Part shown: in pieces, positions 1 through 59,121 of the stretch | Layout: each line of letters starts with the position of its first letter | How positions within the stretch are numbered: position 1 is the stretch's first letter | Assembly: GCA_027491035.1 (NCBI GenBank) | Contig: JAIXWZ010000242.1 | Span: forward strand, 1 to 59,121 | From: Comamonadaceae bacterium | GTDB lineage: Bacteria; Pseudomonadota; Gammaproteobacteria; Burkholderiales; Burkholderiaceae_C | DNA length: 59,121 nucleotides | Direction of reading: 5' to 3' | Notes under the pieces: generated by a model | Told to the model about the DNA's origin: nothing | Seen by the model: the letters and a program-made list of their open reading frames with translations, nothing else | Database searches by the model: none | Made by a program: the position numbers and the translations under genes

Positions 1-187
1 CTTGGCCGATCTGCCGATGTTTGCGGTGGGCTTGCTGTTTGCCTTCGTCAGCGCCTGGCTGTGCATCCGCTGGCTGCTGCGCTATGTGGCCACGCACAGT
101 TTCGTGCCCTTTGCCTGGTACCGCATCGTGTTTGGCGCGGTGGTGCTTGTGACCGCCCACATGGGCTGGGTCAGTTGGAGCGCGTGA
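1..187 (+). CDS. uppP: undecaprenyl-diphosphatase UppP, C-terminal end (partial)
   Basis: This is the last 61 or so residues of a membrane phosphatase that recycles undecaprenyl pyrophosphate for cell wall synthesis; the start lies outside the window. The reading frame begins at base 2 and stops with TGA at 185-187. Two hydrophobic helices are visible, and the motif FAWYRIVFG near the end is characteristic of the BacA/UppP family C-terminus. The catalytic part is missing from the window, so the assignment rests on this tail only. Confidence 0.85.
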
Positions 188-207
188 GGGCAGGGCTTGC
201 TTGGTCG

Positions 208-236
208 ATGGATTGCTTCGTTCCTCGCAATGACGG
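208..236 (+). repeat. dispersed palindromic repeat, ATGGATTGC...CTCGCAATGACGG type
   Basis: The sequence starting ATGGATTGC and ending CTCGCAATGACGG resembles copies at 13158-13193, 13246-13274 (inverted) and 13292-13358. A shortened echo (GCGCAATGACAGGGCG) follows at about 244-259. It lies in the gap between uppP and the convergent hydrolase gene, where such REP-like elements commonly sit. I infer a repeat family from these internal copies only. Confidence 0.6.
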
Positions 237-277
237 GGCGGGGCGCAATGACAGGGCGGCGGGCGCTCGTTGGGCGT

Positions 278-1135
278 TCAGTGCCCGCGTCCGCTCGGGC
301 TCATCAGATTGAGCACGGCCGCTTCGATGGCCGCTGCGCTGGCTTCGGGGCGCTCCATGGGGAACAGGTGGCTGCCGTCGAGCATCATGATGCGGCCGTG
401 GGTGACTTTTTCGGTCAAATCCATCCCCACCTGGCGCATCTCCAGTGAGTTTCGACCGCCGATGAAGGTCACTGGGCACTGCGGTGGATGGCGCTTGAGC
501 AGGGCTTCCAAGTTGTCGGGCAAGGTGTTGTAGATGGCGGTCTCGATGTCGCGGTCGAAGCTCAAGACCCGGGGGCCGTCGGCATCACCGTCCGGGTCGG
601 CCAGGCGCGTGCCCTGGGTGATGTAGTCCTGCAAAACGGCCGGGTCCCAGGGGGCGAATAGTTTCTTGCTGGCAAAGTGCGACTGCACCTCTTGCAAGCT
701 GGCCCATGACTGTTTTCGCTTGCGGCTGACCGCGCCAGGCGAGATCGATCCCACCAAGCGGGCCCGCTTGGCCACCGACAGCGCGGCCGCTTTCCAGCCG
801 CCGAGGATGGGTGCGTCGAGCATGACCACGCCGCGGATCCGGTGGCCGCCGGGTTGCGGATGGCGCGCTGCGCACATCAGGCTCAGAAAGCCGCCCAGCG
901 AATGCCCGACCAAAAAAGCGCCTTGGCCGCAGCGCTGCGACTGCTCGCCCACAAAGGCGGCCAGTTCGTCGACCAGATGAGGCCAGTTGCTGCTCACCGG
1001 GTAGCGCGGGTTGTGGCCAAAGCGCTCGATCGCCTGCGTCTCAAACCCGCGCCCGCGCAGGCTGCGCAGCATCACGCCATAGGTGCTGGCCGGAAAGCTG
1101 TTGCCATGCGAGAAGATGATGAGGGGCCGGGTCAC
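278..1135 (-). CDS. alpha/beta hydrolase family protein
   Basis: A 285-residue cytoplasmic alpha/beta-hydrolase of unknown substrate. The N-terminus has the family's beta-strand and oxyanion turn (IIFSHGNSFPAS, residues 6-17). The nucleophile elbow GHSLGG is at 77-82 with Ser79, and a late DGSHLFPMERPE segment supplies the probable catalytic His256. This pattern resembles esterase/thioesterase-like members, but substrate cannot be read from it. The start ATG at 1135 lies 7 bases beyond the stop of the Anbu-type peptidase gene (1143), so the two are probably cotranscribed with mutS. The gene converges on uppP. Confidence 0.85.
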   Translation of the reverse strand: MTRPLIIFSHGNSFPASTYGVMLRSLRGRGFETQAIERFGHNPRYPVSSNWPHLVDELAAFVGEQSQRCGQGAFLVGHSLGGFLSLMCAARHPQPGGHRIRGVVMLDAPILGGWKAAALSVAKRARLVGSISPGAVSRKRKQSWASLQEVQSHFASKKLFAPWDPAVLQDYITQGTRLADPDGDADGPRVLSFDRDIETAIYNTLPDNLEALLKRHPPQCPVTFIGGRNSLEMRQVGMDLTEKVTHGRIMMLDGSHLFPMERPEASAAAIEAAVLNLMSPSGRGH

Positions 1136-1142
1136 GTTGCGC

Positions 1143-1970
1143 TCAGATCAGTTTGTCGTGCGCGGTGGCAATCTTTTTAAGGGTGCCGTGGCGCGCGCTG
1201 GGCATCTTGAGCGGCGTCTGGGTTTGCGCATCGTCCCAGACCGGGTCTTCGATGCTGTCAAAGACCTGCCTGAGCTTGTGGCCCCAGTTGTTGTGCATCA
1301 TGCGGTAGTAGGGGTTGTCTTGATCGATGCACACCAGCTTGTCGCTTTGCAGCTGGTTGTTTTCATACACCGCCAGATCGAGCGGAAAGCCGACCGACAG
1401 ATTGGACTTCATGGTCGAGTCCATGGAAACCAAGGCGCACTTGGCCGCCTCTTGAAGCGGGGTCTCGGGCGTGATCACCCGATCGAGAACCGGCTTGCCG
1501 TATTTGGCTTCGCCCACCTGAAAGTAGGGCGTCTCCGATGTCGCTTCAATGAAGTTGCCGGCCGAATACATCTGAAACAGGCGCATGCCCTCGCCCTTGA
1601 TCTGGCCGCCAAAGAGCAGCGAGACGTTAAAGTCCACGTCCGATCCGCGCAGCGCCGGGCCGTCGCGCTCGTGCACCCGCCGCACCGCCGCGCCGAGCAC
1701 GCGAGCGGCATCGAACATGCTGCGTGCGTTCCAGATGGTGATCGGCTCGTCGCTGCCGGCCTCGGGCAGTTTTTCGACTTGCAAGATCTCGCGCACCGAC
1801 TGCGTGATCGACAAATTGCCGGCCGACAGCAGCACCATGAAGCGATCGCCCGGCCGCTCGTAGACGATCATCTTGCGAAAGGTTGAGATGTGGTCAAGCC
1901 CGGCATTGGTGCGCGAGTCCGACAGAAACACCAGTCCGGCGTTGAGTTTGATGGCGACGCAGTAGGTCAT
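1143..1970 (-). CDS. Anbu-type proteasome-like peptidase
   Basis: A 275-residue protein of the Ntn-hydrolase superfamily, related to HslV and the proteasome beta subunit (Anbu, ancestral beta-subunit). After Met removal the N-terminal nucleophile would be Thr2 (MTYCVAIK), with Asp18 (SDSRTN, 17-22) and Lys33 (FRKM) at the spacing expected for proteasome-type active sites. Unlike HslV, it is longer and no AAA+ partner gene is nearby. Its ATG overlaps the mutS TGA by four bases (ATGA at 1967-1970), which suggests translational coupling. In other proteobacteria Anbu is reported beside ATP-grasp, alpha-E and transglutaminase-like genes; none is present here. The substrate is unknown. Confidence 0.88.
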
Positions 1971-4621
1971 GATGGAAGGCCTGCGCCGGTTTGGCCGGCG
2001 ACTTTCTTGAGTTGATAGATCAGATCGAGCGCCTCGCGTGGGCTCAGCGCATCGGGGTCAATCGCCTGCACCGCCCGCTCCAGGGCGCTCGGGCCAGGCT
2101 CGCTGGCCGCCGGGGCGGGCGCGAACAGGTCAACCTGCGCGGTCTGCTGGCCGCTTTCGAGCGCCTGCAGCGCCTGGCGTGCATGGCTGACGACGGGCAC
2201 CGGCACACCGGCCAGGCGCGCCACCGCAATGCCATAGCTGCGGCTGGCTGGCCCAGGCTCGATCTGGTGCATGAACACGATGTTGGCGCCTGACTCGACG
2301 GCGCTGACATGCACATTGACCGCGCCGTGGTGCTTGGCGGCAAACTCGGTGAGTTCGAAGTAGTGCGTGGCAAACAGGGTGAAAGCCTGCGTCTTGTTGT
2401 GCAGGTGCGTGGCAATGCCGCCGGCCAGGGCCAGCCCGTCAAAGGTCGAGGTGCCGCGGCCGATCTCGTCCATCAGCACCAGCGACTGCGCCGTGGCCGT
2501 GTGCAGGATCTGCGCCGCCTCGGTCATCTCGAGCATGAAGGTTGACTGGGCATTGGCCAAGTCGTCGGCCGAGCCGATGCGGGTGTGGATCGCATCGATC
2601 GGGCCGAGCTGGCAGTCGTCGGCCGGCACATAAGAGCCGATGCTGGCCAGCAGCACGATCAGGGCCACCTGGCGCATATAGGTCGACTTGCCGCCCATAT
2701 TGGGGCCGGTGATGATCTGCATGCGGGTCTTGCCGTCAAGCCGGCAGTCGTTGGCGATGAAGTCGCCCGAGCCCAGCTCGGCCAGCCGCGCCTCGACCAC
2801 CGGATGGCGCCCGCGGCTGATCGAGATGCAGGGCTCGCGCACAAAGACCGGGCGGCACCAGCGCAGGGCCAGCGAGCGCTCGGCCAGTGCGGCCAGCGCA
2901 TCGATGGCGGCCAGGGCCTGCGCCAGCGCGCTCAAAGCGGGGATGTGGGGCTGCAAGCCATCAAGCAGTTGCTCGTAGAGCCATTTTTCTCGCGCCAGTG
3001 CGCGCTCTTGGGCCGACAGGGCCTTGTCTTCAAAGGCCTTGAGCTCAGGCGTGATGAAGCGCTCGGCATTCTTGAGCGTCTGGCGGCGCCGGTAGTCGTC
3101 GGGTACCTTGTCGAGCTGCCCCTGGGTCACCTCGATGTAAAAGCCGTGCACCCGGTTGAATTGAACCCGAAGGTTGGCAATGCCGGTGCGGCTGCGCTCG
3201 CGGGCTTCCAGGTCGATCAGAAAGGCATCGCAGTTGCTTTCGATCGACCGCAATTCATCGAGCTCGCTGTCGTGGCCGTCCCGGATCACCCCGCCTTCGC
3301 GCACCTGAACCGAAGGCTCGTCGAGCAAGGCGCGCTGCAGCAGCTCGGCGCAGGCGGGCGGTGCCTGCAGCGCCTGGACCATGGCACCGATCAATGCGGG
3401 CAGCGGGCGGCCGGCCAGTTGCTCGTGCAGCGCCTGGGCTTGCTCCAGGCTGCGCCGCAGGGCCACCAGCTCACGCGGCCGCGCTTGCCTGAGCGCCACG
3501 CGGGCCCCAATGCGTTCGACATCGGAGCTGCCCTTGAGTTGGGCGCGCAGCTCGGCCTGCGGCCCGGCACGCATCCAGTCGATGGCATCGTGGCGCGCTC
3601 GGGCCTGCTCGCGCTGGCGGCGCGGGCTCAGCAGCCAGTTGCGCAGCAGGCGGCTGCCCATGCTGGTGACGCAGCTGTCCATCAGCGAGAGCAAGGTGGG
3701 CGCGCTCTCGCCGCGCAGGGTTTGCGTGAGCTCCAGGTTGCGCCGCGTGCTGGCCGGCAAATCAATGAACTCATCCGAGCTGAGCACCTGCAGCCGGCCG
3801 ATGTGTGAGAGCGGGCGGCCCTGGGTGTGCTCGGCATAGGCCAGCAGGGCGCTGGCGGCCGCCTGGGCCTCGGGCAAGTCCTGGGCGTTCCAGGCTTGTA
3901 GCGAGGCCGCGCCCAGAATCTCGCGCAAGCGGCGCTCGCCCAGCGCCGGGTCAAAGGCCCAGTGCGGCCGGGCCGTCAGAGGGCAGTGACCCGCCGGCAG
4001 CGCGCTTTTGAGCTGCGCCTCGAAGGCCGGGGTGATTTCGATGCTGTGGATGATCTCGCTCGGGCCGATGCGAGCGATCCAGCCCGCGATCTCCTGCCCC
4101 TCGCACTGGGCCAGTTGTACCTGCGCCTGCGTCACGCTGAGCCAGGCCAGGCCGCAGCGGTTGCGCGGGCCCTGGTGGATAGACAGCAGCAGCGATTCGC
4201 TCCTGTCACCCATCAGTTCCGACTCGGTCAGCGTGCCCGGCGTGATCACCCGCACCACCTTGCGCTCGACCGGCCCCTTGGAGCTGCCCACCTCGCCCAC
4301 TTGCTCGCAAATGGCCACTGACTCACCCAGCTTGACCAGCCGGGCCAAATAGCCGTCCACCGAATGAAAGGGCACTCCCGCCATGCGGATCGGCTCACCG
4401 GCCGACTGCCCACGGGTGGTCAGCGTGATGTCAAGCAGCTCGGCGGCCTTGATCGCGTCTTGATGGAACAACTCATAAAAGTCACCCATCCGGTAAAAAA
4501 CCAGGGTGTCCGGGTAGTCCTTCTTGATGGCCAGGTACTGGGCCATCATGGGGGTGTGCGCGGCTGCATCCCCGGCAGCTTGGGCCGGAGCTGGCGTTGC
4601 GGAAGGCTTGCTGTTCGTCAA
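1967..4621 (-). CDS. mutS: DNA mismatch repair protein MutS
   Basis: An 884-residue mismatch-recognition ATPase if it starts at the TTG at 4621, close to the usual length of about 850-880. The mismatch-wedge motif GDFYELF is at about 46-52 (Phe48, Tyr49, Glu50). The Walker A motif GPNMGGKST is at about 639-647, Walker B LVLMDE at about 714-719, and the signature GRGTSTFDG follows. An in-frame ATG at 4549 (MMAQYL) is an alternative start that would keep all known domains. The frame is open further upstream, but that part overlaps the inositol-phosphatase gene and reads as non-coding. The gene lies 28 bases after that upstream gene and overlaps the Anbu gene by four bases. Confidence 0.97.
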
Positions 4622-4649
4622 GGCAGGCAGCGTTTTTTGACCAGCCGTT

Positions 4650-5687
4650 TCAGCCCTTGCGCAGCGGTGCCCGGCGGGCCTTGCCGCCTTGGCTCGGCGC
4701 GGCCGGCGCACCCGCTGGCTCGGCGGGCTGGGCTCGCTTGGGTGCGCGCAATACCGTTTTGACCCGCTCGGCAGGCGCGGCAGCGTCGGTGGCGCCTTCG
4801 GCCGAGGTCTCTTGAGGGGCCTCATCGGTGGCCTCTTTTGCGGCCTCTTTAGCCGCCACCTGCAGCTTGTCGGCCACCCCGGCGAATTTGCTGTAAGAGC
4901 CCAGCACATTGACCAATTGCGCGTAGATGCGTGGGTTGCCGGCGACGCATTCGCCTTGGTGCATAAAGTCGGCCTCGCCGGTGAAGTTGCCCACCAGGCC
5001 GCCTGCCTCGGTGATGAGCAGGGAGCCGGCAGCCACGTCCCAGGCCTTGAGGCCGGTTTCAAAAAAGCCGTCGCTAAAGCCAGCGGCCACATAAGCCAGG
5101 TCGAGCGCGGCGGCGCCCGGGCGCCTGACGCCGGCGCACTGGCTCATGACGTCGCCGAGCATGCTCAGGTAGCTGCGCAGTTTGTCGCCGGGTCGGTAGG
5201 GAAAGCCGGTGGAGATCAGGCACTCTTGCAGTCGGGTGCGTTTGGCCACGCGGATGCGCCGGTCGTTGAGGTAGGCGCCGCGGCCGCGGGTGGCGCAAAA
5301 CAGGTCATTGCGTGTCGGGTCGTAAACCACGGCCTGCTCGACGCGGCCCTTGACCGCCAGCGCAATGCTCACGCAATACACCGGGAAGCCGTGGATGAAG
5401 TTGGTGGTGCCGTCCAACGGATCGATGATCCATTGGTAGTCAGAGTGCCGCGCGCCATGCGCCTGGCCCGACTCTTCGGCCAGGATGCCGTGGCCGGGGT
5501 AGGCCTGCAGCAAGGTCTCGATGATGGCCGCCTCGGCGGCGTGATCGACCTCGGTGACGAAATCGTTGGTTTGCTTGGCCGATACCCGCACGGCTTCAAC
5601 GTCGAGCGCGGCGCGGTTAATAAGTGCGCCGGCGGCGCGTGCAGCCTTGATGGCCACGTTGAGCATGGGGTGCAGGGAGCTGGACAT
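4650..5687 (-). CDS. suhB: inositol-1-monophosphatase family protein (SuhB-like) with Ala-rich C-terminal extension
   Basis: A 345-residue Mg-dependent sugar/inositol phosphatase. The metal-site motifs are in order: LAEESG (69-74), the signature DPLDGTTNF (89-97), and a late WDVAAG. The start at 5687 ([20 protein letters not shown]) matches the SuhB N-terminus; the frame is open further upstream without family similarity. The catalytic domain ends near residue 265. About 75 further residues rich in Ala, Glu, Lys and Pro follow ([14 protein letters not shown] and a basic end), which standard SuhB proteins of about 267 residues lack. SuhB proteins also act in rRNA antitermination; whether this one does cannot be seen. 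Divergent from trmJ across 173 bases. Confidence 0.92.
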
Positions 5688-5860
5688 TGCAGGGACCAAG
5701 GAGCAAAGGGCTGCATTAACCGGCGACCGGTGGCAGGGCAAGCTCGGCATTTTAAGGCTCGCCCGGTGCTTGGGGGCCCCGGCGGCCGAAGGGCGGCGAT
5801 ACCTGGTCATACAAGGCGACAATCGCCCCCCGCACGAGTTCTGTCAGTTTATTGGTGCCC

Positions 5861-6640
5861 ATGACCCTGCTCACCCGTTTTGTGTTGCTTCACACCAGCC
5901 ACGCCGGCAACGTCGGCGCGGTAGCGCGCGCCATGAAGGTCATGGGTTTTGACGACCTGGTGCTGGTGGCGCCGCGCTGGGCTGATGTGCTTGAGCGCAC
6001 CGAGGCGATCGAGCGGGCGAGCGGGGCCGGCGATGTGCTGGCCAGGGCCCGCGTGGTCGACACGCTCGATCAGGCGCTGGCGGGAATAGACCATGTGTGT
6101 GCCACGGCCATGACGCCGCGCGATTTTGGGCCGCCTGTGCTGGCGCCACGCACGCACTTTGCGCAGCTGCTTGCACCCCAGGCCGCCCGGCCCCAGGCGG
6201 TGGCCTTGGTCTTCGGTTCAGAGCGTTTTGGCATGCGCAACGAGGACGTTTACCGCTGCCACGCCTGTCTGAGCATTCCGACGTCGCCCACCTATGGCTC
6301 GCTCAATATCGCCGCTGCGGTACAGCTCATTGCCTACGACTGGCGCGAGGCGCTCGGTGCCTACCCGGTGCAGGCTGCGGCTGCGCAGGCGCAGCCGGCC
6401 GATGCGGTGCAGGTGTCGGACATGCTGCGCCACTGGCAGGAGGTGCTGGTGGCCATCGGGTTTTTGGACCCGGCCGCGCCCAAGAAGCTCATGCCGCGGC
6501 TGCAGCAACTCTTCAACCGGGCCCGCCCCAGCCAGCAGGACATTCACATCCTGCGCGGCATCGCCCGGGCGGTGCAGGCAGACAAGAGTGCGGACAAGGT
6601 CAAGGACGGCCAGGCTGCAGCGTCGCCGCTGCGCCGCTAG
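5861..6640 (+). CDS. trmJ: tRNA (cytidine/uridine-2'-O-)-methyltransferase TrmJ
   Basis: A 259-residue SpoU/TrmH-superfamily methyltransferase, predicted to methylate the 2'-O of position 32 in several tRNAs. The N-terminus LLTRFVLLHTSHAGNVGAVA is the family motif 1 (Asn-x-Gly in the SAM/knot fold). The segments VFGSERFGMRNED and CLSIPTSPTYGSLNIAAAV are motifs 2 and 3 of the trefoil-knot domain. I chose ATG 5861 over the in-frame TTG at 5852. The cysE start follows 12 bases after the stop, so the two genes are probably one transcript. Confidence 0.93.
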   Translation: MTLLTRFVLLHTSHAGNVGAVARAMKVMGFDDLVLVAPRWADVLERTEAIERASGAGDVLARARVVDTLDQALAGIDHVCATAMTPRDFGPPVLAPRTHFAQLLAPQAARPQAVALVFGSERFGMRNEDVYRCHACLSIPTSPTYGSLNIAAAVQLIAYDWREALGAYPVQAAAAQAQPADAVQVSDMLRHWQEVLVAIGFLDPAAPKKLMPRLQQLFNRARPSQQDIHILRGIARAVQADKSADKVKDGQAAASPLRR

Positions 6641-6652
6641 ACTCGCGTTCTT

Positions 6653-7420
6653 ATGTTTTCTCGCCTGCGCGCTGATATTGCCTGCATCCTCGAGCGTGAC
6701 CCGGCGGCGCGCTCGAGCTGGGAGGTGCTGACCTGCTACCCGGGCTTGCATGCGGTGGTGCTGCACCGCGCCGCGCACTGGTGCTGGACCCATGGCTTGA
6801 AATGGCTGGGCCGTTTCGTCTCCCATCTGTCGCGCTTTTTGACCGGCATTGAGATCCATCCGGGCGCCCGCATCGGCGAGCGGGTGTTTTTTGACCACGC
6901 CATGGGTGTGGTGGTGGGCGAGACGGCCGAAATCGGCGACGGCTGCACCATCTACCAGGGTGTCACCTTGGGCGGGACTTCGCTCTACAAGGGGGCCAAG
7001 CGCCATCCCACCCTTGGCCGCAATGTGGTGGTGGGTGCGGGCGCGCAGGTGCTCGGTGGTTTTGAGGTGGGTGATGGCGCGCGCATCGGCTCCAATGCGG
7101 TGGTGGTCAAGCCGGTGCCTGCTGGTGCCACGGCGGTGGGCAATCCGGCGCGCATCATCCAGGCCGATGCCGACCTCAGGCGTGAGCAGGCGGCCAGCCA
7201 GATGGGGTTTTCTGCCTACGGCGTGACGCAAAGCGACGACCCGCTGTCGCAGGCCATGCGCGGCCTGATCGACAACGCGGCGACGCAAGAGCACCAGATT
7301 GCGCTGCTGTGGCAGGCCATCGAAAAGCTGTCCGAGCAGCGACCCGACTGTGTCCCCTCCGAAGCAGCCCGGCGCGAAAACTTCGAGGCCGACAAACTCA
7401 ACCAGATGGTGGGCAAGTAA
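6653..7420 (+). CDS. cysE: serine O-acetyltransferase CysE
   Basis: A 255-residue enzyme that makes O-acetylserine from serine and acetyl-CoA, the first step of cysteine synthesis. A short N-terminal helical region precedes a left-handed beta-helix of hexapeptide repeats (about residues 65-165). This contains the active-site block [28 protein letters not shown] and the [14 protein letters not shown] acceptor loop. The C-terminal 80 residues are a variable tail. Its length resembles the shorter CysE forms of beta- and gammaproteobacteria. It follows trmJ by 12 bases and converges on mog. Confidence 0.94.
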
Positions 7421-7453
7421 GCCCCTGCCCGGGCGCTCAGCCGCGTCCTGGGT

Positions 7454-8047
7454 TCAGTTGCGCGGCGCCCGAATCGCGCTCTTGGGTCTGAAGGCTTTGC
7501 AAACCTCCGGGCGCGTTTCCAGATAGGGCCCGCCGATAAGGTCGATGCAGTAGGGCACGGCCGCGAAGATGCCGGGAACCAGTTGCTGAGCGTCTGGGCC
7601 CTTGAGCCCTTCAAGCGTTTCCTGTATCGATTTGGGCTGGCCTGGCAGGTTGATGATCAGGCAGCGCTCGCGGATCACGGCGACTTGGCGCGACAAGATG
7701 GCGGTTGGCACGAATTCCAAGCTGATGCGCCGCATCTGCTCGCCAAAGCCGGGCATGGTCTTGTGGGCCACGGCCAGCGTGGCCTCGGGCGTGACGTCGC
7801 GCAGCGCGGGGCCGGTGCCGCCGGTGGTCAGCACCAGGGCGCAGCCGGCATCGACCAGATCGATCAGCGTCTGGCTGATCAGCGCTTGTTCATCTGGAAT
7901 CAGGCGCTCGGCCCATTCAATCGGGTTGAGCAGCGCCTCGCTCAGCCACCCCTTGAGGGCCGGCAGACCTTTGTCTTCATAGACGCCGCTGGAGGCACGG
8001 TCGCTGATAGAGACGATGCCGATGCGCACCGGGTCGAACTCAGCCAT
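7454..8047 (-). CDS. mog: molybdopterin adenylyltransferase Mog
   Basis: A 197-residue enzyme that adenylylates molybdopterin before molybdenum insertion. The N-terminus RIGIVSISDRASSGVYEDKG and the block TTGGTGPALRDVTPEAT are the MoaB/Mog signature, with LIINLPGQPKSI further on. Its start lies inside the 3' end of darP (overlap 8040-8047), so translation is probably coupled. The other cofactor genes (moeA, mobA, moaA) are about 11 kb away at 18746-21771, so the pathway is split into two loci here. Confidence 0.93.
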   Translation of the reverse strand: MAEFDPVRIGIVSISDRASSGVYEDKGLPALKGWLSEALLNPIEWAERLIPDEQALISQTLIDLVDAGCALVLTTGGTGPALRDVTPEATLAVAHKTMPGFGEQMRRISLEFVPTAILSRQVAVIRERCLIINLPGQPKSIQETLEGLKGPDAQQLVPGIFAAVPYCIDLIGGPYLETRPEVCKAFRPKSAIRAPRN

Positions 8048-8648
8048 GGAGCTGTTCCTTGATCAATTGAAAGATTTCGCGCCAGGCGCGGCCGTGCCGG
8101 GGCGTCTGGCCGGCCGGCGCCGCAGCGGCTGCGCTCGCATCTTTGCGGGCCTGGCGCACCAGGGCGCGCAGTTGTTGTACATCGGTGTCTGGATGGGCAG
8201 CGATCCACCGGTTCAAGGCCGCATCATCGGCGACCATGTCCTCGCGCCAGCGCTCGGCCAGGTGCAAGGCCGCAGTTTCCTCGGCGCTGCCTTGGCGCTG
8301 CGTCTGCAGCGCTGCCCGAACCGCTTGGAGCGTGTCGTCCTCGAGTTGGCGCATGAGCTTGCCGATAAATTGCATCTGCCGGCGTCGCCCCTCGAAGTCG
8401 CTGATGCGACGCGCATCGCGCAAGGCGTCGACCAGCTTGTCGGGCAGCGTCAGCGCCGCCGACAGGTCGCTGCGCAGCTCGAGCAGCTGCTCGCCCAGGC
8501 TTTGCAGCTCGGCGCTTTCACGCTTGAGGTCGGTTTTGCTGGCCTCCAGGCCGCCCTTGAGCGCGCGCTTGAGTTCGAGGTCGAGTTCACTGCCTTCGGC
8601 CACAAACTGGCCTTTGACAAAGTACCCTTTGCGGGGTTTTCGGGGCAT
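8040..8648 (-). CDS. darP: ribosome biogenesis factor DarP (YjgA, DUF615)
   Basis: A 202-residue, highly charged helical protein of the DUF615/YjgA family, associated with assembly of the 50S subunit in Escherichia coli. The start MPRKPRKGYFVKGQFVAEGSE and the blocks KRESAELQSLGEQLLEL and RRRQMQFIGKLMR are typical. It is predicted to be cytoplasmic and to bind late 50S precursors. The gene overlaps mog by eight bases downstream and is divergent from pmbA, whose GTG start lies 80 bases away; the pair probably share a promoter region. Confidence 0.9.
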   Translation of the reverse strand: MPRKPRKGYFVKGQFVAEGSELDLELKRALKGGLEASKTDLKRESAELQSLGEQLLELRSDLSAALTLPDKLVDALRDARRISDFEGRRRQMQFIGKLMRQLEDDTLQAVRAALQTQRQGSAEETAALHLAERWREDMVADDAALNRWIAAHPDTDVQQLRALVRQARKDASAAAAAPAGQTPRHGRAWREIFQLIKEQLHG

Positions 8649-8728
8649 GGATGGGGCAATGGCCTGTGCCGGCAGGTTTGGATCGTCGGGGCCGGTATCA
8701 TAGTTGTCCTTCCAAAGAATGCCTCTAC

Positions 8729-10099
8729 GTGAAAAAGACTTCCCAACCCGACATGAGCGGCTTTAGCTACAGCCGACCGTTTTTTGAGCAACTCGTCGAT
8801 GCGGCGCTGGCCCATGCCAAGAAACTGGGCGCCTCCGATGCGGCTGCCGAAGCTTCTGAGGGCTGCGGCCTTTCAGTGAGCGTGCGCAAGGGCGAGCTCG
8901 AAAATGTCGAGCGCAACAAAGACAAGTCGCTGGGCATCACGGTGTATTTGGGGCAAAAACGGGGCAACGCCTCAACCAGCGATTTTTCGATGGCGGCCAT
9001 CCAGAGCACGGTTCAGGCGGCCTACGACATCGCACGCTTTACCGCCAGTGACCCGGCCGCGGGCCTGCCCGATCCGGCCGACATCGCCACCCGCCACCCC
9101 GATCTGGACCTGTTTCACCCGTGGGCCATCACGGCCGAGCAGGCCGCCGCGCTGGCGCTCGAGTGCGAGGCCGCTGCCTTGCAGACCAGCCCTTTGATCA
9201 GCAACAGCGAAGGGGCGGGCGTGTCGGCCCAGCAAAGCCATTTCTTCAGTGCCCACACCCGCGGCTTTCGGGGCGCCTACGCCTCGTCCCGGCACAGCCT
9301 CTCGGTGGCACCGATTGCCGGGCAGGGCGATCACATGCAGCGCGACGCCTGGTACAGCTCGATGCGCGATGCGCGCGAATTGGCCAGCGCGCAGGCGGTG
9401 GGGCGCTACGCGGCCGAGCGCACGCTGGCGCGGCTGAACAGCCGCAAGATCACCACCCGCCAGTGCCCGGTGTTGTTCGAGTCGCCTCTGGCTGCCGGCT
9501 TGCTTGGCGCCTATGTGCAGGCCACCAGCGGCGGGGCCCTGTACCGCAAGAGCAGTTTTTTGCAGGACAGCCTGGGTCAGAAGGTGCTGGCGGCGCATGT
9601 GGACATTGCCGAAGATCCGCATGTGCGCAAGGGCAAGGGCAGTGCGCCCTTCGATGAAGAAGGCGTGACCACGCGGGCGCGGCAATTGGTGCAAGCCGGT
9701 GTGGTGCAGGGCTACTTTTTGAGCACCTATTCGGCGCGCAAGCTGGGGATGCGAACCACCGGCAATGCGGGCGGCTCGCACAACCTGACGCTGAGCAGCC
9801 GCCTGACGCAAGCCGGCGACGATCTGCCCGAGATGCTGCGCAAGCTCGGCACGGGTCTGTTTGTGACCGAGCTCATGGGGCAGGGCGTGAACCACGTCAC
9901 CGGCGACTACTCGCGCGGGGCCTCGGGTTTTTGGGTCGAGAACGGCCAGATTGCCTATCCGGTGGAAGAAATCACGATTGCCAGCAATATGAAAGACATG
10001 TTGCTGGGCATCGAAGCGGTGGGCGCAGACGCCTACAACTACGGCGCCAAGACCGTCGGCTCGGTGCTGATCAACCGCATGAAGATCGCCGGCAACTGA
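8729..10099 (+). CDS. pmbA: metalloprotease subunit PmbA (TldE)
   Basis: A 456-residue TldD/PmbA-family protein, the partner of TldD in a two-subunit protease that matures peptides such as microcins and degrades unfolded peptides. The N-terminal domain shows SVSVRKGELENVERNKDKSLGITVYLGQKRG, and the C-terminal domain shows RTTGNAGGSHNL and LLGIEAVGADAYNYG. No HExxH is seen, as expected, since that motif is in TldD; tldD is not in this window. I take GTG 8729 as start; ATG 8753 (MSGFSYSRPF) is equally possible because neither has a strong ribosome-binding site. Confidence 0.93.
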   Translation: MKKTSQPDMSGFSYSRPFFEQLVDAALAHAKKLGASDAAAEASEGCGLSVSVRKGELENVERNKDKSLGITVYLGQKRGNASTSDFSMAAIQSTVQAAYDIARFTASDPAAGLPDPADIATRHPDLDLFHPWAITAEQAAALALECEAAALQTSPLISNSEGAGVSAQQSHFFSAHTRGFRGAYASSRHSLSVAPIAGQGDHMQRDAWYSSMRDARELASAQAVGRYAAERTLARLNSRKITTRQCPVLFESPLAAGLLGAYVQATSGGALYRKSSFLQDSLGQKVLAAHVDIAEDPHVRKGKGSAPFDEEGVTTRARQLVQAGVVQGYFLSTYSARKLGMRTTGNAGGSHNLTLSSRLTQAGDDLPEMLRKLGTGLFVTELMGQGVNHVTGDYSRGASGFWVENGQIAYPVEEITIASNMKDMLLGIEAVGADAYNYGAKTVGSVLINRMKIAGN

Positions 10100-10104
10100 C
10101 GCTG

Positions 10105-10995
10105 ATGCGATCGGAAGCCTTGGCCGCGCTGGCGGCGCTGTGTTGGGCGGTAGGCAGCCTGCTGTCGGCCACTGCAGCCAGCCGCATGGGCGCTTTTGCC
10201 TTCACCCGCTGGCGGCTGTTTTTCGCGCTGACGCTGTTGTGGGCGCTGGCGCTGTGGAGCGGCCAGTGGCGCACGCTGGACCAGCACGCTGTGGTGCTGC
10301 TCGTGATCTCTGGCCTGGTCGGTATTTTCATTGGTGACACGGCCTTGTTCGCCTGCATGAACCGACTCGGGCCGCGCCGCTCGGGCGTGCTTTTTGCCAC
10401 CCATGCCCTGTTTTCGGCCGTGCTGGCCTGGCTGGTTCTTGGTGAAACCCTGTGGGGCTGGACCTTGATGGGCAGCGCCTTGCTGGTCTCGGGTGTGATG
10501 GTGGCCATCACCTGGGGGCGCCGCGCCGATGAGGACCACCGTTGGGAGCAGACCCGAGGCAGTTTGGCGGCCGGCATCGCCCTGGGTTTGGTGGCCGCTG
10601 TAGGCCAATCGGTGGCCACCTTGATGCTCAAACCTCTGATGAGCACTGGCGTCGATGCGGTGGCCGCTTCAGCTTTGCGCACCACGGCCGCCTTTGTGGC
10701 TCATTTGGCCTTGCTATGGGCGGGCCTGCGCCTGGCCCGTGTGCAGCAGCCCTTGACGGCCTCGGTGCTGCTGCACACCTGGGTCAGTGCGGCGGTGGCC
10801 ATGGCCCTGGGCATGACCCTCATCTTGGCGGCGCTGCGCACCGGGCAGGCCAATTTGGTGGGGATTTTTTCTTCGCTCTCGCCGGTGTTGCTGCTGCCGC
10901 TGCTGTGGCTGATTTACCGCCGGCGGCCGGCCTTGGGCGCCTGGATCGGCTCGGCCATGGCGGTGTTGGGTTCGGCCCTCATTTTGGGCCTGTAA
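10105..10995 (+). CDS. DMT-superfamily (EamA-like) membrane transporter
   Basis: A 296-residue inner-membrane protein with about ten hydrophobic segments arranged as two EamA repeats (roughly 5-140 and 155-296). The first has the conserved helix CWAVGSLLSATAASRMGAFAFTRWR; the repeats end in SALLVSGVMVAITW and SAMAVLGSALILGL. Such proteins export metabolites or drugs; the substrate cannot be deduced. ATG 10105 is five bases after the pmbA stop, so the genes are probably cotranscribed; a longer upstream frame overlaps pmbA and is ignored. It converges on yqeY with 21 bases between. Confidence 0.88.
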   Translation: MRSEALAALAALCWAVGSLLSATAASRMGAFAFTRWRLFFALTLLWALALWSGQWRTLDQHAVVLLVISGLVGIFIGDTALFACMNRLGPRRSGVLFATHALFSAVLAWLVLGETLWGWTLMGSALLVSGVMVAITWGRRADEDHRWEQTRGSLAAGIALGLVAAVGQSVATLMLKPLMSTGVDAVAASALRTTAAFVAHLALLWAGLRLARVQQPLTASVLLHTWVSAAVAMALGMTLILAALRTGQANLVGIFSSLSPVLLLPLLWLIYRRRPALGAWIGSAMAVLGSALILGL

Positions 10996-11016
10996 AGGCC
11001 CGATGGCCGGCCGCGC

Positions 11017-11463
11017 TCAGCCGGCCAAGGCCGACTTGACCGCCGCCGAGACCTGGCCCATGTCAGCCTTGCCCGCCAGTTGCGCTTTGACGGCGCCCAT
11101 CACCCGGCCCATGTCGCCCGGCCCCTTGGCGCCCAGGTCTGCCACGATGGCGGCAACGGCTGCGGCGACCTCTTGGGCGCTCATGCGCGCCGGCAGGTAG
11201 GCCTGCAGAACCAGCATCTCGGCCTGCTCTTTGTCGGCCAGGTCATGCCGCTCGGCCTTGCGAAACGCTTCGATGGAGTCTTTGCGCTGCTTGATCAGTT
11301 TGTCGATCACGCCGATGACGGCCGCGTCATCGAGTTCGATGCGTTCGTCCACCTCTTTTTGCTTGAGGGCAGCGAGCAGCAGGCGGATGGTGGCCAGTTT
11401 TTCGGTTTCCCGGGCGCGCATGGCGCTCTTCATGTCTTCGGTGATGCGCGCTTTAAGTTGCAT
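11017..11463 (-). CDS. GatB/YqeY domain protein
   Basis: A 148-residue YqeY-type protein homologous to the C-terminal tail domain of the amidotransferase subunit GatB; it may act on tRNA or charged amidated tRNA, but its role is not established. The block MQLKARITEDMKSAMRARE is the family start, and DMGRVMGAVKAQLAGKADMGQVS is the helical YqeY end. ATG 11463 is chosen because it begins exactly at the family motif. The gene follows rpsU beyond a hairpin terminator, so expression may depend on readthrough. Elsewhere rpsU-yqeY often leads to dnaG-rpoD; here a convergent transporter gene follows instead. Confidence 0.9.
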   Translation of the reverse strand: MQLKARITEDMKSAMRARETEKLATIRLLLAALKQKEVDERIELDDAAVIGVIDKLIKQRKDSIEAFRKAERHDLADKEQAEMLVLQAYLPARMSAQEVAAAVAAIVADLGAKGPGDMGRVMGAVKAQLAGKADMGQVSAAVKSALAG

Positions 11464-11499
11464 GGTGCTTTGGGCCTGTAATGCTTGTGTGGCTTGAAA

Positions 11500-11531
11500 A
11501 GAAAAAACCCGCCGGAGTCTCCTCGAGCGGG
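11500..11531 (-). terminator. rho-independent terminator after rpsU
   Basis: Read on the minus strand, a CCCGC stem arm (11527-11531) pairs with GCGGG (11508-11512) around a loop and is followed directly by a T-rich run (TTTTTTCTTTT). It lies between rpsU and yqeY and would trim most rpsU transcripts while allowing some readthrough into yqeY. Confidence 0.7.
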
Positions 11532-11567
11532 CTTCGATAGGGGCGGGCCCGCTGGGAGCCCGCGGCC

Positions 11568-11780
11568 TCAATAGAGTTTCTTGGGCAACTGCATCGAGCG
11601 GATGCGTTTGTAGTTGCGCTTGACCGCTGCGGCTTTTTTGCGCTTGCGCTCGGAGGTGGGCTTCTCGTAGAACTCACGGGCGCGCAAGTCGGTCAGCAGG
11701 CCGAGCTTTTCGATGGTGCGCTTGAAGCGGCGCAGCGCGACTTCGAACGGTTCGTTGTCTTTTACACGGATGGTGGTCAT
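11568..11780 (-). CDS. rpsU: 30S ribosomal protein S21
   Basis: A 70-residue, strongly basic ribosomal protein of the small subunit, needed for initiation on many mRNAs. The sequence begins [19 protein letters not shown] and continues with the [24 protein letters not shown] block; it ends KKLY, which is normal for betaproteobacterial S21. It is a separate short transcription unit with a likely promoter upstream (11858-11886) and a terminator downstream (11500-11531). Confidence 0.98.
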
Positions 11781-11857
11781 TCAGAAGGTCCAAAAGGGGC
11801 GCCGCGGGGGAACTGATCAGGATCCTTGTAGGCGCAGGTTTGCTAGCAAAGCTGCGG

Positions 11858-11886
11858 AGTATAGCAGCAGCGCGTTCGGCTGTAGG
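11858..11886 (-). promoter_or_regulatory. candidate sigma-70 promoter of rpsU
   Basis: On the minus strand a TATACT -10 element (11858-11863) stands 17 bases downstream of CCTACA (11881-11886), a weak match to the -35 consensus. This places the start of transcription roughly 65-75 bases before the rpsU ATG. It is a prediction from sequence pattern only. Confidence 0.4.
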
Positions 11887-11896
11887 CGCAGCCGGG

Positions 11897-13126
11897 TCAG
11901 GCGTCGGCACTGCTGCGGCTCAAGGCCATCGCGCAGGCATGGGCGCTGGCCCAGGCCCACTGAAAGTTGTAGCCTCCCAGCCAACCGGTGACATCGACCA
12001 CCTCGCCGATGAAGTAGAGCCCGCTTTGCTTGGACTCCAGGGTTTGCGAGGACAGCTCGCGCGTGTCCACACCGCCGGCCGTGACCTCGGCCTTGCCATA
12101 GCCTTCGGTGCCGCTCGGAAGCAGCTCCCACTGGCTCAGGTCCTGGGCCAGTTTGCCCAGCGCCTTGTCGGGCACGTCGCAGATGGCCTGCTGCAGCTTG
12201 GCGTCAGTCAGCGTCCAGGCTTCGGCCAGGCGTGCGGGCAGATACTGGGCCAGTTCATTGGCCACTTTTCGCCGCGACACCGATTTGGCCGCCAGCAGCG
12301 CCGCTTGCAAAGACTCGCCGCCCGGGCGATGCGGCGTCAGAGCAATGCGTATCGGCAGCCCCGCTTGCCAGTAGCTGGAAATCTGCAGGACGGCCGGGCC
12401 GCTCAAGCCCCGGTGGGTGAAAAGCAGATCCTCTTCAAAGGCTTGTTCACGCGACTTGCCGGCTTTGGCCGAGATGCTCACGCGCACCGGCAGCGCCACA
12501 CCCGCCAGGGCCGGGTAGTCAGGCCACCGACTGCCCTCAAAAACCAGAGGCACAAGGGCAGGGCGTGGTGGGATCACCCGCAAGTCAAATTGGCGCGCAA
12601 TGCGGTAACCCAGGTCACTGGCACCGATCTTGGGGATGGACAGCCCGCCGGTGGCCACCACCAGCTGCCTGGCTTGCACCGGGCCGCGGTCGGTTTGCAA
12701 GCGGTAGAGGCTGTCGACGCAGGCCACATCATGGACGGCGCACGGTTGCCAGCGCTGCACCCGCCCGAGTTCGCACTGAGCAAGCAAGAGATCGATGATG
12801 TCCTGCGCGGAGCGGTCGCAAAACAATTGGCCCTTGTGCTTTTCATGAAACCCGATGCCGTGGCGTTTGAGCAGGTCGACAAAGTCCTGCGGTGTGTAAC
12901 GCGCCAGAGCCGAGCGACAAAAATTCGGGTTCTCGCCCAAAAATTGGGCATGGGTGGTGCCGGTGTTGGTGAAATTGCACCGCCCGCCGCCCGAGATCCG
13001 GATCTTTTCGGCCACTTTGGCACTGTGGTCGATCAGCAAGATACGCAAACCGCGCTGACCGGCCTGGCCCGCGCAAAAAAGACCAGCCGCACCTGCGCCG
13101 ATGACGATGGCGTCGAAGTTCTCCAT
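11897..13126 (-). CDS. NAD(P)/FAD-dependent oxidoreductase, HI0933/YhiN family
   Basis: A 409-residue flavoprotein of the HI0933 (BaiN/YhiN) family with unknown physiological substrate. The Rossmann FAD-binding motif GAGAAG is at 10-15 (DAIVIGAGAAGLFCAG). ISGGGRCNFTN is the family signature, VVATGGLSIPKIGASDLGYRIA follows, and the C-terminus has the second FAD contact (GLYFIGEVVDVTGWLGGYNFQWAWASA). I use ATG 13126 (MENFDAIV); the frame stays open for another 300 bases, but that region consists of repeats and shows no protein similarity. It has no obvious operon partner. Confidence 0.9.
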   Translation of the reverse strand: MENFDAIVIGAGAAGLFCAGQAGQRGLRILLIDHSAKVAEKIRISGGGRCNFTNTGTTHAQFLGENPNFCRSALARYTPQDFVDLLKRHGIGFHEKHKGQLFCDRSAQDIIDLLLAQCELGRVQRWQPCAVHDVACVDSLYRLQTDRGPVQARQLVVATGGLSIPKIGASDLGYRIARQFDLRVIPPRPALVPLVFEGSRWPDYPALAGVALPVRVSISAKAGKSREQAFEEDLLFTHRGLSGPAVLQISSYWQAGLPIRIALTPHRPGGESLQAALLAAKSVSRRKVANELAQYLPARLAEAWTLTDAKLQQAICDVPDKALGKLAQDLSQWELLPSGTEGYGKAEVTAGGVDTRELSSQTLESKQSGLYFIGEVVDVTGWLGGYNFQWAWASAHACAMALSRSSADA

Positions 13127-13157
13127 GAGCCCAGTGTAGGGGGCGTCACGCAGACAA

Positions 13158-13193
13158 ATGGATTGCCACGTCGCTGCGCGACTCGCAATGACG
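13158..13193 (+). repeat. dispersed palindromic repeat copy
   Basis: The copy runs from ATGGATTGCCACG to CTCGCAATGACG with a central GC-rich palindromic part. It has the same ends as the copies at 208-236 and 13292-13358. Confidence 0.65.
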
Positions 13194-13245
13194 CTGGGGT
13201 CTTCGTGATTGGCAAGCTCACGGTGCGACTGCAATGCCAAGGCCG

Positions 13246-13274
13246 CGTCATCGCGAGGCACGAAGCGATCCATG
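13246..13274 (-). repeat. dispersed palindromic repeat copy, inverted
   Basis: The sequence CGTCATCGCGAGGCACGAAG followed by CGATCCATG is the reverse-complement orientation of the neighbouring copies. With the copy at 13158 it could form a large cruciform or hairpin. Confidence 0.6.
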
Positions 13275-13291
13275 GGCGGTTGTGCAAAGAC

Positions 13292-13358
13292 ATGGATTGC
13301 CACGGCCCGCCACGTCGCTTTGCTCCTCGCGGCTAAAGGCCGCGCCTCGCAATGACGG
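13292..13358 (+). repeat. dispersed palindromic repeat copy, long form
   Basis: Begins ATGGATTGCCACG and ends CTCGCAATGACGG, with an enlarged centre (CTCGCGGCTAAAGGCCGCG) that itself contains an inverted repeat CGCGGC/GCCGCG. A degenerate fragment (CTCGCAAAGACGGATTG) follows at about 13373-13389. Confidence 0.6.
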
Positions 13359-13424
13359 ATTTCGGCCGCGCGGCTCGCAAAGACGGATTGGGCCGCGATC
13401 CCGGCGCCACCACTTTGGTATCGC

Positions 13425-13446
13425 ACCTACGAGCCAATACGTAGGT
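13425..13446. promoter_or_regulatory. inverted repeat ACCTACG-N8-CGTAGGT, candidate operator
   Basis: A perfect 7-bp inverted repeat with an 8-base spacer lies 131 bases before the RND adaptor ATG. It is followed at once by AAAACCTAGGG, partly repeating the half site. The symmetry suits a dimeric regulator; no regulator gene is adjacent, so the binding protein is unknown. Confidence 0.4.
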
Positions 13447-13576
13447 AAAACCTAGGGTTAACCCGCCCATCGACTCACGCGCGCTTTGCTTGCTGCTGTT
13501 ACATTGCTAAGCGGTCTAAATGTTTCTTGATTCCCCCGTCCCCGGGGGCAGTTTCTTCTTGTTCCGAGGCGTACAG

Positions 13577-15211
13577 ATGGCTTCCAAAACCGTGATCCGG
13601 GTCTTGTCCGTGGTCTTGATTGCTGCGGTCGGCGGTGGTGCATGGTGGTATCAGAACCGGGCGGGCAAGCCGGCTGCCAATGAGGCGCCGGCCGCTGCTG
13701 CTGCCCCGGGCGCCGCGCCAGCGGCTTCCGGTGCGGGAGCAGGGGCCGCAGCAGGGCCCGCAGCAGGGCCAGGTGCTGGGCGTCCCGGCGGCGCGGGCGG
13801 GCCTGCGGGTGGCGGCAAGCCGGCTGTGGAGGTGGCCACGGTGGAGCAGACCCGTTTGGTCGATGAGGCGCAGTCGGTGGGCAGCTTGCGCTCGCGTCAG
13901 AGCATCACCGTGCGTCCGGAGGTCAGTGGGCGCATCACGCAGGTCAATTTCCGGGATGGACAGCGGGTCAGCCGGGGGCAGCTGCTGGTGCAACTCGACG
14001 ACCAACTGGCCCAGGCGCAGATCAAGCAGGCCGAGGCCGAGCTGTCGATCGCTCGGGCCAACTTCAATCGCAACAAAGAGTTGGTCGAGCAGAACTTCAT
14101 CAGCCGACGAACCCTGGACGAAAGCGCGGCCAATCTGGAGGTGGCCCAGGCCAAGCTGGCCCTGGCGCAGGCCACAGCAGCACGCCTGAAGATCATGGCG
14201 CCGTTTGACGGCACCGTGGGCATTCGTTCCGTCAACCTGGGTGATTACCTCAAGGACGGGGCCGACGTGGTCAATCTGGAGGACATGGATGCGATCTATG
14301 TCGACTACAGGCTGCCTGAGCGGTTTCAGAGCCAGGTCAAGGTGGGCCAGCGGGCACAGATCGATATCGATGCGCTGCCGGGCCGCAAATTCTCAGCCGT
14401 GGTGCTGGCGATTGATCCCTTGATTGACGCCAACGGTCGGTCGGTGGGTGTGCGGGCCTGCATCGACAACCGCAGAATGCAGCTTCGGCCCGGCATGTTC
14501 GCGCGGGTGGCCACTGTGTTTGCCCAGAAGGACAAGGCGCTGGTGATTCCCGAGGAGGCCATCGTGCCGCAGGGCGGGCGGCAGTTCGTCATCCGGCTGA
14601 TTGATGGGCCCGAGGGCAAGGTCAGCCAGCGGGTGGAGGTCAAAGTGGGCTCGCGCAGCCCGGGCAAGGTTGAAATCGTCGACGGTCTGGCCGCCGGCGA
14701 AACCGTGGTCGTGGCTGGCCAACAAAGGCTGCAGCGCGATGGCATGTCCGTGCGTGTGATTGAAGTGGGCGCTCGGCCAGGCGGCCCAGGCGGCCCAGGC
14801 GGCGCAGGCGGCGCAGGCGGCGCAGGCGGCGCAGGCGGCGCAGGCGGCGCAGGCGGCGCAGGCGGCCCCGGTGCGGGTGGTCCAGGCGCAGGCGGCCCCG
14901 GTGCGGGTGGTCCAGGCACAGGCGGCCCAGGTGCGGGTGGTCCAGGCGCAGGCGGCCCAGGTGCAGGCGGCCCAGGTGCAGGTGGCCCAGGTGCAGGTGG
15001 CCCAGGTGCAGGTGGCCCAGGTTCGGGAGCGCGGCCTGGATCGGGCCCGGCGGGTGGTGCGCGGGCGGCTGCGCAAGCGCCTTTGCAGGGGCCGGACCCG
15101 TGTTTGATGGGGGCTTCGGCCTCGGCCGCTCCCGCTGGCGCGCGCGGTGGAGCCGGCGCGCCGGCTGCCCCTGGCGCACCGGCTCGTGCGGCTGGCCGCC
15201 CGCCGGCCTGA
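13577..15211 (+). CDS. RND efflux periplasmic adaptor (membrane fusion protein) with Gly-rich C-terminal tail
   Basis: A 544-residue adaptor that links an RND pump to an outer-membrane channel. Residues 7-25 form an N-terminal membrane anchor (VIRVLSVVLIAAVGGGAWWY). An Ala/Gly/Pro linker follows, then the barrel-sandwich half motif (SITVRPEVSGRITQV), a coiled-coil hairpin (about 150-200) and beta-barrel domain (about 230-395). From about residue 397 the protein becomes nearly pure Gly/Ala/Pro (GGAGGAGG, then GAGGP units), ending at Ala544. Usual adaptors are about 370-400 residues, so roughly 140 residues are extra. ATG 13577 is chosen because it starts the membrane anchor. The pump gene begins 45 bases downstream. 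No regulator or outer-membrane channel gene is adjacent. Confidence 0.9.
   Translation: MASKTVIRVLSVVLIAAVGGGAWWYQNRAGKPAANEAPAAAAAPGAAPAASGAGAGAAAGPAAGPGAGRPGGAGGPAGGGKPAVEVATVEQTRLVDEAQSVGSLRSRQSITVRPEVSGRITQVNFRDGQRVSRGQLLVQLDDQLAQAQIKQAEAELSIARANFNRNKELVEQNFISRRTLDESAANLEVAQAKLALAQATAARLKIMAPFDGTVGIRSVNLGDYLKDGADVVNLEDMDAIYVDYRLPERFQSQVKVGQRAQIDIDALPGRKFSAVVLAIDPLIDANGRSVGVRACIDNRRMQLRPGMFARVATVFAQKDKALVIPEEAIVPQGGRQFVIRLIDGPEGKVSQRVEVKVGSRSPGKVEIVDGLAAGETVVVAGQQRLQRDGMSVRVIEVGARPGGPGGPGGAGGAGGAGGAGGAGGAGGAGGPGAGGPGAGGPGAGGPGTGGPGAGGPGAGGPGAGGPGAGGPGAGGPGAGGPGSGARPGSGPAGGARAAAQAPLQGPDPCLMGASASAAPAGARGGAGAPAAPGAPARAAGRPPA
14780..15021 (+). repeat. in-frame short tandem repeats encoding the Gly/Ala/Pro tail
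   Basis: The first part repeats a 9-base unit (GGCGCAGGC register) at least seven times, and the second part repeats a 15-base unit (GGTGCAGGTGGCCCA and variants). All units are multiples of three, so copy-number change would keep the frame and vary tail length. The coding strand is that of the RND adaptor. Confidence 0.9.
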
Positions 15212-15256
15212 TGGACTCGATTCACTTTTTCAACCTGACTGACAGGATTCAAGACC

Positions 15257-18200
15257 ATGCAGCTGGCTGAAGTCTCCATTCGCCGACCGGTCTTTGCCAC
15301 CGTGCTGTCTTTGCTGATCCTGCTGATCGGCGCAGTCAGCTTTGACCGGCTGACGGTGCGCGAATACCCCAAGATCGATGAGCCGGTGGTCACGGTCAGC
15401 GTGCGCTATCCGGGCGCTTCGGCCGAGGTGATCGAATCGCAGGTCACCAAGCCGTTGGAAGACTCGATTGCCGGCATCGATGCAGTCGATGTGCTGACCT
15501 CGATCAGCCGCGCCGATCAGGCCCAGATCACGGTGCGTTTCAAGCTTGAAAAAGACGCCGACGCTGCTGCGGCCGAGGTGCGCGATCGCACCTCGCGGGT
15601 GCGAAACCGCCTGCCGCAGGCCATTGAAGAGCCGGTGATCGCCAAGGTGGAGGCCGATGCCTTTCCGGTGGTCTGGCTGGCGTTTTCCAGCGAGACCACG
15701 CCGCAGTTGGCGATCAACGACCTGATCAACCGGGTGGTCAAGCCGCGCCTGCAGACCGTCAGCGGTGTGGCCGATGTGCGCATTTTTGGTGAGCGCAAAT
15801 ATGCGATGCGGGTCTGGCTCGACACCGACCGCCTGGCCGGCTACCGGCTGACCACGCAGGACGTGGAAGATGCGATTCGGCGCAGCAACCTGGAGCTGCC
15901 GGCGGGGCGTATCGAGTCGTCGCAGCGCGAGTTCAGCGTCACCTCCCAGACCGATCTGGCGCGCGCCGGGCAGTTTGGCGACATCGTGATCCGCACGGTC
16001 AATGGTTTTCCGGTCAAGATCCGCGACGTGGCACGGGTGCGGGAAGAGCCCGCTGATGAGCGCACCGCAGTGCGGCTCAATGGCAAGCCGTCGCTGTCGG
16101 TCGGCGTGATCCGGCAGGCCACTGCCAACCCGCTCGATCTGTCGCGCGGTGTGCGCGAGATGATGCCCAAGCTGCAGGCCGACCTGCCGGCCGACGTACA
16201 GATTTCGGTGGCCAATGACAACTCGGTCTTCATCGACCGCTCGATCAAGAACGTCTACAAGACCATTGCCGAGGCGGTGGTGCTGGTGGCCCTGGTGATC
16301 TTCGTTTTCCTGCGAACGTTTCGCGCCTCGATCATCCCGATCGTCACCATCCCCGTCAGCCTGGTCGGCACCTTTGCGCTCATGGCGATGGCGGGGTTTA
16401 CCATCAACACCTTGACCTTGCTCGCGCTGGTGCTTGCCATCGGTCTGGTGGTCGACGATGCCATCGTGATGCTTGAGAACATCTACCGCCATATTGAGGA
16501 GGGGATGGATCCGTTTTCAGCGGGCATCAAGGGCGCGCGTGAGATTGGGTTTGCGGTCGTCACCATGACGGCCACGCTGGTGGCGGTGTATGCGCCGCTG
16601 GCTTTCACGCCGGGCCGTACCGGGCGTCTGTTCATCGAGTTCGCGCTGGCTCTGGCCGGGGCTGTCGTGGTGTCGGGCTTCGTGGCTTTGACGCTCACGC
16701 CCATGATGTCGAGCAAGCTGCTGCGCCACAACCCCAAGCCCAACTGGTTTGATCGGGGGATGGAGCGCATCCTCAACTCGATCGCAGGAGGCTATGGGCG
16801 TGTGCTGCGCTGGCTGGTGACGGCGCGGGCCCGCCCGGCCGAAGGGGCCGCCTGGATCACCCGCGCCGGGGCCTGGTTCGTGCAGGCGCGCTGGATCGTG
16901 GTCGGCGTGATGACGCTCAGCGCCGCTGGCATCTTCTGGGTGTTTCCCACCATGAAGTCGGAGCTCGCGCCGCTAGAAGACCGCGGCGTGATTTTGGCCA
17001 ACATCAATGCGCCCGACGGCTCGACCCTGGCTTACACCAACCGCTATGCGCAGGCCATTGAGGCCATGGGGCAGAAGTACCCTGAGTTTGACCGTATCTT
17101 TGCCAATATCGGCAATCCGACCGTGGCTCAGGGCTCGGTGTTCTACCGTGCCGTCGACTGGGACGACCGGCAGCGCACCACGCTGGAAATCGCCCGTGAA
17201 TTGCAACCGCGTTTTGCATCGCTGCCCGGTGTGAGCGCCTTCCCGATCACGCCGCCCTCGCTCGGTCAGGGCTTTCGCGAGCGCCCACTGAGCTTTGTGA
17301 TCCAGACCTCGGCCAGCTACCAGCAGCTCAACCAGGTCACGCGCCAGATGCTCGACGAGATCGCCAAGAACCCCGGCATTGTCTCGCCCGATGTGGATCT
17401 GCGCCTGAACAAGCCGGAGCTGCGCATCGAGGTCGATCGCGATCGCGCGGCCGACCTGGGGGTGGGCATTGATGCGGTGGCCCGTGCCATTGAAACCCTG
17501 CTTGGCGGGCGCAACGTGACGCGTTACAAGCGCGACGCCGATCAGTACGACGTGATCGTGCAAACCCAGGCGTCGGGCCGCAACACGCCCGACGACATCG
17601 ACCGCATTTATGTGCGGGGTCGCAACGAGGCCATGATTCCGCTCTCGGCCCTGGTGAAGGTGCGCGAGACGGTCTCGCCGCGCGAACTCAACCACTTTGG
17701 CCAGCGCCGCTCGGTCACGATCACGGCCAACCTGTCGCCCGATTATTCGCTCGGTGAGGCGCTCAAATTCATGGACGCGACGGCGGCCAAGGTGCTCAAG
17801 ACCGGCTACAGCACCGACTTGGCCGGGACCTCGCGCGAGTTCCGCAATTCGCAAGGCGCGCTGGCCATCGTCTTTGGCCTGGCGCTGATCTTCATCTTTT
17901 TGGTGCTTGCGGCCCAGTTTGAAAGCTTTGTCGATCCGCTGGTGATCATGCTGTCGGTGCCGCTGTCCATGATCGGCGCTTTGCTCGCGCTCAAATGGTC
18001 CGGTGGTTCGCTCAATGTGTATTCGCAGATCGGCCTGATCACGCTGGTCGGTCTGATCACCAAGCACGGCATTTTGATTGTCGAATTCACCAACCAGTTG
18101 CGCATCCAGGGCATGGAGATGACCGACGCGCTGATTCAGGCGGCCACCCAGCGCCTGCGTCCGATCATGATGACCACCGGCGCGATGGTGCTCGGCGCCG

Positions 18201-18415
18201 TGCCGCTGGCCTTGGCCACCGGCGCAGGCGCCGAGAGCCGCATCCAGATCGGATGGGTCATTGTGGGGGGCATGAGCCTAGGCACGGTGCTGACCATCTT
18301 TGTGGTGCCCACCATGTATTCGCTCTTTGCCCGTCAGTCGATTCCGGGTGCTGACACCCGCGAGATGCGTGAGCGGGCGGCGCCCCATGCGCACGATGAA
18401 CTCATCGCCAAATGA
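15257..18415 (+). CDS. efflux RND transporter permease subunit (HAE1 family)
   Basis: A 1052-residue inner-membrane proton antiporter pump, normal length for the AcrB/MexB family. The N-terminus MQLAEVSIRRPVFATVLSLLI is TM1. TM4 holds the proton-relay pair Asp400-Asp401 (GLVVDDAIVMLENIYRH). The large periplasmic loops contain the porter-domain blocks, and a second TM bundle follows (FIFLVLAAQFESFVDPLVIM, GLITKHGILIVEFTNQLR). It probably forms a trimer with the adaptor just upstream, and needs a TolC-like channel encoded elsewhere. Substrate cannot be inferred. Confidence 0.95.
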   Translation: MQLAEVSIRRPVFATVLSLLILLIGAVSFDRLTVREYPKIDEPVVTVSVRYPGASAEVIESQVTKPLEDSIAGIDAVDVLTSISRADQAQITVRFKLEKDADAAAAEVRDRTSRVRNRLPQAIEEPVIAKVEADAFPVVWLAFSSETTPQLAINDLINRVVKPRLQTVSGVADVRIFGERKYAMRVWLDTDRLAGYRLTTQDVEDAIRRSNLELPAGRIESSQREFSVTSQTDLARAGQFGDIVIRTVNGFPVKIRDVARVREEPADERTAVRLNGKPSLSVGVIRQATANPLDLSRGVREMMPKLQADLPADVQISVANDNSVFIDRSIKNVYKTIAEAVVLVALVIFVFLRTFRASIIPIVTIPVSLVGTFALMAMAGFTINTLTLLALVLAIGLVVDDAIVMLENIYRHIEEGMDPFSAGIKGAREIGFAVVTMTATLVAVYAPLAFTPGRTGRLFIEFALALAGAVVVSGFVALTLTPMMSSKLLRHNPKPNWFDRGMERILNSIAGGYGRVLRWLVTARARPAEGAAWITRAGAWFVQARWIVVGVMTLSAAGIFWVFPTMKSELAPLEDRGVILANINAPDGSTLAYTNRYAQAIEAMGQKYPEFDRIFANIGNPTVAQGSVFYRAVDWDDRQRTTLEIARELQPRFASLPGVSAFPITPPSLGQGFRERPLSFVIQTSASYQQLNQVTRQMLDEIAKNPGIVSPDVDLRLNKPELRIEVDRDRAADLGVGIDAVARAIETLLGGRNVTRYKRDADQYDVIVQTQASGRNTPDDIDRIYVRGRNEAMIPLSALVKVRETVSPRELNHFGQRRSVTITANLSPDYSLGEALKFMDATAAKVLKTGYSTDLAGTSREFRNSQGALAIVFGLALIFIFLVLAAQFESFVDPLVIMLSVPLSMIGALLALKWSGGSLNVYSQIGLITLVGLITKHGILIVEFTNQLRIQGMEMTDALIQAATQRLRPIMMTTGAMVLGAVPLALATGAGAESRIQIGWVIVGGMSLGTVLTIFVVPTMYSLFARQSIPGADTREMRERAAPHAHDELIAK

Positions 18416-18442
18416 TGTCTTTTTGATTGATTGGAGTGCTCC

Positions 18443-18736
18443 ATGCCCAAAGCCTATTGGATCAGCGCCTACCAGGCCATACACGATGATGCGGCCTTGC
18501 AGGCCTACGCCAAGCTCGCGGGGCCTGCCTTGCAAGCCGCTGGGGGTCGGGCCCTGGCCCGTGGCGTGCCCGCTGCCGTCAAAGAGCAGGGCAAGGCCAT
18601 GCGCACGGTCGTCTTTGAGTTCGACAGCGTGCAGGCGGCCCTGGCCGCTTACGAAAGCGCCGCTTACAAAGAGGCTTTGGCGGCACTGGGCACGAATGCA
18701 GCCGTGCGGGACATTCGCATCATCGAAGGCCTGTGA
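18443..18736 (+). CDS. DUF1330 domain-containing protein
   Basis: A 97-residue small protein of the DUF1330 family (dimeric ferredoxin-like alpha/beta barrel fold). The start MPKAYWISAYQAIHDDAALQAYA and the central block VVFEFDSVQAALAAYESAAYKEALAAL are typical. Function in this family is unknown. It follows the RND pump by 27 bases and may ride on the same transcript. An in-frame ATG at 18431 is an alternative start, but 18443 begins at the family motif. Confidence 0.85.
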   Translation: MPKAYWISAYQAIHDDAALQAYAKLAGPALQAAGGRALARGVPAAVKEQGKAMRTVVFEFDSVQAALAAYESAAYKEALAALGTNAAVRDIRIIEGL

Positions 18737-18745
18737 CGCGGCCGA

Positions 18746-20035
18746 TCAGATCACGCCGCCAAACATCATCACGTCAACGCTCTGCCCTTGAGCCACCGGC
18801 CCCTGCATGTGGTGCAGGACGATCAGGCCGTTGGCCCTGTCCATGGAGCTGAGCACGCCCGAGCCCTGGTCGCCCGTGGTGCGCACCTGCAACTGACCTT
18901 GCCCATCGGTGTCGACCCAGCCCCGCTGGTATTCGGTGCGCCCCGGTTTTTTTCGCAAGTTCTGCGCACTGCGGGCCTTGAGCAGGGGCGGCGGCGCATC
19001 GGTGCAGCCCATCATCTGCAGCAAGGCGGGCCGCACAAAGGCCAGGAAGGTGACCATCACTGCCACGGGGTTGCCCGGCAGCCCGAACATGACCGTGCTG
19101 CGCTCTGCGGTCTTGATGCGCCCCACCGCCATCGGTCGCCCCGGCCGCATGGCCACGCGCCAGAACACCACATCGCCGAGTTCACGCATCATGGCTTTGG
19201 TGTGATCGGCCTCGCCGACGCTGACCCCGCCCGAGCTGATGATGGCATCGGCCTCGCGGGCTGCCCGTTCAAAGGTGGCGCGCAGCTGCGCCGGGTCGTC
19301 GGCCACCAGGCCCAGATCGATCACCTCGCAGCCCAGACCCTGCAGCAGGCCGATCAGGGTGTAGCGGTTGCTGTCGTAAACCGCACCCTCCCGTGGCGCC
19401 TGGCCCGGCAAAACAATCTCGTCGCCAGTAGAAAAGCAGGCCACCTTAAGCCGCCGGTAAACGCCCAGCGTGCTCAGGCCCAGTGAGGCGGCCAAGCCCA
19501 ACTGGGCTGGTGCGAGCCTTTGCCCCCGCCGCAGGGCCGCCTGACCGCGCTGGAGGTCTTCGCCTCGCAGGCGGCGGTTGTCCCCCCGGCGCAGCACGTT
19601 GGCCGGCACGGTCACGCTCAGTCCGTCGGGGCTGAGCTGAGCCAATTCCTGCGGCAGCACCGTATCGAGCCCGGCGGGCATCACGGCCCCGGTCATGATC
19701 TTGATGCACTCGCCCGGGCCGATTGTGGCTGTGGCCAGTGTGGAGCGCCCGGCCCAAGCGGTGGCGGCCACGCGCAAGCTCAAGGGCTGCGGTGAGTCGA
19801 GCTGCACGCCGGCAAAGGCGTAGCCGTCCATCGCCGAGTTGTCATGCGGTGGCACATCGATCGGGCAGATCAGGTCGCCGGCCAGGATGCGGTTCAGGCC
19901 CTCGAGCAGGTCGACGTCCTGCGTCTCTTGGATCGGGCTGACGAGCTCGCGCAAAAAAGCCTGCACCTGGGCCACCGGCAGCGATTGCGGGTCGTAGCCT
20001 TCCAACTGAGCGGCAATTTCTTCAAGCGTTTTCAT
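18746..20035 (-). CDS. moeA: molybdopterin molybdotransferase MoeA
   Basis: A 429-residue enzyme that inserts molybdate into adenylylated molybdopterin. The N-terminus has the lobe PIDVPPHDNSAMDGYA, the MPT-binding core has IISSGGVSVGEADHTK, and the C-terminal domain carries FGLPGNPVAVMVTF. The length is standard (E. coli MoeA 411). Its start overlaps the mobA stop by four bases (20032-20035), and moaA-mobA-moeA form one minus-strand operon. Confidence 0.95.
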   Translation of the reverse strand: MKTLEEIAAQLEGYDPQSLPVAQVQAFLRELVSPIQETQDVDLLEGLNRILAGDLICPIDVPPHDNSAMDGYAFAGVQLDSPQPLSLRVAATAWAGRSTLATATIGPGECIKIMTGAVMPAGLDTVLPQELAQLSPDGLSVTVPANVLRRGDNRRLRGEDLQRGQAALRRGQRLAPAQLGLAASLGLSTLGVYRRLKVACFSTGDEIVLPGQAPREGAVYDSNRYTLIGLLQGLGCEVIDLGLVADDPAQLRATFERAAREADAIISSGGVSVGEADHTKAMMRELGDVVFWRVAMRPGRPMAVGRIKTAERSTVMFGLPGNPVAVMVTFLAFVRPALLQMMGCTDAPPPLLKARSAQNLRKKPGRTEYQRGWVDTDGQGQLQVRTTGDQGSGVLSSMDRANGLIVLHHMQGPVAQGQSVDVMMFGGVI

Positions 20036-20649
20036 GAACCCTCCAGTTGCCTAAGTTGCTCGAGGGTGTTGGCGTTGTAGAAGGCGCGCGGATCGTCGTG
20101 GGCTTGGTCAAAGACCACCCGCGCGGCCCGCTCGCTGGCGGTCCAGGCGTCGATCTTGCGGCCGCCGCCAGCGATAAAGGCGCGCAGGCTGTTGCGCAAC
20201 GTGACCTTGATGAGGCAAAAGACGGGTTGATGGCGCACCTGCCCGTCTTCTTCTGCCGCTGCGGCCATGGCCAGATTGCAGCCCTGGCTGTCCAGGGCCT
20301 GGGCCAGTCGCTCAACCAGGTCGGGCGGAAACAGCGGCGTGTCGCAGGCCACCGTGCACAGGTAGGGGCTCTGGCAGTTGTCGAGGCCTGCCAGAAAGCC
20401 GGCCAGCGGGCCGGCAAATTCGCCCGCATCGGCGCTGTCGGGCCAGACCGGTGCCCCCCAGGCCGCGTACTCTTGCAGATGCCGATTGGCGTTGATGGCG
20501 GCTGTGCCCACCTGCACGGCCAGCCGGCTCAAGCAGTGGCGCGCCAGCGGCTCGCCGCGAAAGCTCTGCATGCCTTTGTCGAGCCCGCCCATGCGCAAGC
20601 CGCGCCCGCCGGCCAGCACCAGGCCCGTGATGTCGCCAGCCGATGGCAT
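20032..20649 (-). CDS. mobA: molybdenum cofactor guanylyltransferase MobA
   Basis: A 205-residue nucleotidyltransferase that converts Mo-molybdopterin to the guanine dinucleotide form used by DMSO-reductase-type enzymes. The GTP-binding signature LAGGRGLRMGGLDKG is at about 12-26, and the downstream segment VACDTPLFPPDL holds the Mg-binding Asp. The ATG abuts the moaA stop with no gap, and its stop overlaps the moeA start, so the operon is translationally coupled. The genome should therefore use bis-MGD enzymes. Confidence 0.94.
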   Translation of the reverse strand: MPSAGDITGLVLAGGRGLRMGGLDKGMQSFRGEPLARHCLSRLAVQVGTAAINANRHLQEYAAWGAPVWPDSADAGEFAGPLAGFLAGLDNCQSPYLCTVACDTPLFPPDLVERLAQALDSQGCNLAMAAAAEEDGQVRHQPVFCLIKVTLRNSLRAFIAGGGRKIDAWTASERAARVVFDQAHDDPRAFYNANTLEQLRQLEGS

Positions 20650-21771
20650 TTAGCCTCCGATGTAGCTCATTTCCACCCGGCGCTCGCCGGCTGCGGCCGA
20701 TCCACTGGCGCGCAGTTGGGAATAGCGGTCGCTGCGCTGCTGCCAGATCAGGCCAATGGCCCCGGCAATCTGCTCGTCGCTGTAGGCGCCTCGCAGCAGC
20801 GCGCGCAAATCGTGCCCCTGACTGGCGAACAGACACAGGAAGAGCTTGCCCTCGGTGGACAGCCGGGCCCGGTTGCAACTGCCGCAAAAAGCCTGGGTGA
20901 CGCTGCTGATCACCCCAATCTCGCCTTGCCCGTCGGCATAGCGCCAGCGCTGGGCGGTCTCGCCTGGCTCGCTGGCCTCCAGCGGCTGCAGCGCGAAGTG
21001 CTGTGCGATGCGCTCGACCACCTGCGCCGATGGCAGAACCTCGTCCATGCGCCAGCCGTTGGTCGCGCCCACGTCCATGTATTCGATAAAGCGCAGCACA
21101 CTGCCGGTGCCGCGGAAATGGCGTGCCATGGGCACGATCTCGTGGTCATTGGTGCCGCGCTTGACCACCATGTTGACTTTGAGCGGCGCCAGCCCCACGT
21201 TTTGGGCCACCTCGATGCCGTGCAGCACGTCGGCCACCGGAAAGTCCACATCGTTCATGCGCCGAAAGACCGTATCGTCCAGGCCGTCCAGGCTCACCGT
21301 CACCCGCCGCAGGCCAGCGTCCTTGAGCGCTTGGGCCTTCTTGGCCAGCAGCGAGCCATTGGTGGTCAGCGTGATGTCGAGCGGCTGGCCCTGCGGCGTG
21401 CGCAGCTCGGCCAGCATGGTGATCAGCACCTCGATGTTCTTGCGCAGCAGCGGCTCGCCGCCGGTCAGGCGGATCTTGCGCACGCCGTGCGCAACAAAGA
21501 GACGGGCCAGGCGGGTGATCTCCTCAAAGCTCAGCAGCGAACTCTGGGGCAAAAAGACATAGTCCTTGTCGAACACCTCGCGCGGCATGCAGTAGCTGCA
21601 GCGGAAATTGCAGCGGTCGGTCACGCTGATGCGCAGGTCGTGTAGTGGCCGGTGCAGGCGGTCGGCAACATGCCCCGTTGGGGCCGAAGGGTGCGCCGGG
21701 ATGGCCGGCATTTCGCTGGCGTAGCGCAGGTCGGCGATGGCGATGCGCCGGTTCGGTGTGGGATCACTCAT
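20650..21771 (-). CDS. moaA: GTP 3',8-cyclase MoaA
   Basis: A 373-residue radical-SAM enzyme that starts molybdopterin synthesis from GTP. The N-terminal [4Fe-4S] motif is C54-x3-C58-x2-C61 (CNFRCSYC). The second cluster uses C296-x2-C299-x13-C313 ([18 protein letters not shown]). The protein ends in the conserved double Gly (MSYIGG), which contributes to the active site. ATG 21771 was chosen; about 35 residues precede the core, slightly longer than E. coli MoaA. It begins the moaA-mobA-moeA operon, downstream of the tetronate gene block (60 bases from the SDR stop). Confidence 0.96.
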
Positions 21772-21830
21772 GGCAGGGTTTGATTTTGCCCCAGACTTTG
21801 CCCCAGACCGTAGCCTGCTGGCCACTGCGC

Positions 21831-22592
21831 TCAAACGCAGCGGGCGCCATCGACCTCAATGCACACGCCCGAGATGAAAGCGGCCTCATCACTGGCCAAG
21901 AACAGCGCGGCGTTGGCCACATCCAGGGCGGTGGAGAAGCGACCCAGCGGTATGGTGGAGCGAAAGCGAGCCAGTCGCTCTTCGGTCAATTCGCCGCCGG
22001 CAAACAGCTCACCCATGCCGGTGGTCGGGTTCATGACAGGGTTGAGGCAGTTGACGCGGATATTGTCTGGGCCCAGCTCGGCCGCCAGGGACTTGCTGGT
22101 GACGATGGCCGCTCCCTTGGAGCCGTTGTACCAGGTCAGGCCGGGGCGGGGGCGCACCCCTGCGGTCGAGGCGATGTTGATGAAGCTGCCGCCCCCCTGC
22201 GCCCGGAAGATGGGCACAGCATGCAGGCAGCTCAGGTAGATGCTCTTGACGTTGACGGCGTAGCAGCGATCGAACTCTTCTTCGCTCACGTTCAGTGCGC
22301 TCTGGTTGCGGTGGGTCCAGCCGGCGTTGTTGACCATCACATCGAGGCGGCCAAACTGCTGCACCGCGCAGTCAACGATGCGCTTCATGTCATCGTTGCG
22401 GGTGACATCTGCTGCGATGAAACAGGCGCGGCCCCCGGCCGCGTTGATCTCGTCACACACCCGCTGCCCGCCCGCGGGCACCAAGTCGTTGACGACGATC
22501 GCAGCGCCTTCCTCGGCCAGCCGTTTGGCGATGCCCTCGCCGATGCCGCTGCCTGCGCCGGTGACGATGATGGATTTGTTCTTGAGTCTCAT
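21831..22592 (-). CDS. SDR-family NAD(P)-dependent oxidoreductase in the tetronate operon
   Basis: A 253-residue classical short-chain dehydrogenase. The cofactor motif TGAGSGIG is at 11-18 and NNAG at 88-91. The catalytic residues are Ser142 (NIAST) and Tyr155-x3-Lys159 (YNGSK). An acidic Asp36 after beta-2 (VVNDL) suggests NAD preference. It is the last gene of the minus-strand block that begins with the GntR regulator, 26 bases after dctM. The known L-threonate pathway (LtnD, OtnI, OtnK, OtnC) does not need a second dehydrogenase, so it may oxidise another stereoisomer or a precursor sugar or lactone. Substrate unproven. Confidence 0.88.
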
Positions 22593-22618
22593 GGTGTGAA
22601 GTCCGCAGGCTTTGAGGG

Positions 22619-24127
22619 TCAGCGCGAGGGTGCAGGAGAAGGCCCAATGGCCGGGGCCGGCGAGGGGCCGATGGCTGGAGCCGGGGAGGGCCCAATGGCC
22701 GGCGCAGGAGACGGTCCGATCGCTGGAGCGGGCGAGGGCCCGATAGCCGATTCAGCCGATGGCGATGGGCCCACGCCCGCAGCCGGCTGGGTCGGTGCGC
22801 CTTCTGCAGACGGACCGCTCGCCGGCTCGGGGGCCACCACGACCGGTGGTTTGGCATACACCGCATCGCGCAGGGCCAAGGAAATGCTGGGTACGTAAGT
22901 GATGATCATCAGGCAGCCGATGATCACCAGCACAAAGGGAAGCAGGTGGCCAATGATTCGGTCTAGCGATATCTTGGCCACTGTGCACGCGGCAAACAGG
23001 TTGACGCCAAAAGGCGGTGTGATCATGCCCAGAGCGAGGTTGACCACCATGATGATGCCAAAGTGCACCGGGTCGATGCCAAAGTGCACGGCCACCGGCA
23101 CCAAGATAGGGGCCAGCACGATGATGGCCGCCGAGGTCTCGATGAACATGCCGATCACAAACAGCGCCGCGTTCACCCCCAGAAGAAACAAGCCCGGCGA
23201 CTGCAAAATGTCCTTGAGCCACAGGCCGATCGCATCGGGCACGCCGGCGCGGGTAATCAGGAAGGCAAACAGCCCTGCGTTGGCGATGATGAACATGATC
23301 ACCGCGCTCGAAATGACGGATTTGCGCAGCACCGCCACAAGGTCGGCCCAGCGCAGCTCGCGGTGGATGAACAGGCCGATGATCAGGGCATAAAACACCG
23401 CCACCACCGAGGCCTCGGTGGGCGTGAACACGCCGCCGTAAATGCCGCCCAAGATGATGACGGGCATCAGCAATGCCCAGCCGGCGCTGAAGGTGGCGCG
23501 CGGCACGGACAGCCGCCCCTGGCCGTCGTTTTTGCCCCAGCCCTTGTAGCGGCAGTAGAGGTGAACGAAGAGCATCAGCGCGGCGCCGATCAGAATGCCG
23601 GGGCCAAACCCTGCAATGAACAACTCACCAATCGAGACTTCGGCGGCCACGCCGAAAAGAATCATGGGGATAGACGGCGGGATGATGACGCCCAGTTCGG
23701 CCGAGGTCGCTTGCAGCGACGCTGCGTAGCCCGTGGGATAGCCATGCCGGATCAGCGCGGGTATCAAGATGGAGCCAATCGCGAAGGTAGTGGCCACTGA
23801 TGAGCCCGAGACTGCCGCAAAGATCATGCAGGTCAGCACGCAGGTCATGGGCAGGCCGCCTTGCACGCCGCCAACCAGCGATTTGGCAAATTCCACCAGC
23901 CGGCGTGAGATGCCGCCCGTTTCCATCAGGTTGCCCGCCAGGATGAAAAACGGGATCGCCAGCAGCGGAAACTTGTCGATCGCGCTGAACATCTCTTTGG
24001 GCACCAAGATCAGCTTGCTGCTGTCAAACAGCGCCAAGCCCAGCACGGCAGAGCCGCCAATCGAGATGGCGATCGAAATGCTGAAGGCAAAGCACAGCAG
24101 CATGGTGATCAGGAGGGTCAGTGACAT
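22619..24127 (-). CDS. dctM: TRAP transporter large permease (DctM) with octapeptide-repeat tail
   Basis: A 502-residue membrane protein with about 12-13 transmembrane helices forming the ion-coupled permease of a TRAP transporter. The sequence MLLCFAFSISIAISIGGSAVLGL starts it, and PLLAIPFFILAGNLM, SGSSVATTFAIG and NLALGMITPPFGVNLF are family blocks. The usual length is about 425-430. Here a 70-residue Pro/Ala/Ser-rich extension follows, with five exact copies of AIGPSPAP. ATG 24127 was chosen at the family N-terminus; the frame extends upstream into the dctQ end without meaning. It acts with the DctQ and DctP genes just upstream. Confidence 0.93.
   Translation of the reverse strand: MSLTLLITMLLCFAFSISIAISIGGSAVLGLALFDSSKLILVPKEMFSAIDKFPLLAIPFFILAGNLMETGGISRRLVEFAKSLVGGVQGGLPMTCVLTCMIFAAVSGSSVATTFAIGSILIPALIRHGYPTGYAASLQATSAELGVIIPPSIPMILFGVAAEVSIGELFIAGFGPGILIGAALMLFVHLYCRYKGWGKNDGQGRLSVPRATFSAGWALLMPVIILGGIYGGVFTPTEASVVAVFYALIIGLFIHRELRWADLVAVLRKSVISSAVIMFIIANAGLFAFLITRAGVPDAIGLWLKDILQSPGLFLLGVNAALFVIGMFIETSAAIIVLAPILVPVAVHFGIDPVHFGIIMVVNLALGMITPPFGVNLFAACTVAKISLDRIIGHLLPFVLVIIGCLMIITYVPSISLALRDAVYAKPPVVVAPEPASGPSAEGAPTQPAAGVGPSPSAESAIGPSPAPAIGPSPAPAIGPSPAPAIGPSPAPAIGPSPAPSR
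22628..22747 (-). repeat. five 24-bp in-frame repeats in the dctM 3' end
   Basis: Five consecutive 24-base units each encode AIGPSPAP. The units differ at many third codon positions (for example GCT, GCG, GCC for Ala and ATC or ATT for Ile) while the peptide is identical in all five. Confidence 0.92.
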
Positions 24128-24185
24128 GGGGCGGCCCTGCGGTCTGGTGTCGGTGTATTGAGCTTTTCGTGAGCTTGTTTTGGGC

Positions 24186-24677
24186 TTATTGCGCGGTTTC
24201 GAGTTCTTCGGCGCGCGGATCGAGGTGGTTGGCCACAACGGCCAGCAGGCCCAGCAGCGCGCCGGCCGGCACAGCGGCATAGCCCCAGGACATCGACAGG
24301 TCCATGCTGGCAAAGGTTTGGAAGCGCACGCGGGTGATCAGCTCAATGCCAAAGTACAGCACCACAGACAGAAAGCTCAAGTTAAAGAGCGTGATGACCC
24401 AGCGCACGGTCTGCTTCCAATGTCCCCGCGAGAGTCGGAGCATGAGGTCGACCGACACCAGCGCGCCTTGGCGCAGCGCAGCGACGGTACCCAGCATGAC
24501 CATCCAGATCATCAGGCGGCGCATCGCCTCTTCGGTCCAGGTCGACGGCTGCTCGAAGACAAAGCGCGACACCACCTGCCAAAGGCCCAGCACACTGATC
24601 ACGGCCAGCACGGCGCAGGCGGCGTGCAGGCTCAGGCCGGTGGTGTAGCGATCGATCTGTAGGATGAGTTTTTTCAT
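24186..24677 (-). CDS. dctQ: TRAP transporter small permease (DctQ)
   Basis: A 163-residue inner-membrane protein with four hydrophobic segments. These include VLAVISVLGLWQVVSRFVF, the TWTEEAMRRLMIWMVMLG core that marks the DctQ family, and two later helices (VITLFNLSFLSVVLYFGIEL, AAVPAGALLGLLAVVANHL). It links the binding protein and large permease. It lies between dctP (80 bases upstream) and dctM (58 bases downstream) on the same strand. Confidence 0.92.
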   Translation of the reverse strand: MKKLILQIDRYTTGLSLHAACAVLAVISVLGLWQVVSRFVFEQPSTWTEEAMRRLMIWMVMLGTVAALRQGALVSVDLMLRLSRGHWKQTVRWVITLFNLSFLSVVLYFGIELITRVRFQTFASMDLSMSWGYAAVPAGALLGLLAVVANHLDPRAEELETAQ

Positions 24678-24757
24678 GGCCCTGCGTCCTGAGGTTTAAA
24701 CGCAACTTGCAAGCAGGGTGCAGCCGTACCCACGGCCGCACCCTGCCCGATGCGGTT

Positions 24758-25732
24758 TCAGCGAACAGCCTGAATCGCCGCGATCTTGGCGGCGGTGAAC
24801 TCCTTGGCGTACTCTTGGTAGGCCGGGGTCACAGCCTTGCGAAAGCTATCGCCGTTGACTTGCCGGATGACCTGCATGCCGTCTTTCTCGAGTTGCGCGA
24901 TGCCGTTGTTCTCGTCGTCATTGACGCGCTTGCGCTGCGCAGCAGCGCCTTTCTTGCCCGCCTCAAGGAAGACGTTCTTGTCGGCGGCCGACAGTTTGTT
25001 CCAGACGGCCGGCGAGAGGATGATGACTGCTGGCGAGTAGACGTGGCCGGTGAGCGAGAGGTGTTTTTGCACCTGCGAGAACTTGGAGGCCAGGATCACC
25101 GGAATCGGATTTTCCTGACCGTCGACCGTGCCTTGCTGCAAGGCGGTGAACAACTCTGGGAAGGGCATGGGCGTGGGCAGGATGCCAAAGGTCTTGTAGC
25201 CGTCCATGTGCACCTTGTTTTCCATGGTGCGCATCTTCAGGCCTTTGGCATCGTCTGCGGTGCGGATCGGGCGCTTGCTGTTGGTCATGTGGCGAAAGCC
25301 GTTCTCAGCCCAGGCCAGCCCGATCAGGCCTTTGGCCTGCATGTTCTTGAGGAGATCCTGACCGATCGGCCCGTCCATCACCTTGCGGGCATGGTCGTAG
25401 TCGCGAAACAGGAAGGGGATGTCGACGATCTTGACTTCGGGCACGAAGTTGCCCAGCGGGCCGGTGGAGGTGTTGACCAAATCGAGCGTGCCCAACTGGA
25501 CCGCTTCAATCATCTCGCGCTCGCCGCCCAGCGCGCTCGATGGGAAGTGCTGGCACTTGTAGCGGCCTTGGGTGCCTTTTTCAATCTCCTCGCAAAACAC
25601 GGTGGAGCCTACCCCGTAGTGGGAGTTGGTTGGGACAGCGTAGCCGATGCGCAGCGTGGTCTGGGCTTGCGCACCCATGGCGGTCATCAGGGCGGCAACC
25701 GCCAGCGGCTTGAACAGAGAAGAAAAAGTCAT
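24758..25732 (-). CDS. dctP: TRAP transporter solute-binding protein (DctP)
   Basis: A 324-residue periplasmic binding protein. A signal peptide covers about residues 1-23, with probable cleavage after AQA (GAQAQTT). Family blocks include TLRIGYAVPTNSHYG, SALGGEREMIEAVQLGTLDL and the solute-anchoring region RTMENKVHMDGYKTFG with an Arg that typically binds a carboxylate. ATG 25732 has a good Shine-Dalgarno site (AAGGAG) 8 bases upstream. The genomic setting suggests an aldonate or tetronate ligand. Confidence 0.93.
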   Translation of the reverse strand: MTFSSLFKPLAVAALMTAMGAQAQTTLRIGYAVPTNSHYGVGSTVFCEEIEKGTQGRYKCQHFPSSALGGEREMIEAVQLGTLDLVNTSTGPLGNFVPEVKIVDIPFLFRDYDHARKVMDGPIGQDLLKNMQAKGLIGLAWAENGFRHMTNSKRPIRTADDAKGLKMRTMENKVHMDGYKTFGILPTPMPFPELFTALQQGTVDGQENPIPVILASKFSQVQKHLSLTGHVYSPAVIILSPAVWNKLSAADKNVFLEAGKKGAAAQRKRVNDDENNGIAQLEKDGMQVIRQVNGDSFRKAVTPAYQEYAKEFTAAKIAAIQAVR

Positions 25733-25791
25733 GGTGTGGTCTCCTTGGTTGAGGTCAATGAAAGGCCACTGAGGGCCGGTTGGGGGAAAAC

Positions 25792-26583
25792 TCAGCTTGC
25801 GTGTGCTTGGCGGTATCGGCGCCACCAGCCCAACCCCGCGCTCGTGCCGGCGCGCGGCCGGTACTCACAGCCAATATAGCCAGCATAGCCCAGGGTTTCG
25901 AGCAGGTCGAACAGATAAGGGTAAGACACTTCCCCTTCGTCGGGTTCATGCCGATCGGGGACGCCTGCGATTTGGAGGTGGCCGATGCCGTCAAAGTGGG
26001 TCTTGATGCGCATGGCCAGGTCGCCCTCGACGATCTGGCAGTGGTACAGGTCCATTTGCACCTTCAGGTTGTCGCGGCCGACCTCGGTGCGCACGCTGTG
26101 CGCATGGTCTTGGCGGTTGAGGTGGTAGCCGGGCATGTCGCGCCGGTTGATCGGCTCGATCATCACCGTGATGCCGTGCTCGCCGAGCCGGTCACAGGCC
26201 AGCATGAGGTTGTCGACGTAGGTGCGGTGCAGCAGCTTTGGATCGCAATCGGGTGGTTCAAGACCGGCCATGATGTGCAGGTTTTTGACCCCGGTGGCGC
26301 GGGCATAGACCAAGGCGGTGTCGATGGTCTGCCTGAATTGTTCGCGGCGATCGGGCAGGCACGACATGCCGCGCTCGCCGGCCGCCCAGTTGCCCGGCGG
26401 CAGATTGAACAGCGCTTGCTTCAGGCCATGGTCTTGCAGCGGCCGGGCGATGTCGTCGGGCGTGTGGTCGTAGGGAAACAGGTACTCGACCGCATCAAAG
26501 CCGTCGGCCGCTGCTGCGGCGAAGCGCTCCAGGAAGGGCACTTCGTTGTACATCATGGTCAGGTTGGCGGCAAAGCGCAGCAT
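25792..26583 (-). CDS. otnI: 2-oxo-tetronate isomerase (OtnI) / hydroxypyruvate isomerase family
   Basis: A 263-residue xylose-isomerase-like TIM barrel of the hydroxypyruvate isomerase family. The metal-site residues appear at Glu143 (MIEPINRRD), Asp178 (QMDLYHCQ), Gln204 (GHLQIAG) and Glu240 (GCEYRP), the spacing seen in Hyi. The context with LtnD, OtnK and OtnC points to conversion of 2-oxo-tetronate to 3-oxo-tetronate rather than hydroxypyruvate to tartronate semialdehyde. ATG 26583 begins the family motif MLRFAANL. The gene lies 11 bases after otnC. Confidence 0.87.
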
Positions 26584-26594
26584 GTCTTTCTTTC

Positions 26595-27260
26595 TTACCA
26601 GGGCGTGCCAAACGTCTGCTGCAACTCTTGCAGTTGCTCGGCCGTCAGCGGCTGGGGGCGGGGATTGCACAGCAGCCACAGACGCGCGGTTTCTTCAAGT
26701 TCTTCGAGGATGGCCATGGCCTGCGCAGCGCTGTCGCCCCAGGCGACGGGTCCAAGTCGATCGAGCATCACGGCGCGAGGCGGCGTGCTGGCCACGCGCA
26801 GCAGCTCCCCGATACGCTGGGCGACCCGCGGGTCGCCGGGGCGGTGGTAGGGCAGCCACGGCACCGGGCCGACCTTCATGACCTGGTAGGGCGTGATCGG
26901 CGGCAAGATGGCCTGCTCGCTCCAGACGCCTTGCAAGGTCAGCCCCACCAGGTGCGTGCTGTGGGTGTGAAGCACGCAGCGGGCCTGGGTGGCGGCATAG
27001 ATGGATCGGTGCAGCGCCAGCGTCTTGCTGGCGCGCTCGCCGCCCAACTGCTGGCCGTCTTCGTCAACCCAGGCCAGCCGCTCGGGCTCAAGAAAGCCCA
27101 GACAGGCGTCTGTGGGTGTGATGAGGTAGCCGCGATCGAGTCGCAGGCTGATGTTGCCTGCGGTCGAATGCACGAGCCCGCGTTCGAAGAGTGAACGGCC
27201 GACCCGGCAGACCTCCTGCCGCAGGGGCTGCTGTTCGGGCGGGATGGGCACGCTGTTCAT
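26595..27260 (-). CDS. otnC: 3-oxo-tetronate 4-phosphate decarboxylase (OtnC), class II aldolase family
   Basis: A 221-residue zinc enzyme of the class II aldolase/adducin family. The phosphate-binding turn STAGNISLR is at 32-40, and the metal ligands His98 and His100 lie in CVLHTHSTH. Within this operon it should decarboxylate 3-oxo-tetronate 4-phosphate to dihydroxyacetone phosphate, the last step before central metabolism. It sits 10 bases after otnK and 11 before otnI. A generic fuculose-type aldolase is the alternative, made less likely by the neighbours. Confidence 0.86.
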
Positions 27261-27270
27261 GGTCGTGGAC

Positions 27271-28542
27271 TCAGGCCTGCACGTCAGCGCAGGCCAGCGC
27301 CGCGCTAAAGAAATCGGGTCCGCCGAAGTTGCCGGACTTCAGGGCCAGCCAAAGCGGCTCGCCCTGCCACAGCCCCTCGGTCCAGGGCACACCCGGGCAG
27401 ATGCTCGCGCCGATGCGCAGGCGCTCGATGCCCAGCTCTTGGGTCACGGCGCCGGAGGTCTCGCCGCCGGCCACCACCAGCTTGCGCACGCCGGCTTGGA
27501 CCAGGGCCTGGGCCAGCGCCGCCAGCGTGCGCTCGGTCAGGTCACCGGCCTGCTGCACGCCCAGCTGGCTTTGAGCAGCCCGCACGCTGTCGGCGTCGGC
27601 CGCGGCGTGAACCAGCACCGGCCCGCGATCGAGCAGGGCCAGCGCCTGGGCTTGCAATTGCTGCGCACTTTGCCGGCCCTGATGAACCGCCAGCGGGTCG
27701 ACCAGCAGGCTGGCGTGGCCAGCAGCCTTCCAATGCGCGATCTGGGCCTGCGTGGCGTGCGAGCACGAGCCGCTCACGACGGCAGCGCGGCCAAGCACGG
27801 GCTGCAGCTGCGCCGCCTCGGCCTTGGGCGTGAACCAGCCGCGGCGGGCGTAGGCCGGCCCCAGGCCCAGCGCCAGGCCCGAGCCGGCGGTCACCAGCGG
27901 CAAGTCGGCGCAGGCCTCGGCCAAGTTCAGCAGGTGCTGGTTGTGGGTCGCATCGGCCACCGCGATGCCCATGCCTTGGCGCTGCAGCGCTTGCAAAGCC
28001 TGGCCGATTGCATCGGGCCCCTGCGAGACCACAGGCTCGGGCAGCAGCCCCACCTGCTGCTCGGTTTGGGGCTGGAGCACGCGCAGCAGGTTGGCATCGA
28101 GCATGGGCGTGAGCGGGTGCGTGCGCATGCTCGAGTCGCTCAGCAGCAGATCGCCCACAAAAAGGTGGCCGCGGTAGATGGTGCGACCGTTTTCAGGAAA
28201 AGCCGGGCAGGCGATGGTGATGCGGGCCCCGAGCGCCTTCATCAGGGCATCGGCAACCGGTCCGATATTGCCCTGGGCGGTCGAATCGAAGGTGGAGCAG
28301 TATTTGAAGTAGATTTGCCGGGCGCCGGCGCCTTGCAGGGCCGACAGCGCTTGCAAGCTTTGCTCGATCGCTTCGGCGGGCGGGCAGGTGCGCGTCTTCA
28401 GGGCAATGACCACCGCGTCGGCCTGCGGCAAGGCGCCGCTGGGCACGCCGATCACCTGCACGGTGTGCATGCCGGCGCGCACCAACATGCTGGCCACGTC
28501 AGTGGCGCCGGTGAAATCGTCCGCGATCACGCCCAGGATCAT
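27271..28542 (-). CDS. otnK: 3-oxo-tetronate kinase (OtnK)
   Basis: A 423-residue kinase of the four-carbon acid sugar kinase family (formerly DUF1537). The N-terminal domain starts GVIADDFTGATDVASML (4-20) with the conserved DDFTGA substrate motif. The C-terminal nucleotide-binding domain contains KLVVAGGETSGAV. It should phosphorylate 3-oxo-tetronate at C4. Its ATG overlaps the ltnD stop by four bases (28539-28542), giving coupled translation. Confidence 0.9.
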   Translation of the reverse strand: MILGVIADDFTGATDVASMLVRAGMHTVQVIGVPSGALPQADAVVIALKTRTCPPAEAIEQSLQALSALQGAGARQIYFKYCSTFDSTAQGNIGPVADALMKALGARITIACPAFPENGRTIYRGHLFVGDLLLSDSSMRTHPLTPMLDANLLRVLQPQTEQQVGLLPEPVVSQGPDAIGQALQALQRQGMGIAVADATHNQHLLNLAEACADLPLVTAGSGLALGLGPAYARRGWFTPKAEAAQLQPVLGRAAVVSGSCSHATQAQIAHWKAAGHASLLVDPLAVHQGRQSAQQLQAQALALLDRGPVLVHAAADADSVRAAQSQLGVQQAGDLTERTLAALAQALVQAGVRKLVVAGGETSGAVTQELGIERLRIGASICPGVPWTEGLWQGEPLWLALKSGNFGGPDFFSAALACADVQA

Positions 28543-29456
28543 GTCGCGACCTTCGTGGGCAAGTCCAGTCCGGCCAGTGCGGCGTAGTACTTCACCACAG
28601 CCGCGTCGTCTTCGCCCCCATGTCCCATAGCCGCTGTGGCCAGGTAGAGCTGATGTGCGGCTGCGGCCAGGGGCAGCGGGAAGGCCAGCTTGCGGGCGGC
28701 GTCGAGCACGATGCCCAGGTCTTTGACGAAGATGTTGACGGCCGACAGCGGCGTGTAGTCGCCCTCTAGGATGTGCGGAACCCGGTTCTGGAACATCCAG
28801 CTCATGCCAGCCGAATTGCAGATCACCTCATAGAGTTGGGCCGGGTCTGCCCCGGCCCGCATGCCCAGCGCCATGGCTTCGCAGGCGCTGGCGATGTGCA
28901 CGCCGGCCAGGTGCTGATTGACCATCTTGACCGTCGAGCCGATGCCCACCTGATCGCCGAGCCGGTAAACCTTGCCGGCGAAGGTCTGCATCAGCTCTGC
29001 AGCGGCCTCGAAGGCTTGGGGTCGGCCCGAAGCCATCACGGTCATTTGTCCCTCGGCGGCCTTTTTTGCGCCGCCGGAGACCGGTCCGTCGATCAACAAC
29101 ACGCCTTTTTCTGCCAGCCGCGACTCCCACTGCGGCGGCACAGCCGGATCGACCGTGGCCGAGCAGATCACCACCGAGCCCGCAGCCAGGTGGTCGACCA
29201 GACCGTCTGGGCCAAACAGCACATCTTCGGTTTGCGCGGCATTGACCACCAACACCAGCACCACCTGGCAGTGCGGGGCGAGCTCGCGCGGTGTTGCCAC
29301 GGCGCTCCCGCCCAGTTGCTCGAATTGTTCGCGGGCCTGGGCGCGGTTGTCGCAGCCCCAGGTGGCAACGCCGGCGCGCAGGGCCGAGGCGGCTGCGCCC
29401 ATGCCCATCGAGCCCAGCCCGACGACGCCCAGTGTTTTGGTGTGTGGTGTGTGCAT
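28539..29456 (-). CDS. ltnD: L-threonate dehydrogenase-like NAD-dependent oxidoreductase (LtnD)
   Basis: A 305-residue beta-hydroxyacid dehydrogenase. The Rossmann motif GLGSMGMG is at 13-20, the substrate motif DGPVSGGAKKA at 123-133, and catalytic Lys177 in GSTVKMVNQHLAG. Members beside otnK/otnC/otnI oxidise L-threonate to 2-oxo-tetronate with NAD. ATG 29456 begins at the family N-terminus; the upstream open frame overlaps the regulator gene and is not used. It is the first enzyme gene of the operon, eight bases after the GntR gene end. Confidence 0.86.
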   Translation of the reverse strand: MHTPHTKTLGVVGLGSMGMGAAASALRAGVATWGCDNRAQAREQFEQLGGSAVATPRELAPHCQVVLVLVVNAAQTEDVLFGPDGLVDHLAAGSVVICSATVDPAVPPQWESRLAEKGVLLIDGPVSGGAKKAAEGQMTVMASGRPQAFEAAAELMQTFAGKVYRLGDQVGIGSTVKMVNQHLAGVHIASACEAMALGMRAGADPAQLYEVICNSAGMSWMFQNRVPHILEGDYTPLSAVNIFVKDLGIVLDAARKLAFPLPLAAAAHQLYLATAAMGHGGEDDAAVVKYYAALAGLDLPTKVAT

Positions 29457-29463
29457 GCTGCTT

Positions 29464-30234
29464 TCAGTGTCGGGTGGGTTCTGGCCTGCCGAGCAATTGG
29501 CGCAAGGCCCGCTTGGTTTTCGGGTCGGCCTGCTCGATGCGTTGGGCCGCATTGGCCATGTGCCGCACGGCGGCGCGGCGTGCGGCGGCGCTGTCTCCCC
29601 GGGTGATGGCCGCCGCCATGGCTTCGTGCTCGCGGTTGACGGCGCTCAGGAAGGCCTGGTGCATCGACTCGTTGGCCCGGGTAACGCGCATGGCAGGGCG
29701 CTGGTATTGCTCTAAAAAGCCGAGCAGGTGTTCAAAATGCGGGTTGTCGGCAGCCCGCGCAATGCTGCGGTGAAAGGCCAGATCTTCCTCAACCCCGTCA
29801 TGGCCTTGGGCCACGGCCAGCTTGAGGCGATCGAGCGCCTGGTGCATGTCCTGGGCTTTGCGGGCATCAATGCGCTGGGCGGCCAGCGCGCAGACTTCAC
29901 CCTCGAGGACCCGCCGCACTTCGACGACTTGCAGCACAGCATCCATGGATTGAAGCACCGATGGGTCGAAGGCGAGGGCGCGGGCGCTGTGCGCGGGTGC
30001 AACGAAAACCCCCGAGCCCTGCCGGGAAACCAGGCGGCCCATGGACTTGAGTCGGCTGACCGCCTCCCGCACCACAGTCCTGGAGACACCAAACTGCGCC
30101 GACATCTGGGTCTCGGTAGGCAGCCTTGCATCGGCCTGGAGCGCACCGTCTTCAATGCGGCTGAGCAATTGCGCCGCCACCTGATCGGTCAGGGTCGGGT
30201 GGCCGGGCAGCAGTTCGAGCAGGGCGGGGCGCAT
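29464..30234 (-). CDS. GntR/FadR-family transcriptional regulator of the tetronate operon
   Basis: A 256-residue regulator with an N-terminal winged helix (about 17-80; LPTETQMSAQFGVSRTVVREAVSRLKSMGRLVSRQGSGVFV). A FadR-type (FCD) helical ligand domain follows, with candidate metal-binding residues in EEDLAFHRSIARAADN and VNREHEAMAAAI. It precedes the catabolic and TRAP genes on the same strand and so probably controls them and itself. A 19-bp palindrome (30250-30268) just 15 bases upstream of its ATG is the likely operator. The effector is probably a tetronate or oxo-tetronate. Confidence 0.92.
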   Translation of the reverse strand: MRPALLELLPGHPTLTDQVAAQLLSRIEDGALQADARLPTETQMSAQFGVSRTVVREAVSRLKSMGRLVSRQGSGVFVAPAHSARALAFDPSVLQSMDAVLQVVEVRRVLEGEVCALAAQRIDARKAQDMHQALDRLKLAVAQGHDGVEEDLAFHRSIARAADNPHFEHLLGFLEQYQRPAMRVTRANESMHQAFLSAVNREHEAMAAAITRGDSAAARRAAVRHMANAAQRIEQADPKTKRALRQLLGRPEPTRH

Positions 30235-30249
30235 CGCAGGGTCGCAGGT

Positions 30250-30268
30250 TTGTCAGATCATCATACAA
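30250..30268 (-). promoter_or_regulatory. palindromic operator candidate for the GntR regulator
   Basis: On the minus strand the site reads TTGTATGATGATCTGACAA: half sites TTGT-N2-GAT and ATC-N2-ACAA around one central base. A TATGAT sequence resembling a -10 box is inside it, so a bound repressor would block polymerase. No clear -35 box is seen 17 bases upstream. The spacing and symmetry fit FadR-type operators, which are typically short palindromes with a GT/AC core. Confidence 0.6.
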
Positions 30269-30322
30269 ATTTGCGTGGCGGGCGGCCTGCGGGTTTTCCT
30301 TGGGCCGGCGGAAAAAGGGGCG

Positions 30323-30354
30323 AAAAAAAGCCCGCTCGCAGACCGAGCGGGCTT
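30323..30354 (-). terminator. rho-independent terminator after hppA
   Basis: Minus-strand reading gives an 11-bp perfect stem (AAGCCCGCTCG with CGAGCGGGCTT) around a 5-base loop, followed by a run of seven T. It separates hppA from the downstream GntR operon and its operator. Confidence 0.88.
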
Positions 30355-30376
30355 GAGGGTCGGAGCTCTGCTGTGC

Positions 30377-32593
30377 TTATTTCGTCGGCGCAGATGCAGC
30401 AGGTGCCGCAGGTGCCGCGGACGCAGCTGGAGCGGCCTCAGAGGCCGCCGGTGCGGCAGCTGGCGCAGCAGGGGTGGCCGCCGGCGCACTGACGGCAGCC
30501 GCAGGAGCGGGGGCGGGCGTGGCCTGCGCATCGCCGTGGAACTTCATCATCAATGGCACGATGAGCAGGGCCACGATGTTGATGATCTTGATCAAGGGGT
30601 TGACCGCAGGGCCGGCTGTGTCCTTGTAGGGATCGCCCACGGTGTCACCGGTGACGGCTGCCTTGTGCGCTTCCGAGCCTTTGCCACCGTGATGGCCGTC
30701 TTCGATGTATTTCTTGGCGTTGTCCCAGGCCCCGCCACCGGTGCACATGGAAATGGCCACGAACAGACCGGTGATGATGGTGCCCATCAGCAAGCCGCCC
30801 AAGGCTTTGGGGCCGAGGACCAGGCCGACCAAGATGGGCACCACCACGGGCAGCAGCGACGGAATCATCATCTCCTTGATGGCAGCGCCGGTCAGCATGT
30901 CGACGGCGCGACCGTATTCGGGCTTGGCCGTGCCTTCCATGATGCCCTTGATCTCCTTGAACTGCCGCCGCACCTCGACCACCACCGAGCCGGCCGCGCG
31001 GCCCACTGCTTCCATGGCCATGGCGCCAAACAGGTAGGGGATCAAGCCGCCGATGAACAGGCCGACGATGACCATCGGATCGCTCAGATCAAAGCTGATG
31101 GCCTTGCCGTAGCTCTCGAGCTTGTGGGTGTAGTCTGCAAACAAGACCAGCGCTGCCAGGCCGGCTGAGCCGATGGCGTAGCCCTTGGTGACGGCCTTGG
31201 TGGTGTTGCCCACAGCGTCGAGCGGGTCGGTGATGTCACGCACTGAAGCGGGCAATTCGGACATTTCGGCGATGCCGCCGGCGTTGTCGGTGATGGGACC
31301 GTAGGCGTCAAGTGCGACGATGATGCCGGCCATGCTGAGCATGGACATGGCAGCCACCGCGATGCCGTAGAGGCCAGCCAAGTTGTAGGCCACAAGGATG
31401 GCGATACACACGAAGATCACTGGCCAAGCGGTCGAGCGCATCGAGACGCCCAGGCCGGCAATGATGTTGGTGCCATGGCCAGTGGTGGAGGCCTGTGCGA
31501 TGTGCTGCACCGGCGCGTACTGCGTGCCGGTGTAGAACTCGGTGATCCACACCAGCAAGGCGGTGAGCACCAGTCCGACCACACAGCTGCCAAAGAGCTT
31601 CATCTGGCTGCCCGCAGCGCCGAGCACGTTGTCGGGCATCATCCACTGGGTCACGAAGTAAAAGGCCACCAGGGACAGCACGCCGGCAATCGCCAGGCCT
31701 TTGTACAGAGCGGGCATCACGTTCTTCATGCCCGGTGCTGCCTTGACGAAGAAGCAGCCGATGATGGACGCCACGATCGAAACCGCGCCCAGGCCCAGCG
31801 GGTAGAGCACGGCGTTGAGCGGCGCTGCAGTGACCAGCAGCGCGCCCAGCACCATGGTGGCGATAAGCGTGACCGCATAGGTCTCAAACAGGTCGGCGGC
31901 CATGCCGGCGCAGTCGCCCACGTTGTCGCCGACGTTGTCGGCAATCACCGCTGGGTTGCGCGGATCGTCCTCGGGAATGCCGGCTTCGACCTTGCCCACC
32001 AGATCGGCGCCGACGTCGGCGCCCTTGGTGAAGATGCCGCCGCCCAGGCGCGCAAAGATGGAGATGAGCGAGGAGCCGAAGGCAAAGCCGATCAGCGGGT
32101 TGAGCAGGGCGGCCAGCGTCTTGTCGGAGGCCGGGTTGCTGCCCACCAGGAACCAGTAAAAGCCGGTCACACCGAGCAGACCCAGTCCGACCACGAGCAT
32201 GCCGGTGATGGCGCCGCCGCGGAAGGCCACATCAAGCGCCGGGCCTATGCCCTTGGTCGCCGCTTGTGCGGTGCGCACGTTGGCGCGCACTGAAACATTC
32301 ATGCCGATAAAGCCGCAGGCACCTGACAGCACCGCACCGACCACAAAGCCTATTGCCGTCTTGGCGTCAAGAAACAGGCCGATGAGCACGGCCAAGATGA
32401 CACCCACGACCGAGATGGTCTTGTACTGTCTGGCCAGATAGGCCGCGGCACCGGTTTGAATGGCCGCGGCAATTTCTTGCATGCGGGGGTTGCCCGCGTC
32501 TTGAGAAAGAATCCAGCTACGAGCCCAAAAGCCGTAGACGACTGCGATGAGTCCACATACCAGCGCCAGCATGAGCGCGGAGTTGCCCGTCAT
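30377..32593 (-). CDS. hppA: K(+)-independent H(+)-translocating membrane pyrophosphatase HppA
   Basis: A 738-residue membrane pump with about 16 transmembrane helices that couples pyrophosphate hydrolysis to proton export. The pyrophosphate-binding acidic motif [16 protein letters not shown] is at about 217-232, and a second acidic block ([22 protein letters not shown]) lies near the C-terminus. Lys466 in [12 protein letters not shown] replaces the Ala of K+-dependent enzymes, which points to the K+-independent class. The last 45 residues are an Ala/Pro/Ser-rich tail not found in typical 660-700 residue members. The gene is divergent from ppa and ends at a strong terminator. Confidence 0.95.
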
Positions 32594-32863
32594 ATCAATA
32601 CTCCATTTTTAGACGTGAGGGTTTCGGTGCAACGAAGGCGTTCGATTGCACCGCCTTGCGTTGCTTCCTCCACCCCCGCCTCCGCACGGGGACTGATTGG
32701 CCAACCCTCGCAATTTAGCGCCAAACGCCGTCGGCGCCTACCGGGTGTCAGCCTCACATCAGTAAAATGAGGGTAAATCCGGAGCAATTGAGCCTGTCGT
32801 CCTACGCATATGCGACAGACGCGGGCGTCCATTGGCTTATTACAACTTCAAGAGATCCCCACC

Positions 32864-33403
32864 ATGTCCCTGGACAACGTCACCCCTGGCAGCAAGGTAC
32901 CCGATTCTTTCAATGTGATCATCGAAATCCCGATGAATGCCGATCCGATCAAGTACGAGGTCGACAAGGAAACCGGGGCGATCTTCGTGGACCGCTTCAT
33001 GAGCACGGCCATGCACTACCCCACCAACTACGGCTATGTGCCCAAGACGATCTCGGGCGACGGCGATCCGGTCGATGTGCTGGTGATCACCCCCGTGCCC
33101 CTGATCCCGGGCGTGGTCGTGCCCTGCCGGGCCATCGGCATCCTCAAGATGCAGGACGAGGCCGGCGAGGACGGCAAGGTGCTGGCCGTGCCGATCGACA
33201 AGATTCTTTCGATTTACACCCAGTGGCAAAAGCCCGAAGACCTCAATCCGATGCGCCTGAAGACCATCGCGCATTTCTTCGAGCATTACAAGGACCTCGA
33301 GCCGGGCAAGTGGGTCAAGGTGCTGGGTTGGGAGGACAAGGAGGCGGCGCACAAGGAAATCCTTGATGGCATCGCCAACTACCAAAAGTCACGCGGCGCC
33401 TGA
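32864..33403 (+). CDS. ppa: soluble inorganic pyrophosphatase (family I)
   Basis: A 179-residue cytoplasmic Mg-dependent pyrophosphatase. The active-site motif DGDPVDVLV supplies Asp66, Asp68 and Asp71; Glu21, Lys30 and Tyr56 also lie at expected positions. ATG 32864 begins [10 protein letters not shown], the normal betaproteobacterial start; in-frame codons before it are rejected. Its divergent neighbour hppA uses the same substrate to pump protons, so the two compete for pyrophosphate. The 270-base gap contains both promoters; a TAAAAT -10-like box occurs at 32763-32768 without a good -35. Confidence 0.96.
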
Positions 33404-33423
33404 GCGATGACAGGCGCCGGGCC

Positions 33424-34620
33424 TCAGGCCTGGCGAAAGGGCGAGCGCTCCTCGAGCGCCGACAAGTAGTTTTCCACCCCTTGGCCCTCGCGCTCAAGAA
33501 AGCGCTGGACCGCATCGGCAAAAGCCGGGTGTGCCAACCAATGCGCGCTGTGGGTGGGTGTGGGGAGCAGGGCCCTGGCCATTTTGTGCTCGCCCTGCGC
33601 GCCGCCCTCAAAGCGTGACACGCCGTGCGCAATGCACCATTGCAGTGGCTGGTAGTAGCACGCTTCGAAATGCAGGCAATCGACCCGCTCGAGCGCGCCC
33701 CAGTAGCGGCCATAGGCCACCCGCTCGGGGCCAGCCTGGCTCAGACCAATGAGGCTGCTGGCGATCGGTTGCCCTCCGCGCTCGGCGACGAACAGCAGCC
33801 AGTGCTCGGGCAATTGTTGGGCCACGCGATGGAAGAAGTCGCGGCTCAAATAGGGCGCGTTGCCGTGCTCCAGGTAGGTTCTTTCGTAGCAGCGGTAGAA
33901 GAAGTCCCAGTCGGCTGGGTCGATGGCTGAGCCCTCAGACCAGCGAAACGTCACCCCCGCTTGGGCGACTTTGCGCCTTTCCTGGCGGATCTTCTTGCGC
34001 TTGTCCTGGCTCAGGCAGGACACAAAGTCCTCAAAGCTGCCAAACCGCTGGGCAGGCTCAGTCCCGGGCTCCGCTTGCCGCCGGTTGTGCCAGTGAAACT
34101 GCACCGTCTGGCGCATCATCAAACCGGCTTGTTTACAGGCGGCCATGTCTGCGGCAGCGGCAAACAGCAGGTGCAGCGACGACAGGCCTTGCTGTTGGCA
34201 CCAGCGCACGAGTGCCTGCACCAGCGCCAGGCGAGCGGCCGCATCGGTGGCCAGCAGGCGTGGGCCGGGCACCGGCGTGAAGGGGCTGGCCACCAGCGCC
34301 TTGGGGTAGTAGGACAGCTTGTGCTGCTCGTAGGCCTGCGCCCAGGCCCAATCGAAGACATATTCGCCGTACGAGTGGCTTTTGAGGTAGACCGCGCAGG
34401 CGCCGGCCAGTTGCTCGCCGCGCCACAGGGTCAGCAGTTGCAGCTGCCAGCCCGTGCGCGCCGTGGCGCTTGCGCTGTCTTGCAAGGCGCTGAGGTATTC
34501 GTGGCGCATGAAGGGGCCCCGCGCCGAATCGGGGTGGCGATCGAGCAGAGCGTTCCACTGGGCCGCTGGGAGATCCGACCAGTTGGGCAGAAGCCGGATG
34601 ACATAATCGTTTTCAGCCAT
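33424..34620 (-). CDS. GNAT/FemAB-like protein (DUF482, peptidogalycan biosynthesis type)
   Basis: A 398-residue protein of the DUF482 family, whose fold combines two GNAT/FemAB-like acyltransferase domains. The N-terminal half has RGPFMRHEYLSALQDS and YVFDWAWAQAYE; the middle has FGSFEDFVSCLSQDKRKKIRQERRKV; the C-terminal half has the family block YGRYWGALERVDCLHFEACYYQPLQWCI followed by FEGGAQGEHKMARAL. Family function is not established; cell-envelope peptide synthesis is suggested. ATG 34620 is only 45 bases from the divergent nadE start. The same frame stays open far upstream, antisense to nadE, and this is dismissed. Confidence 0.85.
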   Translation of the reverse strand: MAENDYVIRLLPNWSDLPAAQWNALLDRHPDSARGPFMRHEYLSALQDSASATARTGWQLQLLTLWRGEQLAGACAVYLKSHSYGEYVFDWAWAQAYEQHKLSYYPKALVASPFTPVPGPRLLATDAAARLALVQALVRWCQQQGLSSLHLLFAAAADMAACKQAGLMMRQTVQFHWHNRRQAEPGTEPAQRFGSFEDFVSCLSQDKRKKIRQERRKVAQAGVTFRWSEGSAIDPADWDFFYRCYERTYLEHGNAPYLSRDFFHRVAQQLPEHWLLFVAERGGQPIASSLIGLSQAGPERVAYGRYWGALERVDCLHFEACYYQPLQWCIAHGVSRFEGGAQGEHKMARALLPTPTHSAHWLAHPAFADAVQRFLEREGQGVENYLSALEERSPFRQA

Positions 34621-34665
34621 TGCCCATTGTCGCCCCGCCTGCGGGCCCTGTTCTTTCTGCCCTCG

Positions 34666-36369
34666 ATGTCTCTCCAGATCTGCGTCGCCCAGCTCAACTA
34701 CTGTGTCGGAGACATGCCGGGCAATGCGCGCCTGATCATTGCCGCCGCCCGCCAGGCCTATGCGCAAGGCTGCCGGCTTGTGCTCACGCCCGAACTGGCG
34801 ATTTGTGGCTATGCCGCCGAAGATCTGTATTTGCGGCCAGCTTTCATTGAGGCCTGTGATGAGGCGGTCGATCAGGTGGCCCGGGAGCTGGCCGATCTGG
34901 ACGGCTTGTACGTGGTCATTGGCGCTCCGGCCGACTCCAGCGGTGGTCTGCGCACCCGCAGCGTGAGCCGGCCGCAGCTGTTCAATGCGGCCCATGTGCT
35001 CAGCCAGGGCCGGCGACTGCACACTTACGCCAAGCGCGAGCTGCCCAACTACCAGGTGTTCGATGAACGCCGCTACTTCACGCCCGGGCAAGAGCCGTGC
35101 GTGTTCACAATCGGCCAGGGTGCCGACGCGCTGCGTGTGGGCCTCTTGATTTGCGAGGACGCCTGGTTTGAGGAGCCGGCACAACTGAGCAAGGCCGCCG
35201 GTGCGCAGCTGCTGGCCGTCATCAATGCATCGCCCTTTCATGCCGGCAAGGCCCACGAGCGAGAGCAGGCCATGGCCGTGCGTGCCGCCTCCTGCGGCCT
35301 GCCACTCGTGTTCGCCCATTTGGTGGGCGGCCAGGATGAGGTGGTGTTTGAGGGGGCCTCCTTTGCCTTGCAGGCCAGCGGGCAAGTGGCCGCCCGTGCA
35401 GCGAGTTTCCAGCCTGAGGCATTTGTCGTCACGGTCGAGCGCGACCCGATGGGCCTCATGGGCCCCACGGGTGCGCTGCATTTGAGCGGTCCGGTGGCGG
35501 CGCTGCGCGGCACCGAGGCCGATCTTTGGGATGCGCTGGTGCTCGGCGTGCGCGACTACCTGGGCAAGAACGGTTTCCCCGGCGTTTTGCTGGGCCTGTC
35601 TGGCGGCATCGATTCGGCCCTGGTGCTGGCCATTGCGGTCGACGCACTGGGCCCGGACAAGGTGCGCGCCATCATGATGCCTTCGCCCTACACGGCCTCG
35701 ATCTCGCTGGAGGATGCGCGCGAGATGGCGCGCCGCCTGGGTGTGCGCTACGACGAATATTCCATCGTGCCGCAGTTCGAAGCCTTTTTGGCCACTTTGT
35801 CGGCTGAGTTCGCAGGCCGACCCATCGATGCCACCGAAGAGAACATTCAGGCCCGCATTCGGGGCGTGATCTTGATGGCGCTGTCCAACAAATTCGGCTC
35901 GATCGTGCTGACCACGGGCAACAAGAGCGAGATGGCCACGGGCTATTGCACCTTGTATGGCGATATGGCCGGCGGTTTTGCGGTCATCAAGGACCTGCTC
36001 AAGACCACGGTGTTTGAGTTGGCGCGCTGGCGCAACGCTCACGACCCTTATGGTCGTGGTCTCAATCCGATTCCCGAGCGCATCATCACGCGCCCGCCGT
36101 CGGCCGAGTTGCGGCCCGACCAGACCGATCAGGACAGCTTGCCGCCCTACGAGGTGCTCGATGCCATCTTGTCGCGCTATATGGAAAATGATGAGCGGAT
36201 CGAAGACATCGTCGCAGCCGGCTTTGACCGCCAGGTGGTCGAGCAGGTCACCCGGCTGATCAAAATCAATGAATACAAGAGACGCCAGGCGCCGGTGGGT
36301 ATCCGCGTGAGCCACCGAAGTTTCGGCAAGGATTGGCGTTACCCCATCACCAGCCGTTTTCGGGCCTGA
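34666..36369 (+). CDS. nadE: glutamine-dependent NAD(+) synthase
   Basis: A 567-residue two-domain enzyme. The nitrilase-type glutaminase domain (1-270) has the catalytic triad Glu43 (TPELAICGY), Lys123 (AKRELPNYQVFDE) and Cys163 (LLICEDAWFE). The synthetase domain (290-567) has the ATP pyrophosphatase loop SGGIDS at 312-317 and later TTGNKSEMATGYCTLYGD. It makes NAD from deamido-NAD, ATP and glutamine. The start MSLQICVAQLNY matches the family. glnB follows 53 bases downstream. Confidence 0.96.
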   Translation: MSLQICVAQLNYCVGDMPGNARLIIAAARQAYAQGCRLVLTPELAICGYAAEDLYLRPAFIEACDEAVDQVARELADLDGLYVVIGAPADSSGGLRTRSVSRPQLFNAAHVLSQGRRLHTYAKRELPNYQVFDERRYFTPGQEPCVFTIGQGADALRVGLLICEDAWFEEPAQLSKAAGAQLLAVINASPFHAGKAHEREQAMAVRAASCGLPLVFAHLVGGQDEVVFEGASFALQASGQVAARAASFQPEAFVVTVERDPMGLMGPTGALHLSGPVAALRGTEADLWDALVLGVRDYLGKNGFPGVLLGLSGGIDSALVLAIAVDALGPDKVRAIMMPSPYTASISLEDAREMARRLGVRYDEYSIVPQFEAFLATLSAEFAGRPIDATEENIQARIRGVILMALSNKFGSIVLTTGNKSEMATGYCTLYGDMAGGFAVIKDLLKTTVFELARWRNAHDPYGRGLNPIPERIITRPPSAELRPDQTDQDSLPPYEVLDAILSRYMENDERIEDIVAAGFDRQVVEQVTRLIKINEYKRRQAPVGIRVSHRSFGKDWRYPITSRFRA

Positions 36370-36389
36370 GGCGACGGCCACGTCCTTGA

Positions 36390-36761
<372 letters not shown>

Positions 36762-36795
36762 GGCGGACCCAGGCCTCGACCGGTCTTGGTGGCGT

Positions 36796-37380
36796 TCAGA
36801 TCTGGTCGAGTCCGACTGCTGTGCTCAGGCCCGCGCCCTGAATCAGCGATTTAAGCAGCGCATCTGGCGTCTGCCCCACCTGCACCAGGTCCATCTGCCA
36901 CGGCCCCATGAACCCGGATGACACCGTCTGCTGCAAAAACTGCAGCAGTCCGTCGTAATAGCCGCGGTGGTTGAGCAGGCCGATGGGTTTGTCGTGGTAG
37001 CCCAGTTGTCGCCAAGTCCACACCTCGAAGAACTCTTCGAGCGTGCCGATGCCCCCGGGCAGGGCCAGGAAGGCATCGCAGCGCTCAGCCATCATGTGCT
37101 TGCGCTCGTGCATGGTTTGCACGATGTGCAACTCGGTGCAGCCCCGATGGGCAAACTCCTTGTCGACCAGGGCTTGCGGGATGACGCCGACCACGCGCCC
37201 CCCGGCTTGCAGGGCGGCATCGGCGACGATGCCCATCAGGCCGTTGTGGCCGCCCCCATAAACCAGTTCGCCGCCGTGGCTTGCGATCCATCGGCCGACG
37301 ATGGCCGCCTGCTCGGCCCAGGCCGGATCCACACCCGGCCTCGAGCCGCAGTACACGCACAGCGAGAAGGCGGGCTTCAT
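36796..37380 (-). CDS. LOG-family protein (TIGR00730, cytokinin phosphoribohydrolase-like)
   Basis: A 194-residue Rossmann-fold protein, formerly called lysine decarboxylase-like. The LOG signature PGGIGTLEEFFEVWTW and the upstream HERKHMMAERCDAFLALPGG carry the Arg and Glu used for nucleotide 5'-monophosphate hydrolysis. The N-terminus FSLCVYCGSRPG and YGGGHNGLMG are also typical. It may release free bases from nucleotide monophosphates; the physiological substrate in bacteria is uncertain. ATG 37380 overlaps the dgkA stop by four bases. Confidence 0.9.
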   Translation of the reverse strand: MKPAFSLCVYCGSRPGVDPAWAEQAAIVGRWIASHGGELVYGGGHNGLMGIVADAALQAGGRVVGVIPQALVDKEFAHRGCTELHIVQTMHERKHMMAERCDAFLALPGGIGTLEEFFEVWTWRQLGYHDKPIGLLNHRGYYDGLLQFLQQTVSSGFMGPWQMDLVQVGQTPDALLKSLIQGAGLSTAVGLDQI

Positions 37381-37805
37381 CCGAAGCGGCTCCAAAGCGC
37401 CATGGCCCAGGTCGCCAAGCACAGCAGCAGGGCCAAGAACACTGCCGCGCTGCCCAGGTCCTTGGCGCGCTTGGTCAGGTCATGCCACTGCAGTCCCACG
37501 CGGTCGAGTGCAGATTCAATCGCGGTGTTGAGCAACTCGACGATCATCACCAGCACCACCGATCCGGCCAGCAGCAGCACCTCGATCCAGTGCTGGCCCA
37601 ACCAGAAGGACGCGGCGATCATGGGGACGCCCACGATCACTTCGAGCCGAAAGGCGGGCTCTTTCAGACCTGCTCGCAGCCCGGCCAGGGAAAAACTGGC
37701 CGCATGGATCAGCCTGGCCAGACCCTGGCGCTGCTTGTGGACCAGGCCTTCGTGCGCCGGCACGGCTCGGTCGTCAGCTGCCGAACGGGCGCTCTCCTTA
37801 CTCAT
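37377..37805 (-). CDS. dgkA: diacylglycerol kinase DgkA
   Basis: A 142-residue integral membrane kinase that recycles diacylglycerol to phosphatidate. After a variable N-terminus, the core has LRAGLKEPAFRLEVIVG and the catalytic block VMIVELLNTAIESALDRVG, with three transmembrane helices. I use ATG 37805, which has GGGAG ten bases upstream; ATG 37814 is possible. The gene ends with a four-base overlap onto the LOG-family gene. It probably shares a transcript with the RDD gene 82 bases upstream. Confidence 0.93.
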   Translation of the reverse strand: MSKESARSAADDRAVPAHEGLVHKQRQGLARLIHAASFSLAGLRAGLKEPAFRLEVIVGVPMIAASFWLGQHWIEVLLLAGSVVLVMIVELLNTAIESALDRVGLQWHDLTKRAKDLGSAAVFLALLLCLATWAMALWSRFG

Positions 37806-37887
37806 GGCAGACATGCTCCCGCCCAGGGCGCTGGACGCAGGGCGTGACGGCAAAACCGGCCACCCTGCGGTGTGACCACGGCGCCAT

Positions 37888-38478
37888 TCATGAGAGGGAT
37901 TTGACGGCAGCCTGATCGCGCACCGAATTGACCAGGCGGGTGCCGGCCAGTGCATCGTGCAGGAACTGGCGCTCGCGATGCAGGCGCGCCAGCATGGCCC
38001 AGCCGATCACCCACAGCAGCAAGGTGACCAGAGCGAAGCGCGAATCCAATTGAAGGAGCCAGACCAGTGCCAGCGGCGGCACAAACCACAGCCAGCTCAG
38101 CACGTAGCGCAGCAAAGCCTGTTTCTGGCTCACCCGGCCCCCCTGTCGGTTGACCAGCCGGATGTGCCAGGTCTTCATGGCCAGGGTCTGGCCGCGGGCC
38201 CAAAACCACACAAAGTAGATGCCCAAGACCAGGAACAGGAAGGCCATTTGCGGCGCGCGGTTGTCAAGAGCATGCCGGGTTTGACTGAGCGAGCTAAACA
38301 GGTAGCTGGCGATGAAGAGCACGCCGAACAGCAAAATGCCCTCATAACACCAGCAAGCCATGCGGCGCAACACCGAGGGCGGGGTCAGGGGGTCATCGGG
38401 CGGTGTCGGATCAGCTTGGGGGTTTGCGCCCAGCGCCGAATCGGCCGCTGAAGGCGGAGCGGGTTGGAGACCTTTCAT
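37888..38478 (-). CDS. RDD-family membrane protein
   Basis: A 196-residue inner-membrane protein. A Pro/Ala-rich N-terminal stretch (about 1-34) precedes the RDD domain, with the Arg of PSVLRRMACWCYEGILL and helices LLFGVLFIASYLF, FLFLVLGIYFVWFWA and LLRYVLSWLWFVPP. A conserved TWHIRLV block lies between the helices. Function in the family is varied and unclear (some act in ion or compatible-solute tolerance). It belongs to a minus-strand run with the DUF3106, DUF3619 and sigma-factor genes. Confidence 0.88.
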   Translation of the reverse strand: MKGLQPAPPSAADSALGANPQADPTPPDDPLTPPSVLRRMACWCYEGILLFGVLFIASYLFSSLSQTRHALDNRAPQMAFLFLVLGIYFVWFWARGQTLAMKTWHIRLVNRQGGRVSQKQALLRYVLSWLWFVPPLALVWLLQLDSRFALVTLLLWVIGWAMLARLHRERQFLHDALAGTRLVNSVRDQAAVKSLS

Positions 38479-38487
38479 GGGCGAAGT

Positions 38488-39153
38488 CTACTGGCTGCTC
38501 GGCGCGTCGGAGGCGCTGCTCGATTCGTCCTGCGGCTCCTTGTTGGCGCGGGCCGTGCTGACGGCTGGCAGCACGGCCAGCTTCTGGGTGGGCACGGGCA
38601 GCACCGCCGGCGCGGCGCCCAGGCTGCGGGCCTTGGCCTGCTCGGCCAGCTTTTGGCGCTGCTGCGCGGGCAGGGCCTGGTAGGCCTCCCATTTGGCTAT
38701 TTTTTCAGCCGGGCTGAGTTCGCGCGCGACCTCGGCTGTTTTGCCAAAATTGAGTCGGGCTTGTGCTCTCTCGCGCGGGCTTAGCGTGGCCCAGGCGCGC
38801 ATGCGCTCCTGCATCTTGGCCTGCTCTGTCGGGTGCAGGCTGCCGAAATTTCTAGACACCTCCAACCACTTGCGCTGCTGAGTGGGGTGCAGACCAGACC
38901 AGACACCAGCCAGTGGGGCCAGCGCTTGTCGCTCGCCGGCCTTTAGCTTGGACCAATCGGATGCGTTTCGGTTTTGCGCCTCGCCGCCTGGGTGCGCGGG
39001 CGCAGCAGGCTGGGCAGGCTTGGCAGGGGCGCTTTGTGCTGCCGCTGGGCCTTGAGCCCAGCTTGCGCCGCAGCAAAGCAGTGCAACGGCCGTTCCCAGG
39101 GCCAGCAACGGCCGCAAGGCTGCTCGGTCAAGCGTGGGGACGGTGTTGCTCAT
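38488..39153 (-). CDS. DUF3106 domain-containing secreted protein
   Basis: A 221-residue predicted periplasmic protein. The signal peptide (about 1-35; LLALGTAVALLCCGASWAQ) is followed by a Pro/Ala linker. The DUF3106 repeats come next (WSKLKAGERQALAPLAGVW, WLEVSRNFGSLHPTEQAKMQERM and WATLSPRERAQARLNF), in which Trp-x-x-Leu-x-x-x-Glu-Arg patterns recur. ATG 39153 places the signal peptide at the start; ATG 39192 is an alternative. Function is unknown. It lies 10 bases before RDD and 47 bases after DUF3619. Confidence 0.82.
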   Translation of the reverse strand: MSNTVPTLDRAALRPLLALGTAVALLCCGASWAQGPAAAQSAPAKPAQPAAPAHPGGEAQNRNASDWSKLKAGERQALAPLAGVWSGLHPTQQRKWLEVSRNFGSLHPTEQAKMQERMRAWATLSPRERAQARLNFGKTAEVARELSPAEKIAKWEAYQALPAQQRQKLAEQAKARSLGAAPAVLPVPTQKLAVLPAVSTARANKEPQDESSSASDAPSSQ

Positions 39154-39200
39154 GGGCGCTGTTGCACAAATGTCAGGTGAGGTCAGGGCCATGCGAGTGG

Positions 39201-39629
39201 CTACAACTCGTCAGTCTGCAGGAATTGCAAAAACCCCGGGTCTGCGAAGGCTGCTGGGGGCAGGTCGTCGGTGAGCAAAGCCAGGTCGACTTCGGCCAGC
39301 TCGCGGGCCCGCAACTCGTTTTGGGCTTCGCTGATGCCCAGCATGCCGACCACCAGCACCAGCAGGGCCAGGCCGCTGCTCAGCCGCCCGAGCCAGCCCA
39401 TGCGCTCGTCGTCGCCGCGGCTCAAAACCAGGGTCTCGCCCATGCTGTAGGAGGCTTGGGCCCGCGTGGTCTGCACTTTGCGGCTGGCCAGCGCGCGTTC
39501 GCGTGCGGCCCGCAGCCGCTCGGTGACCTCGTGGGGCAAGTCGCTCGCGGCCGGATTGAGCCGAGCGGCCAGGCTCAGGCCCTGACGGTTTGCCAGGAGC
39601 TCTAAACGGGTTTTGCGCGGGTGTTTCAT
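39201..39629 (-). CDS. DUF3619 protein, probable partner (anti-sigma-like) of the upstream sigma factor
   Basis: A 142-residue protein with a basic cytoplasmic N-terminus (1-80), one transmembrane segment (about 88-104; LSSGLALLVLVVGMLGIS) and an acidic C-terminus outside. The domain is DUF3619, found beside sigma-factor genes in Burkholderiales. The topology and the four-base overlap with the sigma-factor gene (39626-39629) suggest an anti-sigma factor, but no zinc-binding HxxxCxxC motif is present. The role is inferred from context alone. Confidence 0.75.
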   Translation of the reverse strand: MKHPRKTRLELLANRQGLSLAARLNPAASDLPHEVTERLRAARERALASRKVQTTRAQASYSMGETLVLSRGDDERMGWLGRLSSGLALLVLVVGMLGISEAQNELRARELAEVDLALLTDDLPPAAFADPGFLQFLQTDEL

Positions 39630-40189
39630 GATCCATATCCCCTGGCTTTGAGCGCTTTGCTCAGCGCTTGAACCGCCCTGAAACAGTGCGTTTTTACACT
39701 GCCTTGCGAACAGCCCATGATGGCTGCGGTTTCTGCCAGGTCCATCTCCTCCCAATAACGCAGGAGGAAGGCTTCGCGTTGACGTTCGGGCAGCTGCATG
39801 AGCAAAAATTCCAGTTCTTTGAGCGTTTGCGCCTTTTCCAGCGCATCCTGAGCACTTTGCGTGCCCTCGTGCCCCAGAAGGTCTTCCAGGGCCTCCAGCG
39901 GATCGGCGTCATCGACCTGGCCGCCCGTCAGGTCGGCAAAACTGGAGAACAGGCTCCAGCGGGTTTTTTGCCGCCTGATCGAGTCAATGATCGCGTGGCT
40001 GAGGATGCGTTGAAACAGATGGGGCATTTCGGCCACAGGCCGGTCGCCGTAATGCTGGGCCAGCTTCATCATGCTTTCCTGCACGATGTCCAAAGCGGCC
40101 TCCTCGTCACGCACCTGGTAGCTGGCACGCTTGAAGGCTCGTCGCTCAACGCTTTTGAGAAAGCCCGACAGTTCTTGTTCGGTGGCCAC
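39626..40189 (-). CDS. ECF-type RNA polymerase sigma factor
   Basis: A 187-residue sigma-70 family protein. Region 2 (about 20-75) includes DEEAALDIVQESMMKLAQHYG and PHLFQRILSHAIIDSIRRQKTRW. A linker with acidic residues follows. Region 4 (about 120-180) is ELEFLLMQLPERQREAFLLRYWEEMDLAETAAIMGCSQGSVKTHCFRAVQALSKAL, a clear helix-turn-helix for the -35 element. No region 1 or 3 is present. It heads the block sigma / DUF3619 / DUF3106 / RDD, which probably forms one regulon; target promoters are unknown. Confidence 0.9.
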   Translation of the reverse strand: MATEQELSGFLKSVERRAFKRASYQVRDEEAALDIVQESMMKLAQHYGDRPVAEMPHLFQRILSHAIIDSIRRQKTRWSLFSSFADLTGGQVDDADPLEALEDLLGHEGTQSAQDALEKAQTLKELEFLLMQLPERQREAFLLRYWEEMDLAETAAIMGCSQGSVKTHCFRAVQALSKALKARGYGS

Positions 40190-40501
40190 GTTGCTAAGGC
40201 TCAGATGGCCCGTCTTGCGCGTGTGCGCACCCGTGCTGAATCGGACATGAAGGGTCTGCTGGGTGTTACGAGGGCCTAAGCCCTTTGATTATTGCACTGC
40301 GCCTGCCTTGCCTGTGGGCTCGGCGGCAGGGTTTGTATTGATGTCATAATCTGCGGTTTCGTTCAAGAGGCAAACGGGTCTTGATCCGGCGATGCATCCT
40401 ATTCGCCCATGGTCTTAGGCCTTAAGTCCCGATTCCGCCCCACAAGGGCGCGCGCAGGGGCACCGAAGGTTTTTCGTCAGAGAAATTCGCAAAGGTTCAT
40501 C
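40190..40501. other. intergenic region between the divergent sigma-factor and ilvB genes
   Basis: About 310 bases without a supported gene. It must contain promoters for both directions. An imperfect hairpin is at 40302-40330 (CCTGCC-TT-GCC with GGC-GGCAGG), without a following T run. A CATAAT -10-like box lies at 40344-40349 but has no good -35. A possible ten-codon frame at 40247-40279 is discussed among the rejected items. Confidence 0.5.
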
Positions 40502-42277
40502 ATGGAAATCTCCAAGGCAGAAATGGTCAGCGCAGCAGCGGCCGCCCCCGGCAGCAAAGGCGCCGAAGTTTTGGGCGCCGAAATTTTGGTGCGCTCGCTG
40601 ATCGAAGAGCAGGTGCAGTACATCTGGGGCTACCCCGGTGGGGCTGTGCTCTACATCTACGACGCCCTGTACAAGCAGGACAAAATGCAGCATGTGCTGG
40701 TGCGCCACGAACAGGCGGCCGTCCATGCGGCAGACGGCTACGCGCGCGCCACCGGTGAGGTGGGCGTAGCCTTGGTCACCTCCGGGCCGGGAGTGACCAA
40801 CGCGGTGACGGGGATCGCCACGGCGTACATGGACAGCATTCCGATGGTCATCATCACGGGCCAGGTGCCCACTGCCGCCATCGGCCTCGATGCTTTTCAG
40901 GAATGCGACACGGTTGGCATTACACGCCCCATCGTCAAGCACAATTTTCTGGTCAAGGACGTGCGCGAACTGGCGTCGACCATCAAGAAGGCGTTTCATA
41001 TCGCCCGCTCCGGTCGGCCTGGGCCGGTGGTGGTCGACATTCCCAAGGATGTCACGGTCAAGAAATGCGCGTTCGAGTATCCGGCCACCGTTGAGATGCG
41101 CAGCTACAACCCGGTGCGCAAAGGTCACGGGGGCCAAATCCGCAAGGCCTTGCAGCTCTTGATGACAGCCAAGCGGCCCTACATCTACAGCGGCGGTGGC
41201 GTGTTGCTCTCCAACGCTTCGGCGCAATTGCGCACGCTGGTCGACATGCTGGGCTATCCGTGCACCAACACCCTTATGGGCTTGGGCGCCTACCCGGCCA
41301 CGGATCGCAAGTTTCTGGGCATGCTGGGCATGCACGGCACGATCGAGGCCAACAATGCGATGCAAAACTGCGATGTGCTCATTGCCATCGGTGCGCGATT
41401 CGATGACCGCGTGATCGGCAATCCCAAGCACTTCGCCCAAAACGAGCGCAAGATCATCCACATTGATATCGATCCGTCGAGTATCTCCAAGCGGGTCAAG
41501 GTCGATGTGCCCATCGTCGGCGACGTCAAGGATGTGCTCAATGAGTTGATTGCCATGATCCGCGAGTCGGGTCTCAAGCCCGACGCCCAGGCGCTCGAGC
41601 AATGGTGGAAGACCATTGAAGGCTGGCGCAGCCGCGACTGCCTCAAGTACGACCGCGGCAACCAGGACGTGATCAAGCCGCAGATGGTCATCGAGACGCT
41701 CTGGAACATGACCCAGGGGGTCGAGGCCTACGTCACGTCTGACGTGGGTCAGCACCAGATGTGGGCGGCGCAGTTCTACAAATTCAACGAGCCTCGGCGC
41801 TGGATCAATTCTGGCGGTCTGGGCACCATGGGCGTGGGCATCCCCTATGCCATGGGCATCAAACTGGCCAAGCCCGACAGCGAGGTGTATTGCGTCACCG
41901 GAGAAGGTTCGGTGCAAATGTGCATCCAGGAGCTGTCGACCTGCCTGCAGTACAACACCCCGATCAAGGTGCTTTCGCTCAACAACCGCTATTTGGGCAT
42001 GGTGCGCCAGTGGCAGGAGATCGAGTACTCGGGCCGCTACAGCCACAGCTACATGGACGCCTTGCCCAACTTCGTCAAGCTTGCCGAGGCCTATGGCCAT
42101 GTCGGCATGCTGATCGAGCGCCCACAGGATGTCGAGCCGGCCTTGCGCGAGGCACGCGCGCTCAAGGATCGCACCGTGTTCATGGACTTTCGCACCGACC
42201 CGACCGAGAACGTGTTCCCCATGGTGCAGGCCGGCAAGGGCATCACGGAGATGTTGCTCGGCAGCGAGGACCTCTGA
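40502..42277 (+). CDS. ilvB: acetolactate synthase large subunit
   Basis: A 591-residue thiamine-diphosphate enzyme that condenses pyruvate (or 2-oxobutyrate) into acetohydroxyacids, first step of valine, leucine and isoleucine synthesis. The catalytic Glu70 lies in VRHEQAAVHAADGYAR, an FAD-associated central domain follows, and the TPP-binding block begins GEGSVQMCIQELSTCLQYN near residue 466. This last motif has Glu where many homologues have Asp (GDG), still a carboxylate. ATG 40502 (MEISKAEMVS) is preceded by AAAGGTTCATC. Family naming could be ilvI; the small subunit gene follows. Confidence 0.95.
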   Translation: MEISKAEMVSAAAAAPGSKGAEVLGAEILVRSLIEEQVQYIWGYPGGAVLYIYDALYKQDKMQHVLVRHEQAAVHAADGYARATGEVGVALVTSGPGVTNAVTGIATAYMDSIPMVIITGQVPTAAIGLDAFQECDTVGITRPIVKHNFLVKDVRELASTIKKAFHIARSGRPGPVVVDIPKDVTVKKCAFEYPATVEMRSYNPVRKGHGGQIRKALQLLMTAKRPYIYSGGGVLLSNASAQLRTLVDMLGYPCTNTLMGLGAYPATDRKFLGMLGMHGTIEANNAMQNCDVLIAIGARFDDRVIGNPKHFAQNERKIIHIDIDPSSISKRVKVDVPIVGDVKDVLNELIAMIRESGLKPDAQALEQWWKTIEGWRSRDCLKYDRGNQDVIKPQMVIETLWNMTQGVEAYVTSDVGQHQMWAAQFYKFNEPRRWINSGGLGTMGVGIPYAMGIKLAKPDSEVYCVTGEGSVQMCIQELSTCLQYNTPIKVLSLNNRYLGMVRQWQEIEYSGRYSHSYMDALPNFVKLAEAYGHVGMLIERPQDVEPALREARALKDRTVFMDFRTDPTENVFPMVQAGKGITEMLLGSEDL

Positions 42278-42402
42278 GCGCAGGACAGTCAACCCAGGCC
42301 GCAGGCCCATGGCGCTGTTCCCCTTCTTTTGACGAATCTATGGCCTGCCAAGCCCGCGCATTACCGTGTGCGGGGGAGGGCAGGGCAAATGAGCAATTCC
42401 CT

Positions 42403-44036
<1,634 letters not shown>

Positions 44037-44083
44037 GGTCCTCAGGCCCCCGGCGGGGCCTGGGCGTCACGCGCTTTTGAGAC

Positions 44084-44110
44084 AAGGCCGCCCCCAGGGG
44101 CGGCCTTTGC
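44084..44110 (+). terminator. terminator hairpin after ilvC
   Basis: A perfect stem AAGGCCGCCCC / GGGGCGGCCTT (44084-44107) with a minimal loop is followed by TTTGC. A second small hairpin (CAGGCCCC/GGGGCCTG, 44043-44062) lies just after the ilvC stop. The T tract is short, so termination may be partial and pssA may be transcribed by readthrough. Confidence 0.65.
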
Positions 44111-44155
44111 TATTGAGCTGTTTGCAACGCCGCTTCAGCGCTTACACTCGCGGGC

Positions 44156-44968
44156 ATGTCTGACGCCCCTGACCCGCTCCCACCACCGGATGCCGCCGAG
44201 CCGCGCAAGCCGCGCAAGGGCATTTATGTTCTGCCCAATCTGTTCACGCTGGCGGCCTTGTTTGGCGGCTTTTATGCCATCGTCATGGCCATGAACGGGC
44301 GTTTCGAGCAGGCCGCGCTGGGCGTTTTTTGCGCCATGGTGCTCGACAGCCTTGACGGCCGGGTGGCCCGCATGACCAACACCCAAAGTGCATTTGGCGA
44401 GCAGATGGATTCGCTGGCCGATATGGTCTCTTTCGGGGCGGCGCCGGCTCTGATCGCTTATGTCTGGGCGCTGACGAGTCTGGGGCGTTGGGGCTGGATC
44501 GCCGCCTTCGTTTACTGCGCCTGTGCGGCGCTGAGGCTGGCGCGGTTTAACGTCAATACCGGTGTTGTCGACAAGCGCTTTTTCCAGGGCTTGCCGTCGC
44601 CGGCCGCGGCGGCTTTGGTCACTGGCTTCATCTGGCTGATGACCGAGGCGCAGATCGAGCCGGAGCAGGTGCGTTGGGTCATGTTTGCCGTCACGCTCTA
44701 CGCTGGGCTGACCATGGTGACCAACGTGCCGTTTTACAGCTTCAAGGACGTGAGCTTCAAGCGCAGCGTGCCGTTTGCGGTCATCGTCTCGATCGCCTTG
44801 GGTATTGCGGTGATCAATATCGATCCGCCCACCGTTATTTTTGCCTTGTTCGTAGCCTATGGCCTCTCGGGCTACGTCCTCTACATCTGGAGGCGCTCAC
44901 GCGGCCTGCAGGCCAGCCTGATTTCCACCTCGACTGACGAACCCGACGAGCGTGGTCTGCACAAATGA
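44156..44968 (+). CDS. pssA: CDP-diacylglycerol--serine O-phosphatidyltransferase
   Basis: A 270-residue membrane enzyme that makes phosphatidylserine from CDP-diacylglycerol and serine. The CDP-alcohol phosphotransferase motif is complete: Asp64-x2-Asp67-Gly68-x2-Ala71-Arg72-x8-Gly81-x3-Asp85-x3-Asp89. About seven or eight membrane helices follow. A Pro-rich N-terminus (1-20) precedes the first helix. Its stop codon overlaps a palindrome (44964-44981). psd is not in the window. The order ilvC-pssA-leuA is common in Burkholderiales. Confidence 0.94.
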   Translation: MSDAPDPLPPPDAAEPRKPRKGIYVLPNLFTLAALFGGFYAIVMAMNGRFEQAALGVFCAMVLDSLDGRVARMTNTQSAFGEQMDSLADMVSFGAAPALIAYVWALTSLGRWGWIAAFVYCACAALRLARFNVNTGVVDKRFFQGLPSPAAAALVTGFIWLMTEAQIEPEQVRWVMFAVTLYAGLTMVTNVPFYSFKDVSFKRSVPFAVIVSIALGIAVINIDPPTVIFALFVAYGLSGYVLYIWRRSRGLQASLISTSTDEPDERGLHK

Positions 44969-44984
44969 GCGCGCGCTCATTTTG
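44964..44984 (+). terminator. palindrome overlapping the pssA stop, possible terminator
   Basis: AATGAGCGCGCGCTCATT is an exact 18-base palindrome that contains the pssA stop codon and is followed by TTT. As RNA it would form a 7-bp stem with a four-base loop. It may insulate pssA from the leuA leader, but the T tract is short. Confidence 0.4.
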
Positions 44985-45003
44985 GTGTGATAGACTGGGA
45001 TAC

Positions 45004-45057
45004 ATGAGCATGCTGACGCTGTTGCTACTGCTACCTCCCAACGGGCGGAGACGGTAA
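45004..45057 (+). CDS. leuA leader peptide (leucine attenuator)
   Basis: A 17-residue frame reading MSMLTLLLLLPPNGRRR, ending TAA at 45055-45057. Six of the codons are Leu, five of them consecutive (CTG TTG CTA CTG CTA), including CTA twice, a codon little used in this GC-rich genome. It stands 120 bases before leuA and just before a strong terminator hairpin. The arrangement is that of classical leucine attenuation: ribosomes stall at Leu codons when charged tRNA-Leu is scarce, and an antiterminator forms. The only SD-like sequence is a weak GGGAT before the ATG. Confidence 0.88.
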   Translation: MSMLTLLLLLPPNGRRR

Positions 45058-45119
45058 CGCACACGCGTGTTCGAAGTCGACGGCCCGTTTGCCCCAGCAT
45101 CCGGGCCGTTTTTCTTTTT
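45040..45119 (+). promoter_or_regulatory. leuA attenuator: antiterminator and terminator structures
   Basis: The segment AACGGGC (45040-45046), inside the leader reading frame, can pair with GCCCGTT (45083-45089) to form an antiterminator. That pairing excludes the terminator, which uses CGGCCCG (45081-45087) with CGGGCCG (45102-45108) and ends in TTTTTCTTTTT. A ribosome that finishes the leader at 45057 would cover AACGGGC and let the terminator form. Confidence 0.8.
45079..45119 (+). terminator. leuA attenuator terminator hairpin
   Basis: Stem GACGGCCCG (from 45079) pairs with CGGGCCGT, with a 14-base loop, followed by an 11-base T-rich tract (TTTTTCTTTTT). Confidence 0.85.
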
Positions 45120-45176
45120 GCCGAGCCCTGAATTGCTGAAGCGGTGGGTTTTTTTCAGCCAACCAGGATTGATGCC

Positions 45177-46715
45177 ATGACCGATAAACTGATTATTTTT
45201 GACACCACCTTGCGCGATGGCGAGCAGTCGCCCGGCGCCTCTATGACCCGTGACGAGAAGCTGCGTATTGCCAGGCAGCTCGAGCGGCTCAAGGTGGATG
45301 TCATCGAGGCCGGCTTTGCAGCCAGCTCCAACGGGGACTTCGAGGCGGTGCAGGCCATTGCCAACGCGATCAAGGACTCCACGGTCTGCTCGCTCTCGCG
45401 CGCCAATGACCGTGACATTGCCCGCGCAGCCGAGGCCCTCAAGGGTGCCAGCCAGGCCCGCATCCACACCTTCATTGCAACCTCGCCGCTGCACATGGAG
45501 AAAAAATTGCGCATGACGCCCGATCAGGTCTTTGAGCAGGCCCGGCAATCGGTTCGCTTTGCGCGCAATCTGGTCGGTGATATCGAGTTCAGTCCCGAGG
45601 ACGGCTACCGCAGCGAGGTGGACTTTTTGTGCCGCGTGCTCGAAGCGGTGATTGACGAGGGTGCGACCACCATCAATGTGCCCGACACCGTGGGCTATGC
45701 CGTGCCCGAGCTCTATGGTGAGTTCATCCGCACGCTGCGCGAGCGCATTCCCAATTCCGACAAGGCGATCTGGTCTGTGCATTGCCACAATGACTTGGGC
45801 ATGGCGGTGGCCAACTCGCTGGCCGGTGTCAAGATCGGTGGGGCCCGGCAGGTCGAGTGCACCATCAATGGCCTGGGTGAGCGCGCAGGCAATTGCTCGC
45901 TCGAAGAGGTGGTGATGGCGGTCAAGACCCGGCGCGATTACTTCGGCCTCGATGTGGGCATCGATGCCCGCCACATTGTGGCCGCCAGCCGCATGGTCAG
46001 CCAGACCACTGGCTTTGTGGTGCAGCCCAACAAGGCCGTGGTGGGGGCCAATGCCTTTGCGCATGCCTCGGGCATCCACCAAGACGGCGTGCTCAAGGCG
46101 CGCGACACCTACGAGATCATGCGCGCCGAAGATGTGGGCTGGAGCGCCAACAAGATCGTCCTGGGCAAATTGAGTGGCCGCAACGCCTTCAAGCAGCGCC
46201 TGCAAGATCTGGGTGTGGTGCTCGACAGCGAGATGGAGATCAACAGCGCTTTTGCGCGGTTCAAGGAATTGGCCGATCGCAAGAGCGAAATCTTCGACGA
46301 GGACATTTTGGCGCTCGTCAGTGACGAGAGCGTCACCAATGAAAAAGAGCAGTATGGCTTTGTGTCGCTGTCTCAGCGCAGCGAGACCGGTGAGATGCCG
46401 TTTGCAGCCATCGTCTTTACCGCCGGCGGCAAGGAGGTGAGCAGTCAGGCGCAGGGCAATGGACCCGTGGACGCGTCGCTCAAGGCCATTGAAGCCCACG
46501 TGCAAAGCGGCGCTGAAATGGTGCTTTATTCGGTCAATGCGATCAGCGGCTCGACGGAAAGCCAGGGCGAGGTGACGGTGCGGCTGCAAAACAGTGGACG
46601 CGTGGTCAACGGGGTCGGCTCCGACCCCGATATCGTGGTCGCTTCGGCCAAGGCCTATCTGAGCGCCCTCAACAAGCTGCAGAGCAAGGCCGACCGGGTG
46701 GCGGCTCAGGGCTGA
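45177..46715 (+). CDS. leuA: 2-isopropylmalate synthase
   Basis: A 512-residue enzyme that commits 2-oxoisovalerate and acetyl-CoA to leucine. The TIM-barrel domain starts [20 protein letters not shown], with Arg13-Asp14 of the catalytic/metal site, then [13 protein letters not shown] with the HxH metal ligands, and [15 protein letters not shown]. The C-terminal regulatory (LeuA dimer) domain, about 390-505, provides leucine feedback. ATG 45177 is selected; an ATG at 45172 is out of frame. Expression should be controlled by the attenuator just upstream and enzyme activity by leucine. Confidence 0.97.
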
Positions 46716-46736
46716 GCGTTTTTCGGTCAATCTGCA

Positions 46737-46760
46737 AAAGGGGCCCTTTGGGCCCCTTTG
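46737..46760 (+). terminator. terminator after leuA
   Basis: AAAGGGGCCC pairs with GGGCCCCTTT around a TTT loop (46737-46759), then GCTTTGG. A compact strong stem 22 bases past the leuA stop. Confidence 0.75.
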
Positions 46761-46853
46761 CTTTGGTGCTGGCGGGTGCCCGGCTTCGTGTGGCGGCGTG
46801 GGCCCACGGTGGGGGCGATCCGCGCTTTAGGAAAACGTCGCAAGTTTTTGATA

Positions 46854-46882
46854 TTGCGTAACTTTTTGTTCTTGGCTACACT
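46854..46882 (+). promoter_or_regulatory. candidate sigma-70 promoter of the D,D-peptidase gene
   Basis: TTGCGT (46854-46859) and TACACT (46877-46882) are separated by 17 bases, giving transcription from about 46889 and a 30-base leader. Near-repeats of GCAACTTTTTGAT-like sequence (46839-46899) surround it. Confidence 0.5.
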
Positions 46883-46918
46883 CGCGCAACTTTTGATCAC
46901 CGATGGCTGGTTTTCCCT

Positions 46919-48025
46919 ATGGCTGTTGCAAATTTCCGCACCGTGTTATCTCGCCTGATCCTGCCCGCCGGGTTGTTGGTGTTGGCCTTGAGTGCTCCGC
47001 CGGTATGGGCCCAAAAGAAGGATGCCCAGGCCCAGCAGTCCAGCAAAAAGGGCAAGGACGCCAAGGGCCGGCAGTCGGTGAAAGCGGCCAAGGTCGACAA
47101 GAAGAGAGCCGGCCCCGTCAGGGCGTCCAAGCCCCAGCAGGTCCGCGCAGCAGGCGTCAAGGCTTCGCGCATGCAGGTGGCGCCTCCTGCGCCGCCGCGG
47201 CTGTCTTACGGGCAACTGGCCGGTCTGCACACTGCCCAAGACCCCCTGTCCCTGCGCTCCAGCGTGGCCTTGGTCATCGATCAGGACACGCAGGAGGTGC
47301 TGCTGAGCAAGAACGACCACGCCGTGTTGCCGATTGCCTCGCTGACCAAGCTGATGACGGGCGTGATCATCAATGAGGCCCGGCTGCCCATGGATGAGAT
47401 GATCACCATCACCCAGGACGATGTGGACACCGAGAAGGGCAGCAGTTCGCGCCTTCGAGTCGGCGCCACCCTCAGCCGCGGCGAGTTGCTTCATCTGGCC
47501 CTGATGTCCAGTGAAAACCGTGCGGCCCATGCGCTGGGTCGCACCTATCCGGGCGGCATGGCCACTTTTGTCGGCTTGATGAACGGCAAGGCCCAGGCCT
47601 TGGGCATGAAGGACACCCGCTACGTCGAGCCCACCGGGCTTTCGAGCCGCAACCGTTCGAGCGCGCACGATCTGGTGCTGCTGGTGCAAGCCGCATCGGC
47701 CGACCCGGTGCTGCGCGAGCTGTCCACATCGTCTGGGCACCAGGTGGTGCTTGGACGCCAAACCCTGCAGTACAACAACACCAACCGCCTGGTGCACAGC
47801 CCCGAGTGGGAGATCGGCCTGCAAAAGACGGGCTACATCTCTGAAGCGGGCCAGTGTCTGGTGATGCAGGTCAGGGTGGCTGGGCGCAAGCTCATCATGG
47901 TGTTCCTGGACTCCGCTGGCAAGCTCAGCCGTCTGGGCGATGCCGAGCGCGTCAAGCGCTGGGTCGAGCGTGGACCTGGGGCGACTCAGGGCATGTCGGC
48001 CGATGCTGCAGGCGCCAGAAGCTGA
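46919..48025 (+). CDS. pbpG: D-alanyl-D-alanine endopeptidase (PbpG type, serine hydrolase)
   Basis: A 368-residue penicillin-binding-protein-like peptidase of family S11, exported to the periplasm to cleave peptidoglycan cross-links. A signal peptide covers about 1-31 (LILPAGLLVLALSAPPVWA). A Lys/Ala-rich linker (32-90) follows, then the catalytic domain with Ser141-x-x-Lys144 (ASLTKLMTG), Ser198-Glu-Asn200 and Lys303-Thr-Gly305. The end lacks the long C-terminal domain of PBP5, which fits PbpG rather than DacA. The basic linker is unusually long. Confidence 0.92.
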   Translation: MAVANFRTVLSRLILPAGLLVLALSAPPVWAQKKDAQAQQSSKKGKDAKGRQSVKAAKVDKKRAGPVRASKPQQVRAAGVKASRMQVAPPAPPRLSYGQLAGLHTAQDPLSLRSSVALVIDQDTQEVLLSKNDHAVLPIASLTKLMTGVIINEARLPMDEMITITQDDVDTEKGSSSRLRVGATLSRGELLHLALMSSENRAAHALGRTYPGGMATFVGLMNGKAQALGMKDTRYVEPTGLSSRNRSSAHDLVLLVQAASADPVLRELSTSSGHQVVLGRQTLQYNNTNRLVHSPEWEIGLQKTGYISEAGQCLVMQVRVAGRKLIMVFLDSAGKLSRLGDAERVKRWVERGPGATQGMSADAAGARS

Positions 48026-48087
48026 TAGGCGCTGCCGGCTGTCTCTTCCAAAGTGACGGGTTTGGCCCGGTCGTTTCGGGCGGGTCG

Positions 48088-48882
48088 TCAGCGACCCGAT
48101 CGGCTGCTGCGATGGCCCAGGGCCGCTGAAATCTCCCCGGCCGTGGCTTGCAGCTTAACCAGCCAGCTTTCGTCAAGTCGGTCGGCAGGTGCCGAGATCG
48201 ACAGTCCTGCAACCAGGCTGTTCTGGTCGTCATAGATGCCTGCGGCCATGCAGCGCACGCCCAGCTCGAGCTCCTCGTTGTCGCGCGCCACGCCGTACTG
48301 CCGGGCTTTTGACAATTCGCGCTCGAGTGCTGGCAGCCCGGTGATGCTGTTGTGCGTGTGGCCGGCCAGGCCGGTGCGTGTGGCATAGGCGCGCACGCGC
48401 AGCGCATCGTCGGCTGCCAGAAAAAGCTTGCCGGTCGAGGTCAGATGCAAGGGCGCCCGACCGCCAATGGCGCGCACAACCTGCATGCCAGAGCGCTCGC
48501 TGTAGGCGCGCTCGATGTAGATGATTTCATCGCCCTGGCGCACGCTTAGGTTGACCGGCTGTTGGATCAGCTTGTGCAAATCGCGCATGGGCAGCAAGGC
48601 GGCATCACGCACGCTCAGTCGGGCCTTGACCACGTTGCCCAGTTCAAGGAGCCGCATGCCCAGCCGGTAGCTGCCCGCCTGCGGGCGGTCGACAAAACGG
48701 CCGACCGCCAGATCATTGAGGATGCGGTGGGCCGTTGAAGGATGCAGCCCCGACTTCTCGCTGATCTCCTTGAGCGAGACCGGCTCTTCCCGACTGGCCA
48801 GAATCTCCAGCAAGGTGAACATGCGCCCGATGACTTGAACCGTGGGTTCGCCGGGCAGGTTCGGATCGATGTTTTTCTTCAT
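48088..48882 (-). CDS. IclR-family transcriptional regulator
   Basis: A 264-residue regulator. The N-terminal winged helix (about 15-75) has MFTLLEILASREEPVSLKEISEKSGLHPSTAHRILNDLAVG. The C-terminal ligand domain (about 85-255) contains the family block MQVVRAIGGRAPLHLTSTGK and VRCMAAGIYDD. Targets are not obvious: neighbours are pbpG (convergent) and bpt/aat (same strand, upstream). It may control a distant catabolic operon. A 7-bp hairpin (CGGGTCG/CGACCCG, 48081-48098) overlaps its stop codon. Confidence 0.92.
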   Translation of the reverse strand: MKKNIDPNLPGEPTVQVIGRMFTLLEILASREEPVSLKEISEKSGLHPSTAHRILNDLAVGRFVDRPQAGSYRLGMRLLELGNVVKARLSVRDAALLPMRDLHKLIQQPVNLSVRQGDEIIYIERAYSERSGMQVVRAIGGRAPLHLTSTGKLFLAADDALRVRAYATRTGLAGHTHNSITGLPALERELSKARQYGVARDNEELELGVRCMAAGIYDDQNSLVAGLSISAPADRLDESWLVKLQATAGEISAALGHRSSRSGR

Positions 48883-48956
48883 AACGGCGCGGGCTAAAAC
48901 GCCATTTTACAAGATGAAAAGCGACCCGTTGTCGCACTCGGCCCGCCGTGGGCGAT

Positions 48957-49772
48957 TCAGTGGGCTCGGGAGGTGACCTCTTGCGGCTCGGCGTGGCTCT
49001 CGAGCGCCACCGGTGCCACCGGTGCCACCGTCGACACTGTCGGCCCTGTCCATTGGCCGCCCAGCAGCAACTCGTGCGGCATGAACCGGGCCTTGTAATT
49101 CATTTTGGGGCTCTCGGCGATCCAATAGCCCAGGTAGAGGTAGGGCAGCTGCAACTGCCTGGCTTGCTCGATTTGCCACAAGATGCCGTAGGTGCCGTAG
49201 CTGGTGTGGGGCTGCGGATCGTAGAAGGTGTAGACGGCCGAGATGCCGTCTTCGAGCACGTCCACGATGGCCACCATGCGCAGCGCACCGGCTTGCGCCG
49301 AGCCCGCCGGTTCGCGGAACTCGACCAGGCGCGAGTTGACCCGGCTTTGCAGCAGAAACTGGGTGTACTGGTCGATGCTGTCGTGGTCCATGCCGCCGCC
49401 GTGATGGCGGCCGCTTTGGTAGCGCAGGTACAGCTCGTAGTGCTCGGGCATGAAACACAGCCGCAGCACCCGTGCTTGCAGGCCCTGGTGTTGCTTCCAG
49501 GCCCGGCGCTGGCTGCGGTCGGCGACAAACCGGTCGACCGTCACGCGCAGCGGGACGCAGGCCTGACAGCCTTGGCAGTGGGGCCGGTAGGTGAACATGC
49601 CGCTGCGGCGAAAGCCCTTGGCCACCAGCTCCGAATAGGCCTGGTTGTGGATCAGATGGCTGGGCGTGGCCACCTGCGAGCGGGCCATGCGCGCGGGCAG
49701 GTAGCTGCAGGGGTAGGGCGCGGTGGCGTAGAACTGCAGCGTCTGCAGTGGAAGGTCTTTGAGATGGGTCAC
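48957..49772 (-). CDS. bpt: Bpt: aspartate/glutamate leucyltransferase
   Basis: A 271-residue aminoacyl-tRNA-protein transferase related to eukaryotic arginyltransferase, which adds Leu to N-terminal Asp or Glu to mark proteins for ClpS/ClpAP. The Cys-rich N-terminus [14 protein letters not shown] (about 44-57) and C-terminal block [19 protein letters not shown] are the family signatures. The start is a GTG at 49772 (VTHLKDLPL), 10 bases after the aat stop; there is no in-frame ATG upstream within the expected range. A short Val/Ala/Pro tail at the C-terminus is extra. Confidence 0.92.
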
Positions 49773-49782
49773 AGCCGCAGAC

Positions 49783-50526
49783 TCACAGGATCTCGCGCCA
49801 GTATAAGGGGTCAAATTGCCACTGCGCCGAGGCCAGGTTGACCCGCTGAGCCACCATCTTGGCGAAGGCCTCACGCGCGATGGTGCCGGCCCCAAGCGAG
49901 CACAGGTGGGCCGTGTTTTGCTGGCAGTCGATCGCGTCGATCGCCTGCGCGCGGCACAGCGCGACCAGCGCGCTCAGCGCGATCTTGGAGGCGTCGCGGC
50001 GATGGGCGAACATCGATTCGCCAAAAACCATGCGGCCCAGCCCGACGCAATACAGGCCACCGACGAGCTCGCCGTCTACCCAGGTCTCGACGCTGTGGGC
50101 CAGGCCCAGCGCATGCAGATGCTGGTAGGCCTCGACCATCTCGGGCACGATCCAGGTGCCGCTCTGGCCCGCCCGCGGCGTGCTGGCGCAGTGCCCAATG
50201 ACTGCGCTGAAGTCGTGGTCGATGCGCACCTGACAGCCCGGCTCGCGCGCGAAGCGCTTGAGGGTCTTGCGCAGCGAATCGTGAAGTTTGAAGTGGGCCG
50301 TTTGCAAGACGGTGCGCGGGTTGGGGCTCCACCACAGCACGGGCTGGCCAGCGCTGTACCAGGGAAAGATGCCGCCGCGGTATGCGGTGATCAGCCGATC
50401 GGCCGACACGCTGGCGCTGGCGGCCAGCAGGCCCGGTGCCGGATCCTCATCGCCCCAGGCCTGCTCGAGAGCAGGAAAAGGGTCGCCCTCTTGCAACCAG
50501 GGAAGCGGATGGCGTGGGGCTGGCAT
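49783..50526 (-). CDS. aat: leucyl/phenylalanyl-tRNA--protein transferase
   Basis: A 247-residue enzyme of the N-end rule pathway that attaches Leu or Phe to N-terminal Arg or Lys. The blocks [41 protein letters not shown] and [20 protein letters not shown] are typical. It forms an operon with bpt (10 bases apart), so the two branches of bacterial N-degron tagging are cotranscribed. Confidence 0.95.
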
Positions 50527-50603
50527 GGTCGGTGGTGTCGCGCCTTGCCATGTTAGCGCGAGCGACGGCTGCGCGGGGCCAGCAGCGGTTCAACGCGCGC
50601 TGC

Positions 50604-50668
50604 AGCGGCCGGTTGAAGCGGCTGGTTTAAGCGGCCGGTTTAAGCGGCCGGTTTAAGCGGCCGGTTGA
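50604..50668. repeat. five 13-bp tandem repeats covering the LysR gene stop
   Basis: Five adjacent copies of AGCGGCCGGTTTA (with variants ending TTGA, and one CTGG) occur at 50604, 50617, 50630, 50643 and 50656. They contain the TAA stop (50640-50642) of the LysR gene, and each has a near-palindromic CGGCCG core. Because 13 is not a multiple of three, copy-number change shifts the reading frame. Confidence 0.9.
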
Positions 50669-51608
50669 AATAGTGCGCGGGCAAGGCCCGGGCCACCTCG
50701 TTGATGGCTTGGGCCACCGCGCGCTGGGCGGGGTTGGGCGTGTGCGCCGCGATCGTCAGCGCCACAGCGCGCGGGATTTCGGGCTCCACAATGAGCGCCG
50801 CTTGCAGCGCCGCACCATCGCCCTGGCCGCCAATGGCCAAGGGCCCCAGGATGGTGTGTCCGGCGCCCATGCGCACCATCTGGCGCTGCATGATGAGCGA
50901 GTCGGCCTCCAGGGTGACCTGCAGCTCAAAGCCGTGCTCGCGCGCGGTACGGTCCAGGCTTTCGCGCCACCGGCTGTGGCGGCTGGGCAGAATCAAGCCG
51001 AGCCCGCGCAGGGCCGAAAACGGCACCCGGCGCTTGCGCGTCAGGCCATCGCCGGGCGGTCCGACCAAAAACGAGTCGACCTGCTGCAGCACCTGATCGT
51101 GCGGCTGCAATTGGCGGGTGTCGACATAACGGATGGCCATGTCGTAGCGGCCGCTGTCCAGGCCTTCCTGGATGCTGGCGTCGAGCCCCTCCTGAACCTT
51201 CACGCGCAGCAGCGGATAGCGCTGGCCAATGAGGACCAGCGCCGGGCACAGCAAGGGCTCCATGGCCGACGGCATGCAGGCCAGGTGCACCTGGCCGACG
51301 GGCATGCCGGCACCGGCCCGGATGTCCGCTTCGAGTTGCTCGGTGCTGCTGAGCCACTGCCGCACCTGGGGCAGCACCCACAGGCCCCAGGCGCTGAGCT
51401 GCAGGCCGCGCGCATGGCGGCTGAACAGGCGCTGGCCGCACAGGGCCTCGAGTTCGGCGAGCTGTCGGCTCAGCTGAGGCTGGGCCATCTCGCGCTGCAG
51501 CGCCACCCGGCTCATGCTGCCCTCTTCGGCCAGATCCAGAAACAGGCGCCACAGCGCTGGGCGCATCAAAGGGGGCGGGCTGGACGGGGCTTTGGGGGAG
51601 GGCTGCAT
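50640..51608 (-). CDS. LysR-family transcriptional regulator divergent from the hyuAB cluster
   Basis: A 322-residue LysR regulator. The N-terminal winged helix (about 12-70) has WRLFLDLAEEGSMSRVALQREMAQPQLSRQLAELEALCGQRLF. The periplasmic-binding-like effector domain covers about 95-310. ATG 51608 is preferred because the alternative ATG at 51638 would lie inside a palindrome (51621-51642) that is the probable operator. It is divergent from the hydantoinase A gene (122-base gap), so it likely controls that cluster. The C-terminal residues NRPLKPAA are encoded by the 13-bp tandem repeat. Confidence 0.9.
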   Translation of the reverse strand: MQPSPKAPSSPPPLMRPALWRLFLDLAEEGSMSRVALQREMAQPQLSRQLAELEALCGQRLFSRHARGLQLSAWGLWVLPQVRQWLSSTEQLEADIRAGAGMPVGQVHLACMPSAMEPLLCPALVLIGQRYPLLRVKVQEGLDASIQEGLDSGRYDMAIRYVDTRQLQPHDQVLQQVDSFLVGPPGDGLTRKRRVPFSALRGLGLILPSRHSRWRESLDRTAREHGFELQVTLEADSLIMQRQMVRMGAGHTILGPLAIGGQGDGAALQAALIVEPEIPRAVALTIAAHTPNPAQRAVAQAINEVARALPAHYFNRPLKPAA

Positions 51609-51620
51609 CCGTGGGTCTTG

Positions 51621-51642
51621 TGATATCAAAAATGTCATATCA
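51621..51642. promoter_or_regulatory. inverted repeat TGATAT-N10-ATATCA, candidate LysR operator
   Basis: A 22-base site with exact 6-bp half sites lies between the divergent LysR and hyuA starts, 89 bases from the hyuA ATG. It contains an internal palindrome (TGATATCA). Three copies of TGTCAT follow in the same gap (51633, 51656, 51665). LysR regulators normally bind such divergent intergenic sites. Confidence 0.45.
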
Positions 51643-51730
51643 AGTATGCCAGACTTGTCATTGATGTCATGGGGATGACCGCATACGATCCCCCGCATCC
51701 CAAACAAGCGCCGATGCAATCGGCTCCGGC

Positions 51731-53815
51731 ATGAGCAAGCTCCAACGTTACCGCGTGGCCGCCGATATCGGCGGCACCTTCACCGATGTGGCCGCCTTCG
51801 ACCAGTTGCAAGGCAAGCTGCTGCTGGGCAAGACCCTGACCACCCCCGGCCATCTGGTCGACGGGATTTTGGAGGGCCTGCGCAAGACCGGCCTGTCCCT
51901 GGATCAGGCCCACTTGTTCCTGCACGGCTCGACGGTGGCCATCAACACCATGCTCGAGCGCAGCGGCGCGCGCACCGCGCTGGTCACCACCCGCGGCTTT
52001 CGCGACATTTACGAGATCGGCCGCATCAACCGTCCCGACTCCTTCAATCTGCGCCATCGCAAGCACAGCCCGCTCGTTGAGCGCGACCTGCGCTTTGAAC
52101 TCGGTGAACGCCTGCTGGCCGATGGCTCTGTCCTCGAGCCGCTCGATGAGGCCGAACTGGCCGCCCTGGCGGCGCGTTTGAGCACCCTCGAACTGCAGGC
52201 CGTGGCGGTGCTGTTTCTGCACTCCTACCGCAACCCGGCGCACGAGCGCCGGGTGCGCGAGGTCTTGCAGCAGGCGCTGCCGGGGGTGTTTGTCTCGATT
52301 TCGTCCGACCTGTCGCAGGAGTACCGGGAATACGAGCGCACATCGACTGTGGTGGCCAATGCCTACATCGGCCCGCGCGTGGCGCAGTACCTCGGCCAGA
52401 TCGAGAGCACGCTCAAGCAAAGCCGTTTTGACGGACAGTTTTTGGTGGTGCAGTCCACCGGCGGGCTCTACAGCCTGGGTGAGGCGCGCAGCGATTGCGT
52501 GCGCATGATGGAGTCGGGCCCTGCCGCCGGCGTGATCGGCACGCAGGCGCTGTGCGAGGCCATGGGGCTGAGCCACGCCATCGCCTTTGACATGGGCGGC
52601 ACCACCGCCAAGGCCGGCGTGGTGCGCGACGGTCAGGCCCTGGTGGCCAACAGCGTCATGATCGGCGGCTACCTGACCGGCTTGCCTTTGCTCACGCCCA
52701 TGATCGACATCCACGAGGTGGGCACCGGGGGTGGCAGCATTGCCAGCCTGAGCGCCACGGGCGCGCTGCGCGTCGGGCCTCGCAGTGCCGGCGCAACGCC
52801 CGGGCCGGTGTGCTATGGCCTTGGCGGCACCGAGCCGACGGTCACCGATGCCAATTTGCTGCTCGGCCGCCTCGACCCCAAGCATTTTCTGGGCGGCGAG
52901 ATGGCGCTCGACAAGGCGGCCGCCCAGCGCGCGATGAAGGCGCGCATTGCCGATCCGCTGCGGCTTTCGGTGACGGCCGCCGCCATGGGCATTTTGCGCA
53001 TCGCGGCCGCTTCCATGTCGCATGCGGTCAAGGGGGTGACCACCGACCGCGGCCTCGATCCGGGCGCTTTTCCCAATTTGTTCGCCTACGGAGGCGCCGG
53101 GCCCCTGCACGCCACCATGGTCGCGCGCGAGCTCGCCTTGCCGCGGGTGATCATTCCGCGCGCGCCCGGGCACTTCTCGGCCTTTGGCATGCTGCTGGCC
53201 GACTTTCGCAAGGACGTGGTGCGCACCCAGTTCACCAGTCTGGCGCAGACCAGCGTCAGGCAGCTGTCGCTGTGGTTCAACGAGATCGAGACGCAGGCGC
53301 GCGCCTCGCTCAAGGCCTCGCAGCTGCGCGCGCGCAAGGTCGTGGTCCAGCGCTTCCTCGATATGCGCTACGTCGGGCAGGAGCATGCGGTGACGGTGGA
53401 AATCCCGGCATCGGCATTTGTGGGCAGCAGCAAGTCGCTCATCAAGCAGGCCTTTGACGAGGCCCACCGCGAGCGTTACGGCCGCGGTTCGCCGTCTGAG
53501 CCCGCCGAAATCGTCAGCATCCGCAGCGTCCTGACGGGCGTGCTCAAAAAGCCCTTGCTCGAACAGATCCCGGCTGGCAGCCGCACGCCGCCGCGCTCGG
53601 CCTGGGTCGGTGAGCGCCGCGCCTACTTCAGCGGCGCCGGCTGGCTGGCCACGCCCGTTTGGCGGCGCGAGGAACTCAAGGCGGGCAACGTGATTCGGGG
53701 CGCTGCCCTGATCGAGGAGCACGCCAGCACCACCGTGCTGCAGCCTGGCGACGTGCTGCGCGTCGACGCCCTGGGCAATTTGTGCATCGCCATCTCTCAA
53801 GGAGCCTCAGCATGA
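51731..53815 (+). CDS. hyuA: hydantoinase/oxoprolinase family protein, subunit A (HyuA-like)
   Basis: A 694-residue protein of the ATP-dependent hydantoinase A/oxoprolinase family. The ASKHA-type phosphate loop VAADIGGTFTDVAAFD is at about 11-26. A second loop GLSHAIAFDMGGTTAKAGVV and the block GTGGGSIASL follow. In this family subunit A activates a lactam, imide or ketone with ATP; subunit B completes the reaction. The length fits two-gene N-methylhydantoinase-type systems rather than fused 5-oxoprolinase (about 1290). The TGA overlaps the ATG of subunit B by four bases. Acetone or acetophenone carboxylases are related alternatives. Confidence 0.9.
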   Translation: MSKLQRYRVAADIGGTFTDVAAFDQLQGKLLLGKTLTTPGHLVDGILEGLRKTGLSLDQAHLFLHGSTVAINTMLERSGARTALVTTRGFRDIYEIGRINRPDSFNLRHRKHSPLVERDLRFELGERLLADGSVLEPLDEAELAALAARLSTLELQAVAVLFLHSYRNPAHERRVREVLQQALPGVFVSISSDLSQEYREYERTSTVVANAYIGPRVAQYLGQIESTLKQSRFDGQFLVVQSTGGLYSLGEARSDCVRMMESGPAAGVIGTQALCEAMGLSHAIAFDMGGTTAKAGVVRDGQALVANSVMIGGYLTGLPLLTPMIDIHEVGTGGGSIASLSATGALRVGPRSAGATPGPVCYGLGGTEPTVTDANLLLGRLDPKHFLGGEMALDKAAAQRAMKARIADPLRLSVTAAAMGILRIAAASMSHAVKGVTTDRGLDPGAFPNLFAYGGAGPLHATMVARELALPRVIIPRAPGHFSAFGMLLADFRKDVVRTQFTSLAQTSVRQLSLWFNEIETQARASLKASQLRARKVVVQRFLDMRYVGQEHAVTVEIPASAFVGSSKSLIKQAFDEAHRERYGRGSPSEPAEIVSIRSVLTGVLKKPLLEQIPAGSRTPPRSAWVGERRAYFSGAGWLATPVWRREELKAGNVIRGAALIEEHASTTVLQPGDVLRVDALGNLCIAISQGASA

Positions 53816-55611
53816 GAGCGCGTCAAACGGTTCAATCGCCTCAATCGGTTCGAACAGGCAAAGCCTCTGCGGCGCGCAAGGGCGCGGCATCGCCGCGGCG
53901 CAGCAAGGCGGTTGCCCGCATCGATCCGGTAACGGTCGAGCTGGTGCGCAACAGCCTGGTGGCCGCCACCGAAGAGATGAAGTCGGTGCTCATGCGCACC
54001 TCGTACAACATGATCATCTACGAGGCGCTCGATTTCACGGTCGGGCTGTTCGATCGGCAGGGACAAACCTTGTCGATCGGACTGGGCTTGCCGATGTTCA
54101 TTCGCGGCATGAGCGATGTGGTCAAGGGCAAGCTCGCGCACTGGGGGCTCGAGCAAATTCATCCCGACGACATCTTGCTCACCAACGATGCCTACGTGAC
54201 CGGCGCCCACCTGAACCACCTGACGTTTTCCATCCCCATCTTCCATGGTGGGCAGGTCGTGGCCTTTGCCACCTGCATGGCGCACTGGCAGGACATCGGC
54301 GGCATTCTCAATGGTGTGACCACCGACATTTATGCCGAAGGTCTGCAGATTCCCTACGTCAAGTACCACCGCAAGGGCGTGCTCAACGAGGAGCTGCAGG
54401 AGCTGATCTTGATGAATGTGCGGCGCCGCGACCGCGCTGCCGGTGATCTGGAGGCGCAGCTGTCGGCTTGCCGGGTGGGCGTCAAGCATGTGCAGCACAT
54501 GCTCGAGCGCCACGGGCTGGCCGCCTGGCAGGCTGCGATTGACAGCATCATGGACCACACCGAAGCCGAAGCCCGGGCGGTGGTGCGGGCCATGCCCGAC
54601 GGCGTCTATGAAGCCGAGTCCTTTATGGACGATGACGCGGTCGATCTGAACCAGCCGGTGCCCATCCGCGTCAAGGTGACCATACGCGGGGAGGAAATGA
54701 CCGTCGATTTGTCGGACATGAGTCCGCAGGTGCGCGGCTTTTTTAACTCTGGCGCCGGTGTGGCCTGTGCCCAGGTGGCTTTCAAATGCCTGACCTTGCC
54801 CTCGGACCATCCCATCAACGACGGCAACTTTCGACCGCTCAAGGTGGTGCTGCCGCCGGGCACTGTGGTCAGTGCGCTGCACCCGGCGCCGATGCGGGTG
54901 TGGATGACCTACCCGATGACGGTGGTCGACACCATCTTCAAGGCGCTCGCTCGGGCCATGCCTGAAGGCGTGATCGCCGGCCACCATGCCGACTTGATGA
55001 TCGCCAACGTCAACGGCATACACCCTCGTGACGGCAAGTTGTGGATCTATCTGGGCGGCCTGATCGGAGGTGGCTGGGGGGCCAAGCATGACGAGGACGG
55101 CGTCAATGTGGTGGTCTGCATGAACGATGGCGACACCCACAACGGCCCGAGCGAGCAAGTTGAAAACAAGTTCCCCTTGCTGGTGCGCTACTACCGCTTG
55201 CGCACCGATTCGGGCGGGGCAGGGCGCTTTCGTGGCGGGCTGGGTGCCGAGGCCGAGGTCATGGCGATGGCGCGCATCAATTGCCAGACCCGCAGCGACC
55301 GGGTGCACAACCTGCCCTGGGGTCTGGACGGCGGCGCGCCTGCGATGGGCAACCGGGTGGGTGTTCGCAAGAAAGACGGCACGCTCGTGATGCACGAGAC
55401 CGGCAAGGTCAATATTCGGCTCGAGCAGGGCGAAGCCTATGTGCTGCACTCCGGCGGCGGCGGCGGCTTTGGTCCGCCCCTCAAGCGAGATCGCCAAGCC
55501 GTGCTGCGTGACCTGCGGCTGGGCTACATCTCTGAAGATGCGGCGCGCGAGCACTACGGGCTGACCTTGGACGGCCAGAGCCAAGCGCGCCCCGCCAAAA
55601 AGCGGTCTTGA
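53812..55611 (+). CDS. hyuB: hydantoinase/oxoprolinase family protein, subunit B (HyuB-like)
   Basis: A 599-residue partner of the preceding gene. The Ser/Arg/Lys-rich N-terminus (1-35) precedes the HyuB core: DPVTVELVRNSLVAATEEMKS, LLTNDAYVTGAHLNHLTFSIPIF, YPMTVVDTIFKALARAMPEGV and the Gly-rich end LHSGGGGGFGPPLKRD. Expression is coupled to hyuA through an ATGA overlap. Together they should form a heteromeric ATP-dependent amidohydrolase or carboxylase acting in the cytoplasm. The substrate is unknown; neighbours suggest an organic acid or lactam imported through Bug proteins. Confidence 0.9.
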   Translation: MRARQTVQSPQSVRTGKASAARKGAASPRRSKAVARIDPVTVELVRNSLVAATEEMKSVLMRTSYNMIIYEALDFTVGLFDRQGQTLSIGLGLPMFIRGMSDVVKGKLAHWGLEQIHPDDILLTNDAYVTGAHLNHLTFSIPIFHGGQVVAFATCMAHWQDIGGILNGVTTDIYAEGLQIPYVKYHRKGVLNEELQELILMNVRRRDRAAGDLEAQLSACRVGVKHVQHMLERHGLAAWQAAIDSIMDHTEAEARAVVRAMPDGVYEAESFMDDDAVDLNQPVPIRVKVTIRGEEMTVDLSDMSPQVRGFFNSGAGVACAQVAFKCLTLPSDHPINDGNFRPLKVVLPPGTVVSALHPAPMRVWMTYPMTVVDTIFKALARAMPEGVIAGHHADLMIANVNGIHPRDGKLWIYLGGLIGGGWGAKHDEDGVNVVVCMNDGDTHNGPSEQVENKFPLLVRYYRLRTDSGGAGRFRGGLGAEAEVMAMARINCQTRSDRVHNLPWGLDGGAPAMGNRVGVRKKDGTLVMHETGKVNIRLEQGEAYVLHSGGGGGFGPPLKRDRQAVLRDLRLGYISEDAAREHYGLTLDGQSQARPAKKRS

Positions 55612-55625
55612 GCCGAGCTTGCACG

Positions 55626-56048
55626 ATGACACCTGTTCAAGAACTGCGCCGCCGTCCTGCTGCTCGGGCTTCGCTGCGGCCCACCCCGGCCCAGGTACAG
55701 GCCAAAGTCCAAGCCCAAGTCCAGGCCCGCGCTTTGCTCATGTGCGGGCGCTGGATGCGCATCAGCCGGCGTGGCCTTTCGGTCATGGCCGGTTGCCTGT
55801 GCGGCTTTGATACGGCCATCGAGATCGGCGAGCTCGATGCGATGGTGCTCGACTACCTCGGCGATCGCCACGCCGGGCAGGCCGCGGCCGAGCAGTTCAT
55901 TGCCGGCTTTGCGCAGCAGGGCAACGGCGTGCTTCGCTTGCTCCAGGCGCTGGCGCAAGGCGGCCATGGGCTCGATGCGCGCGCGGCCGACGCCATGCTC
56001 GCTGCGCTGGAGCCTACGATTTCATCGATCGAAGAGCAGCACCTGTAA
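55626..56048 (+). CDS. unrecognised 140-residue protein between hyuB and a Bug gene
   Basis: I do not recognise a family. The first 40 residues are rich in Arg, Ala, Pro and Gln (AQVQAKVQAQVQARA), then comes ALLMCGRWMRISRRGLSVMAGCLCGFDTAIEIGELD with three Cys, and the rest is helical and acidic. No signal peptide or clear membrane helix. Codon use has high GC at third positions over the latter two thirds, as in real genes of this window. ATG 55626 lies 14 bases after the hyuB stop; a TTG at 55608 overlapping that stop is an alternative. The next gene follows 42 bases later. It might be a small subunit of the HyuAB enzyme, by position only. Confidence 0.65.
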   Translation: MTPVQELRRRPAARASLRPTPAQVQAKVQAQVQARALLMCGRWMRISRRGLSVMAGCLCGFDTAIEIGELDAMVLDYLGDRHAGQAAAEQFIAGFAQQGNGVLRLLQALAQGGHGLDARAADAMLAALEPTISSIEEQHL

Positions 56049-56090
56049 GCTGCCGCATCGCCCTTGACACAACCTGAAGGAGACCGCGTC

Positions 56091-57065
56091 ATGAACACCC
56101 GTCAATTTCTGAATCTGGCCGCTGCCTTGGCGCTGGCTGTCCCTGGCCTGGCCACGGCGCAGGCGGCCCGCTTTCCCGACCAACCCCTGCGCATGATCGT
56201 GCCCTTCGCACCGGGCGGCGGCGTCGACACCGCGGCACGTCTGGTGGCGCGGCAGATGCAGACGCGCCTGGGCGTCTCGGTGGTGGTGGAAAACCGCGCG
56301 GGCGCCAACGGCACGGTCGGCGGCAAGTCGGTGCAGACGGCGCCGGCCGATGGTTACACGCTCTTGTTTTCGGGCGCCACCCATGTGCTGGCCAAACAGG
56401 TGATGGCCAAGCCGCCCTACGATCCGGTCACCGATTTCGCGCCGGTCGCGCGCGTGGGCGAAGCGCCGCTGCTGATGGTCATCTCGCCGAGCCTGCCCGA
56501 GCAAAAGCTGACTGAGGTGGTGCAGTCTGCACGCAACAATCCGAACAAGTGGACCGCTGCGCTGCCGGCCATGGGCGCCCCCAGCCATCTGGCGACCTTG
56601 CTGCTGGCGCAAAAGTCCAACCTCAAGCTCACCATGGTGCCTTACAAGGGCACCGCACCGGCCCTGGTCGATGTGGCCGGCGGGCATTCGCAAATCCTCA
56701 TGGATTCGATCATCGCCTTGCTGCCCATGGCCAAAACGGGCAAGGTCAAGGCGGTGGTGACCACGTCGGCCAAGCGCAGCGCCATTGCGCCCGATGTGCC
56801 CACCGCGCAGGAAAGCGGCTTCCCCGGCTTGGTCTACACCACCTGGTACGGCATCTGGGCACCGCTGGGCACCCCGGCCGATCGGGTGCAGCTGCTCAAT
56901 GCGGCCGTCAACGAGGCGGTCAATGAGTTAGTGCGCAGCAACGCGTTTTCTGCACTGGGCGTCGATGGCATCACCGAGAGCGTGGAGCAGTTCACCCGCT
57001 TTATTGCCAGCGACGTGGCGCAAAACGCCGAACTGCTGCGCGCGGCCGGTTTCAAGCCCGAGTAA
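56091..57065 (+). CDS. Bug-family (tripartite tricarboxylate transporter) solute-binding protein
   Basis: A 324-residue periplasmic binding protein. Signal peptide about 1-25 (LNLAAALALAVPGLATAQA). The Bug-family blocks include FPDQPLRMIVPFAPGGGVDTAARL, VENRAGANGTVGGKSV, and VPYKGTAPALVDVAGGHSQILMDS. A strong ribosome-binding site (GAAGGAGA) precedes ATG 56091. Ligands of this family are carboxylates, amino acids or related acids; no tctA/tctB permease genes are in the window, which is usual for Bug genes. It probably serves the HyuAB pathway. Confidence 0.92.
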   Translation: MNTRQFLNLAAALALAVPGLATAQAARFPDQPLRMIVPFAPGGGVDTAARLVARQMQTRLGVSVVVENRAGANGTVGGKSVQTAPADGYTLLFSGATHVLAKQVMAKPPYDPVTDFAPVARVGEAPLLMVISPSLPEQKLTEVVQSARNNPNKWTAALPAMGAPSHLATLLLAQKSNLKLTMVPYKGTAPALVDVAGGHSQILMDSIIALLPMAKTGKVKAVVTTSAKRSAIAPDVPTAQESGFPGLVYTTWYGIWAPLGTPADRVQLLNAAVNEAVNELVRSNAFSALGVDGITESVEQFTRFIASDVAQNAELLRAAGFKPE

Positions 57066-57069
57066 GCCC

Positions 57070-58176
57070 ATGGGCAAGGGGCAGTTGCATGCCGACGAGT
57101 CGCGCTGGCTGACTGATCCGGTCACGGGCGCGCGCCTGCGACAGGTGACCTCTGCCCCCTGCATCCACCACCACCCCTTCTTTTTTGTGCCGGCCTATGA
57201 CCGGGACATGCGCTATCTGTTCTTCGTCTCGCACCGAAGCGGCCGACCGCAAATTTACGCGCAGCTGCGGCAAAGTGGCCAGTTGCTGCAGCTGACCGAC
57301 CACGACGATTTGATCGCCTGGTCCTTGCATCCCACGCGAGATGGCCAACACCTGCTGTTCACCACGCGGCGCGGCGCCTTTCGGCTGCACCTCGACAATT
57401 TGCAGGAAGACTTGCTCTACGCCTTCGAGCAGCAGCCCAACCAGCAGCCCAATGAGCTGCCCGGCATGGTCGGTGCGGCGATGGGCACAACCACCGTGTC
57501 GCACGATGACCGCTGGTGGGCCATACCCCTGCGCCAGCAGGCTCGCTCGCGCATGCTGTTCATCGACCTGAAAAATGGCCGCAGCCACATCACGCTGGAC
57601 AATGCGAGCATTGGCCATCCGCAGTTTTGCCCCGATGATCCCGAGCTGATTTTTTATGCCGGGCCCATGACCGACCGCCTGTGGATCGCCTCAGTCGACG
57701 GGCGCCTTAACGAGAGGCTCTACCAGCGCGCGCACGAGCTGCAGTGGATCACCCACGAGAGCTGGATTGCCGGCTCCTTCGAGGTCGCCTTTGTCGACTG
57801 GCCCCACGGCATGCAGGCCATCGATGTGCGCACCCGTGCCGTGCGCTCCATCACCGACTTCCCGGCCTGGCACGCCTATCCCGACGACAGCGGCCAGATG
57901 TTTGTGTGTGACACCACCTTTCCCGATCGGGGTCTGCACCTGTTTGGCGCCCGGCAGGGCGGCGCTCCCGCGCGGTTGCTGTGCCTGTCGCAAGCCAGCT
58001 CGGTCGGTGCGCACTGGGCCCACCCCTTCCCCTACAACAACGGCCCGGTGGAGGTCTACGCGCCGCAGCACACCCATCCGCATCCGCGCTTTTCACCCGA
58101 CGGGCAGTGGGTGCTGTTCACCTCGGACCGCAGCGGGCACGCGCAACTCTATGAGTGCGAAGTGCGCATTGATTGA
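57070..58176 (+). CDS. oligogalacturonate lyase-like beta-propeller protein
   Basis: A 368-residue seven-bladed propeller protein of the oligogalacturonate lyase family. The metal-site pattern is kept: Gln333-x2-His336-x-His338 in APQHTHPHPRFSPDG, and His268 (AWHAYPDDSGQM), at spacings close to the Gln/His/His/His set I recall for the Yersinia enzyme. SPDGQWVLFTSDRSGHAQLY is a propeller blade motif. No signal peptide, so cytoplasmic like Ogl. It lies four bases after the Bug gene and ends directly before the DUF1445 gene. It may cleave or eliminate an uronate-like or other acidic substrate; no pectinase genes are nearby. Confidence 0.78.
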   Translation: MGKGQLHADESRWLTDPVTGARLRQVTSAPCIHHHPFFFVPAYDRDMRYLFFVSHRSGRPQIYAQLRQSGQLLQLTDHDDLIAWSLHPTRDGQHLLFTTRRGAFRLHLDNLQEDLLYAFEQQPNQQPNELPGMVGAAMGTTTVSHDDRWWAIPLRQQARSRMLFIDLKNGRSHITLDNASIGHPQFCPDDPELIFYAGPMTDRLWIASVDGRLNERLYQRAHELQWITHESWIAGSFEVAFVDWPHGMQAIDVRTRAVRSITDFPAWHAYPDDSGQMFVCDTTFPDRGLHLFGARQGGAPARLLCLSQASSVGAHWAHPFPYNNGPVEVYAPQHTHPHPRFSPDGQWVLFTSDRSGHAQLYECEVRID

Positions 58177-58185
58177 GTGGGCACC

Positions 58186-58989
58186 ATGGACCTGAGCCAT
58201 CTGCCCGCGCTCGAGCCCGATCCGCAGGCCCACGAGCCCAGGCGCCTGCGAGGCCTGATCGCCAAGGGCAGCATCACCGGCACCAGCCGCGGTTTGGCGC
58301 TGGGTTACCTGCAGTGCAACCTGGCCATGGTGCCGCAATCGCATGCCGGCGACTTTCTGGAGTACTGCAAGCGCAACGCCAGGGCCTGCCCGGTGCTGGA
58401 GGTCACGGCGCCAGGCCACACCGAGCCCAGGCGATTGGCTCCCGGCGCCGACCTGCGCACCGACTGCGCCCGCTACGCGCTCTGGCGCGACGGGCATCGG
58501 CTGCCCGATTGCCATGACATCACCGAGCACTGGCGAGCCGATCTGGTCAGCTTTTTGATTGGCTCGGGCATCACCTTCGACGAGGCCTTTGAGCAAGCGG
58601 GCATTGGAACGGGCCAACACCGGTGGGTGATCCGCAGCCAGTTGCCGACCGTGGCGGTGGGGCCGTTTCAAGGCCCGCTCATCGTCACGATGCGCTGGCT
58701 CACGCCGGCGCAGGCCGAGCTGGCCAGTCAGATCAGCGCCCGATTTGTGCACAACCACGGCGCACCGCTGCATATGGGCGATCCAGGTGCGATCGGGGCC
58801 GACCTGGCCCACCCTCTTTTTGGCGGGCCGGTTCCCGAAAAGCCCAAGGAACTCGTCGAAGTGTTCTGGGCCTGCGGCGTCACGCCCCAGGCCGCCGCAG
58901 AATCGGCCCACCTGCCTTTGTTTATTGCACATGCGCCGGCTCACAGCTTCATCACCGATGTGCGCGCCGCAAGCCTGATGACCCCCTGA
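58186..58989 (+). CDS. DUF1445 family protein (D-glutamate cyclase / putative hydro-lyase)
   Basis: A 267-residue cytoplasmic protein of the DUF1445 family. The N-terminus LRGLIAKGSITGTSRGLALGYLQCNLAMVP and the core VSFLIGSGITFDEAFEQAGI are characteristic, as are RFVHNHGAPLHMGDPGAIG and FWACGVTPQAAAESAHLPLFIAHAPAHSF. The mammalian homologue (DGLUCY) converts D-glutamate to 5-oxo-D-proline; bacterial members are often called hydro-lyases without proof. I use ATG 58186; a GTG at 58177 starts directly after the previous stop. It belongs to the hyuAB cluster by spacing. Confidence 0.88.
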   Translation: MDLSHLPALEPDPQAHEPRRLRGLIAKGSITGTSRGLALGYLQCNLAMVPQSHAGDFLEYCKRNARACPVLEVTAPGHTEPRRLAPGADLRTDCARYALWRDGHRLPDCHDITEHWRADLVSFLIGSGITFDEAFEQAGIGTGQHRWVIRSQLPTVAVGPFQGPLIVTMRWLTPAQAELASQISARFVHNHGAPLHMGDPGAIGADLAHPLFGGPVPEKPKELVEVFWACGVTPQAAAESAHLPLFIAHAPAHSFITDVRAASLMTP

Positions 58990-59027
58990 TCTACCCATTC
59001 CTCGACCCTCTACCCAAGGAGACTGCC

Positions 59028-59121
59028 ATGCAAGACGCCTTCATTTCCCGCCGCCAATGGCTGGCCATCGCCGGTGGCACCACGCTAGGGGCTCAAGCCT
59101 GGGCTCAAGGTTACCCCGATC
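59028..59121 (+). CDS. second Bug-like binding protein with Tat-type signal (partial)
   Basis: Only 31 residues are inside the window. The N-terminus has FISRRQWLAIAGG, a twin-arginine-like motif, followed by a hydrophobic stretch and a probable cleavage site near AQAWAQ. The mature start YPD resembles the first residues of many Bug proteins. An AAGGAG ribosome-binding site lies 8 bases before ATG 59028. The rest is outside the window, so the family is a guess. Confidence 0.55.
   Translation, partial: MQDAFISRRQWLAIAGGTTLGAQAWAQGYPD

Follow-up and report, generated by a model that had tools for sequence, protein, structure and literature searches.

A candidate operon for an acidic compound in a Comamonadaceae bacterium joins an unusual HyuAB pair to an oligogalacturonate lyase-like protein and a DUF1445 protein

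The window analysed here is an entire contig (C34) of 59,121 nucleotides from a Comamonadaceae genome of 3.67 Mb in 242 contigs. At its far end, a divergently oriented regulator gene stands before a tight run of plus-strand genes that is cut by the end of the contig. The features are as follows:

50640..51608, minus strand: LysR-type regulator, divergent (Pfam LysR_substrate 101.6 bits, HTH_1 53 bits)
51644..51686, no strand assigned: candidate LysR operator, the inverted repeat GTATGC ... GCATAC, lying between the LysR and HyuA genes (sequence pattern)
51731..53815, plus strand: HyuA, ATP-binding subunit (Pfam Hydantoinase_A 311 bits)
53812..55611, plus strand: HyuB, metal-site subunit with the motif GAHLNH (Pfam Hydantoinase_B 500 bits)
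55626..56048, plus strand: small protein, helical in its model and with a conserved C-x-C, after HyuB (no Pfam or NCBIfam family over cut-off)
56091..57065, plus strand: Bug1, a Bug/TctC periplasmic binding protein (PF03401, TctC, 182 bits against a cut-off of 27)
57070..58176, plus strand: OGL-like beta-propeller (PF14583, Pectate_lyase22, oligogalacturonate lyase, 59.4 bits against a cut-off of 30)
58186..58989, plus strand: DUF1445 protein of the SGITFD type, with a shortened loop (PF07286, D-Glu_cyclase/DUF1445, 115.3 bits against a cut-off of 25)
59028..59121, plus strand: opening 31 codons of one more gene, with its ATG at 59028, probably a second Bug; the contig ends at 59121

Every gene has a Pfam family over cut-off except the small protein and the truncated last gene; HyuA carries the Hydant_A_N, Hydantoinase_A, and Hydant_A_C domains, and HyuB carries Hydantoinase_B. 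The initial annotation had placed LysR, HyuA, HyuB, a small protein, Bug, an OGL-like protein, and DUF1445 at these positions, and Pfam confirms the families. Its claim that the gaps do not exceed 42 bases is also borne out: HyuA and HyuB overlap by 4 bases, and the spacers that follow measure 14 bases (HyuB to the small protein), 42 (to Bug1), 4 (to OGL), 9 (to DUF1445), and 38 (to the next ATG). The pattern GTATGC-N20..60-GCATAC occurs a single time within the window. The pair recurs in a related locus, L055, with a spacer of 40 rather than the 31 of the window, and a near-version, GTATAT ... GCATAC, lies upstream of HyuA in another, L130; both of these loci have a LysR relative at the equivalent position. 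As far as spacing and the inverted repeat upstream of HyuA can tell, the operon genes may be co-regulated. The 3.67-Mb genome as a whole contains five PF02538 matches and one PF07286 match.

A second Bug gene had been proposed at the end of the run, and here the result is divided. The further ATG is present, and the relatives L042 (equal to L054), L053, and L055 have a Bug-labelled frame after DUF1445; therefore, the truncated gene is probably a second Bug. It amounts to only 94 bases (31 codons) with a signal-peptide-like start, and the frame running into it has no Pfam match with the 31 codons available. Across loci, the importer binding proteins adjoining OGL are of three kinds: Bug, TAXI (TAXI-TRAP), and NMT1-type.

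A profile search with the OGL-like protein returned the oligogalacturonate lyases 3pe7 and 3c5m at the top (E values of 4e-25 and 6e-23). Its structural model (pLDDT 86.9) has its best PDB match in 3pe7, a structure solved with manganese (Foldseek E value of 4e-24; TM 0.81/0.79). According to the alignment, R203, H229, H268, Q333, H336, and H338 correspond to Arg217, His242, His287, Gln350, His353, and His355 of 3pe7, and the six are conserved across 76 to 78 of the 78 loci among the matches listed. The 3pe7 positions are reportedly the catalytic and metal residues in the work of Abbott and colleagues from 2010, and we take the six to be the catalytic Arg and His plus the His-Gln-His-His metal site of the Mn lyase. 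Since these residues are kept and the fold matches 3pe7, the OGL-like protein probably acts like PL22 enzymes, with a substrate predicted only as a uronate-like acid.

HyuA and HyuB were compared with the two chains of caprolactamase (6yra). HyuA keeps the equivalents of the ATP-site residues Asp11 and Asp295 of CapA and has Lys in place of the channel-flanking Asp302. HyuB keeps the CapB ligands Asp41, His99, and His124 and has His in place of Asp102, so that its ligand set is Asp-His-His-His. One source describes the superfamily metal tetrad Asp(Glu)-His-Asp-His as conserved, with full conservation of His99, Asp102, and His124 among the carboxylases, hydantoinases, and oxoprolinases compared there (PMC8453981). 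The window HyuB does not show this tetrad, its third ligand being His, and the remaining family features hold; at the level of sequence, the change from Asp to His is a subfamily departure within the HyuAB superfamily.

We refer to the combination of a HyuA channel Lys with a HyuB His metal ligand as KH-type, a name coined here. Asp-His-His-His is found in all 24 readable OGL-linked HyuB rows; because two of them are repeats, they stand for 22 distinct loci (one further row is incomplete). Background HyuB proteins have Asp-His-Asp-His in 31 of 32 readable rows, counting L048 and L146, which are one gene, and setting aside three incomplete rows; the exception with the His form, L162, is the gene in L218, with no OGL near. 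Lys and His appear together in 21/21 OGL-linked loci with both genes readable, likewise in 15 KH-type regions without OGL, and in L162. Where HyuB has the HxxD form and HyuA is readable (36 background regions, some repeating one gene; three more lack a readable HyuA), the channel residue is Asp in 34. It is Lys in the other two, L147 and L151; thus, the HyuA Lys also occurs, if rarely, outside the HyuB His form. As a control, another locus of the window's own genome (L219) pairs a HyuA Asp with an HxxD HyuB. Among 300 genomes of the order, 13, the source genome included, have a HyuB relative at least 55% identical to that of the window, and no relative between 39 and 55% identity was seen among the matches listed. 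The NCBIfam CapAB models NF050156 and NF050157 gave 521.1 and 298.4 bits, short of the cut-off of 1000, and the next models, carboxylase subunits at 309 and 106 bits, were also below their cut-offs. Within reach of the searches made, KH-type HyuAB appears to be an undescribed variant.

The DUF1445 protein likewise stands apart from the family members to which it was compared. It can be aligned to 3db9 and 2pif, and it scores 260.8 bits with the "putative hydro-lyase" model NF003969, whose equivalog cut-off of 324 it does not reach. In a tree of 50 rows, two of them repeats, a branch with SH-aLRT support of 100 separates 28 OGL-linked rows from 22 canonical rows that all come from one order. 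Eight columns separate the two groups at ≥85% each, among them SGITFD in the linked proteins versus CSF(T/S)FE in the canonical ones, from which we coined the name SGITFD-type. The loop after this motif has 34 residues in 19/19 readable linked rows and 39 in 24/24 readable canonical rows (11 linked and 2 canonical rows were unreadable there). In L254, a locus without OGL, the DUF1445 protein carries a different motif again. As to function, bacterial PF07286 proteins bear D-glutamate cyclase as the label of their family, and the shorter loop of the SGITFD type may point to another substrate. This type, too, seems to be an undescribed variant as far as the searches made can reach. Among 41 genomes (the source genome and 40 relatives), DUF1445 was found in 9, and a genome of the same genus (G007) has a similarly weak-scoring one, at 128 bits versus 117 for the window and 211 to 236 for the others.

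Catabolic clusters often contain DUF1445 genes and genes of the hydantoinase/oxoprolinase type, most of which lack an assigned function. An ATP-dependent oxoprolinase-type gene was found in 13 of 26 canonical DUF1445 regions; 11 of these have, within ~4.2 kb, a frame as long as a fused HyuA-HyuB that matches the HyuA profile, and 2 have an adjoining PxpC. YcsI of B. subtilis is presumably a DUF1445 protein. The gene ycsI shares a B. subtilis operon with the pxpABC genes (PMC10448178). Because genes of the oxoprolinase type lie near it in half of the regions read, DUF1445 appears to be tied to ATP-driven ring opening.

Homologues of the small protein, 34 to 39% identical, occupy the equivalent position in four Comamonadaceae loci (L054, L055, L056, and L130), and the C-x-C is invariant in the five aligned proteins. 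The model is helical (pLDDT 80.7) and gave no informative fold match. A profile of the family also finds members in two loci in which OGL was not found, L221 at 95 bits and L230 at 44 bits; thus, the small protein seems to go with HyuAB rather than with OGL.

Co-occurrence of the families elsewhere was the test that the initial annotation had set for its own proposal. We scanned contigs from one genome per species with the OGL protein alignment (A1) and obtained at least 80 loci, or 81 with the window. L129, L130, and L131, which hold OGL fragments only, were dropped, leaving 78 usable loci; L041 and L042 are repeats of the L065 and L054 records and stand outside the 78. To label the neighbours, we used profiles derived from clustered reading frames. 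HyuAB was counted on any strand anywhere in the locus, and DHDPS-family genes were counted on the same strand within 8 kb. Among the matches listed, HyuA or HyuB is present in 23 of the 78 loci and DUF1445 in 27, 19 of them with HyuAB, 5 with DHDPS, and 3 with neither, so that the families do recur together. A same-strand DHDPS-family gene is present in 38 of the 78 loci listed, together with HyuAB in none, and 17 loci have neither; a DHDPS label on either strand is likewise absent from the 23 HyuAB loci. When restricted to the 48 loci with at least 5 kb on both sides, the numbers are 14 with HyuAB, 29 with DHDPS, and 5 with neither. By count, this exclusion has a Fisher p of 3e-9 over the 78 loci listed, yet phylogeny confounds the count, and on the OGL tree the exclusion comes down to three independent pairs and is not significant. 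The replacement of HyuAB by DHDPS is therefore a suggestion.

In the same-genus genome (G007:C8, L042), the order HyuB-small-Bug-OGL-DUF1445-Bug is identical to that of the window and is followed by an FAH-family gene, and OGL-DUF1445-HyuA-HyuB recurs in many alphaproteobacterial loci; given this repetition, the association is more than chance. Loci of the Rhizobiales type mostly run, in order, IclR, an importer, OGL, DUF1445, HyuA, and HyuB; those of Rhodobacterales, LacI, DHDPS, TAXI, TRAP, and OGL; and those of Chloroflexi, ABC permeases, DHDPS, OGL, and Gfo/Idh/MocA. The DHDPS-family and Gfo/Idh/MocA neighbours belong to loci without HyuAB, and such enzymes are common in sugar-acid pathways. 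Genomes with the cluster that are not metagenome assembled include Pseudolabrys sp. Root1462 (L077) and Roseomonas sp. AR75 (L069). Each family is itself known, and the combination was not found in the searches made. Beyond the initial annotation, the analysis brought out an odd HyuAB subfamily, a separate DUF1445 clade, the DHDPS genes of loci without HyuAB, and the separability of the two halves of the cluster.

The genes from LysR to DUF1445 form a well-supported operon, and the proposal that they act as a single unit on an acidic compound is supported by the co-occurrence of the families, the conserved OGL residues, and the importer binding proteins beside OGL. What the unit does, including the proposed cyclic amide or uronate-like ring in its substrate, is a more tentative matter. 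The reading we prefer, with a probability of roughly 0.4, is a single catabolic operon for an acidic uronate-like compound, in which import is followed by elimination, then by cyclization or dehydration, and finally by an opening of the ring driven by ATP; the substrate, the order of the steps, and every reaction on the true substrate are what we infer. LysR would respond to the compound or a metabolite of it, and the Bug proteins, as their family suggests, would capture the acid for an importer. The OGL-like protein would then act as oligogalacturonate lyase does, by an Mn-dependent beta-elimination beside a carboxylate with His as the catalyst. From its D-glutamate cyclase label and oxoprolinase company, the SGITFD-type DUF1445 may dehydrate or cyclize the lyase product, or do the reverse. 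HyuA would phosphorylate a ring or keto form with ATP, its channel Lys fitting an acidic intermediate, and HyuB, with its Asp-His-His-His site, would hydrolyse the phosphorylated intermediate. In related clusters, a DHDPS-family enzyme may replace HyuAB. Observations that count against a single pathway include the 5 loci that have DUF1445 with DHDPS and not HyuAB, the 4 of 23 HyuAB loci in which DUF1445 was not seen, and the KH-type HyuAB regions without OGL or DUF1445 described below. A bolder proposal, somewhat unlikely as it stands, is that KH-type HyuAB is an ATP-dependent class that performs new chemistry on the OGL/DUF1445 product, and that ATP-driven HyuAB and DHDPS are alternative solutions in an unknown uronate-like route.

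The order of events could also be turned around. HyuAB would then act first, opening or hydrolysing a cyclic amide, imide, or lactone of the imported acid, and OGL and DUF1445 would process the product. HyuAB does head the operon in the window, and its solved homologues are N-methylhydantoinase and caprolactamase. In addition, KH-type HyuAB without OGL or DUF1445 nearby occurs in 15 regions from 12 Burkholderiales genomes, although at least 4 of these regions lie on contigs of ≤11 kb and one genome, G161, has OGL on another contig. A Bug-labelled frame is present in 13 of the 15 and a LysR-labelled one in 4; L221, for example, reads LysR-HyuA-HyuB-small-Bug-Bug. Such units suggest that HyuAB may have a substrate of its own and that OGL-DUF1445 may be a later extension. 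Against this stand the Rhizobiales-type order, importer-OGL-DUF1445-HyuAB, and the 55 of 78 OGL loci listed that show no HyuAB (some are cut by contig ends), from which it follows that HyuAB need not be the source of what OGL acts on. We regard this reversed order as unlikely, and less so than the readings that remain.

How the two halves came together bears on the single-operon reading as well. In a tree of 22 OGL-linked and 15 other HyuB rows, from which L074 was omitted as short, OGL linkage requires five changes, and a single OGL-linked clade is rejected (AU p 1e-52). As drawn, the OGL-linked rows form a Comamonadaceae group and a mainly Rhizobiales group, the latter including one OGL-free row (L226), while L069 and L071, both OGL-linked, sit among OGL-free rows. 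Gains of OGL cannot be distinguished from losses; consequently, the scatter fits repeated joining as well as one early joining followed by losses. Under either history, the only HyuAB found with OGL is the minority KH type, which argues for a shared pathway.

It is improbable that KH-type HyuAB is instead a carboxylase that uses ATP to act on an enol or keto acid, similar to acetone or acetophenone carboxylase, with the C-x-C protein as an accessory subunit. HyuAB is homologous to carboxylases as well as to hydrolases. From its family, the OGL-like protein would be expected to yield a keto acid. A relative of the small protein follows HyuB also in L221 and L230, in which OGL was not found, and an FAH-family gene is near in L042 and, by an N terminus read by eye, in L231. 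Yet NCBIfam places caprolactamase subunits first, at 521 and 298 bits, and carboxylase subunits next, at 309 and 106 bits, with every score under its cut-off, and Pfam and fold searches listed no link between the small protein and a carboxylase subunit. Least probable of all are two pathways lying side by side, LysR-HyuAB-small-Bug and OGL-DUF1445(-Bug), perhaps co-regulated and with no common intermediates, for although each half exists without the other, the OGL-linked HyuB proteins are always KH-type (21/21 readable loci) despite their separate places in the tree, and the DUF1445 proteins of OGL loci form their own clade.

If the single-operon reading is true, it describes a catabolic route of Comamonadaceae and Rhizobiales, with a DHDPS version in Rhodobacterales, Chloroflexi, and Poribacteria. 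The cluster links a lyase family of known chemistry to the DUF1445 clade and to the HyuAB with an altered metal site, and thereby narrows the candidate substrates to acids open to beta-elimination. With its altered active site, KH-type HyuAB may perform a reaction not yet known.

Each component resembles a known system and differs from it in definite ways. The OGL-like protein shares the beta-propeller fold and the six residues with oligogalacturonate lyase (PL22, PF14583; 3pe7 and 3c5m), but it is only 20 to 22% identical to these solved enzymes, and its family has a conserved HHHPFF motif of its own. Both HyuAB subunits are alike over nearly their full length to CapAB and N-methylhydantoinase (6yra and 7hk5); the ATP-site Asp pair and three metal ligands of CapAB (6yra) are shared, whereas Asp102 is replaced by His and Asp302 by Lys. 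The frequent company of DUF1445 recalls 5-oxoprolinase systems (OPLAH-type fused HyuAB and PxpABC), from which the window differs in having HyuA and HyuB as two genes, an altered metal site, and lyase and Bug genes as neighbours. Finally, the DUF1445 protein has core residues, HGxP and FWACGVTP among them, in common with the DUF1445/"putative hydro-lyase"/D-glutamate cyclase family (PF07286; 3db9, 2pif, and B. subtilis YcsI), and it departs from canonical PF07286 proteins in its SGITFD in place of CSF(T/S)FE, its loop of 34 rather than 39 residues, and its own clade.

The HyuAB subfamily in which a metal-ligand Asp of HyuB is replaced by His and a channel Asp of HyuA by Lys (KH-type) is present in the Burkholderiales regions L218 and L220-L233, with the oligogalacturonate-lyase-like (OGL) gene absent within the region read. 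Among these 15 regions, 13 contain a frame labelled as a Bug periplasmic binding protein, and 4 contain a frame labelled as LysR. We looked for an assigned function of the KH-type subfamily and found none. Two differing settings, locus L042, from the same genus as the window, and region L231, with no OGL in the stretch read, place an FAH-family gene or FAH-like frame close to KH-type HyuAB:

L042:6362-7294, FAH-family gene, relative of maleylpyruvate hydrolase
L231:7917-8840, frame with an N-terminus resembling that of the L042 gene (compared by eye)

The FAH-family gene and the L231 frame perhaps represent a downstream step. In six Rhizobiales-type loci (L063, L066, L067, L077, L126, and L132), HyuAB is followed by a DUF993 gene together with a transporter of the EamA type and a TetR-like regulator (neighbour labelling).

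Among the loci listed in the OGL scan, the OGL-like family extends to Poribacteria, Chloroflexi/Anaerolineae, Planctomycetota, and one Verrucomicrobiota genome (L073, L080, L083, L085, L088-L090, L092-L094, L117, and others). By neighbour labelling, a DHDPS-family gene and Gfo/Idh/MocA oxidoreductases accompany the OGL-like gene in many of these loci; the family is probably part of a wider sugar-acid pathway. An Amidohydro_2-labelled gene adjoins OGL in five loci (L059, L060, L064, L065, and L069; neighbour labelling), four of which have neither HyuAB nor a same-strand DHDPS gene nearby. The L060 Amidohydro_2-labelled gene closely resembles decarboxylases.
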